A program made the translations under genes and the position numbers. The notes below the pieces were generated by a model. That model saw only the letters and a program-made list of their open reading frames with translations. It made no database searches and was not told the origin of the DNA. 64,000 nucleotides of DNA from the NCBI RefSeq assembly GCF_001955655.1, contig NZ_MSPW01000002.1:124001-188000 (forward strand), in the 5' to 3' direction. Positions within the stretch are counted from its first letter, which is position 1, and each line of letters opens with the position of its first letter. This DNA is from Viridibacillus arenosi (GTDB lineage: Bacteria; Bacillota; Bacilli; Bacillales_A; Planococcaceae). Positions 1 to 64,000 of the stretch are shown here, in pieces.

Positions 1-1
1 T

Positions 2-1162
2 AGCACGATTGAGCGTGTTGGAACGATTCGAATAGAGAAGAAGAAAAAAGAGAATATTGAAAGACTTACTTTTGCTGAAATCGTTAATATAGTGGATGGA
101 CAAGTTCTAGGCGGTAAAGATGGTTTGCATAAAACACTGACGAAATTTGTCATCGGTGCGATGAAGCTTGAGGATATGATGCGTTATACCGATGCAGGTA
201 GTCTTTTAATTGTTGGGAACCGTGGTCGTACGCATGAAAACGCCCTAAAAGAAGGTGCGGCTGTTTTGATAACAGGCGGCTTTGATACGGCGGAAGAAAC
301 AAAAAGACTTGCTGACGAGTTAGAATTACCAATTATTTCGACTAGTTACGATACGTTTACTGTAGCAACAATGATTAACCGTGCTATTTATGACCAATTG
401 ATTAAGAAAGAGATTTTATTAATTGAAGATATTTTCGTCTCAATGAAAGATACTGCTTTCTTAAAATCGACGGATACGGTTCGCGAGTATCATTTATTAA
501 ATGCTTCAACGACTCATGGAGGATTTCCGGTAGTGGATAAGCATCATAAAATTGTTGGTATCGTGACCTCACGTGATGTAATTGGTAAACAAGATGATGA
601 CCCTATTGATCGACTAATGACACGTAATCCTATTACAGTGTCGATGAAAACTAGTGTTGCAACGGCAGGGCATCGAATGATCTGGGAAGGCATTGATTTA
701 CTACCGGTAGTCAATGATCAAGGATTGTTACAAGGTGTGATTAGCCGTCAGGATGTTTTAAAGGCGTTACAAATGGCGCAAAGGCAGCCTCAACATGGTG
801 AAACAATAGATGACCTAGTAAAAAATGAAATCAAGATGGCGCGAGACACTGAGGAAACTACAGTAGAGTTTACCGTAACACCTCAAATGACAAACCAATT
901 TGGTGCCATTTCGTACGGTGCATTTACTACTTTACTAGTAGAAGCAGGTTCTAGTGCGCTTAAAAAATTTAAGCGCGGTGAAAGTGTCGTAGAGAATATG
1001 ACAATTTATCATATGAAACCGGTTCAAATGGAGACATCATTAGTCGTAAAACCACGCATTTTGGATATGAGTCGTAAATTTGTAAAAATGGATTTCGAAG
1101 TTTATAGTGAAGCTATCTTAGTTGGTAAAGCGATGATGACCTTCCAATTATTAGAGCGCTAA
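2..1162 (+). CDS. ytoI: YtoI-like DRTGG/CBS/thioesterase-fold regulator (5' partial)
   Basis: The reading frame is open from the left edge, so the N-terminus, probably a winged-helix DNA-binding domain, lies outside the window. Visible in order are the end of the HTH region (STIERVGTIRIE), a DRTGG domain (about residues 30-135 of the visible part), two CBS motifs (including FPVVDKHHKIVGIVTSRD and LLPVVNDQGLLQGVISRQD), and a C-terminal hot-dog/thioesterase-like domain ending in MTFQLLER. This is the architecture of B. subtilis YtoI, which sits at the same place beside ytpI and nrnA. The family's function is unknown; CBS domains usually bind adenine nucleotides, so nucleotide-responsive transcription control is an inference. 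A perfect-palindrome terminator shared with ytpI follows. Confidence 0.9.
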   Translation, partial: STIERVGTIRIEKKKKENIERLTFAEIVNIVDGQVLGGKDGLHKTLTKFVIGAMKLEDMMRYTDAGSLLIVGNRGRTHENALKEGAAVLITGGFDTAEETKRLADELELPIISTSYDTFTVATMINRAIYDQLIKKEILLIEDIFVSMKDTAFLKSTDTVREYHLLNASTTHGGFPVVDKHHKIVGIVTSRDVIGKQDDDPIDRLMTRNPITVSMKTSVATAGHRMIWEGIDLLPVVNDQGLLQGVISRQDVLKALQMAQRQPQHGETIDDLVKNEIKMARDTEETTVEFTVTPQMTNQFGAISYGAFTTLLVEAGSSALKKFKRGESVVENMTIYHMKPVQMETSLVVKPRILDMSRKFVKMDFEVYSEAILVGKAMMTFQLLER

Positions 1163-1180
1163 ACGTATTGAATTCGACAA

Positions 1181-1214
1181 AAAAAGTGATGCACAGTACT
1201 GTGCATCACTTTTT
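1181..1214. terminator. Bidirectional terminator between ytoI and ytpI
   Basis: This is a perfect 34-nt palindrome with an A-run on the left and a T-run on the right, so it can end transcription from both convergent genes. The TGA stop codon of ytpI (1206-1208 on the minus strand) lies inside the stem. Confidence 0.9.
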
Positions 1215-1523
1215 ATTCAAACGGTATTCTTCTTCAACAAATTGTCCATAGTGGCGAACTCGTTTATTATAATTAAACGCAGTAAATAGGCCGAAAATAA
1301 CTAAAACTGCACATACAATATACGTTAAAGTAGTGTGGTAAATAATAATTTGGTTGATACCAAAAATAACTAATAAGCCACCTAAAGCTACACCCGCACG
1401 ACTCGAATACCATTTTTTGCGAATAGGTAAATCAGAACGGAATTGTTTTGTTTTAAGGTAAAAATAAAAAACAACTGTAATAGCAATTAAAATTGCTAGA
1501 ACAACATTCAAAATATTAGACAT
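1206..1523 (-). CDS. ytpI: YtpI-family small membrane protein
   Basis: A 105-aa protein with three hydrophobic segments (about residues 4-22, 44-62 and 64-84) separated by short basic loops, and a charged C-terminus. Length, topology and position between ytoI and nrnA match B. subtilis YtpI. The function is unknown. The start ATG has a good upstream RBS on the minus strand (an AGGAGG-like run just beyond 1523). It is transcribed against ytoI and ends inside their shared terminator. The family assignment rests on synteny and topology; there is no catalytic motif to use. Confidence 0.85.
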   Translation of the reverse strand: MSNILNVVLAILIAITVVFYFYLKTKQFRSDLPIRKKWYSSRAGVALGGLLVIFGINQIIIYHTTLTYIVCAVLVIFGLFTAFNYNKRVRHYGQFVEEEYRLNKK

Positions 1524-1727
1524 GGTGTTCCTCCTATAAAAGCAAATCTGACTCTAGTTTAACGATAAATACAGGAAAAAGCGAGTAGAAAAACAAAGGA
1601 AACTTGTTATATAGAGAGACTATGAGAGATTAAATTTTTCAGTATATATCCTTTGATAAAATCTATTAAGCAAACCTTTGTATAGCTGGGATTTAGAGGG
1701 TTCACAATCATTTAAAGGAGAATCAAA

Positions 1728-2669
1728 ATGAAACGACAAATTATTGACACAATTAAACAATATGACACAATTATTATTCATCGTCACGTTAGACCAGATC
1801 CAGACGCGTACGGCTCACAAATGGGTCTGCAAGCTATTTTACAAGCGACTTATCCGGAAAAAACAGTATATACAACGGGTGAACATGAAGAATCACTTTC
1901 ATTTCTTGGAGAGCCTCAGGTTGTTGCTGATAAAGAGTTTGAAAATGCTCTTGTCATTGTTACTGACACAGCTAATACTGAGCGTGTCGATGATCAACGT
2001 TACAAACAAGGGAAGTTTTTAATTAAAATAGACCATCATCCAAATGATGATGCATATGGAGATATGCTGTGGGTCAACACAAATGCAAGCTCTTGCAGTG
2101 AGATGATCTATGATCTATTCACAGAGGGTAGAAAAGTAGCGGATTGGAAAATGGATAGTAAAGCAGCTCGATTCTTATTTGCGGGAATCGTTGGTGATAC
2201 TGGACGTTTTATCTATCCGAGTACAACAGAAACGACATTTAATACTGTTGGGGAACTAATCAAATATAATTTTGATCGTACAGAATTATTTGATGGTATG
2301 TATGAATTGAGCCGAGAATTGCTGCATATGCAAGGTTATATGTTCCAAAATTTTGTGATGGATGATAATGGTGCAGCTTATATTAAATTAACAATTGAAG
2401 TTTTAGAGCAATTTGGCGTGACTGCTTCCGATACTTCTCTTTTAGTAGGATCATTAGGTAATGTTAAAGGGATTAAGGCTTGGGTGATTTTTGTTGAAGA
2501 GGCAGATCAAATTCGTGTTCGCTTACGTTCAAAAGGACCAATTATTAATACTCTTGCAAAACAATATAATGGTGGAGGCCATCCAATGGCATCTGGCGCT
2601 ACTATTTATAAATGGGAAGAATCAGAAGAGGTTATCTCGAAATTAAAAGAACTTTGTGCAAAATACTAA
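1728..2669 (+). CDS. nrnA: NrnA, DHH-family oligoribonuclease / pAp phosphatase
   Basis: A 313-aa DHH/DHHA1 phosphoesterase. The N-terminal metal motif HVRPDPDAYGS (about residues 20-30), the VTDTANT motif, the signature D102-H103-H104 followed by PN, and the C-terminal DHHA1 glycine motif GGGHPMASGA (about residue 282) are all present. The family degrades 2-5-nt RNA and dephosphorylates pAp in the cytoplasm, completing mRNA decay and sulfur-assimilation clean-up. An AAGGAGA RBS precedes the ATG. The 3' end abuts dnaE; the most likely dnaE start lies 16 nt after the nrnA stop, so the two are probably co-transcribed. Confidence 0.95.
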   Translation: MKRQIIDTIKQYDTIIIHRHVRPDPDAYGSQMGLQAILQATYPEKTVYTTGEHEESLSFLGEPQVVADKEFENALVIVTDTANTERVDDQRYKQGKFLIKIDHHPNDDAYGDMLWVNTNASSCSEMIYDLFTEGRKVADWKMDSKAARFLFAGIVGDTGRFIYPSTTETTFNTVGELIKYNFDRTELFDGMYELSRELLHMQGYMFQNFVMDDNGAAYIKLTIEVLEQFGVTASDTSLLVGSLGNVKGIKAWVIFVEEADQIRVRLRSKGPIINTLAKQYNGGGHPMASGATIYKWEESEEVISKLKELCAKY

Positions 2670-2685
2670 CTATCGAAAGGAAGAG

Positions 2686-5600
2686 ATGAAGTTGCAAAAT
2701 GTATATCCACAAATTGTGACGGCTGCGGATATGTTAAAAAGTACGATTCGCATTGAGGAGCTCATTTCTTTCTTACAGCAAGAACATGCGAAGGCAGCAG
2801 CAATCGTCAATTCTAAATTGTACGGCTTGTTGCCTTTTTGGCGTGCATTAAAAAAAGCCGAGATTCATCCAGTTATTGGTTTAACCGTTCGTGTGCAATT
2901 TAGAGAACATCAAGTACGATCTGTCGTTTTGTATGCGGCTACTCAGCAAGGTTATCAACATTTGCTGAAAGTAACTTCCGCTATGTCTATTCGGGAAGGA
3001 GAAGTATTACCATTACGCTGGCTTGAGGGGTATCAAGAGGGTTGCATACTGATGGTACCTATGACTTCACCAGACTGGATAGCTGAAGGTTCGTTTGAAG
3101 ATGTACAAGCACTACAAGGTATTTTTGGTAAAGGTAGATTATATGTTGGGATCGACAGACCTGGTGGTTTGAAGTCTGATATAGAACAGGATATTATTAG
3201 CTATTGCCACGAACAAGAATTACCTATTTGTGCGACTCATCTATGTACATTTATGCGTGAGGAACATGCTTTTTCTTTTGAAGTAGCTAAAGCTATTGAA
3301 CAAGGGATGAAGATGAACATTAGCGATCAATTAACTGCACGCGAGCGCCAACAGTTTGTACCTTTTAACAGGCAATGGCAGGATTGGTTTGCAGATTATC
3401 CTGAGTGGCTTTTGTCGGCTGAGGAAATGTTACTTAGTTGTCAGGTTGATCTAGCATTCGACAAATTTTTGATGCCTAAGTTTCCAACGCCAAATAATGA
3501 GACAGCTTTTTCATTACTTGAAGCGAATAGCTTGAGAGGACTACAAGAACGGGTACCAAATGCCAGTGCAGATTATATAGAGAGACTGCATTATGAATTA
3601 GGAATCATTCAAGAAATGGGCTATGCAGATTACTTTTTAATCGTTTCAGACTATATTCAATACGCGAAAAGTAAGCAAATTTTAACGGGACCAGGTCGTG
3701 GTTCGTCAGCGAGTTCACTTGTTGCCTATACTTTACGTATTACAGATGTTGATCCACTACAGTATGGTTTATTATTCGAACGTTTCTTAAATCCAGAGCG
3801 AATTACCATGCCAGATATTGACGTTGATTTCGCAGATCATCGTCGGCAAGAAGTGATTCAATATGTTTCTGATAAATATGGGAAAACATATACATCACAA
3901 ATCATTACATTCGGTACGTTATCTGCTAAAGCAGTTGCAAGAGATGTTGCACGCGTATTTGGCTTCACCAGTGAAGAGTTGTCAAAAATTTCCTCACTTA
4001 TTCCTAATAAGGTAGGTATTACCTTGAGAGAAGCTTTAGCGGAATCTATATCATTACGTGATTGGATTGCAGCTTCAGATATACGTCAAAAATGGATTGA
4101 AGTTGCTTTAAATCTAGAGGGATTGCCACGAAATGCGTCGACGCATGCCGCGGGTGTTGTACTTTCTCCAGAGCCTTTAGTAAATATTGTTCCTATTGAG
4201 CCAGGTAACGATGGGCTCTATATAACGCAGTGGCCGATGCAAGAAGTAGAATCCATCGGCTTATTAAAAATGGATTTCCTAGGTTTACGTAATTTGACCA
4301 TTTTAGAGCGTATTCGTTCAATGATTTACTACGATACACGGAAGTTTCTTGACTTTGAAAAAATTCCATTACATGACCCCTCGACCTTCAAGTTGTTGCA
4401 ACAAGGCGATACAACAGGTGTTTTCCAATTAGAGTCAGATGGTATGCGCCAAGCATTACGTGACATAACGCCAACTGCTTTTCAAGATATCGTGGCAATC
4501 ATTGCGCTGTATCGTCCAGGTCCAATGGATTTTATTCCTGTTTATAGTAAAAGGAAGCACGGTGGCGAAGCTGTAATCATGCCACATCCAGTACTTGAAC
4601 CTATTTTAAGAGAGACGTATGGTGTCATTGTGTATCAGGAACAAATCATGCAAATTGCTTCAGTGATGGCAGGATTTACGATGGGAGAAGCAGATATTTT
4701 ACGTCGAGCAGTTAGTAAAAAGAAGAAGGAAATATTAGATGCTGAACAACAACATTTCGTGAAAAACTCTGTAGCAAAAGGGTTTACTGAGCAAGTAGCT
4801 GTGGAAGTTTACGATTTAATTGTTCGTTTTGCAAATTACGGTTTCCCAAAAAGTCATGCAGTTGCATATAGTGTCATTACTTATCATATGGCGTATCTAA
4901 AAGCGAATTTTCCTACGTATTTTTACGCTGCACTTTTGACAAGTACTATAGGAAATCAAGATCGTCTTATGCGCTTATTGCAAGAGGTAAAACAAAAAGG
5001 AATAACTGTATTGCCACCATCTGTTCATCATAGCGGCCGTACATTTCGAGTGGAAAATGGTGCTATTCGTTTTGCGCTTTCTGCAATAAAAGGTGTCCCA
5101 CAATCATTTTTAACAAAACTTTTAAGCCTACGTAAAAACGGTCATTCCAACTGGGCTGATTTATTTGATTTTGCGCTTGATATGACAGGTGTTCATTTCA
5201 CTAGAAAAGCATTGGAACCATTAATAAAAGCCGGAGCGCTGGATGACTTTGGTAGAAATCGTGGACAACTGTTAGCTTCTATTGAAGCGGTGGTCAAACA
5301 TGCGAATTTATATCGACCAAATGATGAAGAGAGTCTATTAAGCGATGGCGATTTTTTATTCGGTAAACCCAAATATGCAGACGCAAGCTTGATGCCAGAA
5401 AAGTTATTGTTGCAATATGAAAAAGAGGTGCTTGGATTTTATATGTCAGAGCATCCAATTTTGAAATTAAAGAAAGAGTTGCAAATAGATTCAATGTCTG
5501 CTGCAAATATTTTAGAAATACAAGGTCGAAAATATGTGAAAATGCTCGGAATCGTTTCTGGGATTAAGCAAATTCGCACGAAAAAAGGCGAACAAATGGC

Positions 5601-5784
5601 GTTTATCGACCTAGAAGATGAATCTGGTATGCTTTCAATAACGATCTTTCCTCGTGAATATATCCATATTCAAGAATGGTTACAAGAGGAGCAAATCGTT
5701 TTGGCAGAAGGTTTTGTTGAGCCACGCAACGGTAAGGCGCAGATGATTGTAAAAAAATTAATAACGGAACTAACTGAAAAATAG
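2686..5784 (+). CDS. dnaE: DNA polymerase III alpha subunit DnaE with degenerate PHP domain
   Basis: A 1032-aa C-family polymerase, the second replicative polymerase beside PolC in low-GC Gram-positives, used for primer extension and lagging-strand synthesis. The palm motif MPDIDVDF (about residues 374-381), GPGRGSSA, the finger motif FPKSHAVAYS and a C-terminal OB-fold (from about residue 945) are intact. The N-terminal PHP region is clearly shortened and lacks the usual HxHxxYS metal motif: the equivalent stretch reads VYPQIVTAADML, and the expected DDH is replaced by NSK. The protein is about 80 aa shorter than B. subtilis DnaE (about 1115). The ATG at 2686 is chosen because AAAGGAAG precedes it; an in-frame start at 2656 would overlap nrnA and has no RBS. 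Confidence 0.93.
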   Translation: MKLQNVYPQIVTAADMLKSTIRIEELISFLQQEHAKAAAIVNSKLYGLLPFWRALKKAEIHPVIGLTVRVQFREHQVRSVVLYAATQQGYQHLLKVTSAMSIREGEVLPLRWLEGYQEGCILMVPMTSPDWIAEGSFEDVQALQGIFGKGRLYVGIDRPGGLKSDIEQDIISYCHEQELPICATHLCTFMREEHAFSFEVAKAIEQGMKMNISDQLTARERQQFVPFNRQWQDWFADYPEWLLSAEEMLLSCQVDLAFDKFLMPKFPTPNNETAFSLLEANSLRGLQERVPNASADYIERLHYELGIIQEMGYADYFLIVSDYIQYAKSKQILTGPGRGSSASSLVAYTLRITDVDPLQYGLLFERFLNPERITMPDIDVDFADHRRQEVIQYVSDKYGKTYTSQIITFGTLSAKAVARDVARVFGFTSEELSKISSLIPNKVGITLREALAESISLRDWIAASDIRQKWIEVALNLEGLPRNASTHAAGVVLSPEPLVNIVPIEPGNDGLYITQWPMQEVESIGLLKMDFLGLRNLTILERIRSMIYYDTRKFLDFEKIPLHDPSTFKLLQQGDTTGVFQLESDGMRQALRDITPTAFQDIVAIIALYRPGPMDFIPVYSKRKHGGEAVIMPHPVLEPILRETYGVIVYQEQIMQIASVMAGFTMGEADILRRAVSKKKKEILDAEQQHFVKNSVAKGFTEQVAVEVYDLIVRFANYGFPKSHAVAYSVITYHMAYLKANFPTYFYAALLTSTIGNQDRLMRLLQEVKQKGITVLPPSVHHSGRTFRVENGAIRFALSAIKGVPQSFLTKLLSLRKNGHSNWADLFDFALDMTGVHFTRKALEPLIKAGALDDFGRNRGQLLASIEAVVKHANLYRPNDEESLLSDGDFLFGKPKYADASLMPEKLLLQYEKEVLGFYMSEHPILKLKKELQIDSMSAANILEIQGRKYVKMLGIVSGIKQIRTKKGEQMAFIDLEDESGMLSITIFPREYIHIQEWLQEEQIVLAEGFVEPRNGKAQMIVKKLITELTEK

Positions 5785-5796
5785 ATTAAACGACTA

Positions 5797-5826
5797 AAAC
5801 TGTGTGATTTTCGCACAGTTTTTTTA
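5797..5826 (+). terminator. dnaE terminator
   Basis: A stem AACTGTGTGA / TCGCACAGTT with a TTT loop is followed by a run of T residues, 13 nt after the dnaE stop codon. Confidence 0.85.
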
Positions 5827-5870
5827 TTTTTACTTTACTCTTCGAAAGATTTTATGTATGCTATTATCAA

Positions 5871-5889
5871 AAGTGGTCAGACCACTTTT
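5871..5889. promoter_or_regulatory. FadR/GntR-type operator upstream of the GntR-accD-accA operon
   Basis: The dyad AAGTGGTCAGACCACTTTT contains TGGT-CAG-ACCA (5874-5884), matching the classic FadR/GntR-subfamily operator TGGT-N3-ACCA. A TATTAT hexamer (5862-5867) that could be the -10 box lies immediately upstream, so a bound regulator would block transcription start or early elongation. The regulator gene begins 33 nt downstream, consistent with autoregulation. Binding is inferred, not seen. Confidence 0.7.
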
Positions 5890-5921
5890 TTTACAACTTA
5901 TATTGTCCAAGGAGAAATTCG

Positions 5922-6575
5922 ATGAGTGCAGAAAAACCAACTTCTAAAATGTTTTTACAAATTGTCAGTGAACTACGAGCTTTAATACGTGATGAAAATA
6001 TTCCGGCAGGTGGTAAAATTCCATCAGAGCGTGTACTAGCTGAGCGTTTGAATGTTGGAAGGTCATCTGTAAGAGAAGCACTACGCAGTTTAGAGCTACT
6101 TGGACTCATTGAAACGCGTAGAGGCGAAGGAACATTCTTAACCGATTTTCGAAATCATAAACTAGTAGAAGTATTGTCTACCTTCATTTTGCAAGAAGGA
6201 ACAGATCTAGAAAATGTGAACGAAACACGAAAAATTCTTGAACGTGATGCAATTCGTATCGTGTCTTCAAATGAAACATTACGAAAGTTACCAGTATGGG
6301 AAAGTTTGTGGCGTAATCTTGAAACTGAAGGTGTAATTGCGCGCGAAGATGTTATGAGGGAAATCGTTATCGCATCAGAAAATCGCCTTGTACTGAAAAT
6401 GTGGATTCTGTTAAAGCAATATGGAAAAGAGATGTATAGTGGACTTTCTACCGAGCATGAACAGCCTATGTTACAAACCTTTATAAGTGAATTAATGATA
6501 GGAAATACTGCTGAAGCAATAAGCTGGTTTGAAAAATGGACCGAATTGCTACATAAGGGGAGAGATATTTTATGA
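5922..6575 (+). CDS. FadR-subfamily GntR transcriptional regulator
   Basis: A 217-aa protein with an N-terminal GntR winged helix (about residues 8-75; signature [26 protein letters not shown], shown here only by its ends IPSERV and REALRSL) and an all-helical FCD-like effector domain that looks short and divergent. Its stop overlaps the accD start (ATGA), so it is translationally coupled to acetyl-CoA carboxylase. This suggests control of fatty-acid precursor supply. A TGGT-N3-ACCA operator precedes it. The ligand is not known; an acyl-CoA or a carboxylate would be typical. Equivalent regulators occur at this position in other Bacillales, but B. subtilis has malic enzyme ytsJ here instead. 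Confidence 0.85.
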
Positions 6576-7435
6576 GTATAAAAGATTTATTTAAAACCAA
6601 TAAAATTAAAAATAAAGCACGTATTTCTATAAAACGTGAAGAAAATGATGTGCCAGAAGGAATCATGACAAAATGTCCTGACTGTCGTCATGTAGAGTTA
6701 ACAAAAGATTTAGTGAAAGGGTTAAAAGTTTGTTCAAAGTGCGACCATCACTACAAAATGACAGCATATGAGCGTGTTGATATTTTCTTCGATGAAGGCA
6801 CATTTAAATCATTGGATGATCACTTACATTCTATTAATCCATTAGAGTTTCCTAGCTATATAGAAAAGATTCAATCAGATATAAAGAAAACAGGATTAAA
6901 TGAAGCAGTATTAACGGGTGTTGGTGAGTTAGATGGCGAACAGATCGTAGTAGCGATTATGGATTCGCATTTCCGTATGGGTTCAATGGGTTCTGTAGTT
7001 GGTGAGAAGATCACCCGTGCAATTGAAAAGGCCACTGAATTAAGTGCACCATTTATCATTTTCACAGCGAGCGGTGGCGCTCGTATGCAAGAAGGCGTGT
7101 TATCTCTTATGCAAATGGCGAAAACGAGTGTTGCCTTACAACGTCATAGTGCGGAAGGCAATTTATTTATTTCAATCATGACACACCCAACAACTGGTGG
7201 AGTTTCTGCAAGTTTTGCATCTCTTGGAGATATCAATTTAGCTGAGCCAAAAGCGTTGATTGGCTTTGCGGGACGTCGTGTTATTGAACAGACAGTTCGC
7301 GAAAAGTTACCAGAGGATTTCCAAACTGCAGAATTTCTATTGGCACACGGTCAGTTAGATGCGGTGGTAAATCGTAAAGATATGCGCAAAACAGTTTCAA
7401 CAATCGTTAAGCTTCACGTAAAGGAGGCGCAATAA
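6572..7435 (+). CDS. accD: Acetyl-CoA carboxylase carboxyltransferase beta subunit
   Basis: A 287-aa protein with the N-terminal four-cysteine zinc ribbon C35-x2-C38 ... C54-x2-C57 (CPDC, CSKC) followed by the crotonase-like carboxyltransferase fold with the oxyanion-hole glycines SGGARMQEG and TGGVSASFA. With AccA it forms the alpha2-beta2 complex that moves the carboxyl group from biotinyl-AccB to acetyl-CoA, the first committed step of fatty-acid synthesis. It overlaps the upstream regulator by 4 nt and is followed after 2 nt by accA. The upstream operator probably controls all three genes. Confidence 0.97.
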
Positions 7436-7437
7436 TA

Positions 7438-8391
7438 ATGGTGAAATACTTACCGTTCGAAGCACCACTTATGCAGCTTCGTGAAAAAATTAATGAATTA
7501 AAAGAATTCACTGCTAATGCAGATGTTGATATGTCGAAAGAAATTAGTCAGCTTGAGGACCGTTTTAGTAAATTAGCTAAAGAAATTTATGATAATATCC
7601 AACCTTGGGACCGAGTGCAAATTGCTAGACATCCTGAACGCCCAACTACAAAAGATTATATAAATGCTATTTTTGATGATTTTATCGAGTTTCATGGTGA
7701 TCGAAACTTTGGTGATGATGAGGCGATTATCGGAGGTATTGCCTCTTTTGAAGGCCGACCAATTACAATTATTGGCCATCAAAGAGGGAAGGATACAAAA
7801 GAGAATATTCGACGTAACTTCGGTATGCCACATCCGGAAGGCTATAGAAAGGCACTACGCCTAATGAAGCAAGCTGAGAAATTTTCAAGACCAATTATAT
7901 GTATGATTGATACAAAAGGTGCGTATCCTGGTAAAGCCGCAGAACAACGTGGACAAAGTGAAGCTATAGCACGCAATCTATTCGAAATGGCGGGGCTAAA
8001 AGTTCCAGTCATCAGTATAGTTATAGGTGAAGGTGGTAGTGGTGGTGCACTTGCTCTTTGTGTAGCTAACCAAATCCACATGTTGGAAAATGCAACTTTG
8101 TCTGTTATTTCACCAGAAGGAGCTGCTTCAATTTTGTGGAAGGATGCGACTTTAGCACAAAAAGCTGCAGAAGCTATGCGTATTACTGCACCGAACTTAA
8201 AGGAAATGGCAATTATAGATGAAATTATCCCTGAAGTGTTAGGTGGGGCGCATAATGATGTAGCACAACAAGCTCTCAATATGAAGACAGTTCTAAGGGA
8301 TTCATTAGAACAGATGAAAAATTTAACAGCTGATGAATTGATACAAAATCGTTATAATAAATTCAGAACTATTGGGGTTTACGCTGAATAG
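7438..8391 (+). CDS. accA: Acetyl-CoA carboxylase carboxyltransferase alpha subunit
   Basis: A 317-aa partner of AccD. It has the N-terminal helical segment, the conserved [12 protein letters not shown] block and the active-site region [11 protein letters not shown] (about residues 200-210), followed by [15 protein letters not shown]. The strong RBS AAAGGAGG lies inside the accD 3' end. The gene ends in an intergenic region with two dyads before pfkA. No T-tract terminator is obvious, so some read-through into pfkA is possible. Confidence 0.97.
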
Positions 8392-8412
8392 TAACAATTA
8401 AATTTTGGGGTG

Positions 8413-8452
8413 GGCTGAATCTGTATCGATATATTCGATACACGAAACAGCC
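8413..8452. other. Inverted repeat between accA and pfkA
   Basis: GGCTG and TGTATCGA on the left pair with TCGATACA and CAGCC on the right. No T-run follows, so it is a poor intrinsic terminator and may be an operator or an RNA-processing hairpin. A second, weaker dyad (GACACAGAATA / TATTTCGTGTT, 8471-8493) lies between it and the pfkA RBS. Confidence 0.5.
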
Positions 8453-8475
8453 TATTTCTTTCGACGCAATACTGA

Positions 8476-9492
<1,017 letters not shown>

Positions 9493-9514
9493 TTAAATTG
9501 GAGTGGTCGAGAAA

Positions 9515-11275
9515 ATGAGAAAAACAAAAATTGTATGTACTATTGGTCCCGCTAGTGAATCGCAAGAAATTTTAGTGCAATTAATCGAAGCAGGTATGAA
9601 CGTAGCTCGTTTGAATTTTTCGCATGGTAGTCATGAAGAACACGCAGCAAGAATCGAGAGCATTCGTGAAGCAGCGAAAAAGACTGGACAAGTTGTGGCT
9701 ATTTTGCTTGATACAAAAGGTCCTGAAATTCGTACGCATTCAATGGAAAATGACGCTGTAGAATTAGTAACAGGTCAAACAATTGATATTTCAATGACAG
9801 AAGTACTTGGCAATAAAGAAATTTTCTCTATTACGTACGAAAAACTTATCGATGATGTTGAAGAAGGTTCAATCATTTTATTAGATGATGGCCTAATTGA
9901 ATTACGTGTTACTGGTAAAGATACTGAGGCTGGAATAATTCATACTGTAGTTGAAAATGCAGGCCAACTAAAAAATAAAAAAGGCGTGAATGTACCGGGC
10001 GTTTCAGTACAATTACCAGGTATTACAGAAAAGGATGCACAAGATATTCTATTTGGTATCGAACAAGGTGTAGACTTTATCGCTGCTTCATTTGTGCGTC
10101 GTTCATCAGATGTATTGGAAATCCGTGAATTGTTAGAAAATAACAATGGTGGACATATCCAAATTATTCCGAAAATCGAGAATCAAGAAGGTGTCGATAA
10201 TATCGATGAAATCATTCAAGTTTCCGACGGTTTAATGGTTGCTCGTGGTGACCTTGGAGTTGAAATTCCAGCAGAAGAAGTACCTATTGTTCAAAAAAAT
10301 CTAATCCAAAAATGTAACACAGTAGGAAAGCCGGTTATTACAGCAACACAAATGCTGGATTCAATGCAGCGTAATCCTCGCCCTACTCGAGCTGAAGCAA
10401 GTGACGTAGCGAATGCTATTTTAGATGGTACAGATGCAATCATGCTTTCTGGTGAAACAGCAGCTGGACTTTATCCGGTAGAATCTGTAAAAACGATGTA
10501 TAAAATTGCTAATCGAATAGAGGATTCATTGGATCACCGTGCGATCGTTAGTAAACGTAGCCGTGAGAAAGGTGCTAGCATGACTGAGGCAATTAGCCAA
10601 GCAGTTGCATACACTTCACTCAATTTACAAGTTTCAGCTATTTTAGCACCAACTGAGAGTGGCCATACAGCACGTATGATTGCCAAATATCGTCCAGGTG
10701 TACCGATTATTTCAGTTACATCATCAGAACAAACATGTCGTAAACTAGCGCTTGTATGGGGTGTATTCCCTATCGTTGGACCAAAAGTAAGTTCTACGGA
10801 TGAAATTTTAGAGCTAACTGTCCAAGAAAGTTTGAACAAAGGATACGTTCACCACGGTGATCTAGTTGTAATTACAGCTGGTGTACCAGTAGGTGAAGCG
10901 GGTACTACAAACTTGATGAAAGTGCATGTAATTGGCGATATGCTTACTAAAGGTCAAGGCATTGGTAAATCTGCTGCTATTGGTAAAGCCTTAGTTGTCA
11001 GAAATGCTGAGCAAGCACTAGCGCAAGATACTGAAGGTAAAATTATTGTAACGATTGGTTCTGATCGTGATATGATGCCAGCGATCTCTAAATGCGCAGG
11101 GTTAATTACTGAAGAAGGTGGACTAACAAGTCATGCTGCAGTTGTTGGCTTAAGTCTAGGTATTCCTGTTATTGTGGGTGTGAAAGACGCTACAACAATG
11201 ATTAGCGATGGACAAGAGTTATCAATCGATGCAGTATCTGGAGTTATCTACTACGGACGTTCAAGCATTTTGTAA
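9515..11275 (+). CDS. pyk: Pyruvate kinase with C-terminal PEP-utilizer domain
   Basis: A 586-aa pyruvate kinase starting [14 protein letters not shown]. The catalytic barrel with KIENQEGV (substrate/metal site) and [10 protein letters not shown] is complete, as is the regulatory C domain. The extra C-terminal phosphohistidine-like domain typical of Bacillales enzymes follows, with [18 protein letters not shown] and conserved H540. The ATG at 9515 follows GGAG by about 11 nt; the upstream in-frame GTG at 9503 overlaps that RBS. It generates ATP and pyruvate at the end of glycolysis and is co-transcribed with pfkA. Confidence 0.96.
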
Positions 11276-11285
11276 TAAATAAACA

Positions 11286-11321
11286 AACAACCTCAGCGCA
11301 TTTGAGCTGAGGTTGTTTTTT
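11286..11321 (+). terminator. pfkA-pyk terminator
   Basis: A GC-rich stem AACAACCTCAGC / GCTGAGGTTGTT followed by T residues, 10 nt after the pyk stop. Confidence 0.9.
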
Positions 11322-11338
11322 AAAAAGAGGTGAATAAA

Positions 11339-11728
11339 TTGCGTAAAATTCTACTATTTCTTTTACTGATTCCTATAATTGAAATCGCGGTTGTATTAAT
11401 ATCCGGAAAACTAATTGGTGCCATGTATACACTAGTCTTAATTATTGTCACTGGTATATTAGGAATCTATTTAGCTAAAACGCAAGGAGTTAAAGCTTTT
11501 AAGGATATTCAACAAGCGATACAAAATGGACAACCACCAGGTAATGCCATGATTAATGGCTTACTTATATTTATTGGGGGAATGTTCTTAGTCTTACCAG
11601 GCTTTGTATCTGATATTATTGGTCTTCTTTTAGTCTTTCGCCCCACAAGAAATCTCTTTAAACCACTTCTTTATTATTGGCTACGTAAAAAGATGAAAAA
11701 CGGCCAAGTTATTTTGATACAAAAATAG
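11339..11728 (+). CDS. fxsA: FxsA-family membrane protein
   Basis: A 129-aa protein with three to four membrane segments (about residues 5-22, 27-46, 72-105) and the FxsA signature GKLIGAMYTL ... TGILGIYLAK, plus a basic C-terminus. In E. coli FxsA counteracts phage T7 exclusion; in Bacillales (YtzA) the role is unknown. The TTG at 11339 is preferred because GAGG (11327-11330) lies at normal distance. An in-frame GTG at 11330 overlaps the RBS. Its last 20 nt overlap the 3' end of the convergent ytvI gene. Confidence 0.88.
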   Translation: MRKILLFLLLIPIIEIAVVLISGKLIGAMYTLVLIIVTGILGIYLAKTQGVKAFKDIQQAIQNGQPPGNAMINGLLIFIGGMFLVLPGFVSDIIGLLLVFRPTRNLFKPLLYYWLRKKMKNGQVILIQK

Positions 11729-12716
11729 GATGGTTTCTTAATTTAACAGCTAGTAATAATAAGAATGGACTAATTAAAATACCTGCAATGCCAAAAAGCA
11801 ATAAACTAATGGCACTTATCATAAAAGCGTGAACGGATCGGATATGTAAAGTTGACGCCCACATATACGATTCAGCGAATTGTCTTGAAAGCTGAATTAC
11901 CGCATAGAGAATCAATAGATATATGCAAAGTAATTGATTACCAGTTATAAAAAAATATATGCTCATTGGAATAAGGAAGATACCAATTCCTAAAAAGGGG
12001 AGACTATCTGCCACAGAGATGAGTAATGCTTTTCCAACAGGAAATGAAAAACCAAGTATCATTAAACCAACGGATAAAAGAGCAAATGTCATGAGTAACA
12101 AACGTAATTCTACTGACAGGAAATAGCCGAACAATTGAGAAGCTTCTTCATAAACTCGTTGAATAGGCTTTCTAAATCGAGCAGGTAAATAGATAAAGAA
12201 CCATAGTCTATTCCTGCTTGTTTCATATAAAGCAAAATATAAGGCTACTAGATAAAAAGTAAAATTAATTAGATTATGGAAGGTGGATTGCACAATATTT
12301 ACGAGCGATTCCATAGCCATATCTACTAGGGAAACAAATTTCTCTTGCAGATTCAGAAGTAGCATTGATTGCATATTAGAGAAAAACTCAACTTGGGTAA
12401 TTATGCGTTTAATCTCTGGTAAAGTTTCGATTAAAACAGAAGTTAAAAAAAGTATAGTTGCGATAAAAGTGGATAAAATAATAACTTCAGTAGTTAATGC
12501 TGCAAGCCATTTAGGCAGTTTTAATATTGTGATCAAATACTTTAGTAATGGATATGCGAAATAAGCAGTTAAAATCGCAAGAGCTACAGGTAAAACTAAC
12601 CAACACAACACTAATAGTAGAGCAATTAGTACGAATAATTGGATTCGGTACATGGTAGATTTTTTGATTTTTTCTTGTAACAAAACATCATCCTTTAAAA
12701 AATGTGATTTTTTCAT
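11709..12716 (-). CDS. ytvI: YtvI-like AI-2E-family transporter/membrane protein
   Basis: A protein of up to 335 aa with about seven to eight membrane helices arranged as in the AI-2E (PerM/TqsA) superfamily: two N-terminal helices (about 25-60), one at about 70-92, a long amphipathic stretch, then C-terminal helices from about 155 on. Members are proposed exporters; some in Bacillales act as Na+/H+ antiporters. The start is uncertain: the ATG at 12716 lacks a clear RBS, while a TTG at 12683 follows AAAGG. It is convergent with fxsA, overlapping by 20 nt with no terminator between them. Confidence 0.82.
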   Translation of the reverse strand: MKKSHFLKDDVLLQEKIKKSTMYRIQLFVLIALLLVLCWLVLPVALAILTAYFAYPLLKYLITILKLPKWLAALTTEVIILSTFIATILFLTSVLIETLPEIKRIITQVEFFSNMQSMLLLNLQEKFVSLVDMAMESLVNIVQSTFHNLINFTFYLVALYFALYETSRNRLWFFIYLPARFRKPIQRVYEEASQLFGYFLSVELRLLLMTFALLSVGLMILGFSFPVGKALLISVADSLPFLGIGIFLIPMSIYFFITGNQLLCIYLLILYAVIQLSRQFAESYMWASTLHIRSVHAFMISAISLLLFGIAGILISPFLLLLAVKLRNHPIFVSK

Positions 12717-12797
12717 CCTAGTTAATGTTAATTTTTTTCTACAAAATGCGATATTTCTGTCTAAATTTTGTTTTTTAAACGAAATACGGCCTTTTCA

Positions 12798-12826
12798 TTC
12801 ACAAAGCCGTCAAAATTTATTATAAT
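12798..12826 (+). promoter_or_regulatory. citZ promoter
   Basis: TTCACA (-35, 12798-12803), a 17-nt spacer and a perfect TATAAT (-10, 12821-12826) lie 107 nt upstream of the citZ ATG. Confidence 0.75.
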
Positions 12827-12830
12827 AGCA

Positions 12831-12846
12831 ATGTAAGCGATTTACT
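12831..12846 (+). promoter_or_regulatory. cre-like CcpA site at the citZ transcription start
   Basis: ATGTAAGCGATTTACT matches the catabolite-responsive-element consensus WTGNAARCGNWWWCAW at 14 of 16 positions (only the CA near the 3' end is reversed). It begins 5 nt after the -10 box, overlapping the predicted +1. CcpA repression of citZ is known in B. subtilis; use of this site is inferred. Confidence 0.55.
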
Positions 12847-12932
12847 TATAGGTTCATATCGAAAAAACGTAGGTTGCATTTATGTAATTTTGTGAATGCT
12901 ATCTAATACATTTGGAGAAGGAGCGATATATT

Positions 12933-14048
12933 ATGACAGCAACACGCGGATTAGAAGGTGTCGTAGCAGCAGAGACTAAAATCAGTTCTATAATTGATGA
13001 TACTCTTACATATGTTGGCTACAATATTGATGACTTAGCAGACAATGCATCTTTTGAAGAGGTAGTTTACTTACTATGGCACACACGTCTTCCTAAAGCA
13101 GACGAATTAGCTGAATTGAAACAACAATTAGCTGACAATATGGAAGTGCCACAAGCGGTATTAGATCACTTTAAAACTTATGACATCAAATCTGTTCACC
13201 CAATGGCTGCATTACGCACAGCAGTTTCTTTACTAGCTTTATATGATGAAGATGCTGAGGATATGTCTGACGAAGCAAACTATCGTAAAGCAATCAAGTT
13301 GCAAGCTAGAATTTCTACTGTTGTAACTGCGTTCTCTCGTATTCGCGCAGGTTTAGAACCAGTAGCACCTAAAAAAGAGCTAAGCTACGCTGCAAACTTC
13401 CTTTATATGTTATCTGGTAAAGAACCAGAAGCTATCGCTGTTGAAGCATTCAACAAAGCATTAGTATTACATGCTGACCACGAATTAAACGCATCTACAT
13501 TTACTGCTCGTGTATGTGTAGCAACATTATCTGATGTATATTCAGGTGTTACAGCTGCAATTGGCGCACTTAAAGGTCCTTTACATGGTGGCGCTAACGA
13601 ACAAGTAATGAAAATGCTTTCTGAAATTGGTTCAGTTGATAAAGTTGAAGATTATATCAACGATAAATTAGCTAACAAAGTTAAAATCATGGGCTTCGGA
13701 CACCGCGTATACCGCAAAGGTGACCCACGTGCTCCACACTTAAAAGTTATGTCTGAAAAGTTAACTAAATTAACTGGACAGCCTGAATATTATGAAATGT
13801 CAGTGAAAATCCACGAAATGGTGACTGGACAAAAAAATCTACCACCAAACGTAGATTTCTATTCAGCATCTGTATACCATTCATTAGGTATCGATCACGA
13901 TTTATTCACTCCAATCTTCGCAGTTTCACGCGTATCTGGATGGGTAGCTCATATCTTCGAACAATATGCTAACAATCGTTTAATTCGTCCACGTGCAGAG
14001 TATGTTGGACCAGGAATGCAAAAATATGTACCTGTAAACGAAAGATAA
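12933..14048 (+). CDS. citZ: Citrate synthase
   Basis: A 371-aa citrate synthase of the short Gram-positive type. The catalytic regions GPLHGGANE (active-site His) and MGFGHRVYRKGDPR (second His and oxaloacetate-binding Arg) are present, and an Asp-containing NVDFYSASVYHSLG block follows. It condenses acetyl-CoA with oxaloacetate at TCA entry. The ATG at 12933 follows GGAGAAGGAG; an in-frame TTG at 12912 precedes the RBS. It is first of the citZ-icd-mdh cluster; a strong hairpin lies between citZ and icd. Confidence 0.97.
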   Translation: MTATRGLEGVVAAETKISSIIDDTLTYVGYNIDDLADNASFEEVVYLLWHTRLPKADELAELKQQLADNMEVPQAVLDHFKTYDIKSVHPMAALRTAVSLLALYDEDAEDMSDEANYRKAIKLQARISTVVTAFSRIRAGLEPVAPKKELSYAANFLYMLSGKEPEAIAVEAFNKALVLHADHELNASTFTARVCVATLSDVYSGVTAAIGALKGPLHGGANEQVMKMLSEIGSVDKVEDYINDKLANKVKIMGFGHRVYRKGDPRAPHLKVMSEKLTKLTGQPEYYEMSVKIHEMVTGQKNLPPNVDFYSASVYHSLGIDHDLFTPIFAVSRVSGWVAHIFEQYANNRLIRPRAEYVGPGMQKYVPVNER

Positions 14049-14066
14049 TTGGTATAATAAAAAAGT

Positions 14067-14101
14067 CAAGGGCGGTGCTAGGTTTTGGCACCTGCCCTTT
14101 G
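14067..14101 (+). other. Intercistronic hairpin between citZ and icd
   Basis: CAAGGGC-GGTGC pairs with GCACC-T-GCCCTTTG around a 9-nt loop. No T-tract follows. It may be a processing or stability hairpin that sets the citZ:icd expression ratio, or a partial terminator. Confidence 0.6.
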
Positions 14102-14129
14102 ATTATGAATATTAGGAGGCAATAAGTTC

Positions 14130-15395
14130 ATGTCTAACGGTAAAATCGTAGTTGAAAATGGCGTACTTAAAGTACCAAACAATCCAATCATCCCATTCAT
14201 CGAAGGTGACGGAATCGGTCCAGATATTTGGGCAGCAGCATCACGCGTAATCGATGCAGCAGTAAAACAAGCTTACAATGGCGAAAAATCTATCGAGTGG
14301 AAAGAAGTACTTGCTGGACAAAAAGCATTCGACCAAACTGGCGAATGGTTACCACAAGCAACTCTTGACGCTATCAATGAATACTTAATCGCAATTAAAG
14401 GACCTCTTACTACACCAATCGGTGGCGGTATCCGTTCTCTAAACGTAGCATTACGTCAACAACTTGACCTTTATGTTTGTTTACGTCCTGTACGTTACTT
14501 CGAAGGTGTTCCTTCTCCAGTTAAACGTCCTGAAGACACTGATATGGTTATTTTCCGTGAAAATACAGAAGATATCTATGCTGGTATTGAATATGCTGAA
14601 GGTTCAGATGAAGTTAAAAAACTTATCAACTTCCTTCAAACTGAAATGGGTGTTAACAAAATCCGTTTCCCAGAAACTTCAGGTATCGGTATTAAACCAA
14701 TATCTAAAGAAGGTACACAACGTTTAGTTCGCGCAGCTATTAACTATGCTATTACTGAAAAACGCGAATCTTTAACTTTAGTACACAAAGGTAACATCAT
14801 GAAGTTCACTGAAGGTGGATTCAAAACTTGGGGTTACGAATTAGCTGAAACTGAATTTGCTGACCAAACATTCACTTGGAATCAATATGATGCAATCAAA
14901 GAAGCTGAAGGCGCTGAAGCTGCTGATAAAGCACAAGCAGAAGCACTTGCTGCTGGTAAAATCTTAGTAAAAGATTCGATTGCTGATATCTTCTTACAAC
15001 AAATCTTAACTCGTCCAAAAGAGTTTGATGTTGTAGCAACTATGAACTTAAACGGTGACTACATCTCTGACGCATTAGCTGCTCAAGTTGGTGGTATCGG
15101 TATCGCTCCAGGAGCTAACATTAACTATGTTAGTGGACATGCGATCTTTGAAGCTACTCACGGAACAGCACCAAAATATGCTGGACAAGATAAAGTAAAT
15201 CCATCTTCAGTATTACTTTCTGGCGTTCTTATGCTTGAACACCTAGGCTGGAAAGAAGCTGCAGATTTAGTAACTGCTTCAGTAGAAAAAACAATTGCTT
15301 CTAAAGTTGTAACTTACGACTTTGCTCGTCTAATGGACGGCGCTACAGAAGTAAAATGTTCTGCATTTGCTGACGAATTAATTAAAAACCTGTAA
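14130..15395 (+). CDS. icd: Isocitrate dehydrogenase (NADP+)
   Basis: A 421-aa NADP-type isocitrate dehydrogenase. The substrate loop [13 protein letters not shown] contains the phosphorylatable/substrate-binding serine, and [21 protein letters not shown] and the adenine-binding [12 protein letters not shown] are present. The internal Ala/Glu-rich insertion ([17 protein letters not shown]) is typical of Bacillus enzymes. It converts isocitrate to 2-oxoglutarate. AGGAGG precedes the ATG, and mdh follows after 81 nt. Confidence 0.97.
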
Positions 15396-15476
15396 TAATT
15401 AGATTCGATGAATGAGGGGATTGGGAATTTTTTCCCTTTTCCCTCTTTATATTTATTATCAAAGGAGTGTATTCGA

Positions 15477-16415
15477 ATGACTTTGAAACGTAGTAAAATT
15501 TCTGTAATTGGCGGGGGCTTCACTGGCGCTACATCTGCTTTCTTAGCTGCACAAAAAGAACTTGGTGATGTTGTATTAGTAGATATTCCACAAGCTGAAA
15601 ACCCAACAAAAGGTAAAGCTCTAGACATGTTCGAAGCTTCTCCGGTACAAGGTTTTGACGCACGTGTAAAGGGTACTTCTGATTATGCTGATACTGCTGA
15701 TTCTGACGTAGTAATCATTACTGCTGGTGTTGCTCGTAAGCCAGGAATGAGTCGTGATGATTTAGTTCTAATCAATCAAGGCGTTATGAAAGCAGTAACA
15801 AAAGAAATTGTAAAATACTCTCCAAAAGCAACAATTATCGTTTTAACAAATCCAGTTGATGCAATGACTTACACAGTTTACAAAGAATCTGGGTTCCCTA
15901 AAAACCGCGTAATCGGTCAATCGGGTGTTCTTGATTCAGCTCGTTTCCGTTCATTCATCGCTGAAGAGCTAAACATCTCAGTAAAAGATATTACTGGTGT
16001 TGTACTTGGTGGTCATGGTGACACTATGGTTCCACTTACTCGCTACTCATTTGCAGGTGGTATTCCACTAGAAAAACTAATCGCTCCTGAGCGTTTAGAA
16101 GAGATCGTTGATCGTACTCGTAACGGTGGTGCTGAAATCGTAAACCTTCTTGGTAATGGTTCTGCTTACTATGCTCCAGCTGCAGCTTTAATTGAAATGG
16201 CTGAAGCAATAATTAAAGACCAACGTCGTGTATTACCATCAATCGCTTACTTAGAAGGCGAATATGGTTACAATGATATCTACCTTGGTGTACCAACTAT
16301 TCTTGGTGCTAACGGTATCGAGAGAATTATTGAATTGGACTTAACAACTGAAGAAAAAGCAGCTTTAGATAACTCTGCAGAAGCAGTTAAAAACGTTATG
16401 AAAGTTCTTGCTTAA
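15477..16415 (+). CDS. mdh: Malate dehydrogenase
   Basis: A 312-aa LDH-like malate dehydrogenase. The Rossmann motif reads [10 protein letters not shown], substrate-binding arginines lie in [11 protein letters not shown], and the catalytic His is in [10 protein letters not shown]. It oxidises malate to oxaloacetate and completes the citZ-icd-mdh trio. The ATG at 15477 follows AAAGGAG; a longer in-frame start at 15408 would lie before the RBS and adds residues absent from the family. Confidence 0.97.
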
Positions 16416-16428
16416 CATACTTTTATTA

Positions 16429-16459
16429 ACGAGCAGGTTGTTACCTACTCGTTTTTTTT
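16429..16459 (+). terminator. citZ-icd-mdh operon terminator
   Basis: A CGAGCAGGT / ACCTACTCG stem with one mismatch and a TGTT loop is followed by eight T residues. Confidence 0.88.
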
Positions 16460-16566
16460 CTGGTATAAAAAAGTTCAGATAATATGATATATGTATGCAA
16501 TCACACTGTCTTTTTTTACTGATTATTGATACTATTGAAATAACAAATTATTTAAGGGGGAATATT

Positions 16567-17043
16567 GTGTTACTTGGCAAGAAGGGAAAGTTAGGTAAAA
16601 AAATTGAAGAGTTGTCTGTTGGCGAATCATTACAGCTAACGGAGAAAATCGAAGATAAAGACTTACTATTATATCTCGGCTTAACCAATGACAGTAATCC
16701 TCTATACATACAACATGACTTTACCTCACAGACTAGTTTTCAAAAACCTGTAGTACCTACAATCATGTTGAATGGTGTGGTAACATCAGCTATTTCAAAA
16801 TATATTCCAGGTCCTGGTTCTTATATTACTTCGCAACAATTTGAATATCCGCAACCGGTATATCATTATGATACGATTCATATTTTACTTGAAGTAACCG
16901 AAGTGAATGTAAAGCTTAACGAAGTAACTGTGAATATTGAAGGACGTAATGATGAAGACCTGATAGTGATGCAAGGTAGAGTGACAGTAAATCCGCCGAA
17001 TCGTGAACAAGATGATTCTGCAAATAAGAAAGAAGAAATCTAG
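16567..17043 (+). CDS. MaoC-like hot-dog-fold dehydratase protein
   Basis: A 158-aa single hot-dog protein with the MaoC/(R)-hydratase signature: GLTNDSNPLYIQHDF contains the D-x4-H catalytic dyad, followed by VVPTIMLNG. It may be an enoyl-CoA or acyl-thioester hydratase; the substrate is unknown. The GTG start at 16567 follows AAGGGGG by 6 nt. The longer in-frame ATG at 16495 has no RBS and sits just after the mdh terminator. It is 49 nt upstream of phoP, an arrangement also found in other Bacillales, though any link with phosphate control is not established. Confidence 0.85.
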   Translation: MLLGKKGKLGKKIEELSVGESLQLTEKIEDKDLLLYLGLTNDSNPLYIQHDFTSQTSFQKPVVPTIMLNGVVTSAISKYIPGPGSYITSQQFEYPQPVYHYDTIHILLEVTEVNVKLNEVTVNIEGRNDEDLIVMQGRVTVNPPNREQDDSANKKEEI

Positions 17044-17052
17044 TAGCGAAGG

Positions 17053-17072
17053 TTTGAAATGGGGGTTTCAAA
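17053..17072 (+). other. Hairpin in front of phoP
   Basis: A perfect 7-bp stem TTTGAAA / TTTCAAA around TGGGGG lies 20 nt upstream of the phoP ATG and close to its GCGGGGG RBS. It could modulate phoP translation or partly insulate it from the upstream gene. Confidence 0.45.
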
Positions 17073-17092
17073 TCAATTGCGGGGGAAAAAAC

Positions 17093-17806
17093 ATGACATA
17101 TAAAATACTTGTAGTAGAAGATGAAATTTCAATAGCAACATTATTACAATACAATCTCCAACAGGCAGGATATGAAGTTGTAATTGCAAATGATGGGAAA
17201 GACGGCTTACACAAAGCAATTTTGGAAAAGCCGGATTTACTATTGTTAGACTTAATGTTACCTAAAATGGACGGCATGGAAGTTTGCAAAGAGCTACGTA
17301 TTAAAAAAATTAATACACCAATTATTATGTTAACAGCAAAAGACGATGAGTTTGATAAAGTACTTGGTCTTGAGCTTGGAGCAGATGATTATATGACAAA
17401 GCCATTCAGTCCACGTGAAGTAATGGCAAGGGTTAAAGCGGTATTACGCCGTTCTAAAGTGACAGAAGTAGTGAAGGAAGAAGAAGAGCATATTGAACAA
17501 ACATATTCATTTGGACAACTGCAAGTACTCCCTGATCGGTTTGAAGCTTTTTTAGGAGAGGAAGTGTTAGAATTCACTCCAAAAGAATTTGAACTACTTG
17601 TCTATTTATTAGAAAATAAAAATCGTGTGTTAACACGCGATCAGTTATTAAGTGCTGTATGGAATTATGATTTTGCAGGAGATACGCGGATTGTTGATGT
17701 GCACATTAGCCACTTACGTGAACAAATTGAAGAAAATAGTCGCAAACCAAAATTCATTAAAACAATAAGAGGTTTAGGCTATAAATTTGAGGAGCCGAAG
17801 CTATGA
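17093..17806 (+). CDS. phoP: Phosphate response regulator PhoP
   Basis: A 237-aa OmpR-family regulator. The receiver has the acidic pair E9-D10, phosphoacceptor D53 in LLDLMLPKMDG, a switch Thr in MLTAKDD and the Lys of MTKPFSPRE. The winged helix follows, with GDTRIVDVHISHLREQIE and TIRGLGYKFE. Identity as PhoP rests on overlap with phoR and the mdh-phoPR-polA order. The ATG at 17093 is used; the longer in-frame start at 17003 would run into the preceding gene. Confidence 0.95.
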   Translation: MTYKILVVEDEISIATLLQYNLQQAGYEVVIANDGKDGLHKAILEKPDLLLLDLMLPKMDGMEVCKELRIKKINTPIIMLTAKDDEFDKVLGLELGADDYMTKPFSPREVMARVKAVLRRSKVTEVVKEEEEHIEQTYSFGQLQVLPDRFEAFLGEEVLEFTPKEFELLVYLLENKNRVLTRDQLLSAVWNYDFAGDTRIVDVHISHLREQIEENSRKPKFIKTIRGLGYKFEEPKL

Positions 17807-19350
17807 TGAAATCTCTTAAAGCTAGGTTGCTCATTGCTTTTGGATTTCTGTATGGTACAGCTCTAGCTGGTCTTGGTTTTATACTAGGCCAGCTTTTTCC
17901 TGTATATGTAGAGGATTCTATACGCTCTAATTCTATCCGATCACATGACAATATTTTACGTGCAATAGAAAAGCAAAGAATTGATTTAACTGCAGATCAA
18001 GAACAGGCTATAATAAATGCCCTACCGCTTGATTTTGGCGGAAATGAATTTTCGGATATAAGGATTCGCCTATGGATTATGCTTATTATCACTTTGATTA
18101 TAACCTTCATACTACTTATGGTTGTTACTTCGCGCTTGATAAAGAATTTGGCTCAGCCTATAGATAATGTAACAAATACAGCGTTAGAGTTAGCAAAAGG
18201 AAATTATCGTGCAAGGGCATTTGAAAATGTAGAATCACCAACAATACAACTAAGTAATGCGGTTAATGTCCTTGCCCGAAACTTGCAAGATATTATGATG
18301 ATTCGCGAGATGGAGCAAGAGCGTCTAAAGACGCTGATAGAAAATATGGGTAGTGCACTTATAATGATTGGGAAAGAAGGGCATGTATCTATTGTGAATA
18401 AAGCGTTTTTAGAATTATTCGATGTGCCCTATAGTACAGTCTATAAACAGGTTTTCCGTGAGTTAGGATTACCAAATGAGCTAGAACAATTTGTTGACCA
18501 CGTCTTTATGACAGAAATAACATACCGTAAACAAATGCAAATAGAGATTCAACAAGAATTCCACCATATGGAAGTATATGGAGCCCCTGTAATAGGAGAG
18601 CACGGTCACTGGCTAGGGATTGTAATTATCATGCACGATATTTCAGAATTGAAAAAGCTAGAGCAAATACGTAAGGACTTTGTAGCAAATGTATCGCATG
18701 AATTACGTACTCCTATAACATCGATAAAAGGCTTTTCTGAAACATTATTAGACGGTGCTTACAAAGAACAAGGTACATTATTATCCTTTTTAGAAATTAT
18801 TAATAAAGAGAGTAATCGCCTACAGATGCTTATTTTAGATTTGCTAGAGTTATCGAAAATTGAAAAGCACGGTTTTACAGTTAATATTGAACGTACAAGT
18901 TTAAAGGATGTAATTGTAAGGGCGTCTGAAATGACAGTGCCACGTCTTGAGGAAAAAAACATATCTTTCGAAGCGGAAATTGAGCAGGATGTTGTAGTTG
19001 AAGGTGATGCAAACCGGCTAATCCAGGTTGTGATGAATTTAATGACAAATGCGACTACTTACTCACCAGAGAATACGAAAATCAAAGTAAAATTATATGA
19101 ACAAAACAAAAGTGGCGTCATTGAAATAATCGATGAGGGAATTGGAATTGAAAAACCTGAAATTCCAAGAATTTTTGAACGTTTCTACCGTGTTGATCGA
19201 GCACGTAGTCGCAATTCTGGTGGAACAGGTCTTGGTCTTGCAATTGTGAAGCATTTAATAGAGGCGCACCATGGTAAAATTCAAGTGGAGAGTGAAGTTG
19301 GTAAAGGAACGACAATGCGTGTTATTTTGCCGACAAAACAACCAAATTAA
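17803..19350 (+). CDS. phoR: Sensor kinase PhoR with shortened extracellular domain
   Basis: A 515-aa kinase that overlaps phoP by 4 nt (ATGA). It has TM1 (about residues 8-28), an extracytoplasmic segment of only about 57 aa, TM2 (about 87-108), HAMP, a PAS domain (about 180-280), HisKA with H299 in ANVSHELRTP, and HATPase boxes (NLMTNATTYS, DEGIGI, GGTGLGLAIVKH). B. subtilis PhoR is about 579 aa with a roughly 120-aa extracellular PDC domain, so about half the sensor is missing here. The intracellular PAS region presumably senses wall-precursor status as in B. subtilis. Confidence 0.93.
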   Translation: MMKSLKARLLIAFGFLYGTALAGLGFILGQLFPVYVEDSIRSNSIRSHDNILRAIEKQRIDLTADQEQAIINALPLDFGGNEFSDIRIRLWIMLIITLIITFILLMVVTSRLIKNLAQPIDNVTNTALELAKGNYRARAFENVESPTIQLSNAVNVLARNLQDIMMIREMEQERLKTLIENMGSALIMIGKEGHVSIVNKAFLELFDVPYSTVYKQVFRELGLPNELEQFVDHVFMTEITYRKQMQIEIQQEFHHMEVYGAPVIGEHGHWLGIVIIMHDISELKKLEQIRKDFVANVSHELRTPITSIKGFSETLLDGAYKEQGTLLSFLEIINKESNRLQMLILDLLELSKIEKHGFTVNIERTSLKDVIVRASEMTVPRLEEKNISFEAEIEQDVVVEGDANRLIQVVMNLMTNATTYSPENTKIKVKLYEQNKSGVIEIIDEGIGIEKPEIPRIFERFYRVDRARSRNSGGTGLGLAIVKHLIEAHHGKIQVESEVGKGTTMRVILPTKQPN

Positions 19351-19676
19351 CACAACATTTACAATTTATATATATACTCTTCATAATCCTTTGTTAATAT
19401 AATATTCGAAGCCCCCTTCAACCAGTGTTTATGGAAGTGAGAATCTAGGTTTTCCTAGATTCTTTTTTTAGGATTTAAAGAGCTGAATACAGTAATTATA
19501 AAATACGAACATTTTTTCGTATTTGCATCAGTCGTCATTTTCCTTTCTACTTACACGCGTGGTAAGATAGAAGGGAGAGACGGCTTTTTGACGTTTAGGA
19601 AAAAAGAAATTCCGTGCATAATAACATATAAAGCAAATAGCTCAAAATAGAGAAAAAGTAAGAGGAGAGAGTATAT
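19351..19676 (+). other. Intergenic region phoR-polA
   Basis: 326 nt without a gene. It holds the phoR terminator (19440-19469) and a second perfect hairpin AAATACGAA / TTCGTATTT (19501-19524) without a T-tract, which could be an operator. I could not assign a convincing polA promoter. Confidence 0.6.
19440..19469 (+). terminator. phoPR terminator
   Basis: A perfect 9-bp stem GAATCTAGG / CCTAGATTC with a TTTT loop is followed by seven T residues. Confidence 0.92.
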
Positions 19677-22304
19677 ATGACAAAGGAAAAGCTACTACTT
19701 TTAGATGGCAATAGCTTAGCATATCGAGCATTTTTTGCTTTACCACTATTAACAAATGATAGCGGTATTCATACAAATGCCGTTTATGGCTTTACTACGA
19801 TGTTACAGAAAATATTAGAAGAGGAAAAACCAACGAAAATGCTTGTGGCATTTGATGCTGGTAAGACAACATTCCGTCATTCTACTTACGGGGAATATAA
19901 AGGTGGCCGTCAGAAAACACCACCTGAATTATCGGAGCAATTCCCGTATTTGCGAAAATTATTAGATGCGTATTGTATTAAGCAATATGAACTGGAAATG
20001 TACGAAGCGGATGATATTATCGGTACTTTGAGTAAACAAGCTGAAGAACAAAAGCTACAAGTAATCGTTGTTAGTGGAGATAAAGACTTAACGCAGCTTG
20101 CATCAGATAATACAACTGTCTATATTACACGTAAAGGCATGACGGATATTGAAAAATATACACCGGATCATATTCAAGAAAAGTATGGCTTAACGCCAGA
20201 GCAAATTATTGATATGAAAGGTCTAATGGGTGATGCATCAGATAATATACCAGGAGTACCTGGTGTCGGTGAAAAAACAGCTATCAAATTATTAAAACAA
20301 TATCCAACAATCGAAGAACTATATGAAAATGTAGAACAAGTGAGTGGTGCAAAGTTAAAAGAAAAACTTACGACCAATGAAGAGCAAGCGAAAATGAGTA
20401 AACAGTTAGCGACGATTGATCGTCAATCACCTATTACTATTACACTGGATGAATTAGTGTATGATGGTCCAAATGTAGATGAGTTGTTTTCTTTATGGCA
20501 AGATTTATCTTTTAAATCATTAATCGAAAAAAGTGAATTTCAATCAGAAGCAACAACAACAAAGGAACTAACTTTTTCTATATTAGAAGATGTATCAGCA
20601 GAGCAGTTACAAGATGCGATGGCTGTACATATTGAACTTGCTGATGAGCACTATCATACTTGCGACAGATTTGGTATTGCATTAGTTGATGACAAGCAAG
20701 CTTATTATATTCCTTACGACAAAGCAATGGCTTCAATATCATTAAAAGAATGGTTAGAAGATGCTTCAAAGCAGAAGTTTATGGTTGATTCAAAAGCCGC
20801 ACAAGCCGCATTATTACGTGATGGTATTAAATTAGCAGGGGTGGAATTCGATATGCTCTTAGCTGCATATATTGTAAATCCCGCTATTCCTTCCGATGAT
20901 GTTGCAACGATTTCAAAAGAATTTGGTTATACTGATGTTCTATCAAATGACAATGTATATGGTAAAGGTGCTAAGAAAGCGACTCCGGCAATAGAAGCTG
21001 TGGCGGAGCATGCTTGTCGTAAAGCCAATGCGGTATTCAGCTTGCAGCCAAAATTAGAACAACTTCTTCGAGAAAATGAACAATTTGAGCTGTATAAACA
21101 GTTAGAGTTACCACTTGCTGCGATATTAAGTGAAATGGAAAGCGAAGGTATCACAGTTGATCGTGAACGACTTGTTGAAATGGGGCATGATCTAACAACG
21201 AAACTAAAAACAATTGAAGAAGATATTTATTCAATTGCTGGCCAAGCCTTCAATATAAATTCACCGAAACAACTGGGGGTTATTCTGTTCGAAAAATTGG
21301 GCTTACCTGTTATTAAGAAAACAAAAACAGGCTATTCAACTGCAGCGGATGTATTAGAAAAATTAGAGCCAGAACACGAAATTATTCGTCATATTTTACA
21401 GTACCGTCAGCTTGGGAAGTTACAATCAACCTATATAGAAGGATTATTAAAAGAAATCCACGAAGAAGATCAAAAAATTCATACAAGATTCCAGCAAGCG
21501 TTAACATCAACAGGGCGCTTAAGTTCTACAGATCCGAATTTGCAAAACATTCCTGTAAGACTTGAAGAGGGCCGTAAAATTCGCCAAGCATTTGTTCCTT
21601 CAAATCCAGAATGGCTTCTTTTTGCAGCAGATTATTCGCAAATTGAGTTACGTGTATTAGCTCATATGTGTGGTGACGAAAACTTAATCAATGCATTCCA
21701 AAATGGTTTAGATATTCATACGAATACAGCAATGAATGTATTCCACGTAGCAGAAGAGGAAGTAACATCGGATATGCGTCGTGCAGCAAAAGCAGTTAAC
21801 TTTGGAATTGTTTATGGAATTAGTGATTACGGTCTATCTCAAAACTTAGATATTACACGTAAAGAGGCGGCAGATTTCATTGAACGTTATTTCGCTAGCT
21901 TTCCAGGTGTACAGGACTATATGAAAAATATCGTGGAAGAAGCGAAGCAACAGGGCTATGTGACGACTATGTTAAATCGACGTCGCTATTTGCCAGACCT
22001 GAAAAGTTCAAACTTCAATTTGCGTAGCTTTGCTGAACGTACTGCTATGAATACCCCAATTCAAGGTAGTGCTGCCGATATTATAAAAAAAGCAATGATA
22101 GATATGGCAGCAGCATTAAAAGAACAAAATTTACAAACGAAAATGCTTCTGCAAGTACATGATGAGTTAATTTTCGAAGCACCAAAAGAGGAAATTGCTA
22201 TTCTTGAAAAACTAGTTCCAGAAGTGATGGGGAAAGCATTTGAACTAAATGTACCATTGAGAGCCGATTTTGCATTTGGCCCAACTTGGTATGATACAAA
22301 ATAA
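19677..22304 (+). CDS. polA: DNA polymerase I
   Basis: An 875-aa PolI. It has an N-terminal 5' nuclease domain (about residues 1-290; KMLVAFDAGKTTFRH and GLMGDASDNIPGVPGVGEKTA), a 3'-5' exonuclease-like domain lacking the usual acidic metal motifs (as in other Bacillales, so probably no proofreading), and the polymerase domain with motif A (FAADYSQIELR), motif B (RRAAKAVNFGIVYG) and motif C (LQVHDELIFE). It removes primers and fills repair gaps. The RBS is AGAGGAGAG. mutM starts 12 nt after its stop, making a polA-mutM-coaE repair operon. Confidence 0.97.
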   Translation: MTKEKLLLLDGNSLAYRAFFALPLLTNDSGIHTNAVYGFTTMLQKILEEEKPTKMLVAFDAGKTTFRHSTYGEYKGGRQKTPPELSEQFPYLRKLLDAYCIKQYELEMYEADDIIGTLSKQAEEQKLQVIVVSGDKDLTQLASDNTTVYITRKGMTDIEKYTPDHIQEKYGLTPEQIIDMKGLMGDASDNIPGVPGVGEKTAIKLLKQYPTIEELYENVEQVSGAKLKEKLTTNEEQAKMSKQLATIDRQSPITITLDELVYDGPNVDELFSLWQDLSFKSLIEKSEFQSEATTTKELTFSILEDVSAEQLQDAMAVHIELADEHYHTCDRFGIALVDDKQAYYIPYDKAMASISLKEWLEDASKQKFMVDSKAAQAALLRDGIKLAGVEFDMLLAAYIVNPAIPSDDVATISKEFGYTDVLSNDNVYGKGAKKATPAIEAVAEHACRKANAVFSLQPKLEQLLRENEQFELYKQLELPLAAILSEMESEGITVDRERLVEMGHDLTTKLKTIEEDIYSIAGQAFNINSPKQLGVILFEKLGLPVIKKTKTGYSTAADVLEKLEPEHEIIRHILQYRQLGKLQSTYIEGLLKEIHEEDQKIHTRFQQALTSTGRLSSTDPNLQNIPVRLEEGRKIRQAFVPSNPEWLLFAADYSQIELRVLAHMCGDENLINAFQNGLDIHTNTAMNVFHVAEEEVTSDMRRAAKAVNFGIVYGISDYGLSQNLDITRKEAADFIERYFASFPGVQDYMKNIVEEAKQQGYVTTMLNRRRYLPDLKSSNFNLRSFAERTAMNTPIQGSAADIIKKAMIDMAAALKEQNLQTKMLLQVHDELIFEAPKEEIAILEKLVPEVMGKAFELNVPLRADFAFGPTWYDTK

Positions 22305-22316
22305 AGGAGTGATCGC

Positions 22317-23189
22317 ATGCCAGAATTACCAGAAGTAGAAGGTGTTGTGCGTTCATTACAACCGGTCGTTACCGGTAAAACGATTCATCATGTGACGATT
22401 TCAAAGATTATTAAACAAGCGAAAGAGCAAGGTAAAGAGTGTATTATAAAAGCAGTTGATCCTGATTCTTTCCAACAAGCAATTGAAGGAATGACTATTA
22501 AAAGCATTGAACGTCGCTCAAAATATATTTTTTTTCATCTGGAGAAAGAAGGGAATCCATATTTGCTCGTCAACCATTTAGGGATGACGGGCGCATGGTT
22601 CCATGTATCGCAACTTAGTGATATTACAGAAGAGAAATTTCTAAAGCATGCGCATGTCTTAATCCAATTCGATGATGACAATTGGCTTGTTTATTCGGAT
22701 ATTCGTCGTTTTGGTGAAATGCGCTTTTTGCATGAGCTAGCAGAGCATCCGCCACTACTTGAAATGGCACCTGAACCTTTTTCAGATGAAGCACTACCTC
22801 ATTTTCTTGAGAGAGCAAATCTGCCGAAGTATGCAAATAAGGCAGTTAAAGAAGTAATTATGGATGGGCATGTGATTGCAGGTTGCGGGAATATATATGC
22901 GACAGAAGTGCTGTTTAAGATGAATATTCATCCAGCTCGTAAATTGTCACGAATTAGTCAACAACGTAAAATCGAACTTTTTGAGACAATTGTTCATGTT
23001 TTGCAAGAAAGTATTGATGTTGGCGGCTCGACCATTTCAGATTACAGAAATATTAATGGTGAAGCAGGCAGTATGCAACATCGTTTGAAAATGTATGGGA
23101 AAAAGACTTGTCCGACTTGTAATGGAGATACTAAACAAAAGATAATTAGTGGCAGAAACTCAGTTTATTGCCCAAATTGCCAACATTAA
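22317..23189 (+). CDS. mutM: Formamidopyrimidine-DNA glycosylase
   Basis: A 290-aa Fpg protein. The mature N-terminus PELPEVE supplies the catalytic Pro2/Glu3. The helix-two-turns-helix region with KEVIMDGHVIAGCGNIYATE is intact, and the C-terminal zinc finger is C-x2-C-x16-C-x2-C (CPTC ... CPNC). It excises 8-oxoguanine and formamidopyrimidines. The position between polA and coaE is conserved. It is slightly longer than the usual 270-276 aa. Confidence 0.96.
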   Translation: MPELPEVEGVVRSLQPVVTGKTIHHVTISKIIKQAKEQGKECIIKAVDPDSFQQAIEGMTIKSIERRSKYIFFHLEKEGNPYLLVNHLGMTGAWFHVSQLSDITEEKFLKHAHVLIQFDDDNWLVYSDIRRFGEMRFLHELAEHPPLLEMAPEPFSDEALPHFLERANLPKYANKAVKEVIMDGHVIAGCGNIYATEVLFKMNIHPARKLSRISQQRKIELFETIVHVLQESIDVGGSTISDYRNINGEAGSMQHRLKMYGKKTCPTCNGDTKQKIISGRNSVYCPNCQH

Positions 23190-23202
23190 AGGTGTGATAT
23201 AG

Positions 23203-23799
23203 ATGATTATTGGATTAACTGGAAGTATTGCGAGTGGTAAAAGTACAGTGGCAGAAATGCTAAAAGAGTTACATTTACCAATTATTGATGCTGATTTAGT
23301 AGCCCGAGTAGTAGTTGAACCTGGAACAGAAACGCTAAAACAAATAGTAGAAGCATTTGGCGAAGAAGTGTTGCTGGATGATGGTACTCTAGATCGTCCT
23401 AAACTAGGGAGTATTATCTTCCATGAACCTGCAGCACGTAAAACGTTAAATGATATTATACATCCGGCTATTCGCCAAGAAATGCTTCGTCAACGTGATG
23501 AGTTATTAGAAAACGGTTCAAAAGATATAGTGATGGATATTCCATTATTATTTGAAAGTCGCCTTCAACATTTCGTAGAGAAGATTTTAGTTGTAACTGT
23601 CACAGAAGAAACACAATTAAAACGTTTAATGGAACGTAATAATTTATCTGAAAAAGAAGCTATGGCGAGAATTAGTTCTCAACTACCGTTATCTGAAAAA
23701 GAAAAAGGCGCTGATGCAGTTATATATAACAATAACTCGCTTGAATCAACGAGGGAGCAATTGTATAAAATATTAGGTAAGTGGAATGTACTCAAATAG
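23203..23799 (+). CDS. coaE: Dephospho-CoA kinase
   Basis: A 198-aa P-loop kinase with Walker A GSIASGKST at residues 7-15, the DADLVARVVVEPGT motif and MDIPLLFESRL. It performs the last step of coenzyme A synthesis. It starts 13 nt after mutM with a GGTG-type RBS and completes the polA-mutM-coaE operon. B. subtilis has ytaF between mutM and coaE; here it is absent. Confidence 0.96.
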   Translation: MIIGLTGSIASGKSTVAEMLKELHLPIIDADLVARVVVEPGTETLKQIVEAFGEEVLLDDGTLDRPKLGSIIFHEPAARKTLNDIIHPAIRQEMLRQRDELLENGSKDIVMDIPLLFESRLQHFVEKILVVTVTEETQLKRLMERNNLSEKEAMARISSQLPLSEKEKGADAVIYNNNSLESTREQLYKILGKWNVLK

Positions 23800-23869
23800 G
23801 GTATTTTAGAAAAATCAGAATTCACTAACTTTTAAATGTTCATCATAATAGGTTTTACTTTCCTCAAAA

Positions 23870-23912
23870 TGTGTTATACTAATTTTCGAATTAATAAAAT
23901 AAGTATAACGCA
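23870..23912 (+). promoter_or_regulatory. gapB promoter with CcpN-like sites
   Basis: TGTGTTATACT (23870-23880) fits the CcpN consensus TRTGHYATAYW at every position and contains a TATACT -10-like hexamer. A second copy in inverted orientation, AGTATAACGCA (23902-23912), fits the reverse complement with one mismatch. CcpN represses gapB and pckA in B. subtilis when glycolytic carbon is present. Binding is inferred from the motif and gene identity. Confidence 0.7.
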
Positions 23913-23932
23913 ATTACAGGAGGATATTATTC

Positions 23933-24955
23933 ATGACAGTTTCTATTGCTATTAACGGATTTGGCCGTATTGGTCGCATGGTGTTCCGTCAAGCGATACT
24001 TCAAGATGATTTAAATATTGTTGCAATTAATGCTAGTTACCCAGCTGAAACGTTAGCACATTTGATTAAGTATGACACAAATCACGGGAAATTTGATGGG
24101 GATGTTCAATTTGAAGAAAAAGCCCTAATCATAAACGGCAAACGTGTTGAACTTATTAGTGAACGTGATCCTTTGAACTTACCTTGGAAAGAAATGAATA
24201 TTGATATCGTTATCGAAGCAACAGGTAAATTCAATGCTCGTGAAAAAGCAGCATTGCATCTAGAAGCAGGAGCTAATAAAGTTATTTTAACAGCACCTGG
24301 GAAAAATGAAGATGTAACAATTGTAATGGGTGTTAATGATGAAAAATTAGACCTTTCAAAACATGATGTAATATCAAATGCAAGTTGTACTACAAACTGT
24401 CTTGCACCAGTTGCAAAAGTATTAAATGATACTTTTGGTATTGAAAATGGCTTAATGACAACTGTTCATTCATATACAAATGATCAAAAAAATATTGATA
24501 ATCCACATAAAGACTTACGTCGTGCTCGTGCATGTGCGGCTTCAATTATTCCTACTTCAACAGGAGCTGCCAAAGCTCTAACTCTAGTATTACCAGAACT
24601 AGAAGGCAAGTTACATGGTATGGCACTTCGTGTTCCAACACCAAACGTTTCGTTAGTAGATTTAGTAGTAGATTTAAACAAAGATGTTACGGTTGAAGAA
24701 GTGAATGAAGCGTTCAAAGCAGCATCAGCTGGTTCTCTAAAAGGAATCTTAGACTTCACAATGGAACCATTGGTATCAGTGGATTTTAATACAAACCCAG
24801 CATCAGCTACAATCGATGGCCTAACTACAATGGTAATTGGTAGTCGTAAAGTGAAGGTACTTGCTTGGTACGATAACGAGTGGGGATATTCAACTCGTGT
24901 TGTAGATTTAACGAAAAAAGTTGCATCTGCTCTTAAGGCTTCTGTAAACGCTTAA
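23933..24955 (+). CDS. gapB: Gluconeogenic glyceraldehyde-3-phosphate dehydrogenase GapB
   Basis: A 340-aa GAPDH with the Rossmann motif INGFGRIGRM, catalytic ASCTTNCLAP (Cys) and HSYTNDQ. Its context (after coaE, before nrdR), the CcpN-like promoter and a second residue pattern typical of GapB rather than GapA support the NADP-dependent gluconeogenic isozyme. In B. subtilis speD follows gapB; here nrdR is next. AGGAGG precedes the ATG. Cofactor preference is inferred. Confidence 0.92.
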   Translation: MTVSIAINGFGRIGRMVFRQAILQDDLNIVAINASYPAETLAHLIKYDTNHGKFDGDVQFEEKALIINGKRVELISERDPLNLPWKEMNIDIVIEATGKFNAREKAALHLEAGANKVILTAPGKNEDVTIVMGVNDEKLDLSKHDVISNASCTTNCLAPVAKVLNDTFGIENGLMTTVHSYTNDQKNIDNPHKDLRRARACAASIIPTSTGAAKALTLVLPELEGKLHGMALRVPTPNVSLVDLVVDLNKDVTVEEVNEAFKAASAGSLKGILDFTMEPLVSVDFNTNPASATIDGLTTMVIGSRKVKVLAWYDNEWGYSTRVVDLTKKVASALKASVNA

Positions 24956-24970
24956 TTTTAATATAATATT

Positions 24971-25005
24971 CCCCTTTCTAGTAGTGTACTAGAAAGGGTT
25001 TTTTT
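24971..25005 (+). terminator. gapB terminator
   Basis: CCCTTTCTAGT pairs with ACTAGAAAGGG, followed by seven T residues. Confidence 0.92.
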
Positions 25006-25198
25006 GTTTAAGAGTAGAAAAAACTGCAATTAATTGTGAATATATGTCTGTTTTTTCTGTTAGTAACGCCCTTATATTGGCCAAAAACAGTATCTTTATC
25101 ATACATCTGAGAATTTCCACTGCATTTTTTCGATTTTTTAAGGCATTATTTGATATAATAGATAAACTAAAATGTTTTGCAATCAGGAGAGAAAAAAT

Positions 25199-25666
25199 AT
25201 GAAATGTCCAGCATGTCAGTTTAATGGAACAAAGGTTATTGATTCAAGACCAGTAGATGACAATAAAGCAATCCGTAGACGCCGAGAATGTGAATCATGT
25301 GCATATCGTTTTACTACGTTTGAAAAAGTAGAAGAAATGCCGTTGATCGTCGTGAAGAAAGACGGCTCACGTGAGGAATTTAGCCGTGAAAAAGTTTTGC
25401 GAGGTCTTATCCGAGCGTGCGAAAAGCGTCCAGTAGCACTTAATCAATTAGAGGAATTAGTATTTGCTATTGAACAAGATCTACGTAGAATTGGTAACTC
25501 AGAAGTGAAGACAGAAGATGTCGGGGAAATGATTATGGATCGTCTTGCGAAAATTGACGAAGTATCTTATGTAAGATTTGCTTCTGTATATCGTCAATTT
25601 AAAGATATTAATGTCTTTATTGAAGAATTAAAGGAATTAATAGAAAGACAATCCGATGACAAATAA
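25199..25666 (+). CDS. nrdR: Ribonucleotide reductase repressor NrdR
   Basis: A 155-aa regulator with an N-terminal zinc ribbon (CPAC at residues 3-6, CESC about 31-34) and an ATP-cone domain ([19 protein letters not shown]). It senses ATP/dATP and represses nrd genes at NrdR boxes. The ATG at 25199 follows AGGAGAG; an in-frame ATG at 25172 precedes that RBS. It probably heads an operon with dnaB and dnaI as in B. subtilis. Confidence 0.95.
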
Positions 25667-25689
25667 ATGCGATATGAAGGACGGTGATC

Positions 25690-27117
25690 GTGGTGCATTT
25701 ATATAAAGAACTACAGCCCGTTGATCGATTGTCCATTCGAATGCCATTTCCCGTATCTAGCTACGATCGCCAACTTATTACTCTGCTTTATCAGCCGTTA
25801 ATAGGTGCGGAGCCCATTAGCTTATACTTTATGCTTTGGGCTGAAGGAGAAAGTACGACTGAAGCTGAATTATCACATTACCATTTGATGAACTCACTTG
25901 ATATGCCGATTGCAAAGATTTTCGAGTCGCGCATCGCATTAGAAGCTATTGGTTTAATGCGCACTTGGCGTAAAGATTCTGAGGATGTACGCTCATTTAT
26001 GTACGACGTGATGCCTCCTTTAGAAGCATCAGCTTTTTTTAATGATCCCTTACTATCCATGTTTTTATTTAGCAAAATTGGTGAACAAGCCTATAGACAG
26101 TTGCGCCAACGTTTCGTTCAGAAGGGTCCATCAAATGATGGCTATCAGGAAGTGTCAAGAACATTTACAGATGTCTATCGTCCTGTGCAGCATCATTTAC
26201 CATCCTTTGCGAATGAGCAGACAGTTGAGGAAAGAGAGAAACCTAAAGAACTACCATTTAACTACGAGGACTTCGATTTTTCTTTACTTAGAGCTGGATT
26301 GTCAGAACAACTTGTACCATCTTCAGCACTTACTGCTGAAGCGAATGCAACAATTGCAAAGTTAGCTTTTTTATATCATTTAACACCATTAGATATGCAA
26401 AAAGTTGTTATGCTCGCTCTAGATGATCATATGATGTTATCCGAGTCAAGGTTAAAGAAATCGGCAGCTGATTATTACAAATTGACTGTTTCAACAGAAC
26501 CACCTGCTATGCAACAAGCTTTCCAATCGGCAGTTAATGAGGCAGAGAAAAAGACTACAAAAGAGCAAGCTTTGCAGACGAAGGAAGAGTTATTGATTCA
26601 TTACCTAGAAACAACTGCTCCAATTGATGTCTTGCGTGATATCGCTGATGGGAAAGAACCAATCCCTGCTGACATTCAGCTTGCTCAAAATCTTGTCCTA
26701 CAATATCAAATGCCAATTGGTGTTGTAAATGCCTTACTTCAGTATGTTCTTTTACGTACAGACATGAAGTTAACTAAAAACTATGTCGAAAAGATTGCCT
26801 CACATTGGATTCGAAAAGGTGTGAAAACGACGAAAGAAGCAATGGACTTAGCGCGCAAAGAGCATAAGCAGTATATGGAATGGAAAACAGCTGAGCAAAA
26901 ACCTGCAACGAAAAAACGTTACACCGGTGGTCGAGAAGAAAAAGTCCCTGACTGGTTTAAGAAAAATAAAGAAAAGAAACCTCAGAAAGAAGATACTATA
27001 AAAGAAACTTCAAAAGAAGCAGCTAAGAGTGATACCGATTTTGAAGAGGAAAGACGTAAAATTCTAGAGAAACTAGGAATAGAGGAAGGGCAGGTGGATT
27101 CACATGGAACCGATTAA
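25690..27117 (+). CDS. dnaB: Replication initiation and membrane attachment protein DnaB
   Basis: A 475-aa helicase co-loader of Firmicutes (unrelated to E. coli DnaB helicase). The N-terminal DnaD-like winged-helix region and the DDBH2/DnaB_2 domain (about residues 300-385; YQMPIGVVNALLQYVL, NYVEKIASHWIRKGVKT) are recognisable, followed by a Lys/Glu-rich tail. It recruits helicase with DnaD and DnaI at oriC and at restart sites. Several GTG codons are clustered; 25690 lies 9 nt after AAGGA and is the best choice. The end overlaps dnaI by 14 nt. Confidence 0.9.
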   Translation: MVHLYKELQPVDRLSIRMPFPVSSYDRQLITLLYQPLIGAEPISLYFMLWAEGESTTEAELSHYHLMNSLDMPIAKIFESRIALEAIGLMRTWRKDSEDVRSFMYDVMPPLEASAFFNDPLLSMFLFSKIGEQAYRQLRQRFVQKGPSNDGYQEVSRTFTDVYRPVQHHLPSFANEQTVEEREKPKELPFNYEDFDFSLLRAGLSEQLVPSSALTAEANATIAKLAFLYHLTPLDMQKVVMLALDDHMMLSESRLKKSAADYYKLTVSTEPPAMQQAFQSAVNEAEKKTTKEQALQTKEELLIHYLETTAPIDVLRDIADGKEPIPADIQLAQNLVLQYQMPIGVVNALLQYVLLRTDMKLTKNYVEKIASHWIRKGVKTTKEAMDLARKEHKQYMEWKTAEQKPATKKRYTGGREEKVPDWFKKNKEKKPQKEDTIKETSKEAAKSDTDFEEERRKILEKLGIEEGQVDSHGTD

Positions 27118-28048
27118 TAATCAACTTAGAAAAGTGATGGATTCACAAACTTTTCAAGAACGATACGAGCAAATGAAGCGAGAAATTCTTGAAAATAAAG
27201 GTGTCCAGCAATTTCTAGCTGACAACGATCAAGAAGTAAACAAAGATATGGTAGACCGTGGTCTAGGTAAATTATATGAATATACAGGACAGAAACATGA
27301 TTGTGACGAATGTGTATCCGTTGCAAAATGTCAAAATGCATTAAAGGGCTTTGTGCCAATATTATCAATTATCCGCGATTCAATAGAAGTCGAATATACA
27401 CCGTGTCAACAAAAACGCATGGAGGATGAGCGTCGTCAAGCTGCCTCTATGATTTCGAGTATGCATATGCCAAAAGACGTGTTAAGAGCGACGATCAAAG
27501 ATTTAATGATTGATGATCATTCACGTGTGAATATCGCTAATCGCGCAGCGGATTTCGTTCGTGAATTTAAAGAAACGGGTGAACTTCCTCACAAAGGCTT
27601 TTATTTATATGGTGAATTTGGTGTCGGTAAATCTTTTGTATTAGGGGCTATTGCCAATGAATTGGCGACTTTACAAATCAAATCGGTTGTAGTATTTGTA
27701 CCCGAGTTTTTACGTGAAATGAAAGGTTCAATCCAAGATCAATCTTTACAAGAGAAAATAGATTTTGTGAAAAAGGCGCCTGTTTTAATGCTAGATGACT
27801 TAGGCGCTGAAACGTTGTCGAGTTGGACACGTGACGAAATTTTGGGAACGATTTTTCATTACCGAATGGCGGAACAATTGCCGACATTCATCACTTCGAA
27901 TCTTGGATATGATGAATTAGAAGACCATTTAGCTTATAACCAAAAAGGTGATCGTGATATGTTAAAAGCTTCACGAATTATGGAGCGTATTAAAGCTGTG
28001 ACGACACCAATCCGAATGAGTGGGCAAAACCGAAGAGATCAGAAATAG
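27104..28048 (+). CDS. dnaI: Primosomal helicase loader DnaI
   Basis: A 314-aa loader. The N-terminal helicase-interaction domain has a zinc-binding Cys/His set (HDCDECVSVAKC about residue 65-76 and a later Cys). The AAA+ domain has Walker A GEFGVGKS (about residues 170-177), Walker B VLMLDDLGAE and sensor TFITSNLGYDE. It loads the replicative helicase. It overlaps the dnaB 3' end, so translation is probably coupled. Confidence 0.96.
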   Translation: MEPINNQLRKVMDSQTFQERYEQMKREILENKGVQQFLADNDQEVNKDMVDRGLGKLYEYTGQKHDCDECVSVAKCQNALKGFVPILSIIRDSIEVEYTPCQQKRMEDERRQAASMISSMHMPKDVLRATIKDLMIDDHSRVNIANRAADFVREFKETGELPHKGFYLYGEFGVGKSFVLGAIANELATLQIKSVVVFVPEFLREMKGSIQDQSLQEKIDFVKKAPVLMLDDLGAETLSSWTRDEILGTIFHYRMAEQLPTFITSNLGYDELEDHLAYNQKGDRDMLKASRIMERIKAVTTPIRMSGQNRRDQK

Positions 28049-28079
28049 TTGCATTTTTTTGATTGACTTTTTTTCCTAC

Positions 28080-28108
28080 TTGATTTTAAACTTAATCGAG
28101 CGTATACT
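28080..28108 (+). promoter_or_regulatory. Promoter of the thrS T-box transcript
   Basis: TTGATT (28080-28085), a 17-nt spacer and TATACT (28103-28108), about 25-30 nt upstream of the first T-box stem. Confidence 0.6.
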
Positions 28109-28129
28109 TTCAGTCATAATATAAAAAAT

Positions 28130-28386
28130 GCTTTGAAAAGGACAACAATTTTTTGTACGACTTTTAGAGAGAGAAGCCTAGGCTGGAAGCTTCTTAGTAC
28201 GGCAAATTATTTACCCCCTTGGAGCAGCGACAGTGAATGTACTAGTAATTGTCGACGGTAACGGTCCGTTAGCCGATCGAGAGCTTCGTCTATACCTGCA
28301 CTCTTTTTAAGTGTTGGCAGTAGAAGGAAGAAGGGTGGAACCACGAGAATACAGCCTCGTCCCTTTTGGGATGGGGCTTTTTTGCG
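28130..28386 (+). promoter_or_regulatory. Threonyl-tRNA T-box leader of thrS
   Basis: The T-box core AGGGTGGAACCACG (28332-28345) is followed by a GC-rich terminator (CCTCGTCCC / GGGATGGGG, then T residues to about 28386). Upstream, a long stem I region closes with GACAA (about 28140) pairing to TTGTC (about 28249). ACT at 28241-28243 in the distal side of stem I is the candidate Thr specifier. Uncharged tRNA-Thr would favour the antiterminator and thrS expression. Confidence 0.88.
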
Positions 28387-28404
28387 TTTTTATCTAAATG
28401 CTAA

Positions 28405-28505
28405 AGCGGCCCGTTCAGACTCGACAAGCACTGAAACTTTCGAAACAAAAGCGTTTTTTAGCTTTTGTCCGAGAAAGTGGAAGTGACCTCGAGAGTCTGG
28501 CCGCT
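28405..28505. repeat. Palindromic intergenic repeat element, copy 1
   Basis: Outer arms AGCGGCC (28405-28411) plus CAGACTC (28416-28422) pair with GAGTCTG (28493-28499) plus GGCCGCT (28499-28505). An inner stem ACAAAAGC (28445-28452) pairs with GCTTTTGT (28461-28468). The fold is a large cruciform or hairpin of REP/MITE type with no coding capacity. Confidence 0.65.
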
Positions 28506-28516
28506 GAAGCTAGAAA

Positions 28517-28625
28517 TTTATCTAAATGCTGAAGCGGCCCACTTAAAGGAAAAAAGTCTAAAAACGCCACGTCCTGTGGCAACGACAGCGTGACCCGCAT
28601 CGTGCGGCCCTAAACCTCTCGTAAG
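28517..28625. repeat. Palindromic intergenic repeat element, partial copy 2
   Basis: A 24-nt head (TTATCTAAATGCTGAAGCGG followed by CCC) repeats the head of copy 1 (28389-28412) almost exactly. The body differs and contains a GCCAC / GTGGC hairpin and a CGCATCGTGCGG motif. It looks like a related but truncated or composite member. Confidence 0.5.
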
Positions 28626-28659
28626 GCTAAAATAAATAAAACTAAAAGGAGATTACAAA

Positions 28660-30594
28660 ATGGCAGACATGATTAATTTAAAATTCCCAGATGGCGCAGT
28701 AAAGGAATTTTCAAAAGGTACAACAACTGAAGAAATTGCACAATCAATTAGCCCGGGACTTCGTAAAAAAGCAATCGTTGGTAAATTCAACGGACAATTA
28801 GTAGATTTAACAACACCTTTAGAAGAAGACGGTGACATTGCAATCGTAACACCTTCTGATTCTGAAGCATTAGAAGTAATGCGTCATTCTACAGCTCACC
28901 TTTTAGCGCAAGCTGTTAAACGTATGTTCCCTGGTGTAAAACTTGGAGTAGGTCCAGTAATTGAAGGTGGTTTCTACTACGATATCGACTCACCAGAACC
29001 AATCACTGCTGATGATCTTCTGAAAATCGAAAAAGAAATGAAAAAAATCATTTCTGAAAATATCGTCATCACTCGCCAAGACATATCACGTGCTGAAGCA
29101 ATCGAACGCTTCACTGCAATTGATGATGAATATAAATTAGAACTTATCGAAGCTATTCCTGCAGATGAGCAAGTATCAATCTACGAACAAGGCGATTTCT
29201 TCGACCTTTGCCGTGGTGTACACGTTCCATCTACAGGTAAGATTAAAGAATTTAAATTGTTATCAATCGCTGGTGCATACTGGAGAGGTAATTCAGATAA
29301 CAAAATGCTACAACGTATTTACGGAACAGCATTCTTTACAAAAGACGATCTAAAAGCACATCTTCAAATGCTAGAAGAAGCAAAAGAACGTGATCACCGT
29401 AAAATTGGTAAAGAACTTGAATTATTCACTACTTCTCAAAAAGTAGGTCAAGGTCTACCGTTATGGTTACCAAATGGTGCGACAATTCGTCGTACAATTG
29501 AACGTTATATCGTAGACAAAGAATTGTCTCTTGGTTATAAACATGTTTATACTCCTGTATTGGGTTCAAAAGAGTTATATGAAACTTCAGGACACTGGGC
29601 ACACTATCAAGATGATATGTTCCCACCAATGGAAGTGGATAACGAAACATTTGTATTACGCCCGATGAACTGTCCACACCATATGATGGTTTACAAATCG
29701 TCAATGCACTCATATCGTAACCTGCCATTACGTATTGCTGAACTTGGTACAATGCACCGTTACGAAATGTCAGGTGCTGTATCAGGACTTCAACGTGTAC
29801 GTGGTATGACTCTAAATGATGCGCATATTTTCGTTCGTCCAGACCAAATTAAAGAAGAATTTAAACGTGTAGTAGAATTAGTGCTTGGAGTTTATAAAGA
29901 CTTTGATTTAAATGATTACTCATTCCGTCTGTCTTACCGTGACCCAGCTGATACTGAAAAATACTTCGATGATGATGCAATGTGGGAAAAAGCGCAAGGT
30001 ATGCTAAAAGAAGCAATGGATGAACTAGGCTTAGATTACTTCGAAGCTGAAGGCGAAGCAGCATTCTATGGTCCAAAACTTGACGTTCAAGTAAAAACTG
30101 CAATTGGTAAAGAAGAAACTTTATCAACAGTTCAACTTGACTTCTTATTACCAGAACGCTTTGATCTAAGCTATGTTGGTGAAGATGGTAAACCACATCG
30201 TCCTGTTGTTATCCACCGTGGTGTTGTATCAACAATGGAACGTTTTGTAGCTTTCTTGATAGAAGAATACAAAGGTGCATTCCCAACTTGGTTAGCGCCA
30301 GTGCAAGTAGAAATCATCCCTGTATCTAACGAAGTTCACTTCGACTATGCAAAACAAGTAGAAGAAAAACTTCAAGCAGCAGGCTTCCGTGTTGAAATGG
30401 ATGATCGTGAAGAAAAACTTGGCTACAAAATCCGTGAAGCACAAATGAAGAAAATTCCTTACATGCTTGTATTAGGTGATAAAGAATTAGAAGCAGGTAG
30501 TGTAAACGTACGTCGCTATGGCTCTCAAGATTCTGAAAGCATTGCGATTGAAGATTTCTTAGTGAATTTAAAAGCTGACGTTTCTTTTGAATAA
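28660..30594 (+). CDS. thrS: Threonyl-tRNA synthetase
   Basis: A 644-aa class II synthetase. It has an N-terminal TGS domain (about 1-62), the editing/SAD domain with HSTAHLLAQ (about residue 73 on) and its second zinc-type motif CRGVHVP, a catalytic core with [12 protein letters not shown] (zinc Cys/His), motif 2 [17 protein letters not shown], and the C-terminal anticodon-binding domain. It is controlled by the upstream T-box. Insertion of repeats leaves the gene 270 nt from its riboswitch terminator, unusually far. Confidence 0.97.
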
Positions 30595-30611
30595 GTAATT
30601 TCTAATAATAG

Positions 30612-30650
30612 AAAGGTGACTGAGACATTAATGTCTCAGTCACCTTTTTC
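30612..30650 (+). terminator. thrS terminator
   Basis: A near-perfect 15-bp stem AGGTGACTGAGACAT / ATGTCTCAGTCACCT followed by T residues. Confidence 0.93.
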
Positions 30651-30845
30651 GTATACTCCTAATCCTAAAAAAATATCATCTTGCTATTTTTTGATAAAAC
30701 ATTTGCTTTAAGTTACCTTATTTCCTTATTTAATTACAAAATATGTCAAAATTAGAAGTTGAGAATACTTGATGTATAGATGATACTAGAAAAGTAGTTA
30801 TTGCATGTAATTACAAACCATTTGAGTCTAAGGAGGAATTTATCC

Positions 30846-32036
30846 ATGGGTGTACAAAGCGAATTTAATATGCCGTCTATTAATTTATTTGGAGCTGGGA
30901 CAATTCAAGAAGTAGGTAGTCGTTTAAAGGGCTACAACGTAAAAAAAGCACTTCTTGTTACAGATGAGGGATTGCACAAATTAGGTTTATCCGAAACACT
31001 AGCAACAATTATTCGAGATGCTGGTGTGGATGTAGCAATTTTCCCTAAAGTCGTACCAAACCCAACGGATATTAATGTAGCAGAAGGATTGGAAGTATAC
31101 CAAAACGAACGCTGTGATGCGATTGTGTCATTAGGTGGCGGTAGTGCACATGATGCGGCTAAAGGCATTGGCATTGTAGCAACGAATGGTGGTAAAATTT
31201 CGGATTATGAAGGTGTCAATTTATCAAGTAATCCTTTACCAACATTTATTGCTGTTAATACAACTGCTGGAACGGCGAGCGAAATGACAAAGTTCACCAT
31301 TATTACTGATACAACAAGAAAAGTAAAAATGGCGATTGTCGATAAGCATGTTACTGCACTTGCATCGATTAATGATCCTGAGTTAATGGTTGGTATGCCG
31401 CCACAATTAACTGCGGCTACTGGTCTGGATGCACTGACTCATGCGATTGAATCCTTTGTTTCTACTGCAGCTACACCAATTACCGATGCGTGTGCAGTGA
31501 AGACGATGCAGTTAGTAGTAGAATATTTACCACGTGCTGTAGCAAATGGTGAAGACATGGAAGCTCGTGAACAAATGGTTTATGCACAATTTTTAGCAGG
31601 TATGGCATTTAACAATGGTTTACTTGGTTATGTCCATGCGATTGCACACCAATTCGGAGGTTTTTATGACCTACCACATGGTGTATGTAATGCGATTTTA
31701 TTACCGCATGTATGTCGTTTCAACCTAGTGGCAAAAGTAGATCGTTTTGCGGAAATTGCTAAACACTTAGGTGAAAATGTAGAAGGCTTAAGCCAACGTG
31801 ATGCAGCCGATCTTGCTATTGCTGCGATTGAACGTTTATCAAAAGACTTAGGGATTCCAGCTGGTTTTGCGGAACTTGGTGCGAAAGATGAAGACATCGA
31901 AACATTAGCAAAAAATGCAATGTTAGATGTTTGCGCTGCATCGAATCCACGTAAACCAACATTAGACCAAGTCCAAGAGATTATTCGTAATGCATGCAAA
32001 TTCCCAGTAAAAGAAAAAACTTTAGTGAATGTATAA
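30846..32036 (+). CDS. Class III iron-dependent alcohol dehydrogenase (methanol-dehydrogenase-like)
   Basis: A 396-aa Fe-ADH. It has the nucleotide motif LGGGSAHDAAKG and metal ligands in GLDALTHAIES (Asp and His) and in HAIAHQFGGFYDLPHG (two His 14 residues apart). It resembles the NAD-dependent alcohol/methanol dehydrogenases of Bacillus methanolicus and Lysinibacillus; substrate range cannot be read from the sequence. The ATG at 30846 follows AAGGAGG; the longer in-frame start at 30801 has no RBS. It is a single gene with its own terminator, inserted between thrS and infC. Confidence 0.9.
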   Translation: MGVQSEFNMPSINLFGAGTIQEVGSRLKGYNVKKALLVTDEGLHKLGLSETLATIIRDAGVDVAIFPKVVPNPTDINVAEGLEVYQNERCDAIVSLGGGSAHDAAKGIGIVATNGGKISDYEGVNLSSNPLPTFIAVNTTAGTASEMTKFTIITDTTRKVKMAIVDKHVTALASINDPELMVGMPPQLTAATGLDALTHAIESFVSTAATPITDACAVKTMQLVVEYLPRAVANGEDMEAREQMVYAQFLAGMAFNNGLLGYVHAIAHQFGGFYDLPHGVCNAILLPHVCRFNLVAKVDRFAEIAKHLGENVEGLSQRDAADLAIAAIERLSKDLGIPAGFAELGAKDEDIETLAKNAMLDVCAASNPRKPTLDQVQEIIRNACKFPVKEKTLVNV

Positions 32037-32049
32037 TAAAAACTAAACG

Positions 32050-32090
32050 AAAGTATCTACGCTCATTTTAAGCGTAGATACTTTTTCTTT
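32050..32090 (+). terminator. Fe-ADH terminator
   Basis: AAGTATCTACGCT pairs with AGCGTAGATACTT, followed by T residues. Confidence 0.92.
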
Positions 32091-32113
32091 TGAAAAAATG
32101 TCGAGTGAAATCA

Positions 32114-32142
32114 TTGACAACATAGAATAGGTATGATAAATT
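32114..32142 (+). promoter_or_regulatory. Candidate infC operon promoter
   Basis: A perfect -35 TTGACA (32114-32119) with TAAATT (32137-32142) at 17-nt spacing. A better -10-like TATGAT lies only 12 nt away, so the exact -10 is uncertain. Confidence 0.5.
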
Positions 32143-32159
32143 TATAAAGGTTAATGAAT

Positions 32160-32318
32160 ACAAAGTTTGTGGTTGAAGAAGAGGCTGCCCGCTTCTCACC
32201 TGTTTGACTCATCAGTTGATGTTTACAGGTTACATGATAGAACGGATCACGCATTAAGGCGTGTACATATATCGGCGGGCGGACATTTCGACTATGTCCG
32301 CTCGTTTTTTTGTGGACA
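32160..32318 (+). promoter_or_regulatory. L20 autoregulatory leader of infC-rpmI-rplT
   Basis: The leader ends in an intrinsic terminator (GGGCGGACAT / ATGTCCGCTC plus seven T residues, 32278-32312). An upstream CTGCCCGC segment (32185-32192) can pair with the terminator's GCGGGCGG arm to form an antiterminator. Between them a CACCTG...CAGGT stem resembles the L20-binding fold of Bacillales L20 leaders. In B. subtilis excess L20 binds this RNA and promotes termination. Position and structure fit; no covariance check was possible. Confidence 0.78.
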
Positions 32319-32393
32319 TCGAAATATTCGTACCGATCATCGGGCAACTAGCCCAAACCATGTATTCGCGACACTATTTGGAGGTGGATTGTT

Positions 32394-32912
32394 ATTAGCA
32401 AAGACATGTATGTAAACGAAGGTATTCGCGCACGTGAACTTCGTGTTATCGACCATAACGGTGATCAGCTAGGAGTTAAGACACGTAACGAAGCTTTGGA
32501 GATTGCCGAACGCGCCAATCTGGATCTTGTCCTTGTGGCTCCTCAGGCCAAACCGCCAGTCGCTCGTATTATGGACCATGGTAAATTTAAATTCGAGCAA
32601 CAAAAGAAAGACCGTGAAGTACGTAAAAATCAAAAAGTTATCGTAATGAAAGAGGTTCGCTTGAGCCCATCTATCGATGAACACGATTTCCAAACGAAAT
32701 TACGTAACGGCATTAAGTTCCTTGAAAAAGGAGACAAAGTTAAAGCATCTATTCGCTTTAAAGGTCGTGCAATTACGCACAAAGAAATTGGCCAACGTGT
32801 ATTAGACCGCTTTGCTGCAGCTTGTGCCGAAGTATCTACGGTTGAATCTAAACCGAAGATGGAAGGCCGTAGCATGTTCTTAGTTTTACAACCAAAGAAC
32901 GAAAAAGAGTAA
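32394..32912 (+). CDS. infC: Translation initiation factor IF-3 (ATT start)
   Basis: IF-3 of 172 aa when started at ATT 32394, giving N-terminus (M/I)[15 protein letters not shown] as in other Bacillales. The first ATG (32406) would drop the conserved SKD. GGAGG (32380-32384) lies 9 nt before the ATT and 21 nt before the ATG, so it decides for ATT. IF-3 rejects its own AUU start, a known autoregulatory device. N domain with [16 protein letters not shown] domain with [11 protein letters not shown] and [11 protein letters not shown]. It heads the rpmI-rplT operon behind the L20 leader. Confidence 0.95.
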
Positions 32913-32949
32913 TTTTATAGTTACACGAACAGTTTAGGAGGAATTCGAC

Positions 32950-33150
32950 ATGCCAAAAATGAAAACTCACCGTGGTGCTGCGAAACGTTTTAAAAGAACG
33001 GGTACTGGTAAATTAAAACGTGACCGCGCATTTGGTAGCCACTTATTCGCGAACAAATCAACTAAAGCGAAACGTCACCTACGTAAAGGTCAATTAGTTT
33101 CTTCAGGAGACTACAAACGTATCAAGTCTCTACTTGCTTACATGAAATAA
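32950..33150 (+). CDS. rpmI: Ribosomal protein L35
   Basis: A 66-aa, very basic protein beginning [15 protein letters not shown], the bL35 signature, and ending [17 protein letters not shown] lies upstream. It is the middle gene of the infC-rpmI-rplT operon. Confidence 0.98.
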
Positions 33151-33204
33151 TTCGATTCGAAAACATACAAATTCATACTATATGAATAGCAGGAGGTAAT
33201 CACT

Positions 33205-33564
33205 ATGCCACGCGTAAAAGGCGGTACAGTAACGCGCAAGCGTCGTAAAAAAGTTTTAAAATTAGCTAAAGGGTACTACGGTTCTAAACATACTCTTTAT
33301 AAAGTAGCTAACCAAGCAGTAATGAAATCAGGTCAATATGCATATCGTGACCGTCGTCAAAAGAAACGTGATTTCCGTAAATTATGGATCACACGTATCA
33401 ATGCAGCAGCTCGTGTAAACGGTCTTTCATACAGCCGTTTAATGCACGGTTTAAAACTTGCTGAAATCGAAGTTAACCGTAAAATGTTAGCTGATTTAGC
33501 AGTAACTGATGCACAAGCATTCGCTCAATTAGCAGATGCTGCTAAACAAGCAATCGCAAAATAA
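33205..33564 (+). CDS. rplT: Ribosomal protein L20
   Basis: A 119-aa basic protein: [16 protein letters not shown] start, [11 protein letters not shown] and [20 protein letters not shown] motifs, C-terminal globular rRNA-binding domain from about residue 60. It binds 23S rRNA early in 50S assembly and represses its own operon through the leader. AGGAGG RBS; a terminator follows. Confidence 0.98.
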
Positions 33565-33589
33565 TTCAAGCTTACTAGCATGATTGTAA

Positions 33590-33622
33590 GAAACTCATGA
33601 ATCTTAGATTCATGAGTTTTTT
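33590..33622 (+). terminator. infC-rpmI-rplT terminator
   Basis: AAACTCATGAATCT pairs with AGATTCATGAGTTT around a TT/TA loop, followed by T residues. Confidence 0.92.
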
Positions 33623-33680
33623 GTTGGATAAAAATAAGCATAAGTACAGTATGCTTATTTATATGTATTTTTTGCAAATA

Positions 33681-33730
33681 AAAAAGAGATAATCTTTAAT
33701 CACCTTTGATTAAGAGATTATCTCTTTTTA
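33681..33730 (-). terminator. nsrR terminator
   Basis: AAAAGAGATAATCT and AGATTATCTCTTTT form a long stem with further pairing near the loop. On the minus strand it ends in a T-run. The nsrR stop codon (33728-33730) lies within the stem base. Confidence 0.88.
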
Positions 33731-34171
33731 TTTTTGGTTAGGAAATAACAATGCAGCCAATTCCTCTTTGGAGTGAAGAAAATCATCTAATGTATAGGTA
33801 TCCAGAACAGCAATATATGCATGTAATGCTTTATTCAGGGCACCCTTTAAACTGCAGACAGGTGAAATAATACAGCCCACAGATTCTGGATTAAAACAAT
33901 CTACAAGGTAGAAGTCCTCCTCGGTTTGCCGGACTAATTTTCCTATGACAATATCTTTTGGTTTTAAAGCTAATCTGATACCCCCACCTCTACCTCGAAC
34001 AGTTTCAATGTAACCTAATTTCCCGAGTTCGTGCGTAACTTTCATCAAATGGTTTTTAGAAATACCATAAGCATCTGAGATTTCTTTAATTGTAGAGAGA
34101 TCTTCAATATTTTTCGCGCCAAGATACAATAAGACCCGTAGAGAATAATCTGTATACAAAGTTAAACGCAT
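33728..34171 (-). CDS. nsrR: Rrf2-family nitric-oxide sensing repressor NsrR
   Basis: A 147-aa Rrf2 protein starting MRLTLYTDYSLRVLLYLG. The winged helix includes ISKNHLMKVTHELGKLGYIETVRGRGGG. The three cluster-ligand cysteines sit in VDCFNPESVGCIISPVC, the NsrR pattern. The Fe-S cluster reacts with NO, releasing repression. It diverges from hmp, its classic target, across a region with two NsrR-like sites. The ATG at 34171 is chosen for the family N-terminus and an upstream GGTGG; the longer start at 34186 adds five residues. Confidence 0.92.
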   Translation of the reverse strand: MRLTLYTDYSLRVLLYLGAKNIEDLSTIKEISDAYGISKNHLMKVTHELGKLGYIETVRGRGGGIRLALKPKDIVIGKLVRQTEEDFYLVDCFNPESVGCIISPVCSLKGALNKALHAYIAVLDTYTLDDFLHSKEELAALLFPNQK

Positions 34172-34196
34172 TTGATTCACCACCATTTCTGTTTAC

Positions 34197-34224
34197 ATTA
34201 TAACACGGCATTGAATTGTGTCTA
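34197..34224 (-). promoter_or_regulatory. nsrR promoter
   Basis: On the minus strand TAGACA (34219-34224), a 16-nt spacer and TATAAT (34197-34202), 26 nt upstream of the nsrR ATG. Confidence 0.65.
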
Positions 34225-34231
34225 AAAATTT

Positions 34232-34288
34232 AAAAGATGTATTTTAAATGTGTCTTTTATGTTAAAGATGTATTTTAGATATTGCTTT
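34232..34288. promoter_or_regulatory. Tandem NsrR-like operators between nsrR and hmp
   Basis: The half-site AAAGATGTATTTTA occurs twice (34233-34246 and 34264-34277). Each begins an AT-rich dyad: 34232-34258, with arms AAAAGA/TCTTTT and ATTT/AAAT, and a weaker one at 34264-34288. These resemble the ATTTTAAAT-centred NsrR operators of Bacillus. The second overlaps a TTGCTT (-35, 34282-34287) / TAAATT (-10, 34305-34310) hmp promoter with 17-nt spacing. Confidence 0.65.
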
Positions 34289-34339
34289 AAAGTAGAAATA
34301 GGCGTAAATTATAGACAGTTAAGAAAAGGAGTGTTTGAT

Positions 34340-35524
34340 ATGTTATCTAAGTCAACAATGGAAATTGTGAAATCAACAGCACCAGTATTGGAAGTCCATG
34401 GTAAGGCCATTACAACAGTGTTTTACCGTAATCTATTTGAAGCACATCCTGAACTATTGAATATATTTAATCATGCAAATCAAGCGAAAGGGCGTCAACA
34501 AACTGCTTTAGCAAACACTGTTTATGCAGCAGCAGTGCATATTGAAAACCTAGAAGCCATTTTACCCGTAGTAAAACAAATTGCTCATAAACACCGTAGC
34601 TTAGGCATAAAAGCAGAGCATTATCCAATTGTCGGAGAGTTTTTATTAAAAGCTATTAAAGAAGTTCTTGGTGATGCGGCAACAGATGAAATTATCCAAG
34701 CGTGGGGAGAAGCATACGGCGTAATTGCTGATGCATTTATCCAAACAGAAGAAGCAATGTACAAAGAAGCGGAAGCTCAAGAAGGTGGCTGGCGCTACTT
34801 TAAAGAATTCGTGGTAGCGAATAAAATACAAGAAAACGAGAAAATCGTTTCAATTTACTTAAAACCTGCGGATGGAAAGAAACTACCTGTATACAAACCA
34901 GGTCAATATATTACTGTGCAAATTGAAATCCCAGGAGAAAAATACTTGCATAACCGTCAATATAGCTTATCACAAGCACCTGGTGACGATGCATACCGAA
35001 TTTCAGTTAAACGTGAAGATGAAGGACATCCAAATGGAATCGTATCTGTTTATTTACATGACCAGTTAAAAGAAGGCGATACATTGCAAGTAAGTGCTCC
35101 AGCTGGTGATTTCCAACTAGATACGACTTCAACAGCACCAGTAGCATTCATTAGTGGTGGTGTTGGTATCACACCATTAATGAGTATGTTTGAAACGCTT
35201 GCGACTATAGATGCTGATCGTCAGACAGCATTCATCCATTGTGCTCGCTCAGAAAATTACCATGCATTTGGACAAGAAATTGATGCTGTATTAGCGAAAA
35301 TGCCAAATGCTAAATATTTCAAGTTAAATTCTGATGAGCCTAATGGTATTATCAATCGTGAATTTATACAACAACAAGTAGTTGAAGGTAGTAACGTTTA
35401 TGTATGTGGTCCAGTTAACTTTATGGAAGCAGTTATTAATGACTTATATGCATTAGGCTTCACAGAACCACAAGTACATTTTGAATTTTTCGGACCAGCA
35501 ATGCAATTAGAAATAAAAGCATAG
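34340..35524 (+). CDS. hmp: Flavohemoprotein, nitric oxide dioxygenase
   Basis: A 394-aa Hmp. The N-terminal globin domain (about 1-140) has proximal His85 in AHKHRSLGI. The ferredoxin-reductase FAD domain has RQYSLSQAPG, the NAD domain has ISGGVGITPLMSM, and the C-terminus has the FAD-contacting FEFFGPA. It converts NO plus O2 to nitrate. The ATG at 34340 follows AAAAGGAG; the upstream in-frame ATG at 34250 lies in the operator region. It is regulated by the adjacent NsrR by inference. Confidence 0.97.
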   Translation: MLSKSTMEIVKSTAPVLEVHGKAITTVFYRNLFEAHPELLNIFNHANQAKGRQQTALANTVYAAAVHIENLEAILPVVKQIAHKHRSLGIKAEHYPIVGEFLLKAIKEVLGDAATDEIIQAWGEAYGVIADAFIQTEEAMYKEAEAQEGGWRYFKEFVVANKIQENEKIVSIYLKPADGKKLPVYKPGQYITVQIEIPGEKYLHNRQYSLSQAPGDDAYRISVKREDEGHPNGIVSVYLHDQLKEGDTLQVSAPAGDFQLDTTSTAPVAFISGGVGITPLMSMFETLATIDADRQTAFIHCARSENYHAFGQEIDAVLAKMPNAKYFKLNSDEPNGIINREFIQQQVVEGSNVYVCGPVNFMEAVINDLYALGFTEPQVHFEFFGPAMQLEIKA

Positions 35525-35530
35525 AACGTC

Positions 35531-35572
35531 AAACGCCATTAGTAGTGTAAAAACTTCTAGTGGCGTTTTATT
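35531..35572 (+). terminator. hmp terminator
   Basis: AACGCCATTAG and CTAGTGGCGTT form the stem, followed by TTTATT. Confidence 0.85.
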
Positions 35573-35815
35573 GTGAAAAAACAACAAAATATTAAAAAAG
35601 TCATATGAATTATACTTTTACGGAAAAATAATTGTGATTTATAGGTCTAAAGTTTTTTTAGAATAATAATTCAGATTGTATTGAACTAGTGAAAGAAATA
35701 AAATTCGTCTTAATAGTGGATGTTAGAAAACGTTTGAATTTGTTAAACTCATAGAGTTCAAAGTCTAGAAACATAGTAGGATGACTTTAGAAGAAGGGAT
35801 AAGGGGATTTAAACA

Positions 35816-37273
35816 TTGAAAATGAAACAGTTTTTACTTGCACTTGTTTGCATGACAGTAATTTGTTCTATTAGTATAACAACATTTGCAGAGGAAAATT
35901 TAGAGCCAGCTAACCCAGATAGTACAACTGAATGGGATAAAGAAGAAAAAGCACCATATAAAATGAATGCTAGGGTACAGTCCGCTGAGCCGGTAATTGC
36001 TGATATTTCGAAATGGCAATATTCAATTGATTGGGCAACAGCTAGTAAAGTGCTAGATTTAGCGATTATTCGTACTCAATATGGTAGTGGTTTGGAAGAT
36101 ACATATCATAAAATATATGAAGCAGGAGCATTGCAATACGGTGTGCCATTCGGTGTATATTCATATAGTGTAGCTAGATCTACTGCAGCAGCGAGAATTG
36201 AAGCAAATACTTTTTATGATCGTGCCAATAAAAACGCAAAATTTTATGTAATTGATATTGAAGAAACAGCAACTGATGGAGAAAGTGTACGTGATATCAT
36301 CAATGCTTATGTAGCAGAATTACGTAAGAAAACAGATAAGAAAATAGGCGTCTACATTGCTCATCATTTATACAATCAATTAAATATTGATACATCAAAA
36401 TTTGATTTTGTGTGGATACCTAGATACAGCAATACCAATACACCACCGGATTATGAGTATCACTTATGGCAATATACGGACCAAGGAAAAGTGGCTGGAA
36501 TTAATACAAATGTAGATTTAAATAGATTAAATCCAAATGTGTCATTAGATTTCTTTACAAAAGATAGTAGCGAAAATAATAAACCTATTGATCTATCAAA
36601 TTACTATACTAAGAACCCTAAAAAAGTTGCTATAAGAAAAAAAGTGAACCAATACAATAATAAAAATTTCACTACTTCACGAAAAACAGGTTCATTAAGC
36701 AAAAATACAATTGTTGAAGTAAAAGGTATGGATTACTCTAGTAAAGGAATTCCAAGATTGATGTTAGCTAATGGGATGTATATTACAGCTAGTAAAAGCT
36801 ATGTCACAAAATTAATTTCAAATATTGACGATTATTATACGGCTGTTCCAAAGAATGTCGTTCTAAAGAAAGCAGTAAGAACTTATAGCAGTACAAGTTT
36901 TACAGCTGCTAAAGAAGTATCTAAGATAAATAAAGATAAGATTGTTAGTATTGCGGATATTGATTATACAACGGGTGGTGCACCACGTTTGAAGACCACT
37001 TCGGGAACCTATATAACTGCAAATAAAAAGTATGTATTAAAAACGACAGCGAAAATTTCGAATTATATTACTGTTAAACCTAGTAAAGTAAAAACAGTAA
37101 AGAAAATTTATCAATATAAAAGTACTTCCTTAACTACTGCAAATAGAGATATAGCAATAGCAAAAGGGAAATCATTAAAAGTATCTGCTATTGTCTATAC
37201 AAATGGTGGTACACCAAGATTAAAATTATCAAATGGCTACTATATAACTGCTAATAAAAAATACGTGCAGTAA
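35816..37273 (+). CDS. Secreted GH25 lysozyme-like protein with three C-terminal wall-type repeats (paralogue A)
   Basis: A 485-aa protein with a signal peptide (about 1-25, cleavage near TTFAEE). A GH25 domain follows (about 60-245): VIADISKWQ supplies the first catalytic Asp, FYVIDIEE the DxE pair, and HLWQYTDQG the strand before the last conserved Asp. Three repeats of about 70 aa (about 262-330, 338-407, 414-485) share YYT..PKKV...YQY...T, TPRLKL.NG.YITANKKYV and resemble DUF5776. It probably cleaves peptidoglycan outside the cell. TTG 35816 fits the AAGGGG spacing (9 nt) better than ATG 35822. It is followed by a close paralogue. Confidence 0.85.
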   Translation: MKMKQFLLALVCMTVICSISITTFAEENLEPANPDSTTEWDKEEKAPYKMNARVQSAEPVIADISKWQYSIDWATASKVLDLAIIRTQYGSGLEDTYHKIYEAGALQYGVPFGVYSYSVARSTAAARIEANTFYDRANKNAKFYVIDIEETATDGESVRDIINAYVAELRKKTDKKIGVYIAHHLYNQLNIDTSKFDFVWIPRYSNTNTPPDYEYHLWQYTDQGKVAGINTNVDLNRLNPNVSLDFFTKDSSENNKPIDLSNYYTKNPKKVAIRKKVNQYNNKNFTTSRKTGSLSKNTIVEVKGMDYSSKGIPRLMLANGMYITASKSYVTKLISNIDDYYTAVPKNVVLKKAVRTYSSTSFTAAKEVSKINKDKIVSIADIDYTTGGAPRLKTTSGTYITANKKYVLKTTAKISNYITVKPSKVKTVKKIYQYKSTSLTTANRDIAIAKGKSLKVSAIVYTNGGTPRLKLSNGYYITANKKYVQ

Positions 37274-37288
37274 TAGTAGATAGGAGAA

Positions 37289-37330
37289 AACAATGGATGG
37301 GAAGTCTAGCTCCCATTCATTGTTTTTCTT
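37289..37330 (+). terminator. Terminator between the GH25 paralogues
   Basis: AACAATG and TGGGA pair with TCCCA and CATTGTT, followed by TTTTCTTTT. Each paralogue is therefore probably its own transcription unit. Confidence 0.85.
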
Positions 37331-37534
37331 TTATTTTCATTTTTGATTTGTGGAATATAACATTTTGCAACTGCTGTGATATATAACTGTTAGAGGAATT
37401 TAAAGTTCGTAAAGGAAATGATTTGAAGTTGTGTTCAATTTGTTATATAGACTTTGTTATGCTTATGTAGGCTATTACTAGATTGTTTCAAACATATTGA
37501 AATAGCAATAAAATACATAAGGAGATACATAAAT

Positions 37535-38995
37535 ATGAAAAGACTGCGTTACATGACAGCACTATTATGTTTAGTCGCTGTGAGTTTTTTTGCCGTGCAA
37601 ATTGCTTCGGCAGATGAATTGAGACCTGCTAATCCAGATAGCAAAACAAAGTGGGAAACCGAACCTGAATTGAAAGCCAATTCCACTATGAGCTTACGCT
37701 CTGCAGAGCCGGTTATTGCAGATATTTCTAAATGGCAAGGGACTATTGATTGGGCAACAGCAAGTAAGAATTTAGATCTTGTTATTATTCGCACACAATA
37801 CGGTTCAATCTTAGAGGATATTAAACATAAGGAATATGAAGCTGGTGCTCTCAAATACGGCGTACCTTTTGGAGTATATTCATATAGCCTAGCAGAATCT
37901 ACTGCGGATGCGAAAGAAGAGGCAAATTCTTTTTACAACCGCGCTAGTAAAGATGCTAAATTTTATGTATTAGATGTTGAAGAAAATACGAGTAAATCAG
38001 GCGAAAGTATGCGTACAATTATCAATGCATACGTGAAGCAACTGCGTACTAAAACAGATAAAAAGATAGGTGTATACATTGCGCACCATTTATATGAAGA
38101 TTTAAATATTGATACAACGAAATTTGATTTTGTGTGGATTCCACGTTACAACAATACGAATACTGCCCCAGCTTATAATTATAATTTATGGCAATATACA
38201 GATAAGGGAATCGTACCTGGTATTTCAACCTATGTAGATCTAAATCGTTTAAACCCAAATACGCCACTGCATTTCTTTACTGAAGAAGCTGATGCTGAAA
38301 CAGCGGGGAATGATGATTATTATACAACTAACCCCAAAAAAGTAGTTGTTAAGAAAACAGTTTATCAATACAGTTCGCCAAGTTTTTCCACTGGAAATAA
38401 AGGAGCGGCATTGAAAAAGAATTCTATAGTGTCAGTTTCAGGAATCGTGAATACTGCAAATGGAACTCCACGATTAAAATTAACAAATGGTCAATATATT
38501 TCGGCAAATAAAAAATTTGTTCAAAAAGTAACAAGTAAAATTGATCAATACTACACAACGGTGCCAAAAAATATTGTCGTGAAAAAAGGGTTAAATGCAT
38601 ATAAGAGTGTAAATCTTACAACTAGTAATAAAATATCAGGTGTCAAAAAAAATACTATCTTAACTATTAAAGATATTGAATATACGAAGAATGGTACACC
38701 GAGATTAAAAACGACATCGGGTTCATATATCACTGCGAATAAAGATTATGTATTGAAATTACCTACTAACTATTATGATTACTGGACGATTAACCCTGGC
38801 CAAGTGAAAATTGCTAAGAAAGTCTACCAATATAAAGGTACTTCTTTCACTACTGCTAATAGAGGGAAAGCAATTGCAGTAGGATCTACTGTCAAAGTAA
38901 GTAGTATTGCATATGGAACAAATGGTACACCACGATTAAAATTAACGAATGGTTATTATATTACAGCGAAGAAAACTTATGTAAAAGCAAAATAA
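37535..38995 (+). CDS. Secreted GH25 lysozyme-like protein with three C-terminal wall-type repeats (paralogue B)
   Basis: A 486-aa protein with the same architecture as its upstream neighbour: signal peptide (about 1-27, near IASADEL), the linker PANPDS, a GH25 domain (about 60-245; VIADISKWQGTIDW, FYVLDVEEN, HLYEDLNIDTTKFDFVWIP shortened here to its ends) and three DUF5776-like repeats (about 260-328, 337-402, 412-486). The ATG at 37535 follows AAGGAG; the longer start at 37454 has no RBS. The two genes are a tandem duplication with diverged signal peptides and repeats, suggesting separate expression or substrate tuning. Confidence 0.86.
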   Translation: MKRLRYMTALLCLVAVSFFAVQIASADELRPANPDSKTKWETEPELKANSTMSLRSAEPVIADISKWQGTIDWATASKNLDLVIIRTQYGSILEDIKHKEYEAGALKYGVPFGVYSYSLAESTADAKEEANSFYNRASKDAKFYVLDVEENTSKSGESMRTIINAYVKQLRTKTDKKIGVYIAHHLYEDLNIDTTKFDFVWIPRYNNTNTAPAYNYNLWQYTDKGIVPGISTYVDLNRLNPNTPLHFFTEEADAETAGNDDYYTTNPKKVVVKKTVYQYSSPSFSTGNKGAALKKNSIVSVSGIVNTANGTPRLKLTNGQYISANKKFVQKVTSKIDQYYTTVPKNIVVKKGLNAYKSVNLTTSNKISGVKKNTILTIKDIEYTKNGTPRLKTTSGSYITANKDYVLKLPTNYYDYWTINPGQVKIAKKVYQYKGTSFTTANRGKAIAVGSTVKVSSIAYGTNGTPRLKLTNGYYITAKKTYVKAK

Positions 38996-39040
38996 ATAGT
39001 ATAGTATTCGTATAAGTATATATAATTGTAATAATAAGTA

Positions 39041-39072
39041 AAAACACACAGCAATTGGACTGTGTGTTTTTT
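39041..39072 (+). terminator. GH25 paralogue B terminator
   Basis: AAACACACAG pairs with CTGTGTGTTT, followed by T residues. Confidence 0.9.
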
Positions 39073-39104
39073 ATAATAAAATATCTCTTTGGAAGGAGAA
39101 TAAG

Positions 39105-39365
39105 ATGAGTGCAATTATACTTTATTGGATATTATTAATGTCTGCGATCGGCTTTATTTTAATGGGTTATGATAAGCGAAAGGCTATTAACCATGAATGG
39201 CGTATTAGAGAAAGGACATTATGGCTTGTTGCGCTTTTTGGAGGAGGAATAGGTTCGTATATAGGTATGCGTATTTTTCGTCATAAAACGCAACATACCT
39301 CCTTTGTCTTTGGATTACCAGCAATCGCGGTAATTTATGCTGTCATTTCGTTAGCTATTTATTAA
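39105..39365 (+). CDS. ysdA: DUF1294 membrane protein YsdA
   Basis: An 86-aa protein with three hydrophobic segments (about 3-22, 38-55, 68-86) and the DUF1294 signature YDKRKAINHEWRIRERTL followed by GGGIGSYIGMRIFRHKTQH. In B. subtilis ysdA follows rplT directly; here nsrR-hmp and the GH25 pair intervene. The function is unknown. A GGAAGGAGAA RBS is present. Confidence 0.9.
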   Translation: MSAIILYWILLMSAIGFILMGYDKRKAINHEWRIRERTLWLVALFGGGIGSYIGMRIFRHKTQHTSFVFGLPAIAVIYAVISLAIY

Positions 39366-39405
39366 TGAAAAAGTATCGTCATAAAAAGAAGGTACATTTC
39401 CGACT

Positions 39406-39451
39406 GTAGACAAACTCGAAGAAATTCGAGTTTATCTACGTTTTTTTTTTC
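39406..39451 (+). terminator. ysdA terminator
   Basis: GTAGACAAACTCGAA pairs with ATTCGAGTTTATCTAC (one mismatch), followed by about ten T residues. Confidence 0.88.
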
Positions 39452-39472
39452 TTTTGAAAAATAAATAAGACT

Positions 39473-39544
39473 GTTGATTTCCACTACGGTGGACGCTTTC
39501 CATGGACGGGCGCTTAGTCGCTTCGTAGCTACGCTCCAATCAAC
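39473..39544. repeat. Bacillales-type intergenic repeat fragment with terminal inverted repeats
   Basis: Bounded by GTTGATT (39473-39479) and AATCAAC (39538-39544). The interior, with CTACGGTGGACGCTTTCC and GGCGCTTAGTCGCTTCGTAG, is much richer in GC than its surroundings and resembles the dispersed GGCGCT-containing repeats seen in many Bacillaceae genomes. It is probably a shortened copy. Confidence 0.6.
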
Positions 39545-39633
39545 TACACATGTAATATAAAAAAATCTTTTGAAGTTAGGAAAATGATGATTAGAAAAAA
39601 TGAGCATTCTGAATACCTTTTGTCTACATACTG

Positions 39634-39666
39634 AAAAGTACCGTCTTAAAAAGACGGTACTTTTTT
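39634..39666 (-). terminator. ysdB terminator
   Basis: A perfect stem AAAAGTACCGTCTT / AAGACGGTACTTTT with a 3-nt loop. The ysdB stop codon sits at its edge. Confidence 0.9.
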
Positions 39667-40042
39667 ACTTCATCAATTGTTCGATTGGGTTTTTCCAGCT
39701 AATTGTTGCGTTTGGATAGTGACGACGGATTTCGCTTTCTAAAAATAGAATATCTTCTTTCTTTAAACCTTGAAGTTCCATTTCATTTTTCGTATCAATG
39801 AAAATGGATACGACTTCTAATATGTCGTTAGCTGATCCTAGATATTTTTCACCTTCAAACATAGCGCCTTTATAAGATATAAAAAAGTTCTTTCGTGCAT
39901 TTTTGGAATCATCATAGAAGTAATAACTTCTACGTTGTACCGCATCATTGAATTTTCGCCTTGGATTAAAAAAGTAGCGAATGACTTTATACATGACATA
40001 TAAAATGAGTACGACTAATAAAACACGAATGAGAACAAGCAT
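39665..40042 (-). CDS. ysdB: YsdB-like membrane-anchored protein
   Basis: A 125-aa protein with one N-terminal membrane helix (about residues 3-22), a basic PRRKF stop-transfer region and a soluble domain (KNFFISYKGAMFEGEKYLG). Length and position between ysdA and ysdC match B. subtilis YsdB, a protein linked to the SigW pathway. The molecular function is unknown. It lies on the opposite strand from its neighbours and ends in a strong terminator. Confidence 0.85.
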   Translation of the reverse strand: MLVLIRVLLVVLILYVMYKVIRYFFNPRRKFNDAVQRRSYYFYDDSKNARKNFFISYKGAMFEGEKYLGSANDILEVVSIFIDTKNEMELQGLKKEDILFLESEIRRHYPNATISWKNPIEQLMK

Positions 40043-40126
40043 CTACAGTTCCCCCTTGTACAAACATTATCCTTTCCTATACGATAGAAGAGATTGAAAA
40101 GTTTCAAAAATGTTAGGAGAATTATA

Positions 40127-40612
40127 ATGAATTTACAAAAACTTTTTACAATGCAGCAACAACTTGATGCATTTATTGAAGAAACACAACAAATTACAAA
40201 GGATGTATTCCGTGAAAAAGGACTAGCATTACTTGTTGAGTTAGGTGAACTAGCAAATGAAACGCGTTGCTTTAAATTTTGGAGTACAAAAGGACCATCT
40301 GAGCGTTCGGTAATTTTAGAAGAGTTCGTGGATTCTATTCACTTTTTATTGTCATTAGGTATTATGAAAGGTTTCGATGATTTAAAAGAGTGGCCAATAT
40401 CTAACCGCGATGGAGATTTGACGGATCTCTTCATCCAGACAGAAGGTGCGGTTTTAAACTTCATTCTTAAGCCAGAGAGAGCGCAGTATGAAGAAGCATG
40501 GATATTGTACGGTGCACTGGCGAATGCACTAGATTTTACAGCCGAAGATATCGTACGAGCGTATGTATCAAAAAACGAAAAAAATTATGAGCGTCAACGT
40601 AACGGATACTAA
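40127..40612 (+). CDS. Dimeric (all-alpha) dUTPase
   Basis: A 161-aa protein of the dUTPase_2 family. The metal motif region LLVELGELANETRCFKFWS (E-x3-E) and the downstream EEFVDSIHFLLSLG (E/D pair) are the hallmarks of all-alpha dUTP/dUDP hydrolases. It lowers dUTP and supplies dUMP. The ATG at 40127 follows AGGAGA; an in-frame TTG at 40094 has no RBS. It is absent at this locus in B. subtilis 168 and is often phage-borne elsewhere, but no other phage gene is nearby. Confidence 0.85.
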   Translation: MNLQKLFTMQQQLDAFIEETQQITKDVFREKGLALLVELGELANETRCFKFWSTKGPSERSVILEEFVDSIHFLLSLGIMKGFDDLKEWPISNRDGDLTDLFIQTEGAVLNFILKPERAQYEEAWILYGALANALDFTAEDIVRAYVSKNEKNYERQRNGY

Positions 40613-40683
40613 AATATTTTTTGAAAATTGCCTATTATTGCATTATAATAGTTAAAGATTCGAATATTTAGGAGGTCGAAATA

Positions 40684-41772
40684 ATGCAACAATTGGATGA
40701 GACTTTAACAATGTTAAAAGAACTAACTGACGCACGTGCTGCTTCAGGTAACGAACGTGAAGCGCGCGAGGTAATGAAAAAGTACATCGCACCTTTCGCA
40801 GACAGAATGGATAGTGATAATTTAGGTGGAGTAATCGCTGAAAAAGTGGGCGATGCAAACGGCCCTAAAGTTATGATAGCTGGCCATTTAGATGAGGTTG
40901 GCTTCATGGTCACTCAAATTGACGATAAAGGCTTCTTAAAATTCCAAACAATCGGTGGCTGGTGGTCACAAGTAATGTTAGCACAACGGGTGCAAGTTAT
41001 TACGCGTAAAGGTGAAACGATTATTGGTGTAATTGGTTCTAAACCACCGCATATTTTACCAGCAGAAGTACGCAACAAACCTTTCCAAATTACAGATATG
41101 TTCATCGACGTCGGCGCTACTTCTAAAGATGAAGCAGAAGGATGGGGTATCTTACCTGGCGATATGGTCGTACCTTATTTTGAATTTACAGTGATGAAAA
41201 ACGAAAAACATTTACTTGCTAAAGCATGGGATAATCGTATCGGCTGTGCGATAGCAATTGAAGTATTAAAAGGGCTAAAAGACGAAAAACATCCTAACAT
41301 CGTTTACGGATGTGGTGTTGTCCAAGAAGAGGTTGGTTTACGTGGAGCTAAAGTAGCGACGCATAAAATTCAACCTGACATCGGTTTTGCAGTTGATGTA
41401 GGTATTGCTGGTGACACACCAGGAATTACATCAAAAGAATCGACAAGTAAGATCGGTGCTGGCCCACAAATTATTATTTATGATGCTTCGATGATTGCAC
41501 ATAAAGGTATACGTGATCTTGTGGTGGATACTGCAAATGAAAATGGCATCCCGTTCCAATATGAAGCCATTCCAGGAGGAGGTACAGACGCAGGTGCAAT
41601 ACACATAACTGCAAACGGTGTACCATCTTTATCTATCGGTATTGCAACGCGCTATATTCATTCACATGCAGGTATTTTACATCGTGACGACTTTGAAAAC
41701 ACGGTCAAATTAATCATTGAAGTGATTAAGAAACTAGACCGTGATACAGTGAATAAAATTATCTTTGAATAA
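40684..41772 (+). CDS. ysdC: M42-family aminopeptidase YsdC
   Basis: A 362-aa metallopeptidase of the M42 (glutamyl aminopeptidase/endoglucanase M) family. The dinuclear-metal ligands and base are visible: AGHLDEVGF (His, Asp), AKAWDNRIG (bridging Asp), [11 protein letters not shown] (catalytic Glu and ligand Glu), [11 protein letters not shown] and RYIHSHAGI (His). It hydrolyses N-terminal residues of peptides in the cytoplasm, usually as a dodecamer. The RBS AGGAGG precedes the ATG. It has a single-gene terminator. Confidence 0.93.
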
Positions 41773-41780
41773 GACTTATA

Positions 41781-41823
41781 TTAAACTCCTTTGCTCACAT
41801 GAGTAAAGGAGTTTAATTTTTTT
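41781..41823 (+). terminator. ysdC terminator
   Basis: TTAAACTCCTTTGCTC pairs with GAGTAAAGGAGTTTAA (one mismatch) around ACAT, followed by T residues. Confidence 0.92.
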
Positions 41824-41910
41824 GAAAAAACATAAAAATGCATTTGATTTAATATTTATGCATATGTATAATGGTCATTAACAATAAAAACAAAAGGGAG
41901 CGGATCATAT

Positions 41911-42876
41911 ATGAAACTTTTAGAATTAGTGCAGTTAAAATTAGTAGAAAGCTTAAAAGGTAAAGATTTAATTTCACTTATAGATTATACAAGTGAGGAA
42001 GTACAAGGCTTACTGGACTTATCCATTCAATTGAAAACAATAACTAAAGAAGGTAAATGTCCTCCGTTATTAGAAGGAAAAACGTTGGGAATGATTTTCG
42101 AAAAGCATTCTACACGCACGCGTATTTCGTTTGAAGTTGGTATGAATCAACTAGGTGGTAAAGGTATGTTCATGCATGCTCGCGATTTACAAATCGGTCG
42201 TGGGGAATCTGTTTATGATACAGGGCATGTACTATCCGGTTATTTAGATGGTATTATGATCCGTGCAAATTCACATGAAATGGTAAAAGAACTGGCTGAA
42301 CACGCATCAATTCCTGTTATTAACGGTTTGACAGACCTTGCTCACCCATGCCAAGCGCTTGCTGATCTTGAAACAATTGCTGAAGAAAAAGGTCATGTGA
42401 AGGGCTTAAAGCTAGCATATATTGGTGATGGAAACAATGTAGCGCACTCATTAGTAGTAGCAGCAGCACATGTAGGAATGGATGTTGTCGTAGCGACACC
42501 TAAAGCGTATGAACCAAGCGAAGCGGTCATGAAAAAAGCAGCTGAAATTGCAGCTACAAATGGCAGTACGGTTTCATTCACATATGACCCAGCAGAAGCA
42601 GCAAAAGATGCTGATGTCATTTATACAGATGTATGGACTTCAATGGGGCAAGAAGAGGAAGCTGCAAAACGATTAGCAGACTTTAAAGACTACCAAATTA
42701 ACGATGCATTAGTAGCGAACGCGAAAGCAGATTATATGTTCTTACACTGCTTGCCAGCACATCGTGAAGAAGAAGTAGCTACATCTGTTATTGATGGACC
42801 AAACTCATTTATCTTCGAACAAGCTGAAAACCGTCTTCACGCTCAAAAAGCTGTATTGGCTTCGGTTTTAGGATAA
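41911..42876 (+). CDS. argF: Ornithine carbamoyltransferase
   Basis: A 321-aa OTCase. The carbamoyl-phosphate motif STRTR (about residue 67-71), HPCQALAD and the ornithine-binding HCLPAHR are all present. It makes citrulline from ornithine. It is a single gene with its own terminator, not in an arg cluster and not next to arcA/arcC, so the anabolic versus catabolic role cannot be settled from context. AGGGAG precedes the ATG. An N-terminal extension ([18 protein letters not shown]) is slightly longer than usual. Confidence 0.93.
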
Positions 42877-42932
42877 TTATTCATTTCGAAATATAACAAT
42901 AGTTTACGAACGCAATTTTGTTATCAAAAATT

Positions 42933-42977
42933 AAGGATAGGTAAGGCAAAGAGTATTTGCCTTACCTATCTTTTTTT
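42933..42977 (+). terminator. argF terminator
   Basis: A perfect stem GATAGGTAAGGCAAA / TTTGCCTTACCTATC around GAGTA, followed by seven T residues. Confidence 0.94.
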
Positions 42978-43005
42978 GTTTCAGGATGGGTTAAGGGATT
43001 GTATT

Positions 43006-43064
43006 AATAAAATACAGTATTCTGTAACATTCACGTAACAGACTTGGCTTAGTCTAGTCCAAGA
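43006..43064 (+). pseudogene. Relic of a histidine-kinase 3' end plus conserved spacer (or shared regulatory block)
   Basis: In frame, codons from 43006 read NKIQYSVTFT-stop, matching NSKLEFFVTFV-stop at the end of the kinase gene at 46129. The nucleotides after both stops also match (CATTC..GTAACA, then GGCTTAGTCTA against GGTTAGTCTAA). No upstream kinase sequence survives, so this is at most a ten-codon remnant. The same block can also be read as an 11-bp-spaced direct repeat GTAAC (43024, 43035). Confidence 0.45.
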
Positions 43065-43179
43065 TAGCTTTTCGGGGTATAGAAAATAGAATTAAATTGC
43101 GGATAGCATTCAAAACTGTTAACTCTGAATAGACCATGATTAGAAGCTAATAATTCCAAGTTAGAATGGTAGTGTAAAA

Positions 43180-44016
43180 GTGAAAAGGATAATTATTAAT
43201 ATCATAAAATGGCTAATTATATTAAGTATAGTTGTGGCGGGAATGGTTATATATTCATTTAAAATAGAACCGAAACGCCTTGTTACAAAGGAGTATGAAC
43301 TTGAACTTACGTCAGGAGGAGAAAGTTCGCTAAGGGTAGTGCAATTTTCGGATGTACATTTAGGTCCGAATTATTCGCTAGAGCAGCTTGAGAAGCTTGT
43401 AGTGAAAATTAACGGACTTCAACCTGATGTAATAGCTTTTACTGGAGATTTAATGGATGTACCATCTCAATTTGAAGACAGGTCAAAAATAAGTGCGATT
43501 TTGGGTAAACTAAGTAGTAAATATGGAAATTATGCAGTATGGGGAAACCATGACCGTGGAGGCGGTGGAGTCAGGTTTTATGAAGATATAATGAATACCT
43601 CTGGATTTAAGCTACTAACAAATGAAAGTAGTACAATAGAGCTTGAAAATGGAAAGATAGTAAATATTATAGGGTTGGATGAAGCAATGCTTGGAAATCC
43701 TGATATTCCAAAAGCGTATTCAGGTACTAGTAATCAGGGAATGAATCTCCTTATACTACATCAGCCTGACCTTATAGAAGACGTAGGGTATGACAATATT
43801 GATGTAGCACTTGCAGGACATAGTCATGGAGGACAAGTTGATGTGCCATTGATTGGTCCTATATATACGCCCCCTCTTGCAGAGAAATACACTAAAGGGT
43901 TATACGAGCTTGGCATTCATAAGTATCTATATGTAAATAGTGGAATCGGAACGACGAGGATTCCAGTTCGGTTTTGGAATCCTGCAGAAATATCGGTGTT
44001 TAACATAACTCTATGA
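43180..44016 (+). CDS. Membrane-anchored metallophosphoesterase (YkuE/YaeI type)
   Basis: A 278-aa calcineurin-like phosphoesterase with an N-terminal membrane anchor (about residues 5-26) that places the domain outside the membrane or tethers it there. All five metal/catalytic blocks are present: SDVHLG, GDLMD, GNHD, LHQPD and GHSHGGQVD. The family includes YkuE and UDP-diacylglucosamine-type hydrolases; the substrate is not known. The GTG start has only a weak RBS. Codon use (AGA/AGG, ATA) matches the three genes downstream and differs from argF, so it belongs to the accessory block. Confidence 0.88.
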   Translation: MKRIIINIIKWLIILSIVVAGMVIYSFKIEPKRLVTKEYELELTSGGESSLRVVQFSDVHLGPNYSLEQLEKLVVKINGLQPDVIAFTGDLMDVPSQFEDRSKISAILGKLSSKYGNYAVWGNHDRGGGGVRFYEDIMNTSGFKLLTNESSTIELENGKIVNIIGLDEAMLGNPDIPKAYSGTSNQGMNLLILHQPDLIEDVGYDNIDVALAGHSHGGQVDVPLIGPIYTPPLAEKYTKGLYELGIHKYLYVNSGIGTTRIPVRFWNPAEISVFNITL

Positions 44017-44033
44017 AATGAATATAAAATGTA

Positions 44034-44083
44034 AAGCTTCAAATAATGTCCCCGTCCCCTGGATTGTGCATTATTTGGCGCTT
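44034..44083. repeat. Short inverted-repeat element with a GTCCCCGTCCCC loop
   Basis: AAGCTTCAAATAATG (44034-44048) and CATTATTTGGCGCTT (44069-44083) are inverted repeats with 13 of 15 matches. The loop contains TGTCCCCGTCCCCTGG, far more GC-rich than its surroundings and like the ends of REP/MITE-type elements seen in Firmicutes. No T-tract terminator follows. Confidence 0.55.
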
Positions 44084-44118
44084 CCCTTTATATTTGTAAT
44101 CGGAAAGGAGAGCAGAAA

Positions 44119-44766
44119 ATGAATATTCTAATTGCCGATGATGAACAGCATATGGTTAAAATACTTTCAGCCTATTTAAAAGATGAAGGCTTCAATATTC
44201 TAGAGGCAAGGGATGGACAGGAAGCATTGGAGATTTTTGAAACAACTAAGATTGAATTGGCAATTTTAGATTGGATGATGCCTAAAATTGATGGAATAGA
44301 GGCATGTAAATATATAAAGGAAAACAGTCAAACAAAAGTTCTAATACTAACAGCAAAAGGTCAAAATGAAGACGAATTACACGCTTTCCATGGTGGAGCA
44401 GATGAATACATAAAGAAACCATTTGATCCACGAATATTAATATTAAGAATAAAAAAGCTATTAAATATGAGTGAAGAAATAAAAGTGAAAGATATTCTGA
44501 TCAAAGAGAACGAAAAGAAAGCATATAAACAAAAAGAACCTATCCAACTAACAAAAATAGAATATGATTTATTGCTTATCTTTATAAAAAATAGAGGTGT
44601 GATTTTATCGAGGGATAAGTTGATTGATTTAGTTTGGGGCTTGGATTATGAGGGAGATCATAGAACTGTAGATACTCATATCAGAAGATTAAGAACTAAA
44701 ATTGGGGATGACCTGATTAAAACCTATAGAGGCATTGGATACTGCCTGGAGGTGAAGGAAGATTAA
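44119..44766 (+). CDS. OmpR-family response regulator
   Basis: A 215-aa regulator. The receiver (about 1-115) has acidic D7-D8, phosphoacceptor D51 in LDWMMPKIDG, LTAKGQNED with the switch Thr, and KKPFDPR with the conserved Lys. The C-terminal winged helix has GDHRTVDTHIRRLRTKIG and YRGIGYCLE. AAAGGAGAG precedes the ATG. The stop overlaps the likely ATT start of the kinase. The target genes are unknown; the flanking phosphoesterase and glycosidase genes are candidates. AGA-rich codon use suggests acquisition by transfer. Confidence 0.92.
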   Translation: MNILIADDEQHMVKILSAYLKDEGFNILEARDGQEALEIFETTKIELAILDWMMPKIDGIEACKYIKENSQTKVLILTAKGQNEDELHAFHGGADEYIKKPFDPRILILRIKKLLNMSEEIKVKDILIKENEKKAYKQKEPIQLTKIEYDLLLIFIKNRGVILSRDKLIDLVWGLDYEGDHRTVDTHIRRLRTKIGDDLIKTYRGIGYCLEVKED

Positions 44767-46129
44767 AATTAGGAACAAGTTTTCCATTGGTATATCATCC
44801 GTTGTAATTTGCATCTTTATATTCTCAATACTTGCGAATATATTTTTGGTAGACAGATATTACATTCATGAGCAAAGAAAGATTTTGGATAAGGCGGCAA
44901 GCGATATACTCAAGGTGTCTAATAAGACCATTTTAATTGATTTGAATGAGATAGAAGAGAAATACGCTATAACTATTGTCTATTCAGAAGCAAGTGGAAG
45001 TTTGGATCAAATTAATGAAAGAATGATTCTGGAGTTTGAAAAGAAAAAAATAAAGCTAAATAAATTTTGGCTTACTGAACAAACGTTGGATAAGTTGCAG
45101 GAAAAAAGCGTTAATAAGATATACGACCAAGGGGTAAGTAAATATAAAGTTTTGACTAAATTTATGAAAATAGATAATTATATAATCGCTATTGGATTGC
45201 CGTTGCCACATATGGAAGATACTATTTCTATAATAAATAGATTTAATATTGTTTTGATGTCCATTTCTGTCATTTTTATTGTCTTTTTAGTAGTGATGAT
45301 ATCCAAAAAAATCACAAGACCATTAGAATCTTTGAAAAATTTATCTCAAGATATTGCCAATTTAAATTTTAGGAAAGAAGAGATAATGACAAATGATGAA
45401 GTAGGAGAACTAGCAAAAAGTATAAACATTATGAGTGGGAAATTAGAAAAAGCCCATGAGGAAATTAATAGTCAAAATAAGCGTTTGAAAGAACTAATGT
45501 CAGATATATCCCATGAGTTGAAAACGCCACTATCATTAGTGAAAATATATGAACAAGGAATTTCGGACGGTCTGGATGACGGTACTTACAGAGACACCAT
45601 TGAAGAACAGATTGAAAAAATGAATGCACTAATAGAGAAGCTATTATTTTGGACAGCGTTAGAGAATGGTTCATTAAACAAATCTATTTTTGATATTGGA
45701 AAAATAATTATTGAAATGACAAAGAAGTACAAGCTAATCCTACAGGAATACGATATTAATTTATCCTTAAGTATTGATGAGAGCAAAGAATATTTGATTC
45801 AAGCTGAAAAAGAAGGAATTGATATTGTACTCGATAATTTAATTACCAATGCTATTAAATATTCCTATGATAAGAATATTGAAATTCATTTAACGAAAAA
45901 CAACAATGCAGTGAAGCTTACGATTGCTAATGGAATAGGGGAAATGAATGAAAATGATTTAGAAAATATTTGGAGACCCTTTTATGTACTTGAAAAATCA
46001 AGAAGTAAGGAGCTTTCAGGAACAGGGTTGGGCTTACCTATCATCAAGACAATTTTAGATAATCACAATTTGGATTATGGATTTGAATTGAAAAATAGTA
46101 AGTTAGAGTTTTTTGTCACATTCGTGTAA
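44762..46129 (+). CDS. Membrane histidine kinase (probable ATT start)
   Basis: A 455-aa kinase if started at ATT 44762. TM1 (about 9-30), an extracytoplasmic sensor of about 120 aa, TM2 (about 160-181), HAMP, HisKA with H251 in SDISHELKTP, HATPase with NLITNAIKYS and a G box GTGLGLPIIK. No ATG, GTG or TTG lies in frame between the upstream stop (44753) and TTG 44846, and starting at 44846 would delete TM1. GGAGG (44748-44752) lies 9 nt before the ATT, and the ATT overlaps the regulator stop (GATTAA). The sensor has no recognised fold. Confidence 0.85.
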   Translation: MKIRNKFSIGISSVVICIFIFSILANIFLVDRYYIHEQRKILDKAASDILKVSNKTILIDLNEIEEKYAITIVYSEASGSLDQINERMILEFEKKKIKLNKFWLTEQTLDKLQEKSVNKIYDQGVSKYKVLTKFMKIDNYIIAIGLPLPHMEDTISIINRFNIVLMSISVIFIVFLVVMISKKITRPLESLKNLSQDIANLNFRKEEIMTNDEVGELAKSINIMSGKLEKAHEEINSQNKRLKELMSDISHELKTPLSLVKIYEQGISDGLDDGTYRDTIEEQIEKMNALIEKLLFWTALENGSLNKSIFDIGKIIIEMTKKYKLILQEYDINLSLSIDESKEYLIQAEKEGIDIVLDNLITNAIKYSYDKNIEIHLTKNNNAVKLTIANGIGEMNENDLENIWRPFYVLEKSRSKELSGTGLGLPIIKTILDNHNLDYGFELKNSKLEFFVTFV

Positions 46130-46166
46130 CAAGCCTAGGTTAGTCTAAGACTAGGAGGTGCGATAC

Positions 46167-48473
46167 ATGAAAAAAATAATATCTATCGTGTTAATTGTAG
46201 TCCTTGCTACTAGTGTTCTTACAGGATGTGTTGGCAACGAAAAAAGGCCAAGCAAAGAGGTCTACACGCAAAAAGATAATTTAGATTTTAACTTTAGTGT
46301 AGATCCTGAAACCTTTACGTTTGAGGTGGAATCCAATGGAACTACGGAGAAGGCTTCAGAACCATTGGAGAAAATGAAAGTTTCAAATTTAAAAGACGAT
46401 GGGGATAACATTAGCTGGACCTATGCAGAGCAGAATCTAGATATAGATATCGAAAAGAAAGATAAGTATGTTGATATTACTGTCAAATCCAATAAAGATG
46501 AAGAAAATATGTTTTCTTGGCCAAAAGTGAAAGGTAATGGATACTTACTCCCATTAAATCAAGGAAAGTACATTCCAAGCGATGATTCAGTTTGGAAATA
46601 CTATCTAAATGAAGAAAAAATGAAAGTGATTGAATCTTTCTCCATGCAGTTTTTTGCAGTTGATAAAGATGAATATTCGTTAGTATATATTATTAAAAAC
46701 CCCTACAATAATGAAATTGCTTTTGATACAAAAAAAAACATAGAGTTTACTTTTAATCATGAGTTTCCATCTATCAATCAACAGAAGGAATATGGTTTTA
46801 GAATTTATTTAACGAAAAAAAATCCAGTACATGTTGCCAAAACTTATAAAAATTATTTAATTGAGCAAGGTGACTTTAAATCTTTAAAGGAAAAGGCTGA
46901 AGAAAATAATAATATTGAAAAACTTTATGGTGCCCCTCATATTTATTTTTGGGACAGAACTGTAATTTCAGAAGAAAATATACAATGGGCAAAATTGAAA
47001 AGTAGTTTCCCCGATAAGTTGAAATTATGGATTCAGGAGTTATTAGCTACTAAAGTTGAAGATGGGGCAGAGCTTGCAGCCGCATATGAGGATTTAAATA
47101 ATTACGATTACGTAGACAAATATACTAAAAATAGAATAGTAAAAAGCCTAAGTGCTGTCATGCAACTAAAAGAATTCTATAATACGGAAGTATTTACTAA
47201 AGAGGATAAAGAAATTCAAAAGCTAATAAATAAGAAAATAGACAAATTAAATCCAGTAGAATTAATTGAACTTAATAAGAGATTATTAAAAAGCGAGCTT
47301 GGTAACGTAGTGGACCCAATAGAAAAGTGGGCAGATGCAAATACTATAGATGTCATAAAAGATATGAAGCATTCAGGGTTAGCGAATTTATGGATAGGTT
47401 TAGATGACTGGCAAGAAGGGTTTATTAAACCAGAGTTAGTAATAGAAGCAGAGAATCAGGGATATTTAATCGGCACTTACGATTCGTATCATTCAATCCA
47501 TGAACCAGGTAAAGAGCAGTGGGAAACGGCTAAGTTTAAGGATACTTCATTGTTTGAAGAAGCAACGGTAACGAATAAAGATGGAAGAAAAATTGAAGGA
47601 TTTCAAGGCGTAGGTAGAAAGTTGAATCCGACATTAGCAATGCCGAGTGTGAAAGAAAGAGTAACGTCAATTTTAAATACTGGTTTACCATTTAACTCAT
47701 GGTTTTTAGATACAGATGGCACTGGAGAAATCTTTGATGACTACTCACCAGAACATACTACTACTGAAGCGGAGGATGTCCAAGCTCGAATTAAGAGAAT
47801 GGAGTATCTACAAAAAGAATGGGGAATGGTAGTCGGAACTGAGGGCGGTAATGATTTTGCTAACAAAACGATTGCTTTTGCACATGGAATAGAAACTCCC
47901 TCATTTTCCTGGATGGATGAGGATATGGGCAAAAATAAAGAGAGTAATTATTATGTAGGAAGATACTATTCAAGTACTGGCGGAGTCCCTGAGCTATTTT
48001 CTAAACAAATACCAGTGAAGGATAAATATAAGAAACTATTTTTGGATTCAAACTATACCATACCGTTATATAAATTAGTTTACAATAACTCTGTAATCAC
48101 GACTTATTGGTGGGGATGGGGAACACTAAAAATAGCAGATGAAATTGAAAATAGAATGTTGTATGAAGTACTTTACAATGTACCTCCTCTTTATCACATT
48201 GATAAATACGAGTGGAAAAAGTACAAAGATACAATAATAAACCATTCTAAAGTGTGGTCAAGTTTCAGCAAAAAGGCAATAAAGGAAGAAATGACAGATT
48301 ATAAAATTCTATCAGATGACAGATTAGTCCAAATGACTGAATATGGTAAATCATTAAGCGTGGTAGCAAATTTCTCTGAAAGTGAATTTGCTGTTCAAGG
48401 TGAGAAAGTACCTGGGAAATCAGTGTTAATCATTGATGGAAATAGTAAAACCATTTATACACCAGAGAAGTAA
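46167..48473 (+). CDS. GH101/GH129-related glycoside hydrolase lipoprotein
   Basis: A 768-aa lipoprotein with signal peptide and lipobox LTGC (Cys about residue 22). The N-terminal half is a beta-rich domain. The C-terminal half has features of the GH129/GH101-like group: LANLWIGLDDWQEG, GTYDSYHS, WFLDTDGTGE (D515, D517) and VVGTEGGNDF (E559), plausible nucleophile and acid/base carboxylates. Known relatives act on alpha-linked GalNAc; the substrate here is unknown. The ATG at 46167 follows AGGAGG; the GTG at 46158 overlaps that RBS. It is 37 nt downstream of the kinase and probably co-transcribed or co-regulated. Confidence 0.75.
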   Translation: MKKIISIVLIVVLATSVLTGCVGNEKRPSKEVYTQKDNLDFNFSVDPETFTFEVESNGTTEKASEPLEKMKVSNLKDDGDNISWTYAEQNLDIDIEKKDKYVDITVKSNKDEENMFSWPKVKGNGYLLPLNQGKYIPSDDSVWKYYLNEEKMKVIESFSMQFFAVDKDEYSLVYIIKNPYNNEIAFDTKKNIEFTFNHEFPSINQQKEYGFRIYLTKKNPVHVAKTYKNYLIEQGDFKSLKEKAEENNNIEKLYGAPHIYFWDRTVISEENIQWAKLKSSFPDKLKLWIQELLATKVEDGAELAAAYEDLNNYDYVDKYTKNRIVKSLSAVMQLKEFYNTEVFTKEDKEIQKLINKKIDKLNPVELIELNKRLLKSELGNVVDPIEKWADANTIDVIKDMKHSGLANLWIGLDDWQEGFIKPELVIEAENQGYLIGTYDSYHSIHEPGKEQWETAKFKDTSLFEEATVTNKDGRKIEGFQGVGRKLNPTLAMPSVKERVTSILNTGLPFNSWFLDTDGTGEIFDDYSPEHTTTEAEDVQARIKRMEYLQKEWGMVVGTEGGNDFANKTIAFAHGIETPSFSWMDEDMGKNKESNYYVGRYYSSTGGVPELFSKQIPVKDKYKKLFLDSNYTIPLYKLVYNNSVITTYWWGWGTLKIADEIENRMLYEVLYNVPPLYHIDKYEWKKYKDTIINHSKVWSSFSKKAIKEEMTDYKILSDDRLVQMTEYGKSLSVVANFSESEFAVQGEKVPGKSVLIIDGNSKTIYTPEK

Positions 48474-48540
48474 GTGTAAAATAAAGTGTATTGTAACCAA
48501 TCAATTTAAGGTGAAGACTATTCTTGCCAAAACATATTTA

Positions 48541-48577
48541 ATCCCCACCTGAAAGATGAACAGGTGGGGATAATTTT
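48541..48577. terminator. Terminator between the glycosidase and BASS transporter genes
   Basis: A perfect 11-bp stem ATCCCCACCTG / CAGGTGGGGAT with a 9-nt loop, followed by AATTTT on the plus strand. It can serve both convergent genes. Confidence 0.85.
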
Positions 48578-48605
48578 GAATTCGGACAAGAATTCTTATC
48601 TCATT

Positions 48606-49580
48606 TTATGCTTTTTGTGTAACCGTGGAAGTAGCCTTCTCAACCTCAACTTGATCTACAGGGCGTTTTGACCAATATGTTGCAAGAATTGGTCCGGAGA
48701 TATTATGCCATACAGCACCGAATGTACTTGGTAAGGCAGCTAGTGGACCAAAGTGTGCTGCAGCAAGTGCTACACCTAATCCAGAGTTTTGCATACCAAC
48801 TTCAATAGAAATGGCACGTTGGTCTTGTAAAGAAAGGCCACATAATTTCCCTGCATAGTAACCTAATAATAAACCTGCTCCGTTGTGTAAAAATACAGCA
48901 AAGAATACTAGTAAACCAGCAGAAGCGATTTTATCTTGGTTACCTGAAACTACTGCAGATACTATAATAATGATAGCGAAAACGGAAATTAAAGGCACAA
49001 TTGAAATACTTTTATCAACGATAGTTGGCAAGAATTTGCGAACAAGTATACCAAGTGCGATCGGAACGATAATAACTTGGATAATAGACATAAACATAGA
49101 TTTTGCATCTACAGGCATCCATTGACCAGCTAATAACAATAATAATAATGGTGTCAAAATAGGTGCAAGTAATGTAGAGACAGAAGTCATTGTAATCGAT
49201 AAAGGCACGTTACCTTTTGCTAAATACACCATAACATTAGAAGCAGTACCACCTGGAACAGAACCTAGTAATACAAGACCCGCAGCTAGTTCTGAAGGTA
49301 ATTGCAAAATGTAAGCGATCGCAAGTGCTGTAAGTGGCATAATCGTAAACTGTGCTACGATTCCGATGAGTACGGGTAATGGTTTTGTCAAAACGAGTTT
49401 AAAATCATTAGCCTTAAGTGTAAGTCCCATTCCAAACATAACGACTCCAAGTAATATCGTAATATATTGGCCGAATCCTAAAAAAGGTGTAGGTGCTAAA
49501 TAAGCTATTACGGCAATCAGCATTACCCACAGAGCAAAGTATTTTCCGATAAATGTGCTAAACGTTTCAAGTATTTTCAT
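48606..49580 (-). CDS. Bile acid:sodium symporter (BASS) family transporter
   Basis: A 324-aa protein with nine to ten membrane segments. Its conserved BASS features are GMGLTLKANDF, VLLGSVPGGTASNVM and the unwound-helix motif EVGMQNSGLGVALAAAHFG, including the Na+-site Glu and Gln-Asn. It is close to B. subtilis YocS. Known bacterial substrates include pantoate and related acids; the substrate here is unknown. A minus-strand AAAGGATG RBS lies ahead of the ATG. It marks the right edge of the accessory block, with core-like codon use. Confidence 0.9.
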   Translation of the reverse strand: MKILETFSTFIGKYFALWVMLIAVIAYLAPTPFLGFGQYITILLGVVMFGMGLTLKANDFKLVLTKPLPVLIGIVAQFTIMPLTALAIAYILQLPSELAAGLVLLGSVPGGTASNVMVYLAKGNVPLSITMTSVSTLLAPILTPLLLLLLAGQWMPVDAKSMFMSIIQVIIVPIALGILVRKFLPTIVDKSISIVPLISVFAIIIIVSAVVSGNQDKIASAGLLVFFAVFLHNGAGLLLGYYAGKLCGLSLQDQRAISIEVGMQNSGLGVALAAAHFGPLAALPSTFGAVWHNISGPILATYWSKRPVDQVEVEKATSTVTQKA

Positions 49581-49759
49581 TTGTGCAACATCCTTTCTTT
49601 ATCTCTCTGATAAATTTTTAAAAGAGGATAGACATAAAATACAAAAGTAAGTATTACATCATAATAAATTCAAATAAATATATTATTCTGAAAATTTATA
49701 ATAATACATTTATTATAATGGTGATTAAGCAGATTACAAGAGAATTTTAAAAAAACTAG

Positions 49760-49797
49760 TAAAAACCCCGCTCCTAATATTAAATAGTAGCGGGGTA
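49760..49797 (-). terminator. Terminator of the FAD oxidase gene
   Basis: ACCCCGCT pairs with AGCGGGGT around an AT-rich loop. On the minus strand it is followed by TTTTTAC. Confidence 0.88.
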
Positions 49798-49811
49798 TCA
49801 CATTATATATC

Positions 49812-51197
49812 TTATTCTTCGATACGAACGATTTTACCTGGATTCAAAATATTGTTTGGATCAAGTGAGATTTTAATAGCTTTCATGACATTATATGATT
49901 CGCCATGCTCTTTAGCTTGGTATTTTTGTTTCCCGATTCCAACGCCGTGTTCTCCAGTACAAGTACCGTTTCGATCTAATGCAAATTGTACGATAGCTTC
50001 ATTAAAAGCATCGGCTCTCTTAACTTCCTCTGCATCTTTCATATCAATCATAACTATCGCGTGGAAATTACCATCACCGACATGACCTAATACTCCACCT
50101 GGAAGATTAGCTGCATTTAGTTGTTCACGTGCAAAATGAACAGCATCAGCTAAGTCTGAGATGGCTACGCAAACATCTGTTACCATTTGTTTTTTACCAG
50201 GATGACCGTGTGTATAAGCGTAAGCTAAGTTATGACGAGCATCCCAAAGTTTTGTACGAGCAGTATTATCAGATTCGAACTGTACTTCTACACAACCATG
50301 ATCCTCCATAATTTCACGTGTAAATATCACATCTTGTGCTAAACCTGCTTCATTACCGTGAAATTCGATAAATAGAGTTGGTTTTTCAGGATAATCAGTG
50401 TCGCTGTAATGATTTACTTGGCGAATAGACTCTTCGTCGACTAATTCAACTCGTGCAATCGGAACGCCGACTTGTAAAATAGAAGTAACAGCAGCAATTG
50501 CATCTTCAACTGTCGGGAAGACAGCACGAGCAGCCGTTTCAAATTCAGGAATACCATAAACCTTTAATGTAAGTTCTGTGAAGCAACCAAGGGTACCTTC
50601 AGAGCCTACAAATAAACCATTTAAATGATAGCCAGATGATGATTTTGCAGCTAAATTACCAGTGTGAATAATTCTGCCGTCTGCTAAAACAACTTCTAAG
50701 TCACGTACTTGGTCGCGCATGACGCCATATCGTACAGCCGTTGTGCCGCTCGCGTTTGTCGCAGCCATCCCGCCTAAAGTAGCATCTGCACCAGGATCTA
50801 CTGAGAAAAAGAGACCGTGTTTTTTAAGTTCTTTATTTAACTGCATTCTTGTGACACCAGGTTGTACTTTTACAAGTAAATCATCTTGACGAATTTCTAA
50901 AATTTTATCCATTAAAGAAAAGTCAATCGTAATACCATTTTGATAAGGAATAACATGACCTTCTAAACTAGAACCTCTCCCAAAAGGTACTACAGGAACT
51001 ACTAGCTCGTTTGCCAGTTTCATAATTTCACTTACTTGTTCCTTCGTTTTAGGGAAAACAACGATGTCTGGAAGGGAAGCCACATGATATGATTCGTCTT
51101 GACCGTGTAGCTCTCTCACTGTCTCGTTAACAGAAACTTGATCTCCGTCTAGGAATTGTTTTAACGCTTCTACAATGTTATCAACTGCTACTGTCAT
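49812..51197 (-). CDS. FAD-linked D-lactate/glycolate dehydrogenase-type oxidase
   Basis: A 461-aa VAO-fold flavoprotein. The FAD PP-loop reads VVPFGRGSSLEGH, followed by DPGADATLGGMAATNASGT; the C-terminal FAD-oxidase domain ends with TCTGEHGVGIGKQKY and DPNNILNPGKI. It resembles mitochondrial-type D-lactate dehydrogenases and GlcD. B. subtilis has glcD (ysfC) at this locus next to glcF, but no iron-sulfur partner is adjacent here. The ATG at 51197 follows GTGAGGCG; the longer in-frame start at 51308 adds residues with no family match. Confidence 0.88.
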   Translation of the reverse strand: MTVAVDNIVEALKQFLDGDQVSVNETVRELHGQDESYHVASLPDIVVFPKTKEQVSEIMKLANELVVPVVPFGRGSSLEGHVIPYQNGITIDFSLMDKILEIRQDDLLVKVQPGVTRMQLNKELKKHGLFFSVDPGADATLGGMAATNASGTTAVRYGVMRDQVRDLEVVLADGRIIHTGNLAAKSSSGYHLNGLFVGSEGTLGCFTELTLKVYGIPEFETAARAVFPTVEDAIAAVTSILQVGVPIARVELVDEESIRQVNHYSDTDYPEKPTLFIEFHGNEAGLAQDVIFTREIMEDHGCVEVQFESDNTARTKLWDARHNLAYAYTHGHPGKKQMVTDVCVAISDLADAVHFAREQLNAANLPGGVLGHVGDGNFHAIVMIDMKDAEEVKRADAFNEAIVQFALDRNGTCTGEHGVGIGKQKYQAKEHGESYNVMKAIKISLDPNNILNPGKIVRIEE

Positions 51198-51501
51198 TTC
51201 AATTCGCCTCACTTTAAATTTTTGAAGAATCCGAAATATGATTATTTTCGGATAATTAACGATGTAATAGAATTTATTATAATATGGCCACGATATTACG
51301 CAAGACAAAATATGGATAGAGCTGTTTTTATAGAATGTTAGTTAGGAATAGCTAAATTCCATACACTAAAGATTACATTTATGTTACAGTACATGTCGAA
51401 ATATTGTTTTTCATATAGCAGAAGTATAGACTGGAAAATAGTCAAGTAAAAAAACATAGCAAAACACCCATAATATTACATAGAAAAGTAGATGATAATT
51501 A
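51198..51501. other. Divergent intergenic region: FAD oxidase / NlpC/P60 genes
   Basis: 304 nt. On the minus strand TTGCGT (51298-51303), a 16-nt spacer and TATAAT (51276-51281) form a plausible oxidase promoter. A perfect dyad (51229-51253) lies in its leader. On the plus strand I see no clear promoter or strong RBS for the NlpC/P60 gene. Confidence 0.55.
51229..51253. promoter_or_regulatory. Candidate operator of the FAD oxidase gene
   Basis: A perfect 8-bp inverted repeat ATCCGAAA / TTTCGGAT with a 9-nt centre lies 32-56 nt upstream of the start codon and about 20 nt downstream of the predicted transcription start. No regulator is encoded nearby. Confidence 0.5.
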
Positions 51502-52644
51502 ATGAAGAAGATATTCAAAAATGTTTTAGCAATAACCGTTTTAGCGGCTGCTCTATTACAAGTATCCCCTTCTTACGCTAGTCCTTCAAATGGCTCAGCT
51601 CAAACAAAAGCTGAACAAAAAGCCTTAAAGCTTGAACAAAAAATCCAAAAGATTGATAACAGTATTATTGAGGCAATGGATAAGGTTGATCGACTAAATA
51701 AGAAAATTAAAAACTCGAACGAAAAAATTACTCAAACAAAAAAAGACATTAAACAAACGCAAACAGAATATGAATTCCGTAAAACATTATATGAAGAGCG
51801 ATTAAGAGATATCCAAGGTGAAAGCAAGAGTGAATGGATGTTATATGCAGATGTCTTACTATCATCTGAAGGTATGTCTGATTTCATCGACCGTACAACA
51901 GCCGTAACTCAAATTTTAAATAGTGATCAATCATTAATGACAGAGCTAAATGAAAAAGAAGATAAGCTAATCACTTCAAAAACATCTCTTGATAAAATTA
52001 ATAAAGAATTGAAAAAAGATAAGAAAGATTTAGCTAAAGAAATGAAGCAAATCAAAAAAGATAAAAAGAAAGTTGTATCTAAACTAAAAGCAACGAAAAA
52101 AACAATTAAAGAAGAAAAGGCCGCTAAAAAAGCTGAAAAGGCTGCTCAAAAACGTGCAGAGAAAGCAGTAAGAGAAGCAGTAAAAACAGCTTCTAATGAC
52201 GATGAAAAAACAGTGAGCTTACCACCAGTAGTGAATATCACAAAAACATCAAACAAAAATGATGCCCTAAACCTAACAAATCAAAAACCTTCAGGCGGAG
52301 ATGCATCTGGTCTAATTGGTTATGCGAAGAATTTCCTTGGCGTACCATATGTATGGGGTGGTACTTCACCATCAGGCTTTGATTGTTCAGGTTTAATGCA
52401 ATATGTTTACCGTTCTGAAGGCATTAGTCTTCCGAGAACGTCTAGTCAACAACAAAATGCAGGTACTCGTATTTCACCTAATGATGTCCAAGCTGGCGAT
52501 TTAGTGTTCTTTGGTAGCCCTGCGTACCACGTTGGTATGTATATCGGTAATGGCCAATGGTTACATGCACCTCAAACTGGTGATGTCGTGAAAATCGCAT
52601 CTTACAATCCATCTAGTTTCTCGAGTGCAGCACGCGTAAGATAA
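51502..52644 (+). CDS. Secreted NlpC/P60 peptidoglycan endopeptidase
   Basis: A 380-aa protein with a signal peptide (cleavage near SYASPS, about residue 27), a long Lys/Glu-rich coiled coil (about 33-230) like those of FtsEX-activated hydrolases, and a C-terminal NlpC/P60 domain (about 270-380). The catalytic Cys295 lies in FDCSGL, His343 in YHVGMYIG, and the third polar residue (His) in LHAPQTGD. It should cut gamma-D-Glu-meso-DAP (or Lys) stem peptides. The coiled coil suggests partner-controlled activity. The RBS before the ATG is weak. A single gene with a terminator. Confidence 0.93.
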   Translation: MKKIFKNVLAITVLAAALLQVSPSYASPSNGSAQTKAEQKALKLEQKIQKIDNSIIEAMDKVDRLNKKIKNSNEKITQTKKDIKQTQTEYEFRKTLYEERLRDIQGESKSEWMLYADVLLSSEGMSDFIDRTTAVTQILNSDQSLMTELNEKEDKLITSKTSLDKINKELKKDKKDLAKEMKQIKKDKKKVVSKLKATKKTIKEEKAAKKAEKAAQKRAEKAVREAVKTASNDDEKTVSLPPVVNITKTSNKNDALNLTNQKPSGGDASGLIGYAKNFLGVPYVWGGTSPSGFDCSGLMQYVYRSEGISLPRTSSQQQNAGTRISPNDVQAGDLVFFGSPAYHVGMYIGNGQWLHAPQTGDVVKIASYNPSSFSSAARVR

Positions 52645-52685
52645 TTAAAAATTAATAAGAAAAATAGTTATGAATAATGTGTAAC

Positions 52686-52721
52686 AAGCTGAACTAAGCA
52701 ATTTTATTAGTTCAGCTTTTT
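52686..52721 (+). terminator. NlpC/P60 gene terminator
   Basis: AAGCTGAACTAA pairs perfectly with TTAGTTCAGCTT, followed by T residues. Confidence 0.93.
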
Positions 52722-52823
52722 ATATATTGAAAAGGTGAAATTTGTTGAAATTTCATTCGCTAAGATATAAGTTAAGGGTGAAAATGAGTATTAACTAGGT
52801 GGGAATATCATTGTCTCTAAATG

Positions 52824-52867
52824 AAAAACTGCCCAAGCGAAGTTGACATCGTTTGGACAGTTTTTTT
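52824..52867 (-). terminator. sspI terminator
   Basis: AAAAACTG.CCAA.CGA pairs with TCG.TTGG.CAGTTTTT around an 8-nt loop, with A and T tracts on the two flanks. Confidence 0.85.
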
Positions 52868-52868
52868 A

Positions 52869-53075
52869 TTAGGCCATTGCTTTGGATAAATCTTGCATAA
52901 AATTTTGTCTTTTTTGTTGATCTGCATTATTCCACCATGCTTCTAGAAAGACGCCAAGTCCAGGGAGTAAATGCTCCTCACCGCGTTTAATCGCATCTTC
53001 AACAACATTCTCCAGTTCGTCGGCGCTTTGACCTTGAACATTAGCTTTAACGGCTTGTCGTATTTGAAAATTCAT
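52869..53075 (-). CDS. sspI: Small acid-soluble spore protein SspI
   Basis: A 68-aa protein, MNFQIRQAVKANVQGQ at the start, then the family core DAIKRGEEHLLPGLGVFLEAWW, close to B. subtilis SspI (71 aa). Minor SASPs of this type are made in the forespore under SigG and reside in the spore core. The position next to ysgA and pheST is conserved. AGGAGGG precedes the ATG on the minus strand. I could not fit a convincing SigG promoter. It is direct evidence that the organism forms spores. Confidence 0.93.
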   Translation of the reverse strand: MNFQIRQAVKANVQGQSADELENVVEDAIKRGEEHLLPGLGVFLEAWWNNADQQKRQNFMQDLSKAMA

Positions 53076-53212
53076 ACTTCATCCCTCCTATTATCATTTT
53101 TGCCGTTAGGCTCGATAGTTATACATTCATTTGTTAAAATTAGAATGGTTGATATTATTTACTATTGTGAATTTTATGAAAAAATATTACATAACTAAGG
53201 GGTTGTTTTATC

Positions 53213-54190
53213 ATGAGAGCATTTGTTTTTGAAAAAGGATCTTTTAAAGTAACTGAATTACCTAACCCACAAGCTGGCGCTTTAGAAGCAGTAGTTGCGA
53301 TTAAAGCTTCAGGATTAAATCGTCGAGATTTGTATACACCAGGACGTTTAGGAAATGATAGCGAGGCGCTTATTTTAGGTTCTGATGCAGCCGGTGTTAT
53401 TGAAGCAATAGGTGAGGGTGTGACAGATTGGCAAGTAGGAGATGAAGTCATTATTAATCCTTCATTGCGTTGGTATGAAAATTCTGATGTACCCCCTGCT
53501 GATTTTGATATCTTAAGTTTTCCTGACAACGGAACATTCGCGGAGAAAATTGCTATTTCAGTGGAACAACTAGAGCGAAAGCCAGCACATCTTTCATTTG
53601 AAGAGGCTTCTGTTATTGGTATTTCACCATTAACAGGTTATCGTGCCTTATTTACAAAAGGGCAAATAGAAGCGGGGCAAACAATATTTATCCCAGGAGC
53701 AGGTAGCGGTGTTGCGACGTTTTTAATCCAAATGGCTAAAAATGTTGGAGCTAGAGTCATAGTCTCTTCTCGTAGTGAAGAAAAACGAAATGCAGCACTT
53801 AAAATTGGTGCTGACATTGCGATTGATACGCACGCTGACTGGGTAGAATTATTAAAAGAGGAACAAATCGATGTTGTTATTGAAAGTGTTGGACGTGCAA
53901 CTTTTAATCGCTCTTTGGATGTTTTAAAAAAGGGTGGTAAAATAGTATTGTTCGGTGCAACAACAGAAGACGTTGTCGATTTTGACTTACGAAAATTTTT
54001 CTATGGACAATATACATTGTATGGGACTACAATGGGAAGTCGCGAGGAATTCCGTGCATGCCTTGAGCATTTAGCGAAATTTAACACGCATCCAGTGATG
54101 GACCGAACTTTCTCATTAGATGAAGCGGAACAAGCGCTTGAATATTTAAAAGAAAATCATCAGTTTGGCAAAATAACTATAACGATTTAA
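53213..54190 (+). CDS. Zinc-type alcohol dehydrogenase-like / quinone oxidoreductase
   Basis: A 325-aa MDR-family oxidoreductase. It has the GroES-like N-terminal domain with LNRRDLYTPG and LGSDAAGVIEAIGEGV, and the Rossmann domain with IPGAGSGVATFLIQMAKNVGA. It lacks the four-Cys structural zinc lobe, as in YogA/quinone-oxidoreductase-like members. It probably reduces an enone, quinone or aldehyde with NAD(P)H; the substrate is unknown. The ysgA methyltransferase follows after 23 nt, so the two may be co-transcribed. Confidence 0.88.
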   Translation: MRAFVFEKGSFKVTELPNPQAGALEAVVAIKASGLNRRDLYTPGRLGNDSEALILGSDAAGVIEAIGEGVTDWQVGDEVIINPSLRWYENSDVPPADFDILSFPDNGTFAEKIAISVEQLERKPAHLSFEEASVIGISPLTGYRALFTKGQIEAGQTIFIPGAGSGVATFLIQMAKNVGARVIVSSRSEEKRNAALKIGADIAIDTHADWVELLKEEQIDVVIESVGRATFNRSLDVLKKGGKIVLFGATTEDVVDFDLRKFFYGQYTLYGTTMGSREEFRACLEHLAKFNTHPVMDRTFSLDEAEQALEYLKENHQFGKITITI

Positions 54191-54213
54191 AAATTAAAGG
54201 CGGTATACATTTT

Positions 54214-54984
54214 ATGAAAAGAATAGAATCACCACAAAATTCACTAGTGAAGTATTGGAAAAAACTGGTGACAACTAGAAAAGAACGTGAACGCTCTGGC
54301 GAATTTATCGTTGAAGGATTCCATTTAGTTGAAGAAGCAATTAAAAACAATGGTGAGGTATTAACAATTATCGTCCGTGAAGGTGTGGACATTCCACATA
54401 CATGGAATATTGATGACATTTTTGTTGTAGAAGTAACACAAGCAATTGCAAAAGAATTGTCTGAAACAGAACATCCTCAGGGTATCTTCGCACAATGTAA
54501 ACAACGTGAAGTAACAGAGGAAGAACAAGTAGGCTGGACAAAATTATTATTAATTGATGCAGTTCAAGATCCAGGTAATGTGGGTACAATGATTCGTACG
54601 GCAGATGCAGCAGGTATTGATGCGGTTATTCTTGGTAAAGGCTCAGCGGATGCTTTCAATCCAAAAACAGTCCGCTCTGCTCAAGGATCGCATTTCCATA
54701 TTCCTGTGGTGAAAGGGGATCTTGGAGACTGGATTGACAGTTTACAAGACAGATTAATCCCTGTTATCGGGACAGCTTTAGATAATGCAGTAGTATATTC
54801 TGAAGTGAAAAAAGGCGATAAATTTGCACTTATTATGGGCAATGAAGGCAATGGTATTCACCCAGACTTACTTGCAAAAACAGATGCCAATGTAATCATT
54901 CCAATTTTAGGGCAAGCTGAATCTTTAAATGTAGCAGTAGCTTCTGGTATTTTGTTATATAACTTCGCAGTTTCGGCAAAGTGA
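54214..54984 (+). CDS. ysgA: YsgA-type SpoU/TrmH rRNA methyltransferase
   Basis: A 256-aa SPOUT 2'-O-methyltransferase. The N-terminal substrate-binding domain begins MKRIESPQNSLVKYW. The three knot motifs are visible: DPGNVGTMIRTADAAG (1), ALIMGNEGNGI (2) and IPILGQAESLNVAVASGIL (3). It methylates rRNA ribose using SAM. Synteny with sspI and pheST supports YsgA. The start at 54214 follows AAAGGCGG. Confidence 0.93.
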   Translation: MKRIESPQNSLVKYWKKLVTTRKERERSGEFIVEGFHLVEEAIKNNGEVLTIIVREGVDIPHTWNIDDIFVVEVTQAIAKELSETEHPQGIFAQCKQREVTEEEQVGWTKLLLIDAVQDPGNVGTMIRTADAAGIDAVILGKGSADAFNPKTVRSAQGSHFHIPVVKGDLGDWIDSLQDRLIPVIGTALDNAVVYSEVKKGDKFALIMGNEGNGIHPDLLAKTDANVIIPILGQAESLNVAVASGILLYNFAVSAK

Positions 54985-54986
54985 CC

Positions 54987-55015
54987 TTGAAGAAAACAAT
55001 TTAGTTGCGTATAAT
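54987..55015 (+). promoter_or_regulatory. pheST promoter
   Basis: TTGAAG (54987-54992), a 17-nt spacer and a perfect TATAAT (55010-55015). Confidence 0.75.
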
Positions 55016-55049
55016 GTTTATTATTGCATACAATAATTTATAAAAATTA

Positions 55050-55295
55050 AATGCTTTGATCGGAAAAAGTATATGTTTCTACACTTTTTAGGGAGTGCTC
55101 GCCAAAGACTGCAAGCGTGCATAAAGTTGTGTTACATGGAAGTTCACTCCGTTAGCAGCCACCGGGACCAGCAATTGCTGTAAAGGTAGGCCGGTTTAGA
55201 GCCGTTATGTCAATGAAGTGATTGTACTTAAGTACAATAACTAGGGTGGTACCGCGAACTATGTCCTCGTCCCTTTTTAGGGGGCGAGTTTTTTT
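55050..55295 (+). promoter_or_regulatory. Phenylalanyl-tRNA T-box leader of pheST
   Basis: Stem I starts near 55060. The specifier TTC (Phe) is at 55143-55145 within GGAAGTTCACTCC. The T-box AGGGTGGTACCGCG (55243-55256) is followed by a terminator (CTCGTCCC / GGGGGCGAG plus seven T residues to 55295). Uncharged tRNA-Phe should trigger read-through into pheST. Confidence 0.93.
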
Positions 55296-55390
55296 GTGCA
55301 GATTTTTTACATTCTACATGAAAAGAAGGTTTGCATGTTTAGTAAAAACAATTTGTTTTTTACTATTCGATATTGGAAGGAGGAATTTAA

Positions 55391-56434
55391 ATGGCAATGG
55401 AAGAACAATTAAATCAGCTAAAGGAAGAAGCTTTAGCGAAAATTGCAGCGGCATCGAACTCTAAAGAGTTGAATGATGTGCGTGTTGCTTATTTAGGTAA
55501 AAAAGGTCCAATCACGGATTTATTAAAAGGGATGGGTAAACTGCCTGCAGAGGAACGTCCTAAAATGGGTGCTCTAGTAAACGTTGTACGTCAAGAAGTG
55601 ACTGAGGTGCTTGAAGCACGTGCGCAATTACTAGAGGAAAAAGCGGTTCAGGAACAACTTGAAAAAGAATCAATTGACGTGACTTTACCAGGTCGTCCTA
55701 TAAAAGTTGGTAGTAAACATCCGTTAACAAAGGTTGTTGAAGAAATAGAAGACTTATTCATCAGCATGGGATATGAAATTGCGGAAGGACCAGAAGTTGA
55801 AAAAGACTATTATAACTTCGAAGCATTAAACCTGCCAAAAGGTCACCCTGCTCGTGATATGCAAGATACATTCTATATTTCTGAAGAGATTTTACTTCGT
55901 ACACAAACTTCTCCTGTACAAGCTCGTACTATGGAAGAAAAACAAGGTGCTTCTGTGAAAATTATCTGTCCAGGTAAAGTATTCCGCCGTGACAATGATG
56001 ATGCTACACATTCGCATCAATTCAATCAAATTGAAGGACTTGTAATAAGCGAGAACATTACAATGAGCGATTTAAAAGGTACTTTGGATCTTTTCGCGAA
56101 AAAAATGTTTGGCCAAGAACGTGAAATTCGTTTACGCCCAAGTTTCTTCCCATTCACTGAGCCTTCAGTAGAAATGGATATCTCTTGTTTCAAATGTGGT
56201 GGATCTGGCTGTAGTTTATGTAAACAAACTGGTTGGATTGAAATTCTAGGTGCCGGTATGGTACATCCAAACGTTCTTGAGATGGCTGGTTATGATCCTA
56301 AAAAAGTTTCAGGCTTCGCATTTGGTATGGGGCAAGAACGTATTGCAATGTTGAAATATGGGGTGGACGATATCCGTCATTTCTATACGAATGACATCCG
56401 ATTCTTATCACAATTCCACCGCACAGAAGAGTAA
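55391..56434 (+). CDS. pheS: Phenylalanyl-tRNA synthetase alpha subunit
   Basis: A 347-aa class II subunit. The N-terminal coiled-coil arm (about 1-85) binds tRNA. The catalytic core has motif 2 ([20 protein letters not shown]), the Phe-binding SFFPFTEPS and motif 3 ([17 protein letters not shown]). [14 protein letters not shown] cysteine cluster typical of Bacillales PheS is present. pheT follows after 12 nt, giving the alpha2-beta2 enzyme. Controlled by the upstream T-box. Confidence 0.97.
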
Positions 56435-56446
56435 GGAGGGGTAAAC

Positions 56447-58852
56447 ATGCTAGTATCGTTAAAATGGTTAGAACAATATGTTGATTTACAAGGCCTAGAG
56501 CCAGCAGTTTTAGCAGAAAAAATTACACGTTCTGGGATTGAAGTGGACGGCGTTGCAAACCTAGCTGAAGGTATGAAAAAGCTAATGGTTGGCGAAGTGA
56601 AAGAAAAAGTAAAACACCCAGAAGCGGATAAATTAAATATTTGCCAAGTAGATTTTGGTGAAGAAGAATTATCACAAATCGTATGTGGAGCTCCAAACGT
56701 AGCAGTTGGTCAAAAAGTGATCGTTGCTCGTCCAGGTGCCCATTTACCGGGTGGCAAAATCAAAAAAGCCAAACTTCGTGGTGAAGTATCTAACGGCATG
56801 ATTTGTTCACTACAAGAGCTTGGTATCGAAGGTAAATTAGTACCGAAAGCTTACAGTGAAGGTATTTTCGTATTACCTGCGGAAACGCCAGTAGGGGCAG
56901 ATCCACTTGAAGTACTTGGCCTATATGATACAGTGCTTGAACTTGGTTTAACACCAAACCGTTCAGATGCTATGAGTATGTTAGGTGTAGCTTATGAAGT
57001 AGGAGCAATCCTTTCTGAGGATGTTAAATTACCGGAACTAGATTATACAGAATCAACTGAAAAAGCTTCTGATTATTTAAAACTTCGTGTAGATGCACCG
57101 GTAGAAAACCCTATGTACGTAGCAAAAGTTGTGAAAAACGTTAAAGTAGCTGAGTCTCCATTATGGTTGCAACAGCGTTTAATGGCGGCTGGCGTACGTC
57201 CGCATAACAATGTTGTCGATGTTACTAACTACATCTTAATGGAATATGGTCAACCGCTTCACGCATTTGACTATGACCGTTTAGGAACAGGGGAAATTGT
57301 AGTTCGTTTAGCTAATGAAGGCGAAAAAATAACGACTCTTGATGATAAAGAACGTACATTAAATGCGAGTAATCTTGTTATTACTAATGCTAAAGAACCA
57401 GTAGCTGTAGCTGGTGTTATGGGCGGATTAAACTCAGAAGTGCATGAAGGGACAACGACTGTTGTCATTGAATCAGCATACTTTGAAGGTTTATCAGTAC
57501 GCTATACATCAAAAGACTTAGGTTTACGTAGTGATGCAAGTGCCCGTTTTGAAAAAGGTCTTGATCCAAACCGTGTTATTCCAGCAGCTGAACGTGCAGC
57601 TAAATTATTAGCAGAACTAGCTGGTGGGGAAGTATTAGCTGGCTCAGTAATGTTTGATGAATTAGATAAAACTCCTGCAAAAGTAATCGTTTCTCCTGAC
57701 TTTATCAATGCTCGTCTTGGTATGAAGATTTCTTTAGATGATATGGTGTCAATTTTAAAACGTTTAAAATTTGATGTTGAAACTGCGAATGGCATGCTCT
57801 ATGTAGATGCACCAACTCGTCGTCAAGATATTAAAATTGAGGAAGATATCGTCGAAGAAATTGCACGAATTTATGGCTACGATGAAATTCCAACAACACT
57901 TCCTGTAAGTGAAACAACACCTGGTGGTTTAACACCTTATCAAGCAAAACGTCGTATCGTACGTGCATATTTAGAAGGTGCAGGTCTTCACCAAGCGATT
58001 ACTTACTCATTAACATCTGATGCACTTTCACAAAAATTTGCATTAGAAACGGCGCCTGTTACAAAACTGTTAATGCCAATGAGTGAAGAACGTAGCACAT
58101 TACGTCAAAGCTTAATCCCACATTTAGTGGAAGCAGCGTCTTATAATGTCGCACGTCAAGCAGACTTAGTAGCACTTTATGAAGTAGATTCTGTATTCTT
58201 AGGTTTAACTGAAGAAAGTCTTCCACATGAAGAAGAACATGTAGCTGCAGTTATCACGGGTAAATGGTTAGATCACGCTTGGCAAGGTGAACATAAACAG
58301 GTTGATTTCTTCGTATTAAAAGGAATCGTTGAGGGTCTATTTGATCGCCTAGGTTTAGCAGATGCAGTAACATTTGAACGCGCTACTTTAGATGGTTTAC
58401 ACCCAGGACGTACGGCTAACGTATTATTAAATGGCAACCGTATTGGTTTAATCGCGCAATTGCACCCAACAGAACAAAAAGCAAATGGCTTAAAAGAAAC
58501 ATACGTAATGGAAATGAACTTAGCAGCTATTTTAGAAGCGTCTACTGAAGCACTAGTTTACGTTCCAGTTCCACGTTTCCCTTCGATGTCGCGTGATATC
58601 GCTTTAGTTGTTGATAGAAGCGTAGCGGCAGCGGATCTTGAAGTAATTATCCGTCAAGCAGGTGGTACTTTATTGAAAGATGTTCGTGTCTTCGATTTAT
58701 ATGAAGGAGACAAAATGGAAGAAGGTAAAAAATCAGTAGCCTTCTCACTACAATACTTCGAACCTGAGCGTACTTTAACAGATGAAGAAGTAGTAGCAGC
58801 ACATGACGAAGTGTTAAAAGCATTAGCAGAAGCAAATGCACAAATTCGTTAA
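56447..58852 (+). CDS. pheT: Phenylalanyl-tRNA synthetase beta subunit
   Basis: An 801-aa beta subunit: N-terminal EMAP/tRNA-binding domain (about 40-150; HPEADKLNICQVDFG), B3/B4 editing domain (about 210-390), B5 domain (about 410-475; RRQDIKIEEDIVEEIARIYGYDEI shown by RRQDIKIEEDI), catalytic-like core, and C-terminal ferredoxin-fold anticodon-binding domain (about 705-800; VPRFPSMSRDIALVV). It binds and proofreads tRNA-Phe. GGAGGGG precedes the ATG. A strong terminator follows. Confidence 0.97.
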   Translation: MLVSLKWLEQYVDLQGLEPAVLAEKITRSGIEVDGVANLAEGMKKLMVGEVKEKVKHPEADKLNICQVDFGEEELSQIVCGAPNVAVGQKVIVARPGAHLPGGKIKKAKLRGEVSNGMICSLQELGIEGKLVPKAYSEGIFVLPAETPVGADPLEVLGLYDTVLELGLTPNRSDAMSMLGVAYEVGAILSEDVKLPELDYTESTEKASDYLKLRVDAPVENPMYVAKVVKNVKVAESPLWLQQRLMAAGVRPHNNVVDVTNYILMEYGQPLHAFDYDRLGTGEIVVRLANEGEKITTLDDKERTLNASNLVITNAKEPVAVAGVMGGLNSEVHEGTTTVVIESAYFEGLSVRYTSKDLGLRSDASARFEKGLDPNRVIPAAERAAKLLAELAGGEVLAGSVMFDELDKTPAKVIVSPDFINARLGMKISLDDMVSILKRLKFDVETANGMLYVDAPTRRQDIKIEEDIVEEIARIYGYDEIPTTLPVSETTPGGLTPYQAKRRIVRAYLEGAGLHQAITYSLTSDALSQKFALETAPVTKLLMPMSEERSTLRQSLIPHLVEAASYNVARQADLVALYEVDSVFLGLTEESLPHEEEHVAAVITGKWLDHAWQGEHKQVDFFVLKGIVEGLFDRLGLADAVTFERATLDGLHPGRTANVLLNGNRIGLIAQLHPTEQKANGLKETYVMEMNLAAILEASTEALVYVPVPRFPSMSRDIALVVDRSVAAADLEVIIRQAGGTLLKDVRVFDLYEGDKMEEGKKSVAFSLQYFEPERTLTDEEVVAAHDEVLKALAEANAQIR

Positions 58853-58871
58853 TTAAATAGATTTTTAAACT

Positions 58872-58913
58872 AAATACCTGATCAGACATTATGTCTTGGT
58901 CAGGTATTTTTTT
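58872..58913 (+). terminator. pheST terminator
   Basis: AATACCTGATCAGACAT pairs with ATGTCTTGGTCAGGTATT (G-T and one bulge), followed by T residues. Confidence 0.92.
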
Positions 58914-58978
58914 AATATCCTTTTCATGGAAAAGATTATCTGTTATATTTATTGTATAACAAAGAAGAGGTGAACAAG

Positions 58979-59167
58979 ATGAGTTCATTATTATTGATGC
59001 TATTACCGATAATAATCATTCAGTTTATTTTAATGATTGTTGCTTTAATTGATCTAGTGAAAATTCCGCAAACAAATGGGCCGAAATGGCTGTGGGCTAT
59101 TGTGATTGTTTTTGCGAACATTTTAGGACCTATTATTTACTTTATCTTCGGGAGAAAACAAGTATGA
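58979..59167 (+). CDS. PLDc_N-type small membrane protein (YxlE-like)
   Basis: A 62-aa protein with two membrane helices (about 3-25 and 38-56) and the phospholipase-D-nuclease N-terminal motif GPKWLWAIVIVFANILGPIIYF (shown by GPKWLWAI and LGPIIYFIFGR). It matches YxlE of the B. subtilis sigY-yxlCDEFG operon. There YxlE and YxlD act as negative regulators of SigY, but no sigY is seen here. The ATG at 58979 follows AGAGGTG. Its stop overlaps the ABC ATPase start (ATGA). Confidence 0.88.
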   Translation: MSSLLLMLLPIIIIQFILMIVALIDLVKIPQTNGPKWLWAIVIVFANILGPIIYFIFGRKQV

Positions 59168-60048
59168 GCCAGTTATTAAAAGTTTCAGCGTTGCAAAAGA
59201 ATTATGGACAGCATGAAGTGATTAAAAATATATCTTTTGAGTTAATACAAGGAACAGCAACGGCTTTAATTGGACCAAATGGAGCAGGTAAAACAACTAT
59301 ATTATCGATGCTTGCTGGGCTATTGAAACCAACAAATGGGCAAATTCAATTCGACGGAATAGCAGGGGACCCGAGAGATGCGATTGGGTTTTTACCACAA
59401 TATCCACAGTTTAATACTTGGCTAACAGCGAGTGAATTTTTAATAATGGCAGCGAGATTAAGTGGATTGACTGCTCAAACTGCGAAGGAAGAGTCAGAGA
59501 AAATGCTTCAATTCGTTGGCTTAAAAGATGCAGTAAATAAAAAGATTGGTACGTTCTCTGGTGGTATGAAACAAAGATTGGGTCTAGCACAAGCCATTAT
59601 ACATAAACCCAAACTCCTCTTATTGGATGAGCCAGTATCAGCTCTTGATCCAGCAGGTCGCTTAGATATGATGAATTTGATGAAGTCGTTACAACAAGAA
59701 ATGACGATTTTGTATTCAACACATATTTTGAATGATGCTGAGCAAATGACGGATCAGCTATTATTCTTGAAAGCTGGTAAATTAGTTGAGCAAGGTTCAT
59801 TACAAGATGTCAAAGCAAAATACGAACATCGTCAAATTGTAGTGGAATTTAAAGTAGTAGAAGAGGCTGCTCAATTTGTAGTGAATAGTACATTAAGTGC
59901 AGAGCAACAAGGTAACATTGTGATTTTACAGACAGATGATATGCAACAAGTTATTCAGGAGTTAGCGAAGGAGACCTTTGAAATCCGGAAAGTTGAGCAG
60001 CAATCTGCTAGCTTGGAGGAAATCTTCATGAAGGTGGCAAAACTATGA
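59164..60048 (+). CDS. ABC transporter ATP-binding protein (YxlF-like)
   Basis: A 294-aa ATPase. Walker A GPNGAGKTT (about 38-46), Q-loop LPQYPQF, signature FSGGMKQR, Walker B LLLLDEPVSALDP and switch His in YSTHIL are intact. The C-terminal extension is typical of exporter-type DRA subunits. It overlaps the genes on both sides by 4 nt, so PLDc_N protein, ATPase and permease form one operon. The substrate is unknown; homologues export peptides or lipids. Confidence 0.92.
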   Translation: MSQLLKVSALQKNYGQHEVIKNISFELIQGTATALIGPNGAGKTTILSMLAGLLKPTNGQIQFDGIAGDPRDAIGFLPQYPQFNTWLTASEFLIMAARLSGLTAQTAKEESEKMLQFVGLKDAVNKKIGTFSGGMKQRLGLAQAIIHKPKLLLLDEPVSALDPAGRLDMMNLMKSLQQEMTILYSTHILNDAEQMTDQLLFLKAGKLVEQGSLQDVKAKYEHRQIVVEFKVVEEAAQFVVNSTLSAEQQGNIVILQTDDMQQVIQELAKETFEIRKVEQQSASLEEIFMKVAKL

Positions 60049-60827
60049 TACAATGGCGTGTACTTTTACAAAAAGAATGGCGTGATCATGTACGTAGCTT
60101 GAAGATATTATGGATTCCTCTTGTATTTGTATTATATGGTGTTATGCAGCCGGTAACACTATATTATATGGAAGATATTATGAAGGCTGTCGGCAATATG
60201 CCTGAGGGATTTGATATGGGTATAGCAGATATGACATCGGTTGAAGTAATATCTTCTACAGTCGGACAGTTCCATCTCATTGTTTCACTTATTATTGTTT
60301 TAAGCTTTATGGGGATTATTAGTAAGGAAAGAAAAAATCGTACAGCCGCACTATTGTATGTACGACCAATTTCTTTTGCTTCTTATTACTTCAGTAAGTG
60401 GTCTGGAGCAACAATTGTTGCGCTCTTTAGTACAATAATAGGCTTATTAGCAAGCTATTACTATACGGTGATTTTATATAATGAGGTAGAAGTTTGGCGG
60501 ATAGCAGCCCTCATTGGCACTTATAGTCTATGGGTATTGTTCGTCGTGACGGTGACAGTCACAGCGAGTGCATTATTCTCTACGGGTGTTGCGGGTACTC
60601 TAGCAATTCTTCTGACGTATTTTCTACAGCTAATCGATAGCATTATCGGACAGTTCTGGACAGTGTCTCCTTGGAAATTGGGCACATACGCAGTAACGTG
60701 GCTTGGGTCAAAACCAGATAGTAGTGATTTTTGGTTATCGGTCGTCGTGACGGTTGTTGCCATAATAGTGTTAATGTTAGTCGGAGTATTTGGTGCAAGA
60801 AAGAATATGGAGAATATAAAAATATAA
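60045..60827 (+). CDS. ABC-2-type permease (YxlG-like)
   Basis: A 260-aa protein with six membrane helices (about 22-42, 70-92, 106-128, 138-164, 174-194 and 230-252), the ABC-2 permease layout with an extracytoplasmic loop after the first helix. It overlaps the ATPase gene by 4 nt. It should form the homodimeric membrane channel for the adjacent ATPase. Substrate unknown. Confidence 0.9.
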   Translation: MIQWRVLLQKEWRDHVRSLKILWIPLVFVLYGVMQPVTLYYMEDIMKAVGNMPEGFDMGIADMTSVEVISSTVGQFHLIVSLIIVLSFMGIISKERKNRTAALLYVRPISFASYYFSKWSGATIVALFSTIIGLLASYYYTVILYNEVEVWRIAALIGTYSLWVLFVVTVTVTASALFSTGVAGTLAILLTYFLQLIDSIIGQFWTVSPWKLGTYAVTWLGSKPDSSDFWLSVVVTVVAIIVLMLVGVFGARKNMENIKI

Positions 60828-60879
60828 AAAACAAGCTATTCCTTCTCTTCATGTAAAGAGAGAGGAATAGCTTGTTTTT
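60826..60879. terminator. Bidirectional terminator between ABC permease and rnhC
   Basis: AAAAACAAGCTATTCCT pairs with AGGAATAGCTTGTTTTT, with a further CTCTT/AAGAG stem inside. A- and T-tracts flank it, so it serves both convergent units. Confidence 0.93.
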
Positions 60880-61813
60880 ATTTAGATCGTTTTTTAGTCG
60901 CTATAGAGTGGGCTTTTTGAGTATTTGCAAAATGCCATTTCGTCATAGATTTTAATGTCGCTTCGCCTTTTGATAATAAAATACGCGCGGCCATTTCATC
61001 TACCTTATTACTAGCTCCCTTTTGAAGATCAAATCCAACTAAATCGCCGAGGCGGTCCATTTCTTTTAAGAAGGCGTATCGTGCTAGAATAGAGGCAGCG
61101 GCTACTGAAACATGTAATTGTTCTGCTTTTGTAGCAAATAGTACATTCTCTTTAACGATGATTTTTTCATTTTTTAGGTGGTTATAGTAAATGCCACGTT
61201 CCGCAAATTGGTCAATCAAAATATGTGCTGGTTTTTCTGGTGCAATTTTGCCGAGCACGTTATGAAGTGCCTGGTTGTGCATCATTGCTTTGATTTTCCC
61301 TTGAGACCAGCCTCTAGCTTGAATAGTGTTATATTTGTCGTTTCGTACCGTTAGAATGCTATGAGGTAATGCTCGCATTAAGTCAGGTGCGATTTGTCTC
61401 ATAAAGTCATCCGTTAGCATTTTAGAGTCTTTAACACCGAGCTCACGAACGAGATCGATTTTATCAGCAGATACATATACGGCGGCTACCGTTACTGGGC
61501 CGAAAAAATCGCCTGTTCCTGTTTCATCAGAACCTATTACGGAGAGTTGTTCAAAATTGGAAGGCAACTTATCACCCTTTGATGACGTCTTTTTAGTCGT
61601 AGGATCATTAGGTTTCCCCCATCGACTAGACTCCCGTTCGGCTCCGTTACCTTGAAACATCACTTTGCCAGATTTATATGAAGTGATAGAAGTATCGCTT
61701 AACTTCGCAGCAAATATGACTCCTGGCGCATTGCGTTCTACTCTAGATGAGGCATAATAAGAAGCAAGTTCTCCTTGCTTTTCGGTTGTTAAAACAATTA
61801 CAATATTAGACAT
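60878..61813 (-). CDS. rnhC: Ribonuclease HIII
   Basis: A 311-aa type 2 RNase H. The N-terminal TBP-like substrate-binding domain (about 1-80) precedes the catalytic domain, which begins GSDETGTGDFFGPV (first Asp/Glu pair), followed by GVKDSKML and HILIDQFAERG. It removes RNA from RNA-DNA hybrids and R-loops. The ATG at 61813 follows AAAGGAC on the minus strand; the longer start at 61843 lacks an RBS. Opposite orientation to zapA-cvpA-polX, as in B. subtilis. Confidence 0.95.
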   Translation of the reverse strand: MSNIVIVLTTEKQGELASYYASSRVERNAPGVIFAAKLSDTSITSYKSGKVMFQGNGAERESSRWGKPNDPTTKKTSSKGDKLPSNFEQLSVIGSDETGTGDFFGPVTVAAVYVSADKIDLVRELGVKDSKMLTDDFMRQIAPDLMRALPHSILTVRNDKYNTIQARGWSQGKIKAMMHNQALHNVLGKIAPEKPAHILIDQFAERGIYYNHLKNEKIIVKENVLFATKAEQLHVSVAAASILARYAFLKEMDRLGDLVGFDLQKGASNKVDEMAARILLSKGEATLKSMTKWHFANTQKAHSIATKKRSK

Positions 61814-61897
61814 TTTATAGTCCTTTCTACTCTCGTTATTCACATGATAAACAGTTTCATGGTATGATTAGAAATAGGATTTTAAGGAGGGGCAGCT

Positions 61898-62158
61898 GTG
61901 TCAGAGCAACAAAAAAATCGAATTTCAGTTGATATATATGGTCAAACATATACTATGCTTGGTACAGAGTCAACAACACATATGCGTTTAGTCGCGTCCA
62001 CAGTTGACAATACTATGAGAGAGATTAAACAGGCAAACCCGAGCCTTGACAGTACAAAACTGGCCGTCCTTACAGCTGTAAATTCAGTAAATGATAGTTT
62101 GAAATTAAAAGAGCAACTTGTATTATTAGAAGAAGAACTGAAAAAACTAAAGGATTGA
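61898..62158 (+). CDS. zapA: Cell division protein ZapA
   Basis: An 86-aa protein: N-terminal globular part ([15 protein letters not shown]) and C-terminal coiled coil (about 50-86, [22 protein letters not shown]). It bundles FtsZ at the division ring. The start is GTG with AAGGAGGGG 8 nt upstream. cvpA starts 5 nt after its stop. Confidence 0.94.
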
Positions 62159-62163
62159 AGTAA

Positions 62164-62703
62164 ATGATCGATATACTTATAATTATTTTATTAATTGCCG
62201 GCATTATCACTGGCGGAAGAAGAGGTTTAGTAGTCCAGTTGATACATATCATTGGATTTTTAATCGCGATGATTGTCGCTTATGTTTATTATAAACCTTT
62301 AGCTGAGAAATTTGTGCTTTGGATTCCATATCCAGCAGTTGACGGGAATACGACGTTAACTTATGCGATGGAACAATTAGATCTTAGTCAAACATTTTAT
62401 CAGCTACTTGCCTTTGCACTTATTTTCTTTGTCGTCAAATTTGCAATGCAAATTGTGGCGTCAATTTTTGATTTCTTAAAATATGTGCCTATTATAGGTC
62501 CGTTTAATCGCTTTTTTGGCGGAATACTAGGATTTATAGAAGCTTATATATTAGTATTTATTTTACTTTATATTTTAGCGTTATTACCATTAGATGGTAT
62601 CCAGAAGTATGTTGATAATTCAATCCTCACAAAATTAATGCTCGAATATACACCAATTATTTCGAACATGTTCAAAAATATGTGGTTTGTCTACATGAAA
62701 TAA
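62164..62703 (+). CDS. cvpA: CvpA-family membrane protein
   Basis: A 179-aa protein with four membrane helices (about 3-18, 25-42, 75-98 and 120-143) and the CvpA signature GGRRGLVVQLIHIIGFLIA plus FNRFFGGILGF. B. subtilis YshB is the orthologue at this locus. Its function is poorly known; E. coli CvpA is needed for colicin V export and bile tolerance. Co-transcribed with zapA and followed by a terminator. Confidence 0.92.
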   Translation: MIDILIIILLIAGIITGGRRGLVVQLIHIIGFLIAMIVAYVYYKPLAEKFVLWIPYPAVDGNTTLTYAMEQLDLSQTFYQLLAFALIFFVVKFAMQIVASIFDFLKYVPIIGPFNRFFGGILGFIEAYILVFILLYILALLPLDGIQKYVDNSILTKLMLEYTPIISNMFKNMWFVYMK

Positions 62704-62730
62704 CTGTTCTCAACTGAGAGCAGTTTTTTT
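62702..62730 (+). terminator. cvpA terminator
   Basis: AACTGTTCTC pairs with GAGAGCAGTT (one mismatch) around AACT, followed by seven T residues. It sits just ahead of the polX RBS, so polX probably relies on partial read-through or its own promoter. Confidence 0.88.
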
Positions 62731-62750
62731 ACGAATAAGGAGGTCATTTT

Positions 62751-64000
62751 TTGAATAAAAAAACTATCATTCGTACATTTGAAAAAATAGCCTTGTATTT
62801 AGAATTACAAGGTGTTAACCCATTTAAAATTTCAGCATTTAGAAAAGCTGCGGCAGCACTAGAAGCAGATACAAGAAGCCTGAGCGAAATTGAAGATATT
62901 ACTGCGATAAAGGGCATTGGTAAGGGTACTGCAGCAGTTATAGAAGATTTACTGGCAACGGGCGAATCTTCTGTTTTAAAAGAACTTGAAGAGGAAGTAC
63001 CTAAAGGGTTACCACCATTATTAAAATTGCCTGGCCTTGGCGGGAAGAAAATTGCTAAGTTATATCAAGAGTTAGGCGTGGATTCAGCAGATACGCTAAA
63101 GGCAGCTTGTGAAGAAGGTAAAGTTTCCGCTCTCGCCGGCTTTGGCAAAAAAACTGAAGAAAAGATATTAAAAGAACTAGAGGCATTTGGCACACGTTCT
63201 GAGCGACTACCAATTTGGCAATTAGATAAAGTTGTCCAAGAAATTGAAGCTATTTTAAGCGGGATTTCTGAAGTGCAACAGTTTTCGGTCGCAGGTAGCT
63301 TTAGACGTGTAAAGGAATCGAGTAAGGACGTTGATTTCATTATTGCAACGGCAAACCGAGAAGCGGTGAAAGAACAACTTTTAGGGGCACTTGTCATTTC
63401 AGAAATCATTGCAGCAGGGGATACTAAAATTTCAGTAACTTTGGACGCCGAAGAGCCCGTTAGCGTTGACTTCCGTCTAGTGACACATGATGAATATGCA
63501 ACGGCACTTCATCACTTTACTGGGTCAAAAGAACATAATGTAAGAATGCGTCAATTGGCAAAAGACCTTGGTAAGAAAATAAGTGAATATGGTGTAGAGC
63601 AAGCGGATGGAACTGTAACAACATTTGCTTCAGAAGCTGAATTTTTTGCTCATTTTGACTTACCGTTTATCCCACCTAGTATACGAGTAGGTAATAAAGA
63701 ATTTGACCGTTTGGATGAGATTAAGGAACTTGTTCAATTAGAAGATATTCGTTCTGATTTGCATATGCATACAACATGGTCTGATGGTGCTTATGCAGTA
63801 CATGAAATGGGTGAAGCACTCATTGCTAGAGGTTATGAATATGCGGTTATTACGGATCACTCACAATATTTAAAAGTTGCAAATGGTTTAACACCTGAAC
63901 GATTAATCGAACAGCGCAAAGAGATTTGGGCATTCAATGAAAAGCATCCAGACTTCCGTTTGCTTGCAGGAACTGAGATGGATATCTTACCAGATGGGTC
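62751..64000 (+). CDS. polX: DNA polymerase X family protein (3' partial)
   Basis: The frame starts at TTG 62751 after AAGGAGG and runs off the right edge (416 codons seen; the family is about 570). The N-terminal 8-kDa-like domain with helix-hairpin-helix motifs (IKGIGKGTAA, LPGLGGKKIAKLY, LAGFGKKTEE), the polymerase X palm (VAGSFRRVKESSKDVDFII, with catalytic Asp pair) and the start of the C-terminal PHP domain (DLHMHTTWSDG from D336, VITDHS) are visible. B. subtilis PolX acts in base-excision gap filling, with PHP-based 3'-5' exonuclease. mutSB normally follows. Confidence 0.95.
   Translation, partial: MNKKTIIRTFEKIALYLELQGVNPFKISAFRKAAAALEADTRSLSEIEDITAIKGIGKGTAAVIEDLLATGESSVLKELEEEVPKGLPPLLKLPGLGGKKIAKLYQELGVDSADTLKAACEEGKVSALAGFGKKTEEKILKELEAFGTRSERLPIWQLDKVVQEIEAILSGISEVQQFSVAGSFRRVKESSKDVDFIIATANREAVKEQLLGALVISEIIAAGDTKISVTLDAEEPVSVDFRLVTHDEYATALHHFTGSKEHNVRMRQLAKDLGKKISEYGVEQADGTVTTFASEAEFFAHFDLPFIPPSIRVGNKEFDRLDEIKELVQLEDIRSDLHMHTTWSDGAYAVHEMGEALIARGYEYAVITDHSQYLKVANGLTPERLIEQRKEIWAFNEKHPDFRLLAGTEMDILPDG

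Follow-up and report, generated by a model that had tools for sequence, protein, structure and literature searches.

Envelope two-component systems are not new. In accessory envelope-stress modules of the VanRS and BceRS type, a mobile sensor-regulator pair drives adjacent envelope effectors. WalRK (VicRK) has a regulator of the OmpR type, and PMC4168254 gives its box as TGTWAHA-N4-TGTWAHA.

Characterised enzymes of the GH129 type break down host or algal glycans (PMC5698469, PMC8106489). Asp435 is a catalytic residue of NagBb, the alpha-N-acetylgalactosaminidase of Bifidobacterium bifidum (5WZN; PMC5698469), and Trp398 is its stacking residue, which serves as a platform for GalNAc (PMC8106489). 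The 3,6-anhydro-D-galactosidase DagB/ZgGH129 of Zobellia (5OPQ/8RZK) belongs to a carrageenan regulon and is reported in PMC5698469 to keep only D435 of the two catalytic residues of NagBb.

The locus described here, from the soil bacterium Viridibacillus arenosi, is a block of four co-directional genes on the + strand (43180-48473): a phosphoesterase (PE), a response regulator (RR), a histidine kinase (HK) and a GH129-type lipoprotein. All positions refer to the window, which is the whole stretch of 64,000 nucleotides that was analysed (Table 1). As an envelope two-component system (TCS) the block is of a known kind, of which it is a new variant. What is new is a direct-repeat box shared by PE and GH129, which stands before both. 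The unit is not described among the matches listed in literature searches on GH129 and NagBb, the Viridibacillus cell wall and TCS-envelope gene sets, which covered titles and abstracts and few subscription papers. Judged from sequence, the block is probably mobile and under its own control, and serves to remodel the envelope glycopolymers of its own cell with effectors that can be exchanged; a role in foraging is less likely.

Table 1. Features of the block and its borders, in window coordinates.
Feature	Position	Strand	Description
argF terminator, left edge of block	42933..42973	+	z -7.1
Candidate operator/promoter 1	43023..43055	+	TGTAACA-TTCA-CGTAACA, 9-bp gap, -10-like TAGTCT; upstream of PE-RR-HK
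PE	43180..44016	+	calcineurin-like metallophosphoesterase, 278 aa
RR	44119..44766	+	OmpR-family response regulator, short linker, 215 aa; PF00072, PF00486
HK	44762..46129	+	sensor histidine kinase with two TM segments and HAMP; start probably an ATT codon
Candidate operator/promoter 2	46114..46146	+	TGTCACA-TTCG-TGTAACA plus -10-like TAGTCT
GH129-type glycosidase	46167..48473	+	768 aa, LTGC lipoprotein signal; PF11308 2.3e-116
Hairpin in the convergent GH129/BASS interval	48541..48571	.	terminator-like, weak T-tract, z -4.8

A preliminary description placed the left border of the block at the terminator of argF, a gene that ends at 42876, and the hairpin there was verified. The strong terminator that it placed on the right stands in part. 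That hairpin is real, but its T-tract is weak and it lies between convergent genes, the BASS transporter being on the minus strand (48606-49580); its loop of 9 is above the limit of the terminator scanner. A sigma-70 promoter scan gave 36 matches versus 37.9 in shuffles, so there is no excess.

The same description saw foreign codon use in the four genes, and this is borne out among the window's 52 ORFs with 100 aa or more (48 flanking, 4 in the block). AGA/AGG make up 35 of the 42 arginine codons in the block versus 140 of 740 in the flanks (Fisher p 6e-18), and ATA makes up 65 of 169 isoleucine codons versus 205 of 1281 (p 8e-11). GC is also lower (0.327 vs 0.377), but GC3 is not (0.279 vs 0.259). 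In overall codon divergence the block ranks third among 49 four-gene runs, and for this reason whole-table divergence was dropped as its distinguishing mark. The two more divergent runs overlap one another and are dominated by genes nearly without AGR or ATA. Because the AGR and ATA counts differ while the block is only third of 49, the arginine and isoleucine signature is real, and the whole-table divergence is high without being unique.

GH129 is 79-81% identical between families where argF is 58% identical. This supports a move of GH129 between families, and together with the codon use it agrees with the earlier view of the block as transferred. The g8 genomes and G127 make no case for transfer, since GH129 identity there (79-80%) is not above that of argF (78-83%).

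PE matches PF00149 at 3.7e-10 and is calcineurin-like, YaeI/LpxG-like; its matches to the NCBIfam models LpxG and YaeI are under the cut-off. It has one N-terminal hydrophobic helix and is predicted to be membrane-anchored. The motifs SDVHLG, GDLMD, GNHD and GHSH can be read from its sequence.

The GH129 ORF has a listed start at 46158, with an ATG at 46167. The protein matches PF11308, of the GH129-like clan, with 388.8 bits versus a curated cut-off of 25.6. Its structure model has a pLDDT of 81, with low confidence for residues 570-617. Over residues 39-768, the model shows the beta-sandwich, barrel and C-terminal beta domain that make up the GH129 fold, at Z 24-28, with the next fold at Z 17. 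DagB/ZgGH129 is the best structural match (Z 27.8). NagBb matches at Z 24.5 (rmsd 4.3, 502 aligned), with 15-19% identity in structural alignments. In a profile alignment, D515 and E559 of the window enzyme fall on D435 and E478 of NagBb, of which Glu478 is the second catalytic residue. Both are unchanged throughout an alignment of 29 sequences, one of which is partial; split sequences and some near-duplicates were omitted (G032, G185, G535, G536, G441). Unlike ZgGH129, the window enzyme thus aligns with both catalytic residues of NagBb. It differs from NagBb in being a lipoprotein beside a TCS, and the profile alignment gives it no Trp counterpart to Trp398.

Membership of GH101 was set aside: at Z 15.6 and rmsd 6.4 the resemblance is level with unrelated barrels, and no GH101 model is among the Pfam matches of the block proteins up to E 1. 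Of the two families with which the preliminary description wanted the glycosidase compared, GH129 is matched in fold and dyad and GH101 is more distant.

The start of HK is missing from the ORF list, which has it at 44846-46129. It probably begins at the ATT codon at 44762, overlapping the RR stop, because the conserved residues, TM1 included, begin there. In the extracellular domain LNxFW and QxxxK are invariant across 13 aligned sequences; LNxFW[ILV] has a match in only 5 of 11 further kinase loci that were fetched. No known ligand domain gave a convincing sequence match in HK (best E 0.07), and a fold search with the sensor domain gave no match better than E 0.047. Weak resemblances to the sensor domains of ParS, CitA and DcuS were set aside.

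RR shares 52-54% identity with the regulators that adjoin related kinases of other genera and 42% with the WalR of its own genome, whose longer linker it lacks. It reaches 153 bits with the YycF equivalog model, below the cut-off of 340, while the genome's WalR reaches 459; membership of the WalR subfamily was rejected on this score. NCBIfam VanR/VanS membership was also rejected (for example vanR_ACDEGLN 164 vs 350, VanS 115 vs 400 bits). BceR and BceS models are not among the best 25 matches per protein, and the ABC exporter gene that goes with BceRS is absent from the block. Anti-phage defence was discarded too, PADLOC giving two weak matches, in RR only.

In its proposed logic the block may work like the VanRS/BceRS-type modules. 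It differs in its effectors, which are a glycosidase and a phosphoesterase, with exporter and D-Ala-D-Lac genes absent from the block. Its sensor domain is also without a sequence or fold match, by which relatedness is not disproved.

The box consists of the direct repeat TGTMACATTCRYGTAACA followed by TAGTCT, with one copy 5' of PE and one 5' of GH129. Its repeat portion is 43023-43040 in the first copy; in the second, the part 46114-46131 overlaps the final codons and stop of HK. The box is absent from shuffled window sequence (0 of 100 shuffles), and the genome carries it in perfect form at these two promoters, with no third such copy. A looser search of the genome gave three sites with 2 mismatches versus 2 in the control, taken as chance. 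Kinase-controlled induction of the lipoprotein and PE had been predicted, and a box common to exactly those two promoters lends weight to that prediction.

With at most 2 mismatches, 17 chosen genomes hold 42 sites, versus 2 with the reversed pattern. By our reading, 36 of these precede GH129 (16), PE (10), MBOAT (3), GH5-like (3), LCP (2) or, once each, a GH73-TCS operon and a TCS, and 6 have no clear envelope target. The GH129 and PE matches are not independent, because these loci supplied the pattern. This leaves ten independent matches (LCP, MBOAT, GH5-like, GH73, TCS), of which four carry 2 mismatches.

It might be that the box is simply a WalR/VicR box and the local TCS incidental. The architecture does fit the consensus in PMC4168254, and WalR is present in the genome. 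Versus TGTWAH-N5-TGTWAH each window site is off by one base, and a perfect fit is seen before GH129 in G166, G189 and G200. Six g8 genomes retain GH129 and the box, and in them no close relative of the block TCS was found at E <= 1e-90; G030 and G046, both g8, hold a more distant relative. On the other hand, the spacer TT is constant in 36 of 36 tallied sites, partly because the search pattern included it, whereas descriptions of WalR give its spacer as not conserved. In the family, the 10 genomes that have the TCS all have the box as well, and the block, unlike WalRK, is accessory and mobile. The two perfect genome copies speak in the same direction for the narrow pattern only, their count being no measure of the WalR regulon. 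A WalRK explanation is quite unlikely.

Box conservation before GH129 is partly coding, because the box overlaps HK coding sequence. Kinase-tail relics adjoin orphan GH129 genes, which shows shared descent. These might be mere accessory genes of low expression that do not form a functional unit, the box being conserved as a by-product of HK coding and shared descent. Against this, the box also precedes PE, MBOAT, GH5-like and GH73 genes that have no kinase tail. The tail was searched without the box (E <= 0.05) at 18 box sites that are neither GH129 nor LCP. It is lacking at 15, including the PE sites of G000 and G259; it is clear at two (MBOAT of G200, PE of G260), and at one (MBOAT of G057) there is a doubtful 17-base match. 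The 15 tail-free sites yield the same motif, with 28.1 bits over 18 positions. No kinase-tail relic was detected upstream of operator 1.

The gene set also recurs, and genes without functional unity are a very improbable reading. In 9 of the 261 family genomes, the present one included and three genera represented, all four genes share a locus, so the co-occurring unit proposed earlier exists, and neither outcome that would have refuted it (flank-like codon use, genes never together) was seen. In G200, LCP and MBOAT-DHHW genes stand between HK and GH129, and in G185 GH129 is divided into two ORFs. Beyond the family, RR-HK-GH129 is found in 4 more genomes of a class sample. The TCS is in 10 of the 261 family genomes, and 9 of these also have GH129. 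A sensor profile finds 17 of 398 class genomes, of which 9 are among the 22 with GH129, where 0.9 would be expected, a comparison confounded by phylogeny. Neighbourhoods cover 17 of those 22, leaving out G329, G393, G521, G539 and G607 (weak or broken matches). Those of sensor-positive genomes cover 16 of 17, leaving out G433, and loci L002/L003 are the same genomes as L047/L048.

Kinase relatives adjoin MurG-like, VanZ, GH5-like and GH73 genes, and their partners are mostly envelope genes. LCP, MBOAT-DHHW, GH73, MurG-like and VanZ are, by family name, genes that work on the envelope of their own cell. In g40 genomes GH129 is downstream of PadR and VanZ genes and not of the block TCS.

The preliminary description read the block as degrading surface or host glycans. 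Of that interpretation, transfer, a recurring unit and kinase-controlled induction hold up, and degradation in the sense of foraging is less supported. A foraging unit would sense and degrade an external alpha-linked glycan (host, plant or microbial) for nutrition. This would suit the conserved GH129 fold and catalytic dyad, and the characterised homologues from Bifidobacterium and Zobellia are catabolic (PMC5698469, PMC8106489). Yet no sugar importer or sugar-catabolic gene was recognised in the block or in the flanking genes scanned. These were 6 genes at five other four-gene loci (catalase, glyoxalase, MutS, nuclease and antiporter families, one unmatched). The g40 loci do have an ABC transporter a few kb upstream of GH129, but with an SBP_bac_3 binding protein, which is of the amino-acid and not the sugar type. 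The box and the kinase family accompany genes that are envelope-type by family name, and foraging is an unlikely purpose.

We give similarly low odds to antibiotic detoxification, in which a wall antibiotic or bacteriocin that bears sugar or phosphate would be modified by GH129 and PE and sensed by HK, in VanS/BceS-like logic. Mobility, effector exchange and kinase-regulator control would all fit, as would the finding that, in other genera, VanZ-family genes adjoin GH129 or the TCS. No drug-specific gene was seen, however, and LCP, MBOAT, GH73 and MurG-like partners suit wall remodelling no less well.

Under envelope remodelling, HK would sense envelope state or a ligand through its extracytoplasmic alpha/beta domain and phosphorylate RR. 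RR would then bind the direct repeat, which is spaced at 11 bp and overlaps the -35 region of both promoters. Promoter 1 would fire PE-RR-HK, a positive autoregulation, and promoter 2, within the last codons of HK, would fire the GH129 lipoprotein. The tethered GH129 would trim alpha-linked sugar off a glycopolymer of its own cell, either that of the wall or a lipid-linked one, with PE hydrolysing a phosphoester at the membrane. The switch would be the constant part and the effector the exchangeable part, because other genomes wire the box to LCP, MBOAT-DHHW, GH5-like and GH73 genes.

The kinase tail is kept at 7 of 9 GH129 genes that have the box but no nearby block-type TCS. G200 has three kinase-tail/operator copies, of which two are relics and one belongs to an intact kinase. 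G125 has three as well: one at an intact kinase, one at a broken kinase and one relic. A tentative idea is that the operator at the end of HK is a portable landing pad, made of kinase tail and operator, at which tandem duplication and recombination swap GH129, LCP and MBOAT-DHHW. Equally tentatively, this would give a system of cassettes centred on the regulator, by which enzymes that modify the wall are assorted between Gram-positive genera under one envelope sensor.

Here a GH129-type enzyme seems to be tethered to the surface and regulated, as an effector of a TCS whose relatives accompany wall-polymer enzymes. If the envelope reading is true, this would be an undescribed step of self-glycan trimming in Gram-positive envelopes, with a named operator that could be used to read out the ligand of the sensor. 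It would also be a case of effector exchange beneath one conserved sensor.

Four genes lie between argF and a BASS transporter gene (see the table), a placement common to all three Viridibacillus genomes (this one, V. arvi and V. soli). The preliminary description held that they differ from their surroundings in AGA/AGG and ATA usage, and counting bears this out. AGR makes up 35/42 of the arginine codons in the four block ORFs versus 140/740 in 48 flank ORFs, and ATA 65/169 of the isoleucine codons versus 205/1281. For these two amino acids, the codon use of the block is foreign.

Features of the window, with positions and strand
Feature	Positions	Strand	Description
Block	43180-48473	+	four genes
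PE		+	calcineurin-like phosphoesterase, membrane-anchored
RR		+	OmpR-type regulator
HK		+	sensor kinase, two TM, HAMP
GH129		+	last block gene, lipoprotein with PF11308 (GH129) domain, E 2e-116
Box 1	43023-43055		upstream of PE
Box 2	46114-46146		upstream of GH129
Putative HK start	44762-44766	+	ATTAA, overlaps RR stop
Hairpin	44036-44083		PE-RR gap
GH25-DUF5776 genes	35816-38995		two neighbouring genes
WalR-model match	17102-17803		followed by 515-aa ORF

A few kb from the block, the GH25-DUF5776 genes have low GC and high AGR fractions (0.62, 0.41), and are possibly a second foreign cell-wall-hydrolase pair. The hairpin contains TGTCCCCGTCCCC, has a z of -3.1 and occurs once within the window. 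It could be an attenuator of RR-HK, or a small repeat insertion.

The ORF list starts HK at TTG 44846, which loses TM1, and the residues upstream of this start are conserved. Judged from the sequence, ATT 44762 would be the sole plausible start in the window. Within the clade (10 kinases, this one included) the codon is ATT in nine and ATC in one; three of four distant relatives have ATG one codon further upstream, two of these three being near-identical. Such a conserved non-canonical start is unusual.

PE and GH129 are both preceded by a shared 33-bp element, TGTMACA-TTCR-YGTAACA, then nine bases and TAGTCT. This box is absent from 100 shuffles of the window, and even at up to 2 mismatches the window itself contains only these two copies. 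The exact pattern has 19 sites in 11/261 family genomes, and its reverse none. Allowing up to 2 mismatches, 17 chosen genomes yield 42 sites, versus 2 for the reversed control. By reading, the targets are GH129 (16), PE (10), MBOAT-DHHW (3), a GH5-like lipoprotein (3, in genome G042 a shortened ORF only), LCP (2), a GH73-RR-HK operon (1) and an RR-HK pair (1); two sites follow kinase-tail copies in G125, target not clear, and four are unassigned. Because the pattern came from GH129 and PE loci, it is the other targets that are independent evidence. The MBOAT genes that carry the box come from three genera (G200, G259, G057) and are 88% alike as a single group; other MBOATs found are 47-55% alike.

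An OmpR-type activator would fit the repeat spacing and the placement of the second half-site, which lies over the -35 region. The box resembles that of VicR/WalR, TGTWAHA-N4-TGTWAHA in PMC4168254, but the block RR is not WalR. Elsewhere in the window, the WalR-model match scores 280 bits, second-best in the genome. By position it and the following ORF look like a PhoPR pair.

Box 2 overlaps the last HK codons and the stop (GTC ACA TTC GTG TAA). Over 18 positions, the box is as informative at the 15 sites where no kinase tail is detected upstream as at all 36 (28.1 versus 28.9 bits), for sites found by a pattern that included the TA..T part. Where GH129 has a box and no block-type RR-HK pair nearby, 7/9 loci carry a kinase-tail relic just upstream (E 2e-10 to 1e-32, box itself excluded from the query); loci L004 and L061 have no such relic upstream of the GH129 box. 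G200 reads PE-RR-HK-box-LCP, kinase tail-box-MBOAT-DHHW, kinase tail-box-GH129. In G125 a box-bearing broken kinase comes first, followed by PE-RR-HK-box-LCP-kinase tail-box. Likeness of the tail-box-leader copies is 76-85% inside an array and reaches 92% when the two arrays are compared. Since both have the LCP-kinase tail arrangement, the arrays share part of their history and do not stand for many separate events. In V. soli, L048 6485-6830 (oriented with GH129 on the + strand) carries, ahead of PE, the relic of an earlier tandem copy: a decayed kinase tail, a box and a fragment of GH129.

GH129 (E <= 0.001, own genome counted) is present in 15/261 family and 22/398 class genomes. Neighbourhoods were compared in 33 genomes, the window's own and 32 others, the latter giving 34 loci of which two are repeats. 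All four genes share a single locus in 9/33, spanning three genera; 4/33 have RR-HK-GH129 with no PE detected, and 20/33 have GH129 without a block-type pair nearby. The pair itself occurs in 10/261 family genomes (E <= 1e-90), 9 of them with GH129. In ten loci of group g40, PadR and VanZ-family genes directly precede GH129 (Pfam on one representative of each), and an SBP_bac_3-type ABC transporter lies a few kb upstream in the one locus scanned.

The block has been transferred, with argF as the single yardstick. Identity to the window is 81% for GH129 and 58% for argF in Paenibacillus macquariensis, 79% and 58% in Bacillus sp. FJAT-28004, 72% and 55% in G413, and 77-79% and 58-60% in G190, G166 and G189. 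In the g8 group and G127, GH129 identity is no higher than that of argF (79-80% versus 78-83%). Locus L140 (G125) has an integrase-like gene adjoining its second, broken kinase, with a groEL-like gene close by, and the array is followed by transposase-like genes, all named by likeness only; the integrase-like and transposase-like genes are possible vehicles of movement. In L060 (G185), GH129 is split over two ORFs, and is therefore probably broken there.

The AlphaFold2 model of GH129 (pLDDT 81) matches ZgGH129 (Z 27.8) and NagBb (Z 24.5), with the next match at 17.1. In a profile alignment D515 and E559, invariant across 29 sequences, align with NagBb D435 and E478, whereas Zobellia DagB keeps only D435 of this pair, according to PMC5698469. 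The GalNAc platform of NagBb, Trp398 (PMC8106489), falls in an alignment gap. The HK extracellular domain is predicted to be alpha/beta (pLDDT 79); a fold search with this model gave no convincing match.

An HK N-terminal profile (13 sequences) matches in 17/398 class genomes at E <= 1e-12. GH129 is also in nine of these 17, against 0.9 by chance (p 1.5e-8, uncorrected for phylogeny). Eleven further kinase loci were examined, with Pfam on 18 representative proteins and the others named by likeness. In five (L163, L165, L166, L168, L170) a MurG-like glycosyltransferase and a Polysacc_synt_2 protein adjoin RR-HK. One has a GH5-like lipoprotein with MBOAT-DHHW, another the lipoprotein with a short MBOAT-like remnant; GH73, PE, and a sulfatase-family protein with VanZ occur in 1/11 each, and L171 has no clear envelope partner beside the kinase. 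The exact string LNxFW[ILV] is found in 5/11, and therefore marks only part of the sensor family. G046, ordered PE (divergent), box, GH5-like lipoprotein, GH73, RR, HK, again brings a surface glycosidase together with PE and a related RR-HK pair, but the glycosidase family differs.

RR may bind the box, and would then activate the box promoters, its own included. The lipoprotein's substrate may be a polymer of the cell's own envelope, and PE would also have a role in the module. We lean towards reading the block as a mobile two-component module for envelope remodelling, with exchangeable effectors.
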